30,032 nucleotides of DNA, taken from the IMG/VR virus record IMGVR_UViG_3300009551_000099, positions 1 through 30,032 of that record; one strand, given 5' to 3'. The notes beneath the pieces are model-generated. The model was not told the DNA's origin. It saw nothing but the letters and a program-made list of their open reading frames with translations, and searched no databases. Made by a program: the position numbers and the translations under genes. Shown here in pieces: positions 1-30,032 of this stretch (position 1 is the first letter of the stretch; every line of letters starts with the position of its first letter). The stretch comes from a virus.

Positions 1-447
1 AGTAGTTACATCCCCGGCTGTGCGCCAGAAACCGCCCGGATCGGGAGTAGAGCCGTCCATGTCCGTAAGATCACCCTTCCAATTCTTCACTGAAGAAAGA
101 GGATCGGTAATCAAATTCTTAGTATTACTGCCTTCAATTAGAGATGGATCACTGAGGCTAGCCGGATTGCCATAAATACCCGGCTCACGAGGATCGGAAT
201 AAACTCCTTCCAAACCAGCGACGTCAGGCTTGTTGTAAATACTAGATTTTGGACCAAAAGCTTGAGGTCCGTACTGAGAATAGACTTGCTGAATTTTTTC
301 CATACGTTCCCGTATGGCCGCTCCTACAGTACTAGGATCGGCACCATTCCTAATCATATCATCGCCTTGCTGGCTTAGATGATTAGCGATATCATCCAGA
401 GTAATTGGAGTGATATCATCACTAGTTGGATTAAATTCGTCAGTCAT
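1..447 (-). CDS. Partial phage structural-type protein, open at left edge
   Basis: An open frame of 149 codons starts at ATG 447 and runs off the window without a stop, so only the N-terminal part is visible. It begins MTDEFNPTSDDITPITLDDI and is acidic and rich in D, P, S and G, with no membrane segment or recognisable motif. The start lies three bases after the stop of the upstream gene (TAA at 451-453), so translation is probably coupled; no strong Shine-Dalgarno is seen. It is the last visible gene of the late unit, after the ejection-type proteins, so a large internal virion protein is possible. That is inference from position only. The function is not recognised. Confidence 0.75.
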   Translation of the reverse strand, partial: MTDEFNPTSDDITPITLDDIANHLSQQGDDMIRNGADPSTVGAAIRERMEKIQQVYSQYGPQAFGPKSSIYNKPDVAGLEGVYSDPREPGIYGNPASLSDPSLIEGSNTKNLITDPLSSVKNWKGDLTDMDGSTPDPGGFWRTAGDVTT

Positions 448-450
448 TAT

Positions 451-1365
451 TTATTGATCGAGCATTCCCGGCTGAGGAGAAAATACTGGAGAATTTCCGA
501 GATTTAAAAGACCCGATCCCATGTTAGGGGAAGCAATACCACTCGGAGAGATACGTCCTTGCATCAAGATTTCTTGTGCCTTTCGATTGATTTTATCTTG
601 CGTTCCTTGAGGATCTTGCTGCATATCTGCTTTAAATCTTTTATTACCCGGACTAAAGCCCATCGTGTCTTTAGGATCATACCCCGGATAAAAAGAGGCG
701 ATAGCAGCATTTTGTGCCTGCAGAGCTTGCTGCGGTGTAGGCGGCTTGGCTTGCGGATTTAATCTAGCTTGTGCAATAGCGGCATCTTCCTTGGCCTTTG
801 CTTCTGCAAGGCTAGTTTTAGCTCCAGCATAGTAATCTGCTTCATTCTTAGTTAGAATGGCTTTATTAGTCGCTTCATCTGAGAGATTTTTGTAATAATC
901 TGGGCTACTTTCATACTGAGCTTTCTTACCGGCAGCAATCTGTTCTTGTGTGTACGTCTGAAAAGCCAAACCTGCTGGAGTAGAAGGATCATTCTTGTCG
1001 CCACTTAAACCGCCAGCATCTTTTACTTCGCCAGTACTTGGATTCATGGAAACAACACCATACGGCATTTTTTCGAACTGATACTGAGGATATTGCTGTC
1101 TTAGCTGAAGCTTTCGCTCTTCAAGCTGGGCTGTTAGTTGATCTGCAAGCTTCTGTTTAGCGTAAGATGTCGTTAAGTCTTGACCCTCTTTCGTATTACG
1201 AAATAGAGAAGATTGCAACCCTTTAGCAAAAATCATACCATCGCTATCTCCCGGCTGTGGGCTGAATCCCATAGCACTATCTACTGCAGGATTAGGAATG
1301 GCATCTACTGGCTGTGCAGGAGCCCAAGTAGCATCAAAATAATTAGGAGTATTAGTAGCTGGCAT
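451..1365 (-). CDS. Probable internal virion / ejection-type protein (304 aa)
   Basis: The protein is hydrophilic, with a central helical region rich in A, Q, K and E (about residues 65-95 and 135-215). Proline-flanked tails at both ends share the motif GFSPQPG/FSPQPG (near residues 33 and 297). There are no cysteines and no signal peptide. The start ATG overlaps the stop of the upstream gene (TAATG) and is preceded by AAGGAG ten bases upstream, which supports this start. It sits among three similar low-complexity proteins downstream of the tail protein, the place where podoviruses encode DNA-ejection proteins. Function is inferred from context and composition; no family was recognised. Confidence 0.8.
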   Translation of the reverse strand: MPATNTPNYFDATWAPAQPVDAIPNPAVDSAMGFSPQPGDSDGMIFAKGLQSSLFRNTKEGQDLTTSYAKQKLADQLTAQLEERKLQLRQQYPQYQFEKMPYGVVSMNPSTGEVKDAGGLSGDKNDPSTPAGLAFQTYTQEQIAAGKKAQYESSPDYYKNLSDEATNKAILTKNEADYYAGAKTSLAEAKAKEDAAIAQARLNPQAKPPTPQQALQAQNAAIASFYPGYDPKDTMGFSPGNKRFKADMQQDPQGTQDKINRKAQEILMQGRISPSGIASPNMGSGLLNLGNSPVFSPQPGMLDQ

Positions 1366-1886
1366 TATTGCGGTGCTCCTTGCGGACTAGGTCCTTGCTG
1401 CGGCGGTGCTGCTCCTTGCTGTTGTGGGGCACCAAGTCCCGGCGGACCAGCTTGCTGTTGGTCGTCTTCATCATTATCTGACTGCTGATTATGCGGGCCA
1501 TTGTCATCATCATGCATAAGGCCGAGAACCGTTTCTTTAACGTCGTGTACAAAATTTGGATCAGCCGCTTGCTTGAATTTTAGAATTGTGGCTACGGCGG
1601 TCATAACCTCAAAAAGCACTCGATCAAGAACCCCACCACCAGCTATCCACACCTTATCATCAATCTTCATTCCACGCTGCTGAAGCTTTTCTCTAACCTT
1701 AGAGAGTGCCATAAATATAACGTGTCCAAGAGCTTGTGCAGCATCTTTAGCCCCCTGTAGAACCTGAGCTATAGATTGCAATCCTTGCTGACTTAAAAGT
1801 CCTGTAACAGCGAGTCCAGCAGCAATCTGCGTATCTCGCTTTGCATCGTTTGGAAGTGTTTTTAGTTTAGACTGTTGGGACGCCAT
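1365..1886 (-). CDS. Probable internal virion / head protein with acidic Q-P-rich tail (173 aa)
   Basis: The start MASQQSKLKT at 1886 is chosen over an upstream in-frame codon because a strong GGAGG lies eight bases before it. The first ~110 residues are helical and moderately hydrophobic (AAGLAVTGLLSQQGLQSIAQ and a later VLFEVMTAVATILKF stretch). The last ~55 residues are a disordered tail, first aspartate-rich (HDDDNG, DNDEDDQQQ) and then repeats of Q, G, A and P. The gene overlaps the end of the upstream gene by 20 bases and joins the next gene through TAATG. Its context suggests a virion component ejected with DNA or lining the tail, but no family is recognised. Confidence 0.8.
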   Translation of the reverse strand: MASQQSKLKTLPNDAKRDTQIAAGLAVTGLLSQQGLQSIAQVLQGAKDAAQALGHVIFMALSKVREKLQQRGMKIDDKVWIAGGGVLDRVLFEVMTAVATILKFKQAADPNFVHDVKETVLGLMHDDDNGPHNQQSDNDEDDQQQAGPPGLGAPQQQGAAPPQQGPSPQGAPQ

Positions 1887-2874
1887 TGGCGTTACCTCCG
1901 AAATAAGCTGCATAAGGATTCATAGCTGCTGCAGCGCTGATTTGATTCTGAAGTTGGATATTCTTGGCATATTGATTTAGATAGCTATTCGCATTAGCTT
2001 GATCTTGAGCCTGATTCCCAGAGTATTGAGGCATGGCCAATGTCTGCGGCGCTTGAGGTGGAGCGAAGCTAGCCGAGGGTGCTTGGAAAGGCTGCGCTGC
2101 TGAAGGAGTAAAGGTGGCTCCCGGAATATTAGCTGTCAAAGGCTTGCCAATCCCATTACCAACAACTTGTGCCGGCTGATTTGGGATATTCAACTGACCG
2201 CTTTGAGGCTGCGGCAGATTAGGATGCGCGCCTCCAAAAAGGGAGTTCTTAAATTGATATCCATTAGGCTGATACGAGCTTGCATAAGGGCTAATGGCAG
2301 CCTGAGTAAGTTTTTGATTCTGTAGGTAATCTGCTTGTTTTTGCTGCTCACCAGCCGTAGCTGCTTGAATCTGGGCATTATAATTAGCTTCTGCTTGCTT
2401 CTTTTTGGACTTTGATCCAAACAAACCGGCCAATCCCCCAAGGATACCGCCAGCTACTGCGCCTACGACAGTTCCAATGCCGGGAACAACGCTCCCAAGT
2501 TCTGCACCAGCAATAGCTCCAGAAGCTGCCCCACTTAGTGCAGAGCTTCCAGAGTCGGTAGAGGCGTTATTATAGGCCCCTATTAAAGTTCCTACACCAT
2601 TAGCAGCGGCTCCTAGTCCTGTTGTAGGAGCACCCATTCCTACAGCCGACAGAGAAGAGCCGAGAGTATTGTTGGACGGATTGTAGTAATTACCGCTAGT
2701 ATCTGCAGCATATTGCAGCATATTAAAGCCGCCATTAGTGCCATCAGCATTACTACCACTTCCTCCAAAATAGTTATCTTGAAGTTGATAAGTGTTGGTT
2801 AGATAGTTAGGATCGACTGCGTAACCGTCACCAGCGTTCCAATTAGATGGAGAATAAGGAACTTGATCTGCCAT
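1867..2874 (-). CDS. Ejection-type protein with glycine-zipper membrane segment (335 aa)
   Basis: A glycine/alanine-rich hydrophobic segment near residues 115-152 (ASGAIAGAELGSVVPGIGTV and AVAGGILGGLAGLFG) is a classic glycine-zipper membrane region and is followed at once by a basic SKSKKK cluster. A helical Q/A-rich part comes next, then a proline/glutamine-rich tail. Pore-forming phage ejection proteins and many P22 gp7- or gp20-position proteins have this layout: soluble N-terminus, GxxxG membrane segment, coiled region. GGGGGGA lies seven bases before the ATG, which overlaps the stop of the upstream gene (TAATG). I infer delivery into or across the host envelope at infection. Family membership cannot be proved here. 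Confidence 0.85.
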   Translation of the reverse strand: MADQVPYSPSNWNAGDGYAVDPNYLTNTYQLQDNYFGGSGSNADGTNGGFNMLQYAADTSGNYYNPSNNTLGSSLSAVGMGAPTTGLGAAANGVGTLIGAYNNASTDSGSSALSGAASGAIAGAELGSVVPGIGTVVGAVAGGILGGLAGLFGSKSKKKQAEANYNAQIQAATAGEQQKQADYLQNQKLTQAAISPYASSYQPNGYQFKNSLFGGAHPNLPQPQSGQLNIPNQPAQVVGNGIGKPLTANIPGATFTPSAAQPFQAPSASFAPPQAPQTLAMPQYSGNQAQDQANANSYLNQYAKNIQLQNQISAAAAMNPYAAYFGGNANGVPTV

Positions 2875-3728
2875 TACGGCGTCCCCCCACTAGTACTGTT
2901 ATTTCCGAATAGATTGCCAAAGATGCTGTCTATAGTCTGACTGAATGGATTGCTAATAAACTGCATATAGCCACCAAAGGCTTGTGGATCACCCATAATA
3001 GCTGGATTATTCATAGCGCTCAAGCCTGCAGTATTATAGAAGTTTTCTTGGCCCTGTAAGAGGTTAGCTCCTAAATTAAACTGGTCTTGGAACTGCTGTA
3101 GCCCATATTGCTGTTGAAACTGCTGCGCCGACAGACCTGAAGTGTTGTAATACTGCTGCATAGTCTGACCAGCATTAAACTGATCTTGCAACTGAGTCTG
3201 TTCACCGCTAAAGGCATCTTGCTCACGTTGAGCTTGAAGAGCTTCAGCAGCTCTTGTATTCTCTGCTTGAACTGTAGCCGAAGCATATTGGCCGGCAGCA
3301 TTCTCAGTAGCTTCAGCCTGTCTAAAGGCGGAATTCTGTTGGGCAGCATCAGTAAGATTAGTCTTCTGAAGATTGGCCAGCATATTAGCATCGTTAGTAG
3401 CAATAGGCAAAGCCGCTTGAATAGCTGCTGCTTGTGCATTACCTGCAGCAATAGAACTATTACCCAAACCACGAGCATTAGCAGCTTGAGTGGCTTGAAG
3501 ACGAGCTTGCTGAAGATACGGGCTATTCTGAGATACCAGACTGTTTAGCTGGTTAGATGTGTACTCATCCGGAGTAGCCACACCCCAAGCGATATTATTA
3601 GCTCCAACTGATGTGTATCCGCCCGTATTGTTGGGAGATGCTTGAGTCAGCGGAGAAGCGTAGAAACCGCCGGACTGATTAGTTGGGGCACTAAGTCCGT
3701 TAGGATTCGTATAAGTAGTTCCTGCCAT
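2874..3728 (-). CDS. Glutamine-rich internal virion / ejection-type protein (284 aa)
   Basis: The N-terminus is T/N/G/S-rich. A long alanine- and glutamine-rich helical centre follows (about residues 70-190, for example QQARLQATQAANARGLGNSS). Next come aromatic Q-rich repeats (SAQQFQQQYGLQQFQDQFN) and a short G/N/F C-terminus. Two imperfect internal repeats of the form F(N)xGxx(M/L)xQxxxxxN(T)xGLSA occur near residues 183-250. There are no cysteines and no membrane segment. The start overlaps the stop of the tail protein (TAATG), with AAGG about ten bases upstream. Position and composition resemble ejection proteins that form a conduit; this is inference. Confidence 0.82.
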   Translation of the reverse strand: MAGTTYTNPNGLSAPTNQSGGFYASPLTQASPNNTGGYTSVGANNIAWGVATPDEYTSNQLNSLVSQNSPYLQQARLQATQAANARGLGNSSIAAGNAQAAAIQAALPIATNDANMLANLQKTNLTDAAQQNSAFRQAEATENAAGQYASATVQAENTRAAEALQAQREQDAFSGEQTQLQDQFNAGQTMQQYYNTSGLSAQQFQQQYGLQQFQDQFNLGANLLQGQENFYNTAGLSAMNNPAIMGDPQAFGGYMQFISNPFSQTIDSIFGNLFGNNSTSGGTP

Positions 3729-6700
3729 TACACATCTGCCTTATTAAGTGTAGTCTGTATCAAAAGTGCTTGGCAAACTGTCGGCGGCTCGACTGTGCTG
3801 GGATCAGTTGAAAATTGCAAACTGAAGCTGCGGCCTCGTTTTCCAATGTTAGCGATATTAGTTTGTGCTTGATAATCTGTGGTCAGAAAAGCTGGGTTAG
3901 CTGTACCACCGCCTCGTGGGAGAGATATATCCTGTGCAGGGGCATTACTCATTGCCGAGAATGCTCCAAATACAAAATCTCCCGATTCATAGTCTGCGCT
4001 TACAGAAACATCCAGAGTTCCTATTCCAAGAGATTGTCCGTGCAAACGAACTTTTCGCGGATTATCTATCTGGAATGGATTATCAAAGAAGTTGTGGGTT
4101 GTGGTAAACCACCCACGAATAGGATTAGGGCCGAAACCCCATCCCCTATCAATTTCCCACACATAATTGGCATAGTCTGTAATAACTGTGCCACGACCCA
4201 TCAAGGGGTTGTATATAGAAAAATGATTTCTATCTCTTCCGTTTGAATCGATCCAATAACTATTAGCCAAAGGAATAGCTACGGACGTTTCATTATCTGG
4301 GTTTATGTTATTGGTGTAGTTGAAATTAACTTGCTGAATAGTAAATACTGGATCTTGATTCTGTCCCATGAGAGTCATGGTCAGATAATACCCATCAGCA
4401 AACCAAAGTCGATATTGGTTCTTACTACGAATAGTTGTGGCAAATAAAGGACCGCGAGAAGTAGTTAAAAAGCTTCCTGCCTGAGTATTGATTGGCTGGG
4501 GAGTTCCAGTAAGGCGCGGCAAAAGCCACGAAGTTATATTAGCCGAAAGCCTACTTCCCAAGAAATTGCCATAAGTATTGCTCTGATCGAAGGTACTAAT
4601 GCCCTTATAAGATGCATAAATGGGCTTACTATTACCACCATCAACGACCGTATATTCGATAGCACCCTCATAAGGATTAAGCACACTCATAGAGAAATTC
4701 GTAGGATCTGTTCCATTAAGTGCTTGGATTGAACCTCTACAAAAGATGCCCAAAGTCGTACCACTCATGCGTAGCAATCCCGTAATAGGATCTCCTGTGC
4801 TAAGATCGACTGCTCCATCCACACCACTAAAGTCTTCTGGAAGTCCAGTAGCAGATACTTCCAAATCTCCTGATTTAAAGCCTAGAGCGAGCTGAAAATT
4901 ATGAAAGGCCAAGTGCCTAGGGATATCCAAAGAATCTGTCGGATTTGTGTAGATATACCTAAAATAGAATGAATCGTATGTAAATGCTCGTCCTGCTCCT
5001 GAACATCCATATATAGCCTCCCATTCAGTATTTCCGTAAAAATCCGCCTCAATAAATTCATACTGAGATGATGCTGCTTGTATCTTGCTAAAAGATGGAA
5101 GTCCAGCGTAAGACATATTCCCAGAAACATTCGCAATATGCGAACCCGTTCCTAGAGGAGCCGTCCAAATCTGATCTCCACCTTGTATGTAGTTTCTAGT
5201 TGCTCCGCCATCTGGAGTGACGTTAGCTATCTGAATATATCCAGCAGCATCATTAGTAGAGAAATCTCCACTAGCAATACTATAAGTAGTTATGGTGCCT
5301 TTTACATCATCTATACCATTGTAAAAGTAGTACACGCTAGAAGTGGTTTGATAGTAAATTCTAATCTTAACAACATCTAAGCCGATGATAGCGCTATTTA
5401 CATTGCCCGATATGGCAAAAGTTACTCCAAATCCAGAATTTTGAAGATCAGATGCCGTTACAGCAGTAAGACCCCAGAGATCATTAGATCCGCCAAGAGT
5501 AAAGGTCTGGCTGTGGGCTGAAGTATAGTAAGTAGAAGCCCCAGAATCCCACTCACTTAGTACTGGAGTATTCTTAGTAGAACTTCCGGTCAAGTTCAAA
5601 GTGGCATTAAATTTAGGAACTTGGCTCAGAGTGCCGTTCGATGCTGCATAATTTACGTGCGCTCCGGATGCCATAGTTTGCCCGGAAAAGCCTCTATCAT
5701 TGGCGATTGTACAAACTATATGGCCCGAACTCGTTCCAGTAACTAATACCGTAATGGTGTGTGTGCCATCAGTGATATCTAGCAATTTGCCATTAAGACC
5801 ACTAATACCAGATACTGCTATGCTTTCTCCAGTAGTACCAGTAGAAGCTATTGTATATCCAGAGGTAGTAGTTACTTTAGGAGTATTAAAGGCAGATATA
5901 GATAGCTCAATGCCTGTAACAAGCGTGTCTACAGGAAGATCCGCAAATGCAAAATCGCTCAGAGTTAGAGCTGCTACACTACCGCTGTTACTAAAGGAGC
6001 TGATGTAGTCCCCATCATTCTGCGTCTGGACATTGGCGGGAAAAGATGCAGCCGGATTATTTAGCCACTGAGTGCTATTGGGCGCAGAGTCTACTAGATT
6101 GCCGCTAGCAAAGCTAGCAAAGGCATATGACGTAGGAGTTATAGATGCTGGGGCAGGATTGGATTCTCTACCTACCTTAGTAAAGGGGCCATTACTAGTT
6201 CCGCCAGAATATTGTGTAATCCACCCAAGATCGACTTCCCACCAGCCTGTTTGCAAGGTATTTGGAGAAGCAGCCGTACTAGAGGCTTGCTCTGGCCCAT
6301 AGGAGCGATGCATGGTTGCTTTATCTGTGGCTGGGATTATTGCCGCGCCTAGGTTATTAGTAGGATCGCAGCATAACGTGCCAATAGAAGCGCTAGTTCC
6401 TATGTGTACATAGAAATGCGATGCCAAATGCAAATTATTTTGATTAGCGATAGAACCATCTATATTTGAATACAAAATTTTACCAGCAGCATCGCCAGTA
6501 GTCCAATCTCCACTAATAAGCGTGATCTCTCGAACTACGTAAGAAGGGGCTATATTAGTACTAATAGTGCTAAGATAGTCTCCCGGATGAATTTGATACA
6601 CGCCATTATTAAATAATATGCTAGCACAATCCACTACTTCATATTCTTGGTTTTTAAACCCAGTAAGTCCTATAGCAGGATTATAGTAGATAGTATTAGA

Positions 6701-7273
6701 TTCTTCACTAGAAGTGGCGGAAATATTTTGTCTAGCAAATGTGCTGGTATATGCGGTTAGGACCGTAGAAATAGCACTAGAAAGGCTGGTAACATTATCA
6801 AATTGATACGCGAGTTCCGTTCCAGAAAGAGTCATATTTGGGCTAGAAATCCCGTCGATTTGCACAGAAGCGGAAGATTCTGCCGATAGAAATTTCCCAA
6901 CATCAAAGATGTAATACGTAATAGTCCCGCTCGTAGTTCCACTACCGGTAGAACTTACTACTCTAGCAAAGGGGTATTCAAAAGGAGAAGTAACATTAGG
7001 GTCGTTTATAAACATATAACGGCCATTAACTATGGTTACATTACTTCCGGCGGTCCAATTACTTTTGTAAAGAAGGCTGTAGCAATTAGAGATAGATGCA
7101 TTACCATCGAACGGCTCAACGCCATCCACGCGCTTATATCCAAGCTTATCGGCCACTTCAAAATTGTAGCAATCAATAAGCGCGCCCGGAGCCGTATTAG
7201 GCCGAGGAGTTACAAAATCTAAGCCGCCGATTAATTGGACAACTTCTGGATTATAGGCGCTGTATGTAGTCAT
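3728..7273 (-). CDS. Large tail protein, nozzle / P22 gp10-like candidate (1181 aa)
   Basis: The N-terminus has the pattern common to podoviral nozzle-type tail proteins: an early GGLDFVTPRPNTAPG, an NFEV segment, then GYKRVDGVEPFDG. The rest is beta-rich with many S, T, N and G and almost no charge. A section near residues 790-930 (RHLAFHNFQLALGFKSGDLE ... GTTLGIFCRGSIQALNG ... GISTFDQS) resembles the propeller-like part of such proteins. At 1181 residues it is clearly longer than P22 gp10 (472) or T7 gp12 (794), and residues ~310-700 look like inserted beta-sandwich modules. Only a weak AAGTG precedes the ATG. It directly follows the adaptor candidate. Role: tail tube or stabiliser; confidence in the family is moderate. 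Confidence 0.85.
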   Translation of the reverse strand: MTTYSAYNPEVVQLIGGLDFVTPRPNTAPGALIDCYNFEVADKLGYKRVDGVEPFDGNASISNCYSLLYKSNWTAGSNVTIVNGRYMFINDPNVTSPFEYPFARVVSSTGSGTTSGTITYYIFDVGKFLSAESSASVQIDGISSPNMTLSGTELAYQFDNVTSLSSAISTVLTAYTSTFARQNISATSSEESNTIYYNPAIGLTGFKNQEYEVVDCASILFNNGVYQIHPGDYLSTISTNIAPSYVVREITLISGDWTTGDAAGKILYSNIDGSIANQNNLHLASHFYVHIGTSASIGTLCCDPTNNLGAAIIPATDKATMHRSYGPEQASSTAASPNTLQTGWWEVDLGWITQYSGGTSNGPFTKVGRESNPAPASITPTSYAFASFASGNLVDSAPNSTQWLNNPAASFPANVQTQNDGDYISSFSNSGSVAALTLSDFAFADLPVDTLVTGIELSISAFNTPKVTTTSGYTIASTGTTGESIAVSGISGLNGKLLDITDGTHTITVLVTGTSSGHIVCTIANDRGFSGQTMASGAHVNYAASNGTLSQVPKFNATLNLTGSSTKNTPVLSEWDSGASTYYTSAHSQTFTLGGSNDLWGLTAVTASDLQNSGFGVTFAISGNVNSAIIGLDVVKIRIYYQTTSSVYYFYNGIDDVKGTITTYSIASGDFSTNDAAGYIQIANVTPDGGATRNYIQGGDQIWTAPLGTGSHIANVSGNMSYAGLPSFSKIQAASSQYEFIEADFYGNTEWEAIYGCSGAGRAFTYDSFYFRYIYTNPTDSLDIPRHLAFHNFQLALGFKSGDLEVSATGLPEDFSGVDGAVDLSTGDPITGLLRMSGTTLGIFCRGSIQALNGTDPTNFSMSVLNPYEGAIEYTVVDGGNSKPIYASYKGISTFDQSNTYGNFLGSRLSANITSWLLPRLTGTPQPINTQAGSFLTTSRGPLFATTIRSKNQYRLWFADGYYLTMTLMGQNQDPVFTIQQVNFNYTNNINPDNETSVAIPLANSYWIDSNGRDRNHFSIYNPLMGRGTVITDYANYVWEIDRGWGFGPNPIRGWFTTTHNFFDNPFQIDNPRKVRLHGQSLGIGTLDVSVSADYESGDFVFGAFSAMSNAPAQDISLPRGGGTANPAFLTTDYQAQTNIANIGKRGRSFSLQFSTDPSTVEPPTVCQALLIQTTLNKADV

Positions 7274-7281
7274 CTAATCAC

Positions 7282-8538
7282 TTAGTACAATCGTGCGGGA
7301 GAGAGGTGAAATTTCTGACGATATTGCTGTTCGAGTCTAGTCAAAATATTCTTGTAATTCTTGGTTGCTCTAGCTGCTACTGAGGGCTGTTCATCGAATT
7401 CGCCGTAGTAGATTAGAGCTTTCCACATAACGATATCAACATAATCCTCATCTAGTCCCTTAAATACATCATTATATGCGCTGATTTCTTGCGGAAGTCT
7501 AGTGTAATCAAACTTCAAAGTAAAGATGTAGTAAGGATGCGGGTAGAGTCTAAACCTATTGGTATTATCTCTAGTTACAACTCGTGGAATGCCCGGAGGT
7601 GCGGAACTTATATCGTATAGCCTCGAAAAAGCTTCCCAAGGAACGTATTGAATTGGAACTTCTCCTGTAGCTGGAGCTTTAAAGTAGTCTACTATTCTAA
7701 AAGATTTTTGATCTACTTCTTTAATGCTCTCTTGAAAATCATCAATTCCTGTCTCTTCTGAGAAGTTAAAAGATTTCCAGCCATGAATAAAAGCTTTACG
7801 GGATGCTGCAAAATCCGAAGTAGCTACAGTGCCGCCGGTATGCTGATAATAGATAGTAAAGGGACTATTGAGCAGCGTAAGTTCTAGGCCCGGAGCGCCT
7901 ACCACATAAGAAGCATTCTCTCCGATAGTAAGAGTCACTGTATATGTGCCTAGACCATCAGCTACAGCAGAAATAACATTACAAGTCTTTATAAAAGGAA
8001 AACTACTTTGAAGAGTATATTGCTTTGTGAGATCCAAAGGAACTAGCTGTGTCATCTTAGTTAAAGTAACTATAGACACATTAACTGCTTCAAAATATTC
8101 TGCACCCGGCTTCAATGACCAAGTTATAGGACTTGAAGCTGTAGTAGTTACATCAAAATATCCAAATGGTTTAGTATCAGTGCTAATTCCAGTCAGATCG
8201 TAGTAACTGGAGATAGGAATTGCACCTACCGCGGTAGAACCATCTTGATCTAAGATATTTATAGATGTTTGCCCTTCAAAATCAGTTACAGGAGCCCCAT
8301 CGGTGTAGAACATAACGCCGGGGTTGATATTAACCACGGCAATTTCTTCAAGAAAGCCCCAATCGAACGCTTCTTGCTGAATCTCTTTCCACGCACGAGC
8401 TACGTACCGTCTCATACGATTCATGAGGGTGTTGGTATTAGAGGTCCAGTCAGCTCCGCCTGTGTCGAAGGTGGCTAGATCTGCGCCAGATTCCTCAATG
8501 GCGTTATTAGTAACGGTAACGTAGTTCGTCGTAGACAT
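7282..8538 (-). CDS. Head-to-tail adaptor candidate (418 aa)
   Basis: The N-terminal helix LMNRMRRYVARAWKEIQQEA followed by FDWGFL fits podoviral adaptors (T7 gp11 / P22 gp4 type), in which a basic helix plus a W-x-FL motif starts the fold. A central beta-rich insert lies around residues 60-240. The end (FKGLDEDYVDIVMWKALIYY ... NYKNILTRLEQQYRQKF) is helical, as in this class. The order portal, scaffold, capsid, adaptor, large tail protein supports a ring that joins portal to tail. GAGGAA lies nine bases before the ATG. The gene is longer than typical T7 gp11 (about 200 residues), mostly because of the insert. Assignment is by pattern and order, not by a database match. Confidence 0.82.
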   Translation of the reverse strand: MSTTNYVTVTNNAIEESGADLATFDTGGADWTSNTNTLMNRMRRYVARAWKEIQQEAFDWGFLEEIAVVNINPGVMFYTDGAPVTDFEGQTSINILDQDGSTAVGAIPISSYYDLTGISTDTKPFGYFDVTTTASSPITWSLKPGAEYFEAVNVSIVTLTKMTQLVPLDLTKQYTLQSSFPFIKTCNVISAVADGLGTYTVTLTIGENASYVVGAPGLELTLLNSPFTIYYQHTGGTVATSDFAASRKAFIHGWKSFNFSEETGIDDFQESIKEVDQKSFRIVDYFKAPATGEVPIQYVPWEAFSRLYDISSAPPGIPRVVTRDNTNRFRLYPHPYYIFTLKFDYTRLPQEISAYNDVFKGLDEDYVDIVMWKALIYYGEFDEQPSVAARATKNYKNILTRLEQQYRQKFHLSPARLY

Positions 8539-8542
8539 TTAT

Positions 8543-9181
8543 TTAGAATTCCTCACTAGTCTCAGATTCAGGAGAGCCCGGCTCTGCGGACGTAAAATCG
8601 CCCCACGGATTAAACTTATTTCCTGACAGAAGGAATGACTGATACATTCTATCTGTCGGATAGATTCCGAACTTCTTATAGAATCTTTTCTTGCCTGCAA
8701 TCTTGCGATCACGAGATACTTCAAATCCCGGTTTGGGATCGGGGCCATCAAGCTTGGCTAGCAAGGTATACGGATAACTAAGTTCAAACCCCCACTTAGG
8801 AGCACCAAACTCGTCCTCACCAGTAATCTTCATTTCTTCGGCGTGATCGAGAACTTCGAGCACCTTAATAGGAACATCAACTTCAATGTTCAAAGGGATA
8901 TACCCTTGATAGTTATTGATATTGAAGAAAACGTGCTGCTGCTTTGAACCCGACGGACGGTGAATCTTAATGCGAGCCCAGCCCGGCTTCAAATCTCCAT
9001 CAGCCGCCTGAGCGTAGTTATGCTTAGAAATTGCCTCAACAAGCTGATCGATGATCTGCTGCTTCGTGTGTTCACGAGTCAAAGCAATTGCGTTATTCTT
9101 GGCCTTCTTGCGAAGGGATGCGATATCAAGCTCTTCAAGAGAAGAGCGAAGATCTTTTACTTCTACAGTTTCGTTACTCAT
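8543..9181 (-). CDS. Head-region protein with N-terminal HeH/LEM-like helix pair (212 aa)
   Basis: Residues ~5-50 form two short helices around LRKKAKNNAIALTREHTKQQ, a pattern like the HeH/LEM/SAP-type helix-extension-helix found in phage head proteins. The middle is beta-rich (KPGWARIKIHRPSG, HVFFNINNYQGYIPLNIEVD). A basic section follows (VSRDRKIAGKKRFYKKFGIY), and the C-terminus is acidic and serine-rich. GAAGGA is eight bases before ATG 9181. Lying between the decoration-like protein and the adaptor, it is probably a virion or head-completion protein; possible nucleic-acid contact is inference. Four bases separate it from the adaptor gene. Confidence 0.82.
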   Translation of the reverse strand: MSNETVEVKDLRSSLEELDIASLRKKAKNNAIALTREHTKQQIIDQLVEAISKHNYAQAADGDLKPGWARIKIHRPSGSKQQHVFFNINNYQGYIPLNIEVDVPIKVLEVLDHAEEMKITGEDEFGAPKWGFELSYPYTLLAKLDGPDPKPGFEVSRDRKIAGKKRFYKKFGIYPTDRMYQSFLLSGNKFNPWGDFTSAEPGSPESETSEEF

Positions 9182-9203
9182 TGTTGTAATCCTTCAAATA
9201 CGT

Positions 9204-9233
9204 CGGAAGGGGAGCCCGAAAGCTCCCGATCCG
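9204..9233 (-). promoter_or_regulatory. Hairpin between decoration-like gene and next head gene
   Basis: A six-base-pair stem, GGGAGC/GCTCCC with a six-base loop, is extended by CGG/CCG across a 3x3 internal loop. It sits in the only gap of this part of the operon (9182-9273). No T-run follows on the minus strand, so it is not a standard intrinsic terminator. A role in stabilising or processing the 3' end of the capsid and decoration messages, or partial termination, is inferred. Confidence 0.5.
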
Positions 9234-9273
9234 ATTCTTGTGGTGGACACTTCTTGACGAAGCGTTATTTCTA

Positions 9274-9858
9274 TTACGGCGCGTTGCCGTTGTACGTGTA
9301 CACGACCGCCTTTTCCGTGGTCTTGGTGCCGAGCAAGTTAGACGAACTAACTCCCGTGACGCCATCAACCCAGTTATCGGGATACGCATACTGGTACTTA
9401 ATACGAAGAGTGACCTTGCGATCACCAGTCGTATAAGCGGTACCCGGAGAGCCATCCAGAGTCAGGAGCACGGTCTGAGCCGAGGTCTGAACCGGGAACG
9501 GATTGATAGCGAAGCCGCCCGAAGACGCCTTATCACCACCAACCGCCGCGACAGTCTTTGCACCAGTCGTGTTAGTCTGGAGCGCAGTACTAGCCGCGAG
9601 CAAGCTCGCCGTACTAGCGGTAATTCCAAGTTTGCCGGTCATTGCTGCCGTACCATTGGAATCAAACTGATCGAGATTGAGTTCAAATTCAGTAATTTCA
9701 ACCGAATCGCCGATCTTGCAGAACTTGATAACGTCGCCCGAGGCAAGCGCAGTGCCCGCCGGAATAGTGACTGTTACAGTCAACTCTTCGGCAGCATTCT
9801 GGCCAGCAGGACGATAATTTGCGTTATCGTTAAATTGCTTGGAAACGTAAGTAGCCAT
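9274..9858 (-). CDS. Probable capsid decoration / minor head protein (194 aa)
   Basis: This small beta-rich protein begins MATYVSKQFNDNANYRPAGQ and is dominated by T, A, V and G, with few charges and one cysteine (around residue 47). It directly follows the major capsid gene, 23 bases downstream, with a strong AGGAG before ATG 9858. Phages with N4-gp56-type capsids often carry a beta-rich protein of about this size here, and a decoration or cement role on the capsid surface is the likely reading. The hairpin at 9204-9233 follows it. It is structural with good confidence; the exact role is inferred. Confidence 0.82.
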   Translation of the reverse strand: MATYVSKQFNDNANYRPAGQNAAEELTVTVTIPAGTALASGDVIKFCKIGDSVEITEFELNLDQFDSNGTAAMTGKLGITASTASLLAASTALQTNTTGAKTVAAVGGDKASSGGFAINPFPVQTSAQTVLLTLDGSPGTAYTTGDRKVTLRIKYQYAYPDNWVDGVTGVSSSNLLGTKTTEKAVVYTYNGNAP

Positions 9859-9881
9859 TTATATTCTCCTGTTAGCTAGCC

Positions 9882-10886
9882 TTAGGAAACCTGAGTCGCG
9901 CCAGCTTCACAGCGAACCATCCAGTTCTCGTTGAGACGAACTGCCTGATAGTACATCTTCCACGCGACGTGGCCACGCTGACCCAACGGGTCGCCCGGAT
10001 CGCCCATGGGAGGATTCTTAACTGCCATCTCAACAGAGCTTACACCCTTGAGAGGCACAGTACCATATGCCTGATCCGCAATGACAATGACCGGATAAAC
10101 GTCAACGTTAGCGGCACCATTAGAAATCATGCCATTAAGAGTTGCGCTACCCGCTGCGAGGAACGGAGAAAGCTGCGGGGAGAGGATTACACGAACTTCC
10201 TCAACCTTGCCGATTTCCCATTCATCATCCAGAGGCTTAAGTGTGCCGTAGCGTTCGACCGGCGTAAATGAAGTCATTTCGCGCCAATCACGCTCAGTAT
10301 CAACGTGAGCAAACGCGACGAACGAGGTGTTAACCGCTTCAGTTGCGAAATTCGGGGATGCCGAAAGGCGCTTGGTAATCTTCTTAGCGTGGTTACGCTT
10401 CAAAGTCTGAACAGCGGCTCGAATAAGATCGAGGTCAATCGGGGTATTAACCGATGCACGGGACGCACCATTGGCGTACAGAACATTGGTACCACCACGA
10501 AGGATGCCCCACATAATCATTTCCTTGACAGAAGCAGCCTGATCTGCAAGAGCAGTCATACTGTCATCAAGGACACGATCCTCGTGAAGGTCCTGAATCT
10601 TATCGGTGATCTGAATCCAGCCACCAAACTGACCAATAGCGGTAGTGACATCATCATACTGCAATTGGCTCGGTGCTGGCGTGACGCCTTCCGTCAGGTT
10701 GGTCGTAGAAATAGCCAACGGACGGATACGACGCCATTTAATAGTTTCACCCTTATTCTTCGGTAGAGGAGTAACTACCGCGAACTTCTCCAAGACGAGG
10801 ATGGGTTCGATACGTGCAAGCATCTTTGCAACTGCATAAATGCCGACACGAGGTGAAACATCTCCATAGGTAGTAAAGGTACTCAT
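9882..10886 (-). CDS. Major capsid protein, N4-gp56 family (334 aa)
   Basis: The sequence fits the N4-gp56 major capsid family: N-terminal YGDVSPRVGIYAVAKMLAR, then an E-loop-like stretch with KNKGETIKWRRIRPL, LTEGVTP at residues 64-70, and IGQFGGWIQITD at 84-95. WGILRGGTNVLYANGASRAS and a helical DLDLIRAAVQTLKRNHAKKI spine follow. The length of 334 is within the family range, somewhat shorter than N4 gp56 (401). It lies between the scaffold candidate and the decoration-like gene, as expected. GGAGAG lies seven bases before ATG 10886, a strong site that suits high expression. This protein builds the icosahedral shell (HK97-like fold). Confidence 0.93.
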   Translation of the reverse strand: MSTFTTYGDVSPRVGIYAVAKMLARIEPILVLEKFAVVTPLPKNKGETIKWRRIRPLAISTTNLTEGVTPAPSQLQYDDVTTAIGQFGGWIQITDKIQDLHEDRVLDDSMTALADQAASVKEMIMWGILRGGTNVLYANGASRASVNTPIDLDLIRAAVQTLKRNHAKKITKRLSASPNFATEAVNTSFVAFAHVDTERDWREMTSFTPVERYGTLKPLDDEWEIGKVEEVRVILSPQLSPFLAAGSATLNGMISNGAANVDVYPVIVIADQAYGTVPLKGVSSVEMAVKNPPMGDPGDPLGQRGHVAWKMYYQAVRLNENWMVRCEAGATQVS

Positions 10887-10926
10887 TTATTACTCTCCAT
10901 GTAAATGTTATAATCCCTTAGCGGGG

Positions 10927-12126
10927 TTAACGTGTTCTAAGATTTTTCTTGAACGACTCCGTAAAGTACGCCTGTACTCCCTCATCATCGAGATCGACGA
11001 TTCCACCGGCCCCAACTGTACTAGTTGGAATTACGGCAGCAGGAGCTTGCTGTACAACAGGAGCATTTGTGAGCTTATCTGCTCGCGTTTTTGCGACTTT
11101 ATCGGCCTTGGAGGTATCTACCGCTTCTACTGGAGTTGCTGCTGCTTGCTGCTGCTGAACGGCCTGAGGTTGCGCAGGCGGCGGCTGCATTCGCCCGAGT
11201 GCTACCATCTCATTAACAACCGAAGGCAGATTATAGGAATATGCACTCAATACTTCCAGCGCATCTCTATGATCTGTCGAATTATACGCCAGATTCTTAA
11301 GGCCCGGAGAAGCTTTATTCTCTAGCCAATAAGCATACTGTTCAGATGCAAACACATCTTGCGCATTTGGAACGCTCTTCAAAAGAAGCTGTCGTTCCTG
11401 TTCGATTTGGTTGTTAAGTTGAGACTGTTGCAAAGGGGCTACGGCTTGCTTCACTCTCTGTTGAGCGATTTCATCCATAGTTCCGATAGCTGCATTATGG
11501 CGGGCCTCAGCAATTTCGTTAGCCTTTTGTTCAATGGCTTTCGCTAATTTTGGGTCGGCACTAACTAATTCTTCCCACTCAGCAAGCGATTTATTCGCCT
11601 CTTTAGTGGCTTGAGCGGCAAGCTGTGGATCTTGTGCTGCTTGCGGCCTTTGAATCTTGGCCCGGAGTTCAGCTAGTTCTCGGTCCTGATTCATTGCTTT
11701 ACGATTTAGAGCTTGGGCTCGCTGACGATCAGAATCCCACTGATGCTTAGCAAAGTCTCGCTCTTCGATGATCTTTCGGGCCTGTGCCTTCAGATCTTCA
11801 TTTGGAAGTGAATTGATCCATGCATTCGGATCATTAGTAGCAGCCGGAGGATTAACTGCAGCGGGAATTACTTCCTTAGCCGCATCTGGCTGTACTTCCG
11901 TTTTCGCTTTATTTTCAACTACGGCCGGATCGGGAATTTCCGGAGTTGCGGGCGTAGCTTCAATCTTCTGTTCCACAACTGCTGGAACGTCGATTGGATC
12001 AGGAACTTTGGGATGTTCTGGATGTTCCTGAGCGTATGCTTTATTAAAAAGTTCTTGTACTTCTGGACTATCAATATCGGCAGCCCCACCTATGGTGGTT
12101 AGCGGATTTGTCACTTCCGTTGTCAT
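10927..12126 (-). CDS. Scaffolding protein candidate (399 aa)
   Basis: The protein is highly charged and disordered at both ends, with P/E/A/K-rich N-terminal ~110 residues. A long coiled coil spans about residues 115-265 (EDLKAQARKIIEERDFAKHQ, QALNRKAMNQDRELAELRAK). The C-terminus is basic and ends FTESFKKNLRTR, and a short basic C-terminal helix is typical of scaffolds that bind capsid subunits. It lies directly before the major capsid gene. AAAGGATAAAA precedes ATG 12126. The role (guiding procapsid assembly and then leaving) comes from composition and order; no sequence family was recognised. Confidence 0.85.
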   Translation of the reverse strand: MTTEVTNPLTTIGGAADIDSPEVQELFNKAYAQEHPEHPKVPDPIDVPAVVEQKIEATPATPEIPDPAVVENKAKTEVQPDAAKEVIPAAVNPPAATNDPNAWINSLPNEDLKAQARKIIEERDFAKHQWDSDRQRAQALNRKAMNQDRELAELRAKIQRPQAAQDPQLAAQATKEANKSLAEWEELVSADPKLAKAIEQKANEIAEARHNAAIGTMDEIAQQRVKQAVAPLQQSQLNNQIEQERQLLLKSVPNAQDVFASEQYAYWLENKASPGLKNLAYNSTDHRDALEVLSAYSYNLPSVVNEMVALGRMQPPPAQPQAVQQQQAAATPVEAVDTSKADKVAKTRADKLTNAPVVQQAPAAVIPTSTVGAGGIVDLDDEGVQAYFTESFKKNLRTR

Positions 12127-12128
12127 TT

Positions 12129-12329
12129 TTATCCTTTAGATTGCGGGAAATCGCGAACAGTTTCCGGCAGTTTTAATAGTGTTTTAAGTAGTTGCACTTT
12201 CGCTCGTGCTTCAATTGTAGAGATGTAGCTAGTTGAAGATTGTTCCAGCTCTTGTCTATATTTGGCGAGATAATCTTCACATTCTTTTTTTAGATATAGC
12301 CAATCATCTGATTGGAAAGTTAAGGCCAT
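12129..12329 (-). CDS. Small helical protein between portal and scaffold (66 aa)
   Basis: The product is a short, charged, predominantly helical protein (WLYLKKECEDYLAKYRQELE, then ARAKVQLLKTLLKLPETVRD). The start codon overlaps the portal stop (TAATG), indicating coupled translation, and the scaffold candidate starts three bases after its stop. Small helical proteins occur between portal and scaffold genes in other podoviruses, where their role is generally unknown. No family is recognised. Conservation of position suggests an assembly factor, which is inference. Confidence 0.75.
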   Translation of the reverse strand: MALTFQSDDWLYLKKECEDYLAKYRQELEQSSTSYISTIEARAKVQLLKTLLKLPETVRDFPQSKG

Positions 12330-14770
12330 TAGTTACTCGGTTTTGGATTGTGCTTAGTCAAATTACGATTAGGTATAGCTTGCTTTCGTGCGGCAGCATT
12401 TACGCGAACTTCACGAAGCTTGGCTTCATTTTTTGCATTCTGGATTTTCTCGTTGCTAGCAATCTCTGCTGCCGTTTGAACATGATCCATTCCTGCAAGT
12501 TGTTTCTTAGTATTCTCTTGCATGGATGTCTTAGCCAGCTCAGTCTGAAGCTGCAAGGCTCCAAGCTGATGTTGGGAATATCCTTGAGCCATAGTTCCTT
12601 GGCTTTGAACTTCTGCCTTCTTAACATCAAGCACATGACTCTGCACATTGGCAGCATTAGTATCATGCTGTATCTGCCACTTATATTGCATGTCATCTTG
12701 ATGCCGCTGTTGATCGAACTGCATTTGCTGTGCTTTCTGGGCGATCTCTTGCTGCTGATTCTGAGCCATAAGAATTGCCGCTTGAGCCTTAAGCATGTTA
12801 GGATCAGGCTGCGGGGGTTGCTGGGCAGCTTTTGCTTCATCCTGCGCAACCTGTTGCGGGCTCTTGATAATAGCATGGCTCGGAAGCTTCATGCTACTCA
12901 AACGAGCAAGAATCAATTCATCTAGATTGATCCACTTGGCAATAGGAGATCCTTGAGAAATCTCTTGCATCAAGCGATCAAGCTTCTGCTGATCCATTAG
13001 TCCTTTAAGATATTGAGTAGAACTTCTAACATCTATCTCAACATCACACTTTATTTCTTCTTTTGGACTATATTGCATTTCCCAATCATACATAGCATCT
13101 ATGATCGGATGAGTAATATCATCATCCCACCGCTCTGCTTGTAGAAAGAGAGGAGCTTGCGCATTCTCATCTTTAATAGCCATTCCAGTCGCGCTATCTT
13201 GTGCTTGTGTCGGAAGAGTTATATCATTCTGGATAAGAGTAATACCAGACTCTTCATCTGCGAAACTACGCGCGAGAGAGATTAGAGCCGCAAGTCCTTC
13301 GAATGAGTTAGGTGGAGTAAAGAACTGAATAGCCTTATTGGCATCAGCCCCATATTCTTGAATATACCATACCTTGAATGGGGTACATTCCATTTCACCA
13401 TCGGCTGGTTTAATAAGAGTGGTATCAACAACTACCTGCGGGCCGGCACTAATTCCCGCGTTATCAAGAACCATCTTGTAGGATTCATTAACAACACGCT
13501 GCTGATCTCGGCTGAGCATTGGAATACCAAACCCAAAGATCGTTGCCGGATCTGGCTCCCAAACTGCAGCATAATAGGGAATTCTATTGCATCCCTCAAG
13601 AGTGCTAAGTTGAAGGCGAATTATACGCCCATTACAAACCCAGATTTCTCCATAAACTTCATCATAAGGAGTTTCATCTGTGGATTGTACACCAAGAATA
13701 TTTAGATCTTCTTTCTTGATCGGACCGTGGTATTCAATTACGAGGTACTTATTCTTAAGAAGATTAATACCTTGCGTCAGATAGGCAGGATCATTGAACG
13801 GAGAATTTGTGTATTGTTTGGGGTCCTCAGCAAGACACAGTTTAATCTGGTCGCCCATATAACCCGGATGCTTAATAAGATCGTTGAGTTCTTGTTTGCT
13901 AAGAGGATGAACCTCACAAGAATTCTCTGCTTTATCTACATCTGTAACAGTATCATCTGGGAACCAATACCAAAGATTTACTCTATATAGAAGCGGAACA
14001 TTTTCCAAAGAAAAAGACGGCACGCGGATTATGCGCCCGTCTGATGTTTGCTGCTTCTGATAGACCTTTTTCATTTTCCCGGCATTGAGAGGACCTTTCA
14101 TAACCCCTGTGCCGAGAATAACCCAATCGTGCATCGCTTTACGAATTTCACGAGGATAATGCGTGCATTCGAGATGATACTCGATCTCACGTTCCATCGC
14201 ATCAACCTTAAGTTCAACTACCTCATCAGGAGAGAGATTGGGGTCTTGCATTTGCTGCACAGCAGCTTGATAATCTTGCGGGTCTAAATAAATACTCGCC
14301 GGAGTTCTAAGGTTCCAGTTCTTATCTCCAGCAGAAAACTGATAGGAGATAGTCTGGGCTATTGCCATTCTGCACTTCGACCTGCAGATATTAAACTCAG
14401 GACGATGAACAAGGCGATCATCTGCCTTGGTTCCAAACGGGTACTCGCCAGTAACAATATTATAGGAAGATAGTGATCCAAGGTACACCCTCATAGCCTC
14501 AAGCCACTGATTCTCCTTGGCTTTACGGGTACCCATACGAGCCACAAGAGTGCTTTCTATCGTGCGCGCCAACGTAGCATAAACATCTTGCTTACGCTGC
14601 TCCATCTGCTCTTGCTGTCGCTTTAGAGCCTCAATAGGATCTTCTCCATACGGATTGCTGGGGCCACCAGATCCATTGCCTGTAGGAATGCTATAATCTC
14701 CCATAACGTGGGAGCCACCAGCTTCACCAACTGGCATAGTAGTAGATTGAGCCGGAGGATTATTATACAT
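12329..14770 (-). CDS. Portal protein (813 aa)
   Basis: Position after the large terminase, size and layout identify a podoviral portal of the P22/N4 size class. A flexible G/P/S-rich start is followed by the conserved helical entry (WLEAMRVYLGSLSSYNIVTG) and HRPEFNICRSKCRMAIAQTI. Core motifs of such portals are ILGTGVMKGPL, VNLWYWFPDDTVTDVDKAEN, YAAVWEPDPATIFGFGIPML and QQRVVNESYKMVLDN. From about residue 637 the protein becomes a long Q/A/K-rich coiled region, like the barrel or crown helices of long portals. It forms the dodecameric ring through which DNA enters and leaves. The ATG overlaps the terminase end by eight bases, and the Shine-Dalgarno is weak (GAAGAAA). Confidence 0.93.
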   Translation of the reverse strand: MYNNPPAQSTTMPVGEAGGSHVMGDYSIPTGNGSGGPSNPYGEDPIEALKRQQEQMEQRKQDVYATLARTIESTLVARMGTRKAKENQWLEAMRVYLGSLSSYNIVTGEYPFGTKADDRLVHRPEFNICRSKCRMAIAQTISYQFSAGDKNWNLRTPASIYLDPQDYQAAVQQMQDPNLSPDEVVELKVDAMEREIEYHLECTHYPREIRKAMHDWVILGTGVMKGPLNAGKMKKVYQKQQTSDGRIIRVPSFSLENVPLLYRVNLWYWFPDDTVTDVDKAENSCEVHPLSKQELNDLIKHPGYMGDQIKLCLAEDPKQYTNSPFNDPAYLTQGINLLKNKYLVIEYHGPIKKEDLNILGVQSTDETPYDEVYGEIWVCNGRIIRLQLSTLEGCNRIPYYAAVWEPDPATIFGFGIPMLSRDQQRVVNESYKMVLDNAGISAGPQVVVDTTLIKPADGEMECTPFKVWYIQEYGADANKAIQFFTPPNSFEGLAALISLARSFADEESGITLIQNDITLPTQAQDSATGMAIKDENAQAPLFLQAERWDDDITHPIIDAMYDWEMQYSPKEEIKCDVEIDVRSSTQYLKGLMDQQKLDRLMQEISQGSPIAKWINLDELILARLSSMKLPSHAIIKSPQQVAQDEAKAAQQPPQPDPNMLKAQAAILMAQNQQQEIAQKAQQMQFDQQRHQDDMQYKWQIQHDTNAANVQSHVLDVKKAEVQSQGTMAQGYSQHQLGALQLQTELAKTSMQENTKKQLAGMDHVQTAAEIASNEKIQNAKNEAKLREVRVNAAARKQAIPNRNLTKHNPKPSN

Positions 14771-16385
14771 TATATTTCTTCGTATTTTGGATTGGCAATG
14801 TATTCACCTTCTTAGGCTGTGCATACTGTAAAGAGTTAATTGCATATCGAAGAGCATCTAGGGCGTGATCGTTTTCTTTAACGACCCTTCCATTTTCATC
14901 CCGCCTATAAAGCAAGTATTCGTTCTGTAGATTGAAAGTGTTTGGGAAGAACTTAAGCTTTCCCGAGGACAATCTAGACCAGACTTTTGCGATGCCCGCT
15001 TCCACAGCATTATCTGCTTCGCGGATTCTGAGAGATATCGGATGGGAACGATAAACTCGTATAAGCTTGTCTCCATCCATTTGGTTGGAGCCGGCTGATG
15101 CTGGATCAATGACACCGATTTGCCAATCTCCACCGCGAGCTTTGATGTGCATCGCATGGAGTTCTGGCTCTCGCTGTCCTTGATAGTACTCATCAACTAC
15201 ATATACAATATCATTGTCGATATCATGCGCTAAAAAGATTGCTGCTGTTTTATTCCATCCAACATCAAACCCGTAGATATATCGCCAATAGGCTGGAAGT
15301 GGATGAAGCTTAGCTGCATCTTGAGCACTTATCGTAATCTCATCAAGTGGTATAGGATATACTGCACCAATACCAAGGGATGGTGTACCATATTTAACAG
15401 CCTCTCGTTGAAACGGAGGAGTCGATGATATAATTTCATTCTGAGCATCTTCATCTAACCACGGAGCATCTGCCCAACCGATCTGCACACACGCTCTAGA
15501 ATTAACTCCGGGCTTAGTTGATACAACTTCTCGCCCGTATTTTCTATCTTCCATCTCTTGCAATTGCATCATCGCGTCAAGTCCTTTGACGCGCTGTGCT
15601 CCAGCAAGCAGATCGCACTTGCTAAGGAATTCTGAGAGTAATCTAGTAAGACCTTCTTTCGGGGTGATGGTGTGAACCAATCGCCCGCCAGTGGTCATTG
15701 TACGAATAAGACACTCGTTATACACAAGGTCTGGGCAAGGTTCATCCAGCCAGATCCCGTGTTTAGCAGTACCATAAAAAGACGAGGGCTTCTGGTCAAA
15801 AGATTTAAGGCCGATAGTTGATATCTTGCCGGATACATGAAGTACCTCAATGGTATCCACAGCATTAGGGATACCTACTCTCGCTGTAGTGCGTACAATT
15901 CTATCTTTCGGAATTGAGCCTGTTCCCCACGATCCTATTGGACCGAGGAGAGCCTCTTGGACAGTATCGCGAGTACTCTGTCCAGTCTTTCCTGCAGCCC
16001 AACTACTTGTTGGACCGTCGAAAACAATTCCTTCCCAGTCATCGGGGTAAAGTCCGGTTGCGATAACAGAAAGAAAAGTCGCTCCAGCGCGAGTCTTGCC
16101 ACAACGATTTCCTCCGAGCATAAGGACTTCGCGATAGTGCTTAGTGGCATCGAAGAGAGCCTTGTGCTTTGGAAGATTTCCGTATCGGAACGGATTAAGT
16201 GGATCAAACCACTTAGTGAATCCATTAAAATCCTCTCGTTTCTTTTCTTCTTCTAGAAGCTCTAGAAGTCCTTGGAGGTCAGCCACATTACTAGCTGCGC
16301 CTCCTTGTAGAGTCTTCAATCTAGCTTCTAGAAGTCGCCTTTCTTTTTCAGAAAAATGATCGGGTAACTTAGTTTGAAGTTCCAT
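14763..16385 (-). CDS. Terminase large subunit (540 aa)
   Basis: This is the packaging ATPase and nuclease. The Walker A motif GGNRCGKT is at residues 91-98 and Walker B IWLDE at 211-215, with a coupling-type TTGG and TPKEG after it. The RNase H-like nuclease follows, with FDVGW (D374), VVDEYYQG (398-399), VIDPA (D427) and DHALDALRY (505-513), which together supply the metal-binding acids. I chose MELQTKLPDH at 16385 as start; a TTG five codons upstream is possible. The gene overlaps the small subunit by 17 bases. It works with the small terminase to cut concatemers and drive DNA through the portal. The family is secure from both active sites. Confidence 0.95.
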   Translation of the reverse strand: MELQTKLPDHFSEKERRLLEARLKTLQGGAASNVADLQGLLELLEEEKKREDFNGFTKWFDPLNPFRYGNLPKHKALFDATKHYREVLMLGGNRCGKTRAGATFLSVIATGLYPDDWEGIVFDGPTSSWAAGKTGQSTRDTVQEALLGPIGSWGTGSIPKDRIVRTTARVGIPNAVDTIEVLHVSGKISTIGLKSFDQKPSSFYGTAKHGIWLDEPCPDLVYNECLIRTMTTGGRLVHTITPKEGLTRLLSEFLSKCDLLAGAQRVKGLDAMMQLQEMEDRKYGREVVSTKPGVNSRACVQIGWADAPWLDEDAQNEIISSTPPFQREAVKYGTPSLGIGAVYPIPLDEITISAQDAAKLHPLPAYWRYIYGFDVGWNKTAAIFLAHDIDNDIVYVVDEYYQGQREPELHAMHIKARGGDWQIGVIDPASAGSNQMDGDKLIRVYRSHPISLRIREADNAVEAGIAKVWSRLSSGKLKFFPNTFNLQNEYLLYRRDENGRVVKENDHALDALRYAINSLQYAQPKKVNTLPIQNTKKYNV

Positions 16386-16908
16386 CTTCAATGTTTGCAA
16401 ATAAAATTCCGCTCTTATTTAAGAGCTTAGCAAGTCGTGCTTTGTGGCTAGAGATCTTGGCGAGCAATTCATCTTGAGTAAGTTGGTCAAGTGGCTTGTC
16501 ATCTCCAGAGGATATTTCAGCTTTGTCGCTCCATCCAAACCGGTTCTTCATGTTAGCGTACCAAGCTTGGAAGTTAAAATTCTTTCCGCCCATTGCTCCT
16601 TTACGCCCTAGTGTTAGCCACCACGCCTTTGAGGCGAGGCGGCCAAAATCTACTAGCTGAGCAAATATGGAGTCAGTTTTATACCGTTTGTCAAAATCTG
16701 CGTAAGAGCATTTTAGCTCTCGACAAACCTCGTGGTCACTCGCTCCCTCTTCGTAGAGCTGTATCATCGTGTCCGCCCAGTTCAGCTTCAACGTTTGCTT
16801 CGTCGAGCCCTTCGGGCGTCCCGCTTTCCGCTTGGATGAATTCTCCAATTGGGGTTGCGAGAGGTTCGTTTCCTTCTGGTTCGGTTCCGTCGTTGTTGGG
16901 GACTTCAT
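16369..16908 (-). CDS. Terminase small subunit (about 179 aa)
   Basis: A basic SKRKAGRPKGSTK linker resembling an AT-hook core is followed by a helix-turn-helix-type region (WADTMIQLYEEGASDHEVCR) and FDKRYKTDSIFAQLVDFGRL. Next comes the signature WWLTLGRKGAMGGKNFNFQA ending in MKNRFGWSDK, common in phage small terminases, and a helical oligomerisation tail. It recognises the packaging site and hands DNA to the large subunit. The start is uncertain. ATG 16908 has GGAG twelve bases upstream, ATG 16962 has no clear site, and the frame stays open to 16974. With any of these starts the gene overlaps the preceding gene by over 170 bases in another frame, which is unusual. Confidence 0.85.
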   Translation of the reverse strand: MKSPTTTEPNQKETNLSQPQLENSSKRKAGRPKGSTKQTLKLNWADTMIQLYEEGASDHEVCRELKCSYADFDKRYKTDSIFAQLVDFGRLASKAWWLTLGRKGAMGGKNFNFQAWYANMKNRFGWSDKAEISSGDDKPLDQLTQDELLAKISSHKARLAKLLNKSGILFANIEDGTSN

Positions 16909-17248
16909 CGTTGTGGAAAGCTCCGTCTCCGGAGTCTCGTTTAATGTAACTTCCTCGTCCATCTGGCGGCTCAAAATCTGGGATATCCTTGCCCATGTAA
17001 AGTCGGGCTACTGGGTAAATACTGTACTGTCCATCTGCTTCAACTTGGAGCCCAATAAGAAGTGGGACAATTTCTCCAGTTGCAGGATCTCTACCATCCA
17101 TATACGCAAGCTCTTCAAAGTCACAAGCTTGGTACATAATTCGTAGAGTGCTTTTCTTTAGTTCAGTTGGTTCATTAGTTAAGAGTTTAAGGGCTCGTTC
17201 GATTTCTTTTTTAGGTCCTCGACCGAGTTTTACGTGCTTATTCGCCAC
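16736..17248 (-). CDS. Unknown protein overlapping the small terminase (170 aa)
   Basis: The start is GTG at 17246-17248, overlapping the lysozyme stop by eleven bases, with GGAG twelve bases upstream. Residues 1-95 look folded: a basic start (KHVKLGRGPKKEIERALKLL), then MYQACDFEELAYMDGRDPAT and LLIGLQVEADGQYSIYPVAR. Residues ~95-170 are an acidic, G/P/E/N-rich tail. That tail is exactly the part that shares DNA with the start of the small terminase. The ordered N-terminus makes this a real gene; the tail may be constrained by the terminase frame. No family is recognised. Its place just before packaging genes is the only functional hint. Confidence 0.72.
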   Translation of the reverse strand: MANKHVKLGRGPKKEIERALKLLTNEPTELKKSTLRIMYQACDFEELAYMDGRDPATGEIVPLLIGLQVEADGQYSIYPVARLYMGKDIPDFEPPDGRGSYIKRDSGDGAFHNDEVPNNDGTEPEGNEPLATPIGEFIQAESGTPEGLDEANVEAELGGHDDTALRRGSE

Positions 17249-17690
17249 GATCTGCGTATTCTCCGGTTTGTATTCTGTAAGCTATTCGTTGTGCCCTATT
17301 GGGCGTTTGTTTGTACCAAGCTGTGTGTTCTAAATCTTCGGAAGCCGTTTCATAGTCTGCAATATCAAGTAGGTGGAGGAACTCGTGAAACGTACTAAGG
17401 GTCTTACCACCAAGCTGAAAAGCCATATTACCTAGAGCCCCTTTCCTCGGGCCATCAAGGCCATCAAAGCACGGGCAAGCTTGCTGTGCTGCGTTTACTG
17501 CGTCTGAGAAGTCTTCTCGAAGTAGTTCTTCTCCTTCAGATTCGGAGATCGGAGGCGTAAGACCATGAACATTGGGGCCAGTATGCCCATACCCAATAGT
17601 CCAAGTACCGTATACACTGTCTTTGTAAGGCGTGCTTTTAAATCCTTCATCTAGTTTTAGTTCTTCAATCTCTTTATCTTCCCACGACAT
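17238..17690 (-). CDS. Endolysin, T4-type lysozyme (GH24 family, 150 aa)
   Basis: This is a cytoplasmic-type muramidase that cleaves the glycan backbone of peptidoglycan at lysis. The catalytic layout follows T4 lysozyme: E15 in LDEGF, D24 in YKDS, T31 in TWTIGYGHTG and H36 in the conserved GYGH. The C-terminal helical lobe (GALGNMAFQLGG, then FHEFLHLLD and W-x-x-QTPNRAQRIAYRI) is also typical; the NRAQR motif is conserved in this family. The length of 150 is normal (T4: 164). There is no signal peptide or SAR segment, so a holin is needed for release. AAAGG lies nine bases before ATG 17690. Confidence 0.93.
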   Translation of the reverse strand: MSWEDKEIEELKLDEGFKSTPYKDSVYGTWTIGYGHTGPNVHGLTPPISESEGEELLREDFSDAVNAAQQACPCFDGLDGPRKGALGNMAFQLGGKTLSTFHEFLHLLDIADYETASEDLEHTAWYKQTPNRAQRIAYRIQTGEYADRGE

Positions 17691-17705
17691 CCTAAATTAC
17701 CTTTC

Positions 17706-18515
17706 TTATTGATAATATTTCCATTTACTAACACCGCCATCCCATATATAGCGGAATGTTTGATTAGCTGAGGCGCTAGTTGGAAGTGTCTTAGCATTCG
17801 TGCTAGTAAAACTAGTTCCATGAGCCACTGTAGTAGAGGCTACTAAGAATGTAACTACTAGTTCCCATCCGCCAGTTAAATCTCCGGGAGACTGAGAATC
17901 TATAGTTGTAGTCGCGCTAATAGTACCGGCATTATCAGAGGTAACGAAAACAATTGCAGGAAGTCCCAATCCTGATACAAATAGTCCTCCGGATGTATGA
18001 TTAATTGTAACTAGACTGGGCCCGGCATATAGATTAGTATAATCTAAAATATCTCCAAGCCAAGCTACTGTGCCATCTGAATCTTGCCATGTAGCAGTAC
18101 GAGTAGTGGTTAGATTACTTTGATCGAACGTTAGCGAATCTCCGGTGGTATCATTAGAGAAGCTCGGACCAGTTTGTAGATTGTAATTGATGCTAGTAGT
18201 GCTATTGTTAGCATCGTTTACCCATTTAAGTTTGCTACCTGAAGAATCGTTCTGGCGTAGGAATACGTCCTTCCATCGAAGGATAGCCGTTCCTAAATCA
18301 TTGGTGTGATCTCCCGGCGGCTTGCCATTAATGTCTACATTGGCTTCGCCGTCAGTTATTGATACATCAATAGTATCATTTGGACTGGCAACAGAGCTAA
18401 GTAACCCGCTATCAATTCCTACAGCTTCAGCAAAACACTTAAGAAGGGTATTCTTTTGAGCCACAGTAAAGTGGCCGGCGTTATTAATCAGTTTATCGAT
18501 ATCGCTAATTGCCAT
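17706..18515 (-). CDS. Virion-associated / fibre-like protein (269 aa)
   Basis: The start MAISDIDKLINNAGHFTVAQ at 18515 lies five bases after the upstream stop, and no strong Shine-Dalgarno is present. The first ~35 residues match in pattern the start of the gene at 19180-19740 (INNAxHxTxxxKxxxLKxF). The remainder is beta-rich and full of S, T, D, N and G (AILRWKDVFLRQNDSSGSKL, GDSLTFDQSNLTTTRTATWQ), as in phage fibre or spike stalks. It ends in a small aromatic cap (FRYIWDGGVSKWKYYQ). The composition of the first half, with AILRWKDVFLRQ, resembles tail-fibre repeats. I infer a surface-exposed adhesin or fibre attached through the shared N-terminus. No enzymatic motif is seen. Confidence 0.8.
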   Translation of the reverse strand: MAISDIDKLINNAGHFTVAQKNTLLKCFAEAVGIDSGLLSSVASPNDTIDVSITDGEANVDINGKPPGDHTNDLGTAILRWKDVFLRQNDSSGSKLKWVNDANNSTTSINYNLQTGPSFSNDTTGDSLTFDQSNLTTTRTATWQDSDGTVAWLGDILDYTNLYAGPSLVTINHTSGGLFVSGLGLPAIVFVTSDNAGTISATTTIDSQSPGDLTGGWELVVTFLVASTTVAHGTSFTSTNAKTLPTSASANQTFRYIWDGGVSKWKYYQ

Positions 18516-18520
18516 AATTA

Positions 18521-18862
18521 TTACGGTGCCGTATTGCTTTCCCAACGCTGAAGACGATACTTCAGAGTTCCGGTGTTAGTATCTGGAACTACGTAAAGAT
18601 CAAAATCCCCACCAAGAGTAACCTTGGTAATAAACGGGGTGAGTGTGGCTGCTACAATAACTGCTCCCGTATTAGTACCGGGAGTCTCTCCCGGAGCGCA
18701 CGCCCAAAGAGCAATCTTATCTGTGGTATTAGTAGATTCTCCAGAAAGCACTACGCCTTGAACACTTCGTCCGCCCCTAAAGTTATATGGACCGTCTGCA
18801 TGACTGATACCAGTGCTAGACAATGTGCCATTAATTTCCTGTGGATTGATGCGAATACTCAT
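18521..18862 (-). CDS. Small beta-rich virion-type protein (113 aa)
   Basis: The start MSIRINPQEINGTLS at 18862 shares ATGA with the stop of the membrane-protein gene, and AAGGAC lies about eight bases upstream. An in-frame start nine codons earlier is less likely. The protein is neutral and rich in G, T, S and V, with predicted beta strands throughout (SVQGVVLSGES, ITKVTLGGDFDLYVV, LKYRLQRW). It lies between the holin candidate and a fibre-like gene. A small head or fibre-associated virion protein is plausible; no family was recognised. Confidence 0.78.
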   Translation of the reverse strand: MSIRINPQEINGTLSSTGISHADGPYNFRGGRSVQGVVLSGESTNTTDKIALWACAPGETPGTNTGAVIVAATLTPFITKVTLGGDFDLYVVPDTNTGTLKYRLQRWESNTAP

Positions 18863-19050
18863 TTGTCGTCCTTGTGTATCCAATCGCACGCGGCGTTAGC
18901 GCCGTGGTGTGCTATAAGTAGGGCCGGTACTATCGGATATAGATTCGAAGCCGAACCGGGATGATGATATTCCAATAGAAAAACCACCGCCAGTGTCCCG
19001 ACGGTGGTTATGAATTTCCTGCTAAGATAGGGGTGTCGATGTTTCGACAT
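18859..19050 (-). CDS. Small membrane protein, holin candidate (63 aa)
   Basis: A basic N-terminus (MSKHRHPYLSRKF) precedes a hydrophobic segment (residues ~14-29, ITTVGTLAVVFLLEY). A second, weaker hydrophobic stretch (residues ~37-53, LYPIVPALLIAHHGANA) ends with ANAACDWIHKDDK. The form R-K-F-[membrane]-...-AN-x-x-x-DW occurs in small phage membrane proteins often annotated as holin-like. It lies three genes upstream of the lysozyme in the same operon. A strong AAGGAAG is seven to eight bases before ATG 19050. The stop overlaps the next start (ATGA). Holin function, a timed membrane hole for endolysin, is inferred from topology and context. Confidence 0.7.
   Translation of the reverse strand: MSKHRHPYLSRKFITTVGTLAVVFLLEYHHPGSASNLYPIVPALLIAHHGANAACDWIHKDDK
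18971..19009 (-). terminator. Terminator-like hairpin inside the membrane-protein gene
   Basis: On the minus strand AACCACCG pairs perfectly with CGGTGGTT (eight base pairs, twelve-base loop), directly followed by TTTCTATT, giving a run of five T at the stem end. It lies within codons of the holin candidate, so it could act as an attenuator reducing read-through into downstream genes, or be a coincidence of coding sequence. Confidence 0.3.
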
Positions 19051-19177
19051 CGTTCGCTTCCTTGCGATTTTTTATAAAATCCTCAAGGTGCTCTATAACA
19101 CCTTTGGCAAACGTTTCAAGTTCCCTTGCTCTATCTAGCAATTCTTCGTGTGTTGGAACTTCCTTGTTCTCAATCAT
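19022..19177 (-). CDS. Small charged protein overlapping the holin candidate (51 aa)
   Basis: ATG at 19175-19177 follows the upstream stop (TAA 19180-19182) by two bases, so translation is probably coupled; its own Shine-Dalgarno is poor. The frame reads MIENKEVPTHEELLDRAREL, continues as a charged helix (FAKGVIEHLEDFIKNRKEAN) and stops at 19022-19024. The final 29 bases overlap the start of the membrane-protein gene, whose ribosome site is inside this gene. The protein looks like a soluble, mostly helical polypeptide with no membrane segment. No family is recognised; a lysis-timing partner (antiholin-like regulator) is possible from position only. Confidence 0.6.
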   Translation of the reverse strand: MIENKEVPTHEELLDRARELETFAKGVIEHLEDFIKNRKEANDVETSTPLS

Positions 19178-19179
19178 TT

Positions 19180-19740
19180 TTAGAGAGAGGTCGGGTAGCT
19201 TCCACCATTACGAACTTCCACGCAGCTCATCCATGAACCTCTAAGAATAGAAGTATTAGAGGCGTTAGAAGTATTCTGACAGAACGTAAAGTTAATCGTG
19301 TCATCAGCTTCCGGCTGGAAGAATGCATCCACAGTAATACTCGAGTATGCCACTGCCGAGCTAAAGAGATCAGCATTAAGGCTTGTATAAGCAAGGGTTA
19401 CTCCAGCAACGTTAGCCGTGCCTTGGGTAGCAAGGGCTTTACCGACAAACGTAGTGGCTGACGTGGTACACGCTGGAGCAGCGAGCTGAATCTCAAGGCC
19501 CGGAGTAGCTCCGGTCGAGATCATAAGACGCGCTCTGACGTGATACATCTTACCTTTCTGGACCGAGAACTTAAGCTCGGGTTCCGGGGTAAGGGTAGTG
19601 CTAGCATTAACCGTGGTATCCGCTACAACCTTGACAAGGCCGTACTGGTGACGGAAAGACTTAAGAAAGATCTGCTTCAACTGAGTAGTCAAGTGTGAAG
19701 CGTTGTTAATCATGTTTGAAAGGCTAGTTGTTGCAGCCAT
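19180..19740 (-). CDS. Virion / fibre-type protein with shared N-terminal motif (186 aa)
   Basis: The start ATG 19740 has GAGGAG nearby. Residues 1-35 (MAATTSLSNMINNASHLTTQ, then LKQIFLKSFRHQYG) share the INNAxHxTxxxKxxxLKxF pattern with the gene at 17706-18515. The rest is beta-rich (LKFSVQKGKMYHVRARLMIS, GLEIQLAAPACTTSATTFVG, SSITVDAFFQPEADDTINFT) and compact, like a jelly-roll or trimeric head domain, with a C-terminus containing LRGSWMSCVEVRN. I infer a virion surface protein anchored by the same N-terminus as the other fibre-like protein. It is the first sizeable gene after the tRNA-like RNA. Confidence 0.8.
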   Translation of the reverse strand: MAATTSLSNMINNASHLTTQLKQIFLKSFRHQYGLVKVVADTTVNASTTLTPEPELKFSVQKGKMYHVRARLMISTGATPGLEIQLAAPACTTSATTFVGKALATQGTANVAGVTLAYTSLNADLFSSAVAYSSITVDAFFQPEADDTINFTFCQNTSNASNTSILRGSWMSCVEVRNGGSYPTSL

Positions 19741-19762
19741 TTTGGTATCTCCTCAACTTTAT

Positions 19763-19796
19763 AGATAAAAGACCCGGCTGTATCAACTAACCGGAT
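19763..19796 (-). terminator. Weak intrinsic-terminator-like hairpin upstream of fibre-type gene
   Basis: The minus strand reads CCGGTT, a nine-base loop and AGCCGG, pairing with one G-U, followed by GTCTTTTATC. It would end or attenuate a transcript carrying the upstream tRNA-like RNA before the gene at 19740. The stem is short, so efficiency is probably partial. Confidence 0.4.
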
Positions 19797-19804
19797 AGAA
19801 TAGG

Positions 19805-19836
19805 TAGCAGGGCTTTATATCTGCCGAGTCCTGCTA
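19805..19836 (-). promoter_or_regulatory. Hairpin downstream of the tRNA-like RNA
   Basis: TAGCAGG and CCTGCTA pair perfectly (seven base pairs) around an 18-base loop, in which a second GGC/GCC pairing can form. It lies between the tRNA-like element and the terminator-like hairpin, in untranslated sequence. It may protect or mark the 3' end of the tRNA-like RNA for processing; this is inference. Confidence 0.4.
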
Positions 19837-19848
19837 GGAACGGCGCTT

Positions 19849-19948
19849 TATCTGGTGTGAGATTTGCACTTCACACTAAGCCAGTTCTACGGGGTTAGCC
19901 GCTGGCTTGCCTTTCGACTTTCGCGTCTACTAGTTCCGCCAACCAGAT
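19849..19948 (-). ncRNA. tRNA-Leu-like RNA without recognisable anticodon arm (100 nt)
   Basis: Read on the minus strand, ATCTGGT at the 5' end pairs perfectly with ACCAGAT at the 3' end (seven-pair acceptor), then a discriminator A73 follows as in tRNA-Leu. After TG at positions 8-9 the D arm GCGGAACTAGTAGACGC matches the E. coli tRNA-Leu D arm at 14 of 17 positions, including A14, G19 and A21. The T arm is GTGAG/CTCAC with one bulged A and a seven-base loop TGCAAAT. Between D and T arms no five-pair/seven-loop anticodon arm forms; instead there is a seven-pair stem AAGCCAG/CTGGCTT. No CCA is encoded. It could be a degenerate tRNA, a tRNA mimic or a recombination remnant. Confidence 0.5.
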
Positions 19949-19959
19949 AATTCTTTTTG

Positions 19960-20190
19960 TTACGCGCTCGGAGCGCTAACCGCCGGAGGCGGATCAACAG
20001 CCGCTACGGCTGCCTTAAGAGCATCGCTCTGGGCTTGAATAGAAGCAGCAACTGCCTCAAGATCTGCATCGCTAGGAGCACCAGCCGCAGCCGCTACTTC
20101 CGCAGCGAGCTTATTAAGCTCCGCAGCAACAGCCGCTACCTCGCTGGTAAGATCGGCTACACTAGCCTGAATATCGGTAAATCCACTCAT
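19960..20190 (-). CDS. Small alanine-rich coiled-coil protein (76 aa)
   Basis: The start MSGFTDIQASVADLTSEVAA at 20190 is set by AAAGGA about eight bases upstream; an open frame continues upstream to 20271 but has no ribosome site. The product is almost entirely heptad-patterned, with L, V and I at core positions and abundant alanine (ELNKLAAEVAAAAG, then LEAVAASIQAQSDALKAAVA), and ends in a P/A/S tail. Short alanine-rich coiled coils with a similar start are common in phages beside virion genes, where they may trimerise or chaperone. The specific role is unknown. Confidence 0.78.
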   Translation of the reverse strand: MSGFTDIQASVADLTSEVAAVAAELNKLAAEVAAAAGAPSDADLEAVAASIQAQSDALKAAVAAVDPPPAVSAPSA

Positions 20191-20218
20191 GAGTAATTCC
20201 TTTAGTTCTTTCTGTTGT

Positions 20219-20416
20219 TCAATTAGGCTTACTAGTAGCCTGTGAGTTGTTCGTTGATCGCAGTAAAACATCTATTTTCCCTTCGATCACTTCTATATCA
20301 GAAGCAGCATCTCTAACCCCGTGCCAATCTTCTATTGTGATGCTTGAGTATATGTATTGGATTAGTACTTTCTTACGCTGTTCTAACTCTTCTATTTTCA
20401 TAAATTCTAGGCACAC
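20219..20416 (-). CDS. Small charged protein (60-65 aa)
   Basis: Two starts are possible: GTG 20416, with AGAAGG four to five bases upstream, or ATG 20401 (MKIEELEQRKKVLIQYIYSS) without a good site. The GTG start is preferred for its ribosome site. The protein is helical and charged (EELEQRKKVLIQY, then VRDAASDIEVIEGKIDVLLR) with a short S/N/T tail. It is the first gene after the 552-base leader and probably starts the main late message. No family was recognised. Confidence 0.65.
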   Translation of the reverse strand: MCLEFMKIEELEQRKKVLIQYIYSSITIEDWHGVRDAASDIEVIEGKIDVLLRSTNNSQATSKPN

Positions 20417-20556
20417 TTGCCCTTCTTCCCTGTGATCCTAGGCTTCGCTTCACTGCTCTTAGCCCCCACGCACTCGATATGGGTTTATATCACGCTGAGT
20501 ACGCAAGCTAACAAACAAGTAACAAACCAGATACAAGTACTTACACGCTCGTATTA

Positions 20557-20585
20557 TCTATAATGGATATACTCACATTACCCAA
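20557..20585 (-). promoter_or_regulatory. Sigma70-like promoter candidate in late leader
   Basis: The minus strand reads TTGGGT, 17 bases, TATAGA. The -10 region lies in a dyad ATTATAGATAAT, so a repressor or activator could overlap it. Genes from 20416 leftwards would be transcribed. Confidence 0.35.
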
Positions 20586-20841
20586 TAACACTAGTCTTTC
20601 ATGTCTCGTTTCCGAGATTCTTACTTAGATCGTGTACCTAAGAAGAACTGATAGTAATCTATCACAGGGGTAGGTCATCAATTGGCACAGATGGCGCCTA
20701 CTCTAAAGCCCCTAGCTAAGACACTAGGCTTGACGCTAAATAAGAAGAGCTGGTGGATACTCCTTGTATCACTTACCTATCCTATCCGAAGATTGGACGA
20801 CCAGCCTACTTCCCGGCTTTAGCGTAGACACTAGAGATACT

Positions 20842-20869
20842 ATAATACCCCTAGCACACACTTAGACAA
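20842..20869 (-). promoter_or_regulatory. Sigma70-like promoter candidate upstream of hairpin leader
   Basis: The minus strand reads TTGTCT, 16 bases, TATTAT, just downstream of the HNH-like gene. A transcript from here would carry the whole hairpin series and then the late genes. Confidence 0.4.
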
Positions 20870-20902
20870 CAAATCTTTAAGAAAGTTCCCGTATTCTCGA
20901 AA

Positions 20903-20969
20903 TAAATTTCTCGAATTTAATCGCCTTTGGCTCTCCAAAGCACCTTATCTTTGTACCGCACTTCCAAGT
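20903..20969 (-). pseudogene. Frame-shifted duplicate of the HNH-like gene 3' end
   Basis: Beginning across the stop codon of the HNH-like gene, the +1 frame reads INNLEVRYKDKVLWRAKGD and stops near 20919. The gene itself ends ITNLEIRYKDKVIYPVTNQ. Ten of the first twelve residues agree, while most third codon positions differ (for example TATAAAGACAAAGTA against TACAAAGATAAGGTG). The pattern fits the remnant 3' end of a diverged second copy. Boundaries on the left are approximate. Confidence 0.55.
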
Positions 20970-21490
20970 TATTGATTTGTAACGGGATATATTACTTTGT
21001 CTTTATATCGGATTTCCAAATTGGTGATTTCAAAGCCTTTTGTTCTATCAATCCTGAATAGCCGTACATCTTTGATAGTCCTTCCTCGGCACTTCCAAGC
21101 TGGCTTGTACACGTTCTGTCCTACCAAGATGGGCTCGCAAGACATCCACATCTGGCACCACTGGCTTAAAGTGAGACTCCAAGGAATCCCGTTTACCTTG
21201 TGCTGCTGCCTCCGGAGCTTGTAGAACTGCCCTTTGAGGCTCCTATCCCAATTGAGATTATAGTCTCTATCTTGTGCCTTCCGTCTGTGGTAGTATTCTA
21301 ACCTCTTTCTACGCTTCGTCTTTTTATCCGCTCCACGGCTCTTACGCTTCGCTGGAAGCTTCACCGGGTCTTTGGTATGAGGCACATACCTCCACTTGTT
21401 CCGAAGCTCTTCTAGAGCTTTCTGCTTGGTTTCAGGAGGTACTGTGTTATCTACCCTGATTAAAGCCAATAGCTCGTCAATAGTCTGCAT
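20969..21490 (-). CDS. HNH-like / homing-endonuclease-related small protein (173 aa)
   Basis: The N-terminus is helical (MQTIDELLALIRVDNTVPPE), then a very basic linker (KLPAKRKSRGADKKTKRRKR) leads to a part containing GIPWSLTLSQWCQMW and a C-terminal LFRIDRTKGFEITNLEIRYK. Phage AP2/HNH-type proteins share this form: W-S/T-L-T near the centre and R-x-D-x-x-x-G-F/Y-x-x-x-N at the end. The usual second histidine/asparagine pair and zinc cysteines are not seen, so nuclease activity is doubtful. GAGGAAAG precedes ATG 21490. It is the first gene of the minus-strand block. Just after its stop, a second version of its own ending is present in another frame. Confidence 0.7.
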   Translation of the reverse strand: MQTIDELLALIRVDNTVPPETKQKALEELRNKWRYVPHTKDPVKLPAKRKSRGADKKTKRRKRLEYYHRRKAQDRDYNLNWDRSLKGQFYKLRRQQHKVNGIPWSLTLSQWCQMWMSCEPILVGQNVYKPAWKCRGRTIKDVRLFRIDRTKGFEITNLEIRYKDKVIYPVTNQ

Positions 21491-21505
21491 ATACTACTTT
21501 CCTCG

Positions 21506-21549
21506 ATTAAATCCCCAACTAATGATTCTTTGACAATTAATTCCCCAAA
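21506..21549. repeat. Direct repeat ATTAAWTCCCCAA, two copies 30 bp apart
   Basis: Copies begin at 21506 (ATTAAATCCCCAACTA) and 21536 (ATTAATTCCCCAAATA), differing at two of the sixteen bases or so. A spacing of exactly 30 bp puts them on the same face of the helix (about three turns). They lie just upstream of the HNH-like gene, so they may be tandem operators or short iterons. Confidence 0.45.
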
Positions 21550-21798
21550 TAGTTCCCAATAATAATGCTTAATCGAATAACAATCCTTTAATACCTATTC
21601 TAACATCCATTTTTCCCTATTAATTCTGGCTCCAGCACTAGGAAATTGCTTGTGTTCCGGGTTTTTTAAAAAATTCTTCACAGGTATTCTTGACGCTTCG
21701 CGCCCGAAACGGGTCCCATCAATCCGAAGCTGCTACCCCCCACCTGCACTAGATAAAAATATCCTTTAAAATCAATGCTTTAGAGCACAGGCGCACAT

Positions 21799-21823
21799 GC
21801 GAATGGTTCTCATTTAGATTTGC
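21799..21823. promoter_or_regulatory. Fur-box-like operator candidate, copy 1
   Basis: A 25-base element beginning GCGAATGGTTCTCATTT and ending GATTTGC. Its reverse complement matches about 12 of 19 positions of the Fur consensus GATAATGATAATCATTATC. A second copy in opposite orientation occurs at 23483-23505 with 20 of 23 bases identical. Confidence 0.4.
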
Positions 21824-21980
21824 ACTTGTGTTGGCGCTATGCAAGCCATGTGCCATGCAACTTTGTCAAGTGGTATTTCATTCAGCCTACGTTCAGGCAT
21901 CAGGGCTCATACTACACACTGAACCCTGACTCATGTAGAGTCGGGCGCGTAGCCCTGCGCGTGTGCTTTAGGCGCTTGGC

Positions 21981-21996
21981 CGATTATCGATAATCG
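21981..21996. promoter_or_regulatory. Perfect 16-bp palindrome CGATTATCGATAATCG
   Basis: The sequence equals its own reverse complement. Its 12-bp core ATTATCGATAAT recurs at 23555-23566 in the next early control region. Two copies upstream of two separate transcription units suggest a dimeric repressor site. Confidence 0.5.
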
Positions 21997-22033
21997 CGCG
22001 ACGTGCGCTGGTCCGGGCACTTGCGCGTTGCTT

Positions 22034-22063
22034 TTGATTCTGGTACGCTCGTTTTTGCAATAT
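22034..22063 (+). promoter_or_regulatory. Sigma70-like early promoter candidate
   Basis: TTGATT, 18 bases, CAATAT. The predicted start near 22070 falls just before the GGGGC hairpin at 22074, so the transcript would begin with a strong 5' stem. It drives the gene at 22245. Confidence 0.5.
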
Positions 22064-22073
22064 GCGTGGTTTA

Positions 22074-22225
22074 GGGGCATCGCCCCGCGTTCGGAAGGCT
22101 AGCGCGAAACGCCTAGCCGCTGTCATCCCCCGCGATGGGGGCGCACTCTTACAACCTAGCTTTTGCCCAACCCGTCTAGCGGATGCGCTAGAGCGGGATT
22201 TACTAATTCTCGCCCGGACACGGGC
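22074..22225 (+). promoter_or_regulatory. Five consecutive hairpins in the 5' leader of the 290-aa gene
   Basis: In order: GGGGC-ATC-GCCCC (22074-22086); GGCTAG with a bulged C, GCG-AAA-CGC, CTAGCC (22097-22118); CCCCC-GCGAT-GGGGG (22127-22141); CCCG-T-CTAGCG-GATG-CGCTAG with CGGG (22171-22197); GCCCG-GACA-CGGGC (22212-22225). The ribosome site GGAGT after them is free. The fourth hairpin resembles the one at 23155-23186 in front of the next gene, sharing CTAGCG-GAT(G/T)-CGCTAG inside CCCG/CGGG. Regulation by RNA structure or by a protein that reads these stems is inferred. Confidence 0.5.
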
Positions 22226-22244
22226 TATACTCGGAGTAACTACA

Positions 22245-23117
22245 ATGGCAAGTCTCAAGAAAATCAGTCTACGCGACGTCAAGGCCGAGCAATCGGCGCT
22301 CAAGCTGGTTGAAGCTGGCAAGCTGTTGAACCCGCTGTTTTCGGGGATCAAAGACGGCTTGCTCGATTTGGAACGTCAAGCCGCACGGCACGACGATTCC
22401 ACAACCACCGTTGGCGGTTCCGTGTGGGACGGGTTCGCGGATGCCATGCAAACGGCCGCGAACAATGACATCAGTCCGGACGATTTTGCAGTCTTGGCAA
22501 TGGCAAACTTCCCCAAGGACTTCGCGGAGAACCTGAAACACGCCAGCGTCAAGGCTTACATCTCGACCGCTGTAAACGGGTACGATGCGATGCTCTCGAC
22601 GTATGCCGAACGATACGCAACCGACGTGACGGAACGCTCGGAAGCGTATACCAACAAAGTCGATGGCGCCCGCAAGGTAGCTGGACCGGAACTCACCGCG
22701 GCGCACTTCATCACCAATGAAGCATTCGCGGTGGATACCGGTAACGTAGACAAGGATGGAAAGCCGGTAATCGAGCGCATCACGTTGCAAGCGTTGCGCA
22801 AGGTTATCAGCGGCGTTAACGCAGAAGTTATGAAGGAAAAGGGAGCACCCGCGCTGCGGTTCCAATCGCTCTTGAAAACGTACACTTCGGCAATCACGGA
22901 GTCGGTCAAGGACCGCAAGGAAAACGCGGAGAAGCACATCAATGGATTGCAAGGTCGCGATTTGGATGAGATGTGCAAATGGCTCGAAGCGCGCATTGCG
23001 GAAGTTCCCGCGCGTCATCCGGTCCACGAAGGCACGTCGAAGCCGGTTATTAGCAAGACGCTCGAAGCGCCGCAGACGGATGCGGCTCCCGCTCGCGGGG
23101 TTCGCAAGGTTGGCTAG
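22245..23117 (+). CDS. Unknown early protein (290 aa)
   Basis: The start MASLKKISLRDVKAEQSALK at 22245 has GGAGT eight bases upstream; the frame is open for 61 codons further up, but that part runs through the hairpins and reads as arginine-rich nonsense. The protein is soluble, helical and rich in A, E, K and D (LLDLERQAARHDD, FPKDFAENLKHASVKAYIST, LQALRKVISGVNAEVMKEKG), with a basic proline-containing end (APARGVRKVG). No cysteines form a metal site apart from a single one, and there is no membrane segment. It is visibly richer in G+C than the following genes. As the first gene from the divergent region it may be a highly expressed early DNA- or RNA-binding protein; no family is recognised. 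Confidence 0.85.
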   Translation: MASLKKISLRDVKAEQSALKLVEAGKLLNPLFSGIKDGLLDLERQAARHDDSTTTVGGSVWDGFADAMQTAANNDISPDDFAVLAMANFPKDFAENLKHASVKAYISTAVNGYDAMLSTYAERYATDVTERSEAYTNKVDGARKVAGPELTAAHFITNEAFAVDTGNVDKDGKPVIERITLQALRKVISGVNAEVMKEKGAPALRFQSLLKTYTSAITESVKDRKENAEKHINGLQGRDLDEMCKWLEARIAEVPARHPVHEGTSKPVISKTLEAPQTDAAPARGVRKVG

Positions 23118-23131
23118 TTAGTCCGTTACAA

Positions 23132-23186
23132 GGGCCATTCAAAAGACCGGATGGCCCGATCTAGCGGATTCGCTAGGCTAGTCGGG
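23132..23186 (+). promoter_or_regulatory. Two mutually exclusive hairpins over a ribosome site
   Basis: GGGCCAT (23132-23138) pairs perfectly with ATGGCCC (23151-23157). Alternatively CCCG (23155-23158) pairs with CGGG (23183-23186) around the perfect CTAGCG/CGCTAG stem (23161-23176). Both use bases 23155-23157. The CGGG arm is the start of the Shine-Dalgarno CGGGAGAAAG of the gene at 23197, so the second structure would hide it and the first would free it. Confidence 0.45.
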
Positions 23187-23196
23187 AGAAAGTGTT

Positions 23197-23418
23197 ATGC
23201 CAGATTTAAGCAACTGGGGACAATACGGAACATTGCGGGATGATGTGCCGTATGGACAGCACATACCATTGCGGTGCAAAAATCATCCTAACTTGCGCTG
23301 GTCCACCAAGAATATCGCACCAATCGGCGCACGTTCCATTTTCTACAGTTCAGATTCGCCGGAATGTTCCTGCCCGGCGTGTGATCTGGAAATTGTGCCG
23401 GCGGAAGCAACAGCGTAA
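23197..23418 (+). CDS. Small zinc-binding-type protein (73 aa)
   Basis: GGGAGAAAG lies before ATG 23197. The protein holds RCKNHPNLRWSTKNIAPIGA at its centre and ECSCPACDLE near the end. C27-x2-H30 with C59-x2-C62 (plus C57) gives four well-spaced ligands for one zinc ion, as in small treble-clef or zinc-ribbon folds. Short phage proteins with CKNHPxLRWSTKNI followed by a C-x-C cluster are a pattern I recall from proteobacterial phages, without known function. It shares a message with the 290-residue gene and is followed by a strong terminator. Binding of nucleic acid or a host protein is inference. Confidence 0.82.
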   Translation: MPDLSNWGQYGTLRDDVPYGQHIPLRCKNHPNLRWSTKNIAPIGARSIFYSSDSPECSCPACDLEIVPAEATA

Positions 23419-23431
23419 AGCAAGAGTGGTG

Positions 23432-23475
23432 CCAATGTCCCGACGGTCGAAAGGCCGCCGGGCGTTGGCGTTTTT
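23432..23475 (+). terminator. Strong intrinsic terminator
   Basis: CCAATGTCCCGACGG (23432-23446) pairs with CCGCCGGGCGTTGG (23455-23468): 14 pairs, including two G-U, with one extra base. The eight-base loop contains GAAA, and CGTTTTTGCGTTTTG follows. It ends the two-gene unit 22245-23418. Confidence 0.85.
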
Positions 23476-23482
23476 GCGTTTT

Positions 23483-23505
23483 GCGAATCTAAATGCGAAT
23501 CATTC
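23483..23505. promoter_or_regulatory. Fur-box-like operator candidate, inverted copy 2
   Basis: The element begins GCGAATCTAAATGCGAATC. Its reverse complement matches 21801-21823 at 20 of 23 positions. The part AAATGCGAATCATTCTC agrees with about 13 of 19 Fur-consensus positions. It lies just after the terminator, upstream of the next early genes. Confidence 0.4.
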
Positions 23506-23554
23506 TCGTTCGCGTTTACGCTAGGCAGGGCGGGTTAACAATTTTTTAACAATA

Positions 23555-23566
23555 ATTATCGATAAT
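23555..23566. promoter_or_regulatory. Palindrome ATTATCGATAAT, second copy
   Basis: A perfect 12-bp palindrome identical to the core of 21981-21996. It overlaps a GATAAT that could serve as a -10 box, and TTAACA lies 20 bases further upstream (23535-23540), a poor spacing. A repressor site overlapping a promoter is inferred. Confidence 0.4.
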
Positions 23567-23648
23567 CTTGCAGTCGGAAGTAGTCGAATTAATTCAATTG
23601 CTTTTTGTAGTGAGAAGTAATTGGATTGTTTCCAACGGGAGAGCGGTT

Positions 23649-23849
23649 ATGTATTACATCGCACAAGTAGTTCCGAATCACGCCATTGCTGGCTCGCCAA
23701 AGAAAGGGTTTGGCGTAATAGCAATGGACAATGAACGTGTATTCTTCATCGACCTTAACCGCAGATGGCCGAAGTCGAATGATGAATGCAAAGCAGCGCT
23801 TGCGCGGTGCAACGCTGTTTCGGGAGATTTTGTAATCCTCAAGCTTTGA
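23649..23849 (+). CDS. Unknown small early protein (66 aa)
   Basis: The start MYYIAQVVPNHAIAGSPKKG at 23649 is chosen because GGGAG lies seven bases upstream; the frame is open from 23568 but without a ribosome site. The product is a compact mixed alpha/beta protein (GFGVIAMDNERVFFIDLNRR, then NDECKAALARCNAVSGDFVI) with two cysteines. First gene after the terminator and the second operator cluster. No family is recognised. Confidence 0.75.
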   Translation: MYYIAQVVPNHAIAGSPKKGFGVIAMDNERVFFIDLNRRWPKSNDECKAALARCNAVSGDFVILKL

Positions 23850-23896
23850 AACCTGAGCCGGCAGGTATCCGGTAATCTCAAAGAAAGGTGAATATC

Positions 23897-24088
23897 GTGG
23901 ACAATCAATCGACGGGTTCCAAGGTGATGGGCGAATACAAGAAGTATTCGGAAGGTGACAAGGCCGCTTTGCGCGCTCTTCAGGCCGAAACGCAAGCCAA
24001 GCTCGGTATTCCGGAGATCAAGATTTCGGACATGCTCGCAGCCGTTACGCCGGGTATCGAAACTCCGGCCTTCTTGAAGGCCGCTTAG
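23897..24088 (+). CDS. Unknown small early protein (63 aa)
   Basis: The start is GTG 23897 (reading MDNQSTGSKVMGEYKKYSEG), with AAAGG eight bases upstream; a GTG at 23888 is too close to that site. The protein is charged and helical in its middle (DKAALRALQAETQAKLG) and ends with IKISDMLAAVTPGIETPAFL. No cysteines or membrane segment. Function not recognised. Confidence 0.75.
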   Translation: MDNQSTGSKVMGEYKKYSEGDKAALRALQAETQAKLGIPEIKISDMLAAVTPGIETPAFLKAA

Positions 24089-24099
24089 TTGTAAGGTAG

Positions 24100-24131
24100 C
24101 TAGCTCTCGTAAGAATGTTTCTGAGAGCTAG
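24100..24131 (+). promoter_or_regulatory. Intergenic hairpin CTAGCTCTC/GAGAGCTAG
   Basis: A perfect nine-base-pair stem with a 14-base loop lies in the gap between two small genes, without a T-run. It is a candidate RNase III processing site or message-stabilising stem in the early transcript. Confidence 0.45.
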
Positions 24132-24160
24132 TGATCGTTGCAATTAATCGGAGTGCGACT

Positions 24161-24364
24161 ATGGCTACGGATATCGTTAAATCTGGAAGTTCGATAGAGT
24201 CGAATCTTCACCAATGGGCGAAAGCTAGTGCGGATTTGGTGGTAAAGAATCGGTATCGTGAAAACGATATCGTGTTGCAAGATCGTGTCCGCAAGGACTT
24301 GATCCAGTCGTTTGTTTCGGGAGCTAGGCACGTATTGCTAGCATTAGAGAACAACATTCGATAA
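24161..24364 (+). CDS. Unknown small helical early protein (67 aa)
   Basis: The start MATDIVKSGSSIESNLHQWA at 24161 has GGAG seven bases upstream. The protein is helical throughout (ASADLVVKNRYRENDIVLQD, then LIQSFVSGARHVLLALENNI), basic and without cysteine. Fifteen bases separate it from the next start. Function not recognised. Confidence 0.75.
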   Translation: MATDIVKSGSSIESNLHQWAKASADLVVKNRYRENDIVLQDRVRKDLIQSFVSGARHVLLALENNIR

Positions 24365-24379
24365 TGGGAGACAAGCACC

Positions 24380-24589
24380 ATGAAATCCATTCACGCACCA
24401 ACCGTGGGATGCAATCCCGTAATGGGCGGAACTTACGGCAATCTCAACGGAATCCTGTATTACAGGCCGAGGCCGTTTGGCCAGCGAGATCGATTCCGTA
24501 AAACTGTGCGGGATCGTGCAACGAATAGTTTCTGGGCGCAACGCGAACAGATTCTCCGTGTCATAACCGCTTGCCGAGCGGAGGCGTAA
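24380..24589 (+). CDS. Unknown small basic early protein (69 aa)
   Basis: GGGAG lies about eight bases before ATG 24380. The N-terminus is G/N-rich (VGCNPVMGGTYGNLNGILYY) and is followed by an arginine-rich section (RPRPFGQRDRFRKTVRDRAT) and a short helix. The net charge is strongly positive, which suits binding to nucleic acid or an acidic host protein; this is inference. Confidence 0.75.
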   Translation: MKSIHAPTVGCNPVMGGTYGNLNGILYYRPRPFGQRDRFRKTVRDRATNSFWAQREQILRVITACRAEA

Positions 24590-24594
24590 TCGAC

Positions 24595-24810
24595 ATGGCA
24601 CTACAAGCAACGTACAACGTGTGGGCGTGGTCGTGCGAGATTCACACCACAAAAGTGTCGGCTGTGCAATCCGCGAGAGCGTGGATGAATGCCTTGCATC
24701 TCGTTGAGCCGATCAAAAAGTTCGACGACGAGCGGTTTTATTTCGTGTATCGCAACGTTCCGGGTTATTGGAACGGCAAGGCGGTCAAAGACGGAGTGCT
24801 CGTATCGTGA
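24595..24810 (+). CDS. Unknown small early protein (71 aa)
   Basis: The start MALQATYNVWAWSCEIHTTK at 24595 follows GGAGG by ten bases, and the frame begins five bases after the preceding stop. The protein is a mixed alpha/beta fold rich in aromatic residues (SARAWMNALHLVE, then FDDERFYFVYRNVPGYWNGK). Its stop shares GTGA with the next small gene. Function not recognised. Confidence 0.75.
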   Translation: MALQATYNVWAWSCEIHTTKVSAVQSARAWMNALHLVEPIKKFDDERFYFVYRNVPGYWNGKAVKDGVLVS

Positions 24811-24947
24811 TTCTCAAGTTCGAGAAGGAGTCGTTTAAACGGCCAGAAGATGCTTATGCATCATTTTGGATCAAAGGGTTTGTAACGGGATCAATCGTTG
24901 GAGCTATCTTTGGCTCTATCGGTTGGTGGCTTGGATCTATTAATTAA
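24807..24947 (+). CDS. Small single-span membrane protein (46 aa)
   Basis: GTG 24807 overlaps the preceding stop (GTGA), and GGAG lies ten bases upstream. A charged N-terminus (MILKFEKESFKRPEDAYASF) leads into one hydrophobic, glycine-patterned segment (residues ~25-44, GSIVGAIFGSIGWWLGS). Seventeen bases separate its stop from the next membrane-protein gene. Small early phage membrane proteins often target host envelope functions or exclude other phages; here that is inference. Confidence 0.7.
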   Translation: MILKFEKESFKRPEDAYASFWIKGFVTGSIVGAIFGSIGWWLGSIN

Positions 24948-24964
24948 CTAGAGGATTAAAGAAA

Positions 24965-25294
24965 ATGGCACTGAGCAATATATTCAATGAACCACGCCGC
25001 GAGATAATCGAATCCGCGATCGGGATTGCTTTTTCGGTCGTATTGTGCTGGGGCTTGTGGCAAATCATTTATCCGCTCGCCGAGCGGATACAAAAAACTG
25101 ACACAACAATGCCGTTCGCCGTAGCTGTGCTAATTGCTATTTTAACTCTAATGGTTCTTTTTTCCATTGTTTTAGGTTCGATGGCACTCACTCATGCTAT
25201 TGGCGATGGTATTTGCAATTTCTTCCAGAGACGAGGAATCTATTTGCGCCCGCGTACTCGCAGAAGAACAAATGGATACACGTACACGGAATAA
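24965..25294 (+). CDS. Two-span membrane protein (109 aa)
   Basis: The ribosome site is GAGGATTAAAG upstream of ATG 24965. Two clear membrane segments lie at about residues 17-37 (AIGIAFSVVLCWGLWQIIY) and 50-74 (FAVAVLIAILTLMVLFSIVL), with a charged loop between them. A very basic C-terminus (RPRTRRRTNG) should stay in the cytoplasm. It follows another small membrane-protein gene, so the two may act together in the inner membrane. No family is recognised; holin activity cannot be excluded but the location is away from the lysozyme. Confidence 0.78.
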   Translation: MALSNIFNEPRREIIESAIGIAFSVVLCWGLWQIIYPLAERIQKTDTTMPFAVAVLIAILTLMVLFSIVLGSMALTHAIGDGICNFFQRRGIYLRPRTRRRTNGYTYTE

Positions 25295-25303
25295 TGAATA
25301 TAC

Positions 25304-25510
25304 GTGAAGCGAACTAACCATCTATTTCGGATAGATTGGAGTGATGTCGAGCAAGTAGCTCGTATTGCTTACGGTCTATCCGTTTTAGATGGGCAAGTTC
25401 GTGTTATAACTAAGCACAAGGATCGGTGGAACTACACCATACGCGAGTTTCCTAAAGATACCGATAGGATATTCGCGTCTGATGTGACTCAGATATTCTG
25501 GATCATTTAA
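25304..25510 (+). CDS. Unknown small early protein (68 aa)
   Basis: Start GTG 25304; the ribosome site is weak (GGA thirteen bases upstream). The sequence (FRIDWSDVEQVARIAYGLSV, then GQVRVITKHKDRWNYTIREF) suggests a small alpha/beta fold with a helix flanked by strands. Nine bases separate it from the two-span membrane protein. Function not recognised. Confidence 0.65.
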   Translation: MKRTNHLFRIDWSDVEQVARIAYGLSVLDGQVRVITKHKDRWNYTIREFPKDTDRIFASDVTQIFWII

Positions 25511-25528
25511 TATACGGGAGAGGGTATT

Positions 25529-25759
25529 ATGGCCATTGTGAAGGGCGACGATTACCAGATATTCGTTGGAACTGTGGAGTTTCGTGGCCGTCCATATCTT
25601 TGTCGCATTGATTTAGTGGGAAATTTTGGGCTTCCTGTTAATTTTCGATCCATCGTCATAGAAGCCAAGCTGGATGTTCCCGACACGAATATAACGTCCA
25701 AGCAAGACATGCAATTCACTCGTGAACTCAATGCGCGAGGTAATTATGTGCTCGGCTAA
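25529..25759 (+). CDS. Unknown small beta-rich early protein (76 aa)
   Basis: GGGAGAGGG lies before ATG 25529. The protein is mostly strand-forming (YQIFVGTVEFRGRPYLCRID, FRSIVIEAKLDVPD) with a single cysteine. Its end overlaps the next gene by 14 bases. Function not recognised. Confidence 0.75.
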   Translation: MAIVKGDDYQIFVGTVEFRGRPYLCRIDLVGNFGLPVNFRSIVIEAKLDVPDTNITSKQDMQFTRELNARGNYVLG

Positions 25760-25985
25760 GAAAAAAGAGCCAAAAATAGTGATAAAGCTCGAAAATTGTG
25801 GGCGTTTCTTCGATGATTACGTGGTCACGAAGAACGGCAAAGACGTTGTTATCGCAAGCACCGCGAAAGGTATTCCGAAGGAGTTAAAATATCTTTGGGT
25901 ACAGCAAGTACGTGCTCGCGGTAAAATTTCGCCTGACGAGGCTTCAGTAGTTCTTCACTTTTTGAGTGAGATGCTGTCATCATGA
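25746..25985 (+). CDS. Unknown small early protein (79 aa)
   Basis: The start MCSAKKKEPKIVIKLENCGR at 25746 has GAGGTAATT upstream, inside the preceding gene. A lysine-rich start is followed by short strands (DDYVVTKNGKDVVIAS) and a C-terminal helix (DEASVVLHFLSEML). The stop shares ATGA with the next start, so translation is coupled. Function not recognised. Confidence 0.75.
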   Translation: MCSAKKKEPKIVIKLENCGRFFDDYVVTKNGKDVVIASTAKGIPKELKYLWVQQVRARGKISPDEASVVLHFLSEMLSS

Positions 25986-26281
25986 AAGCAATCAAAACTA
26001 AAGTAGTTCCGATTGAAGCAATCGAAAACGCTTTTAGCGTTGAAACGCCCACGATTGTCTTGAAGGATGATGAAGCATCCAAAGTGCTTCTCGATGCTTT
26101 CGGTGAGATGATTGCAATGTATCGCACGGCTTTATGGACAATTGCACAAAGCAAAGATGGAGCAAATGCTCACTTGGCTAAAAAAGCGATACAAGAGGCG
26201 AGTCTTGTCGAGAGAAAAGCAATAAAGCTCTCGATGGGCATCATTAACGCGGAAAATGCAAGAGCGAAGAAAAAGGCTTAA
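25982..26281 (+). CDS. Unknown helical early protein (99 aa)
   Basis: The ATG overlaps the previous stop (ATGA); the ribosome site is modest. The protein is mostly helical (DDEASKVLLDAFGEMIAMYR, then ANAHLAKKAIQEASLVERKA) with a basic end (ENARAKKKA). No cysteines or membrane segment. Function not recognised. Confidence 0.75.
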   Translation: MKAIKTKVVPIEAIENAFSVETPTIVLKDDEASKVLLDAFGEMIAMYRTALWTIAQSKDGANAHLAKKAIQEASLVERKAIKLSMGIINAENARAKKKA

Positions 26282-26312
26282 TTATTTTTTAGGCTTGGGA
26301 GGAAGCGCCGTC

Positions 26313-26801
26313 ATGGCTTTTAGTAAGAGATTACGCCGCGAAGCGGATAGACGTATATCCGAGGGATTTCTTGCGCGTGAAGAGCGTGAAAGATTCGAAA
26401 AAGAGACTAATTATGTCTCTCCGAAGAAAGAGCGGGCAAAAGCTATGCTCCGTAAGGGACTATTGTCTCGCGTAGAGCATCTATTGCAAGTCAACAGATC
26501 ATTCCCAATAGCCGTGCGGCAGCTTCACGCTGCTATCGTGCGGCCGGAAAATCGTGTGCAAAAGACGAATGCCGAGAAATCTCGTGGTGAGCACTATTTA
26601 TCTCGCATAAATAATCGTGCTGTTACTGTCAAGCACATGAAAAAGAGCAACGAAGCCAAGCACAAGAGCATGGTTGAAACTTCTCGAATGCACTATCGGG
26701 AAAAACTCGGATTACCAATTGAAAAGCCGGTGATTGCTAAAAAGCTTCGTCGGAAATTCCGCGCGAAGAGTGCCAAGCCCAAGAACGGCGATTATCGCTA
26801 A
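26313..26801 (+). CDS. Unknown very basic helical protein (162 aa)
   Basis: The start MAFSKRLRREADRRISEGFL at 26313 follows GGGAGGAAG by about nine bases, the best ribosome site of this cluster. The whole protein is dominated by R, K and E, with helices throughout (AREERERFEKETNYVSPKKE, LRKGLLSRVEHLLQVN, IAVRQLHAAIVRPEN) and a lysine/arginine-rich tail (KKLRRKFRAKSAKPKNG). Such composition suggests binding to DNA or RNA. It is one of the larger genes of the early cluster. No family was recognised. Confidence 0.8.
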   Translation: MAFSKRLRREADRRISEGFLAREERERFEKETNYVSPKKERAKAMLRKGLLSRVEHLLQVNRSFPIAVRQLHAAIVRPENRVQKTNAEKSRGEHYLSRINNRAVTVKHMKKSNEAKHKSMVETSRMHYREKLGLPIEKPVIAKKLRRKFRAKSAKPKNGDYR

Positions 26802-26837
26802 GTTCACAAACAACGTGAAGAACAACGGAGATTACAG

Positions 26838-27287
26838 ATGAACGAATTTATTCGCGGAAAATGGAAAGAAGGTTTATTCACTTATATTGGGTTTTCTTCC
26901 CGCCTTGACACATACACCGGGACAAAAAACAGTACTGTACAAGGAAACGTCGGAGAAGAATTGTATAAGAGAATTGGAGAATGGAAGAAAGTTCCGGGCG
27001 TCGAGAAAACTATTCCATTCGCTGTAGGCCAGCGCGTGCTGACGCGAGATGGAAGAAGTGTTCGAATTATTTCCGTCGATCGTTCGTATGATTCTGCGGA
27101 ATGTTATTCTGCATATTCTATCGTTGCTCTTGTTAAAAACCGCAATAACAAAGGAGAATTAATTTTTTGCTATTTGCCGACAGGCGCGGCCAGCGTGGGC
27201 ATGGAATGTCCGCAAGACATCATTCCTCTTACGGAAAAGATGCCCGATACCGTTCAATTGGTGCTCGATGAAGGGGGAGAAGGATGA
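26838..27287 (+). CDS. Unknown early protein with SH3/KOW-like stretch (149 aa)
   Basis: CGGAG lies eight bases before ATG 26838. Residues ~62-82 (FAVGQRVLTRDGRSVRIISV) have the form of a small beta-barrel opening (VGQRV-x-DGR-x-RI), as in SH3- or KOW-type folds; the rest is mixed. The end is acidic (VQLVLDEGGEG) and the stop shares ATGA with the next gene. The fold assignment is tentative and the function is unknown. Confidence 0.78.
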   Translation: MNEFIRGKWKEGLFTYIGFSSRLDTYTGTKNSTVQGNVGEELYKRIGEWKKVPGVEKTIPFAVGQRVLTRDGRSVRIISVDRSYDSAECYSAYSIVALVKNRNNKGELIFCYLPTGAASVGMECPQDIIPLTEKMPDTVQLVLDEGGEG

Positions 27288-27553
27288 TGGCAACTACCAA
27301 TCTTGTTGTGAATTTCTCCGCCGGTGCAATTGCTGGAGAGTGGCGCGGTAGTGTCGATGACCGCATTGCAAATGCGGTTCTCTCTCTACTTGTGGCGTCT
27401 AGTCAGATGCAGAAACAGATCGCCGCCACCTCCACACCCACCGAACCGAAGGACGAACAGCAGGCAGGTTGTATCTGCGGCGGACTCGGTTGCTTGAATT
27501 GCGATCCGCCACAGCAGCAGAATAAGCACAATTATGGGAGTAAATTGAAATGA
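27284..27553 (+). CDS. Small protein with CxCx4CxxC metal site (89 aa)
   Basis: AAGGGGGAGAAGG precedes ATG 27284, and a second ATG follows at once. The first ~45 residues are neutral and helical (DDRIANAVLSLLVASSQMQK). C63, C65, C70 and C73 in AGCICGGLGCLNCDPP form a knuckle-like cluster resembling one half of a DnaJ-type zinc repeat. The tail is Q/N/K-rich. Metal binding is likely; the function is unknown. The ribosome site for the next small gene lies inside its end. Confidence 0.75.
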   Translation: MMATTNLVVNFSAGAIAGEWRGSVDDRIANAVLSLLVASSQMQKQIAATSTPTEPKDEQQAGCICGGLGCLNCDPPQQQNKHNYGSKLK

Positions 27554-27666
27554 TGATACTTACCGAAATGCTTCTCGTATTCATTGCTATTGGAGCTATC
27601 ATGATAGCCTTGAATGAGGCGAATCTCCGTTCGATTTACAAGAAAAGGAGCAGAAATGTTCGATGA
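27550..27666 (+). CDS. Very small single-span membrane protein (38 aa)
   Basis: ATG 27550 overlaps the previous stop (ATGA), with GGGAG nine bases upstream. The frame reads MMILTEMLLVFIAIGAIMIA, a single membrane segment, then a basic tail (NEANLRSIYKKRSRNVR). It overlaps the next gene by eleven bases. The good ribosome site and clear topology make it a likely real gene. Function unknown. Confidence 0.68.
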   Translation: MMILTEMLLVFIAIGAIMIALNEANLRSIYKKRSRNVR

Positions 27667-27871
27667 CGTATTCGTGGATCGTGTTGAAGTAGCGAACGTG
27701 AACGATGCTATGTTCGTTATTCGGCAATTCCTCGAACAGCATCGCCAAGTCACGATTGAAGTTAACGCCGACGAATCGATTGAAATTTGCTCGCCAATGA
27801 TCGGTCATCGGAATCCGAAGAATCCACAGCCCACGCCGCCTCAAGCGGCTGTTATGAGAAAGGTAGCTTGA
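27656..27871 (+). CDS. Unknown small early protein (71 aa)
   Basis: The start MFDDVFVDRVEVANVNDAMF at 27656 follows AAGGAG by five bases; an upstream in-frame start at 27614 lacks a site. An alpha/beta pattern (strand, helix MFVIRQFLEQHRQ, strand VTIEVNADESIEI) is followed by a proline-rich tail (NPKNPQPTPPQAA). Function not recognised. Confidence 0.75.
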   Translation: MFDDVFVDRVEVANVNDAMFVIRQFLEQHRQVTIEVNADESIEICSPMIGHRNPKNPQPTPPQAAVMRKVA

Positions 27872-27884
27872 TTAGGAGGATTAA

Positions 27885-28118
27885 ATGAATGCCGTTGCGT
27901 CAGTAATTTGCGTATTGGGGAACATATTCAGTCCACTCGGCTCGTGTCAATTTACTGACGTGAGCGAGTACGATGATCGGCGCTGTCTTGATAGCCATTA
28001 TAACACGTACTACGTGCGATCGGTCATGAGTGATGGTCGGGAAGTGATGGTTCGAGAACAGTATCTTGTTTGCGATTTGTATAAAAGCGAGGGCAGTACT
28101 GAGCTAGTGTGGAACTAG
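27885..28118 (+). CDS. Unknown small early protein, possibly exported (77 aa)
   Basis: GGAGGATTAA precedes ATG 27885, a strong site. The first ~20 residues (MNAVASVICVLGNIFSPLGS) are hydrophobic and could act as a weak signal or membrane anchor, although no positive charge precedes them. The remainder has four cysteines in total and many Y, D and E residues (YDDRRCLDSHYNTYYVRSVM). Function not recognised. Confidence 0.72.
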   Translation: MNAVASVICVLGNIFSPLGSCQFTDVSEYDDRRCLDSHYNTYYVRSVMSDGREVMVREQYLVCDLYKSEGSTELVWN

Positions 28119-28207
28119 CGGGGAGTTAACCGAAGGTTTTTCTCACTTAAAAGCACACTCGGCGTGATATTTCCGTCTTTTAATAAGCTTGTGAGGATTT
28201 AAAGACC

Positions 28208-28399
28208 ATGCTTTACCGTGCGCTACGACCGGCGTATATTAAAGACCGAATCGTGAACTACACGAAAGTCGGTCCATCCAAGTCCAAGTTCCAATCTCTC
28301 CTTCATCTTCTACGACGACATCCCAAGTCGTACATAGTGGACGACCACAATCACATGGTTGCTCACTCGTTCAACGGCCTCGTTGAACTAATCGTTTAA
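28208..28399 (+). CDS. Unknown small basic early protein (63 aa)
   Basis: GAGGATTTAAAG lies before ATG 28208. The protein is basic and histidine-rich (YTKVGPSKSKFQSLLHLLRR, then HPKSYIVDDHNHMVAHSFNG). The 89-base gap before it holds a weak AACC-GAA-GGTT-TTT hairpin (28128-28141) and a TTAAAAG/CTTTTAA inverted repeat. Function not recognised. Confidence 0.7.
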   Translation: MLYRALRPAYIKDRIVNYTKVGPSKSKFQSLLHLLRRHPKSYIVDDHNHMVAHSFNGLVELIV

Positions 28400-28474
28400 C
28401 CCCAAGTTTCTCGGCCCCGTCGCCGTAATTGGCCTCTCGGGATTTATCACGTCCAAATCAAAAAGGACATAATT

Positions 28475-28522
28475 ATGTTTATTCTATTTTACCCAATTAA
28501 AGCCGAAGGCGTAGAATCATGA
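28475..28522 (+). CDS. Possible 15-residue leader peptide
   Basis: AAAGGA lies seven bases before ATG 28475. The frame MFILFYPIKAEGVES ends with TGA overlapping the next ATG (ATGA), so it could couple translation of the downstream gene. Too short for a confident call. Confidence 0.35.
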   Translation: MFILFYPIKAEGVES

Positions 28523-28659
28523 CTATTGAAAATCGCGTTAAAGCCGAATTCTTGCTCGACGGAATTCGCCCCAATCCCAAGCAATTGTGGGAAGCCGTGT
28601 GCGCTGCTATATGTGAAGACGGTGATAGGCGTCGTCGCGAAGAAAGGAAACAGCCGTAA
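28519..28659 (+). CDS. Unknown small early protein (46 aa)
   Basis: ATG 28519 has AAGG nine bases upstream, inside the leader frame. The frame reads MTIENRVKAEFLLDGIRPNP, continues KQLWEAVCAAICEDGD and ends with an R/E/K cluster. Its stop joins the next gene as TAATG. Helical, charged, with two cysteines spaced C-x3-C. Function not recognised. Confidence 0.68.
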   Translation: MTIENRVKAEFLLDGIRPNPKQLWEAVCAAICEDGDRRRREERKQP

Positions 28660-28892
28660 TGAACAACGACGATATTTGTGAAGTGTGTCCTACGTGCAAA
28701 GAATTTCGAAGGAATGACGATCCAAAAGCACGCGGATGTTGGCCGAAATGCTCGAAAAAGCATGATATGGTTCATATCGAGGAGTGCCATTCAGTAGAAT
28801 GCAAAAATCCAATAGCCATTTTAATGGATGATGAATATTGTGGCCCTGAAATTCTCCTTTGTTCTGATTGCGTAAGGAAGCTATTGCTGTGA
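28659..28892 (+). CDS. Cysteine-rich zinc-ribbon-type protein (77 aa)
   Basis: AAAGGAAA lies eight bases before ATG 28659. Ten cysteines (7, 10, 13, 27, 31, 43, 48, 61, 68, 71) and H35/H39/H44 in 77 residues strongly suggest two or more zinc sites: ICEVCPTCKEF, GCWPKCSKKH, ECHSVECK and LCSDCVRKLLL. The C-terminal CxxC helix resembles a zinc ribbon end. It probably binds nucleic acid or a host protein. The stop shares GTGA with the next start. No specific family recognised. Confidence 0.8.
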   Translation: MNNDDICEVCPTCKEFRRNDDPKARGCWPKCSKKHDMVHIEECHSVECKNPIAILMDDEYCGPEILLCSDCVRKLLL

Positions 28893-29188
28893 ACGTCGGT
28901 GTATTCGGAATTCAAAAGAAGCGAACGGCCAATAAAGATCGACCCGCTGGCGCTCGTAATCATCATTTGCGCGCAGAGCGAAAGCGACGACAAGTTGAAG
29001 CGGAAGCACGGAACAAGAAGTGGGCAGCTATTCCTCCGCACCAGCAATTGAAGAGCCTCGATGATCGAGAAATGGCCGCTGTTAAGCAACGTCGTAAAAT
29101 TCTGGCGAGGATTGATGACGATGGAAAACACTCTTCAACAAACGGGACTAAGGTCGAACAGCTCAAGGAACGAAGAGCCAATACCTAG
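28889..29188 (+). CDS. Unknown basic helical early protein (99 aa)
   Basis: The start is GTG 28889, overlapping the preceding stop (GTGA), with AAGGAAG eight bases upstream; the TTG at 28868 lacks a site. The protein is very basic (KKRTANKDRPAGARNHHLRA, ERKRRQVEAEARNKKWAAIP). Its centre, PPHQQLKSLDDREMAAVKQR, resembles a short pattern (RNxxWAxLxPxxQLxxLDxRxGxxxGAxKQRxKI) that I recall from other phage early proteins of unknown role. It overlaps the next gene by 68 bases. Confidence 0.75.
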   Translation: MNVGVFGIQKKRTANKDRPAGARNHHLRAERKRRQVEAEARNKKWAAIPPHQQLKSLDDREMAAVKQRRKILARIDDDGKHSSTNGTKVEQLKERRANT

Positions 29189-29357
29189 AGATTACTGGGT
29201 ACGAGCAAAAATTCGAGCAGAACGCACTGTTGCTGAAATGGAGAAAAGATTAAAAGATCTTTCTCCTAGTGCCCACTGGTCGAAATGGATGTGCCAAACG
29301 GCTATTAGAGCCGCGAGGCGCGAACTCAAACAAGCGAATAAGGAACTGATGTCATGA
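29121..29357 (+). CDS. Unknown charged early protein (78 aa)
   Basis: ATG 29121 lies ten bases after GAGG; ATG 29115 is an alternative four bases after it. The protein begins MENTLQQTGLRSNSSRNEEP and then forms a charged helix (RAKIRAERTVAEMEKRLKDL) and a basic helix (IRAARRELKQANKELMS) with WSKWMCQ between. The first 68 bases overlap the preceding gene. The stop shares ATGA with the next start. Function not recognised. Confidence 0.72.
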   Translation: MENTLQQTGLRSNSSRNEEPIPRDYWVRAKIRAERTVAEMEKRLKDLSPSAHWSKWMCQTAIRAARRELKQANKELMS

Positions 29358-30032
29358 ATAAGGTGCTTGCTTGGCACTTTTCTCCGCTGGATTGTTTACT
29401 AGCCAATGGAGATGGACGAAAAATTGTAGCTGGAGAAAGTCTGTCCGTATCTCTCCCATTGACTTTGTGTAAGCGCGGATTACACGGAAGCGTGAATATC
29501 TTAGACGCTCTTAATTACGCTCCCGGACCTATGTTGTGGAGAGTGGAAATATCCGGGGAAATTTTGGAAGAGAAAGATAAATTGTGCGGAGAGACTCGAA
29601 AGGCTCTTTGGGGATTTGATTGTAGGGATTTGCTGTTTTCTTTTGCGAGAGAGTGCGCATTAGATGTAATAGGAAATTGGAAAGCGCCAGAAATTGTCAG
29701 GCAATTTTTGATGACTGGAGATATATCATTGAAGTATGCGGCTGAGTCTGCGGCTGAGTCTGCGGCTCGGTATGCGGCTGAGTCTGCGGCTGAGTCTACG
29801 GCTCGGTCTGCGGCTGAGTCTGCGGCTCGGTATGCGGCTCGGTATGCGGCTTGGTCTGCGGCTCGGTATGCGGCTGAGTCTGCGGCTTGGTCTGCGGCTG
29901 GGTCTGCGGCTGAGTCTGCGGGTGTGTATGCGGCTGGGTATGCGGCTGGGTCTGCGGCTGGGTATGCGGCTGAGTCTGCGGCTTGGTCTGCGGCTCGGTC
30001 TGCGGCTTGGTCTGCGGCTGAGTCTGCGGCTC
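29354..30032 (+). CDS. Alanine tetrapeptide-repeat protein, partial (226+ aa)
   Basis: ATG 29354 overlaps the preceding stop (ATGA), and the frame is open to the window end. Residues 1-127 form a folded domain: AWHFSPLDCLLANGDGRK, LCKRGLHGS at 38-46, ALNYAPG at 52-58, then LWRVEISGEILEEKDKLC. This order is shared with a widespread phage and bacterial hypothetical family in which a G-L-H-A/G-S domain precedes long alanine/tryptophan/arginine-rich repeats (resembling DUF7666-type proteins; from memory). From residue 128 the protein is pure four-residue repeats, (S/Y)-A-A-(E/R/W/G), with 24 complete units visible. The role is unknown; the helical repeats probably form a long rod. Confidence 0.85.
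   Translation, partial: MNKVLAWHFSPLDCLLANGDGRKIVAGESLSVSLPLTLCKRGLHGSVNILDALNYAPGPMLWRVEISGEILEEKDKLCGETRKALWGFDCRDLLFSFARECALDVIGNWKAPEIVRQFLMTGDISLKYAAESAAESAARYAAESAAESTARSAAESAARYAARYAAWSAARYAAESAAWSAAGSAAESAGVYAAGYAAGSAAGYAAESAAWSAARSAAWSAAESAA
29735..30032 (+). repeat. 12-bp in-frame tandem repeat (24.8 units)
   Basis: The unit is T(C/A)T GCG GCT NNG. The alanine codons GCG GCT are the same in 22 of 24 units. Variation is confined almost wholly to base 2 of codon one (TCT 16, TAT 8) and bases 1-2 of codon four (GAG 9, CGG 6, TGG 4, GGG 4, GTG 1). The array continues beyond the window. Confidence 0.95.

Follow-up and report, generated by a model that had tools for sequence, protein, structure and literature searches.

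The late operon and its intergenic element

The window, by which we mean the whole stretch of 30,032 bases that was analysed, is an IMG/VR virus record; it is possibly a fragment, as the records of its relatives may be. Its late genes, which include family matches to a terminase, a portal-type connector and a major head protein, lie on the minus strand. Within this operon, a gap of 219 nt separates a small ORF from a late gene of 186 amino acids, and the gap contains a 100-nt element (19948–19849, including A73) that is derived from tRNA-Leu and has no anticodon arm. An earlier reading of the locus, made from the letters alone (the sequence-only reading), gave no strand for the element. It is on the minus strand, so its orientation is that of the sense strand of the late operon. 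A stop codon lies 11 nt upstream of the element and the next start codon is 108 nt downstream (Table 1).

Table 1. Features of the late operon around the tRNA-Leu-derived element, listed 5' to 3' along the minus strand.
Feature	Positions	Strand	Basis
Sigma-E/ECF-type promoter-like site, GGAACTTT-N-TGTTGTCTAA, heading the late operon	20862–20889	−	Single occurrence in the window; absent from 100 shuffles
Candidate structured late leader RNA, ~450 nt	20405–20861	−	z = −3.2; covariation versus L034; Rfam: none
Small Ala-rich ORF, 76 amino acids, upstream of the element	19960–20190	−	ORF list and sequence; PHROG: none
tRNA-Leu-derived, anticodon-less tRNA-like element	19849–19948	−	tRNA-Leu covariance model, 32.2 bits, E = 5.3e-7; shuffles
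Acceptor 5' strand, AUCUGGU, pairs with 19850–19856	19942–19948	−	7/7 Watson-Crick
D arm GCGGAACUAGUAGACGC, 3-bp stem, A18 replacing G18	19923–19939	−	19/20 match with flanks; unique in the window
GUC-GAAA-GGC mini-hairpin, in the place of the anticodon arm	19909–19918	−	Pair probability 0.93 when folded alone and 0.87 within 219 nt
Composite arm AAGCCAG...CUGGCUU, 7 bp around CGG/CCG, holding the variable-arm-like GGCUAACCCCGU	19878–19908	−	Pair probability mostly >0.9
T-arm-like hairpin, 5 bp plus one bulged A, loop UGCAAAU, U55 to G	19857–19874	−	Sequence, fold, covariance model
Acceptor 3' strand, ACCAGAU; A73 at 19849, then AAG; CCA not encoded	19850–19856	−	Sequence, fold
Remaining intergenic stretch: more hairpins, then a GAGGAG ribosome-binding site	19741–19848	−	Fold
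Downstream late gene, 186 amino acids	19180–19740	−	Homologue in relative L034, 36% identity

The sequence-only reading placed the element between two virion genes. Both neighbours do belong to the late operon, but their virion identity is unproven, because neither of them matches a PHROG family and the larger one (19180–19740) matches no Pfam family. That reading also saw a hairpin and a terminator-like stem after the element. Further hairpins are indeed predicted in 19741–19848, but a scan for intrinsic terminators on the minus strand, in the region 3' of the element, found none.

The element derives from a tRNA-Leu

We built a covariance model on 12 tRNA-Leu genes taken from phage records. 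Its top match in the window is the element, end to end (exactly 19849–19948 on the minus strand, 32.2 bits, E = 5.3e-7). The second-best place in the window scores 11.2 bits. For reference, a genuine phage tRNA-Leu scores 75.5 with this model, and intact tRNAs of other types score about 23–41. In the reverse test, a model of the element alone matches this same genuine phage tRNA-Leu (E = 7.5e-4).

The D arm (TGGCGGAACTAGTAGACGCG) matches a Caulobacter phage tRNA-Leu(CAG) at 19 of 20 positions and an E. coli-type tRNA-Leu(CAG) at 18 of 20. Over the span that was originally compared with E. coli-type tRNA-Leu, the match is real, but the count is 15 of 17 instead of 14 of 17. Elsewhere in the window, no site has three or fewer mismatches to the D-arm consensus of tRNA-Leu, and no such site arose in 100 shuffles. 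The local tRNA-Leu score is 19, versus 9.4 ± 1.35 for shuffled sequences (maximum 18 in 2000 shuffles). If the D arm is given and the flanks are shuffled, the 7-nt acceptor complement appears with P = 0.004 (0.4%), and the complement plus an adjoining T-like hairpin with P = 2e-5. Because of the covariance-model match, the D-arm match, and the shuffles, we conclude that the element descends from a tRNA-Leu; this derivation is well supported. The separate tRNA-Leu model and the shuffles thus agree with the initial description of a tRNA-Leu-like RNA that lacks an anticodon arm. We do not class the element as a tRNA: it is a tRNA-derived non-decoding RNA.

Chance resemblance would be an extraordinary coincidence. 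An exact 18-nt match to the D arm also occurs on an unrelated contig, inside a coding gene, but that match came from a scan of 2.9 million contigs, whereas at the element a sequence match and a fold coincide in one place, which the shuffles disfavour as a product of chance.

Standard tools miss the element because the anticodon arm is gone. The sequence-only reading had proposed checks with ARAGORN and with covariance models. ARAGORN calls no tRNA or tmRNA in the window. Rfam, including its tRNA and tmRNA models, gives nothing at the gathering threshold and no tRNA-like match at E ≤ 10, but the model built from tRNA-Leu does find the element. (Weak Rfam matches to NsiR1, CRISPR-DR41, and PART1_3 fell below gathering and were taken as chance.)

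Predicted fold

The unconstrained minimum free energy fold recovers the acceptor stem, the D stem, the GUC-GAAA-GGC hairpin, the AAGCCAG/CUGGCUU arm, and the T stem. The claimed seven perfect acceptor pairs and A73 are both there: ATCTGGT/ACCAGAT forms 7/7 Watson-Crick pairs, although pair 7 competes with a sixth T-stem pair (probability 0.27). The first acceptor pair is A1-U72, while all 12 of the 12 aligned tRNA-Leu have G1. The element keeps U8 along with A73, A14, A15, U48, G19, C56, U54, A58, and A20a (numbering assigned from the sequence). The G19-C56 elbow is kept, but G18-U55 is lost on both sides (A18, G55), just as the sequence-only reading stated. Its canonical seven-base T loop needs qualification: a 7-nt loop (UGCAAAU) can form, but only if an A of the T stem is bulged out, without which the stem does not reach 5 bp, and with a closing G-C pair of weak probability (0.13).

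An anticodon arm with a 7-nt loop and a Leu anticodon is absent. In its place, as originally described, are the seven-pair AAGCCAG stem and a mini-hairpin of three pairs with a GAAA loop of the GNRA type. The new 7-bp helix AAGCCAG/CUGGCUU has P = 0.023 by shuffling. The GGCUAACCCCGU segment in the composite arm resembles the variable arm of tRNA-Leu, with P = 0.056 only. When about 300 nt of context is folded, the helices of the element are retained; in a 600-nt fold, the acceptor and D stems drop to about 0.3. The folding energy of the whole element is unremarkable (z = −1.6).

AAGCCAG and CTGGCTT look like the halves of an anticodon arm from tRNA-Leu (CTGGCTTCAGGTGCCAG occurs in real tRNA-Leu(CAG) genes), so we also considered a segment permutation of this arm, in which GCGAAAGTCG would be left over from the variable arm. 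Segment shuffles gave P = 0.056 for the 3' segment and P = 0.95 and 0.42 for the remaining segments. As the shuffles give no support, we do not claim a rearrangement.

Related phages and the late leader

Relatives were sought by protein-anchored scans: a search with the major capsid protein (MCP) identified three close relatives (L033, L034, and L035, with 78–82% identity of the MCP), and a search with terminase profiles identified 43 loci. Neither a copy of the element nor a tRNA-Leu-type D arm is at the expected place in the related phages (L033–L035 and the terminase loci). In these phages, the element's own covariance model has no match, and what the tRNA-Leu model picks up is confined to ordinary tRNAs and weak similarities. 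Two DNA-pattern scans of IMG/VR (2.9 million viral contigs, with records very near the window not among them) found no homologue, as their single match lies in a coding gene, and a phage blastn search did not find the element either. Because there is no copy in the relatives examined, there is no covariation and no evidence of selection. The sequence-only reading had named lack of conservation and covariation as what would count against it, and the absence of the element from every relative examined does speak in part against its idea of a mimic.

In L038, the gene that occupies the equivalent position is preceded by a gap (9314–9507) that is structured too (z = −2.0). The sequence of this gap is unrelated to the element, so we do not count it as support. 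As a separate observation, the gene for the terminase large subunit is split in distant relatives (L005, L006, L007, L014, L017, L019–L024, and L031) by insertions of several hundred bases to more than 1 kb, which suggests introns or homing elements.

Five related phages have the promoter-like site GGAACTTT-N-GTCTAA heading their late operons: the window's phage, L034 (at ~859), L035 (~495), L038 (~7824), and L041 (~5119). The strict promoter pattern occurs in 23 IMG/VR stretches, in some of which it is just upstream of phage tRNA genes (L106, L109, L119, and L122). A search for a protein with sigma-70 region 2 in the five records with the promoter found none.

Downstream of the promoter, the leader at 20405–20861 is a candidate for a new large structured leader RNA, and Rfam has no match for it. 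Its counterpart in L034 is 888–1302. Relative to L034, the hairpin at 20670–20701 has five compensatory pairs around an invariant 10-nt loop, and a 9-bp long-range helix (CCCUGUGAU at 20661–20669 with AUCACAGGG at 20428–20436) is kept in both phages. The leaders of L038 (7824–8250) and L041 (5480–5860) share AAACAGACCTCCGG..CCGGCTTGA and an element TCAAGCCCACC..TCTAGTGA, with a predicted pairing of GGCTTGA with TCAAGCC and some compensatory changes. Also, a AAGAAGGGCAA-TG--CC stretch is conserved before the next gene (20409–20436 on the minus strand of the window, 1274–1301 in L034, and ~8633 in L038); it may belong to the leader RNA or encode the last residues of a tiny peptide (KKGKC).

The late leader of L041 contains intact genes for tRNA-Pro(TGG) and tRNA-Trp(CCA) (5311–5467), about 160 nt and 245 nt past a promoter of the same type. 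Therefore, this leader region receives tRNA genes, which suggests that the element in the window is a captured tRNA.

A tentative role in processing late mRNA

Whether the element serves in processing or is a relic is undecided. We narrowly favor processing in cis over a pseudogene: we propose, with a probability of about 0.4, that the element is a relic that is still recognisable by RNase P and that processes or stabilises the late mRNA. The phage would have captured a tRNA-Leu gene into its late operon, and this gene would then have lost its anticodon arm, by a block replacement and an insertion, which would make decoding impossible. The acceptor/T coaxial stack and the D arm, which are the parts visible to tRNA-processing enzymes, would have been kept. 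We infer that transcription most likely runs through the element, which would fold like a tRNA within the late polycistronic transcript and would most likely be cut by host RNase P, and possibly by 3' tRNA nucleases as well. Any selective benefit would most likely be in cis, through the separation and protection of the mRNA for the downstream late gene (19180–19740).

RNase P accepts minimal substrates that consist of an acceptor stem and a T-stem-loop (reviewed in PMC11143913), so cleavage at 19948 is the most direct expectation. This review adds that polycistronic mRNAs and some phage RNAs, among them the P1/P7 C4 precursor, are also cut by RNase P. The predicted structure is compatible with cleavage 5' of the acceptor stem.

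Our proposal is consistent with the match to the tRNA-Leu model and the reciprocal match of the element's model, with an acceptor stem and adjacent T-like hairpin that are far above chance, and with a fold that is robust in local context. The element is intergenic and its orientation follows the operon; the tRNA genes in the late leader of L041 make capture there natural; and the change to A1-U72, where tRNA-Leu have G1, preserves pairing. However, with the element in none of the relatives examined, selection is not in evidence. Furthermore, the element has neither CCA nor G1-C72, both of which are favoured by bacterial RNase P, its T stem contains a bulged base, and its overall folding energy is ordinary.

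A young pseudogene is almost as likely as a processing element. A captured tRNA-Leu gene would have been inactivated by a single block change in its anticodon region together with a few point mutations, and would now be without function; its stems would still be foldable because it is young. This would explain why the element is not found in relatives, why point changes beyond the anticodon region are few (1/20 in the D arm; U55G and the bulge in the T arm), and why the critical positions G18 and U55 were hit. At low divergence, retained stems are unsurprising (rough estimate, ~0.2), and phages commonly gain and lose tRNAs. A pseudogene would not explain why the gap was filled by a new perfect 7-bp helix (P = 0.023) and a GNRA-type hairpin, or why the change to A1-U72 keeps pairing.

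The sequence-only reading had posed a fork between a decaying tRNA and a deliberate mimic. This fork stands, and mimicry of tRNA-Leu in trans is possible, but it is less likely than processing or a pseudogene. The RNA would be charged or bound by LeuRS or another protein that binds the tRNA elbow, as a decoy or as an amino-acid donor; we consider this improbable. We give equally little weight to a broader version, in which the anticodon-less tRNA-Leu is charged or bound in trans late in infection, by host LeuRS or elbow-binding RNases, and also punctuates the late mRNA. According to the review PMC9976931, E. coli tRNA-Leu can still be leucylated when its anticodon and variable arms are removed, and the determinants include A73 and D/T-loop contacts, so the suggested LeuRS decoy is conceivable. 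The nucleotides listed above, from A73 to A20a, are all present. However, the review lists G18:U55 as important (PMC9976931), and this pair is lost on both sides; also, CCA is not encoded and none of the relatives examined carries the element.

Two other suggestions of the sequence-only reading fared worse. A bait for host (anticodon) nucleases is implausible because the element has no anticodon loop. A tmRNA-like domain is disfavoured: there is no mRNA-like tag domain, the element is 100 nt with a Leu-type D arm, and neither ARAGORN nor Rfam makes a tmRNA call.

We see little chance that the element is akin to the bacterial Y RNA YrlA, whose tRNA-like module binds PNPase or a Ro protein. YrlA has D, T, and acceptor arms without a decoding function and is about 90–150 nt (PMC8394870), but the element has no separate Ro-binding stem beyond the acceptor and no Rfam match. 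A search for TROVE/Ro proteins in the window and four related records (five in all, possibly fragments; a host partner is possible) found none. That the element is an attP-type copy of a host tRNA-Leu, serving integration, is scarcely credible. Phages do integrate at tRNA-Leu, and S-CBP2 has a 39-nt, 92% match to tRNA-Leu 86 nt past its integrase gene. But the element's contiguous near-identity spans only about 20 nt, it is in the middle of an operon, an attP need not fold, and no integrase (PF00589) was found in the window record or four relatives.

Significance and comparison with known systems

Should the element prove to be both processed and retained, it would clearly exemplify the reuse of a captured tRNA by a phage as a structural or processing element, with no decoding role, in its late mRNA. 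It would also show which losses from tRNA-Leu are tolerated, in nature, in recognition by RNase P or LeuRS. If LeuRS or elbow-binding proteins do recognise it, it would be the equivalent, found in nature, of the minimal tRNA-Leu that has been engineered. Even as a plain pseudogene, it would show a phage tRNA in the course of decay. Either way, it illustrates that standard tRNA finders overlook tRNA-derived RNAs without an anticodon arm.

The element shares its acceptor stem, A73, D-arm sequence, T-arm-like hairpin, the order of these parts, and an end-to-end model match with the class II tRNA-Leu of bacteria and phages. It differs from them in that it has no anticodon arm or anticodon, its composite variable arm is rebuilt, and it has A18, G55, a T-stem bulge, and A1-U72. 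The minimal E. coli tRNA-Leu constructs, which lack the anticodon and variable arms (reference 53 of PMC9976931), are likewise anticodon-less with A73, but the element is natural, keeps a long composite arm, has lost G18:U55, and is at most a candidate for charging.

The phage RNAs and mRNA elements that are processed by RNase P (the P1/P7 C4 precursor and polycistronic mRNAs, cited in PMC11143913) also have a tRNA-like fold within a longer phage transcript. Compared to these non-tRNA substrates, the element has a clear tRNA-Leu ancestry, while its processing is putative. YrlA likewise does not decode and has D, T, and acceptor arms of tRNA type, but its sequence is unrelated, and the element has neither a separate Ro-binding stem nor a Ro gene found alongside it. 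Finally, pseudo-tRNA genes, such as the Bacillus cereus pseudo-tRNA that is cited in PMC8007984, likewise yield a tRNA-derived RNA that need not take part in decoding; unlike these, the element is encoded by a phage, has its anticodon arm replaced, and lies within an mRNA operon.
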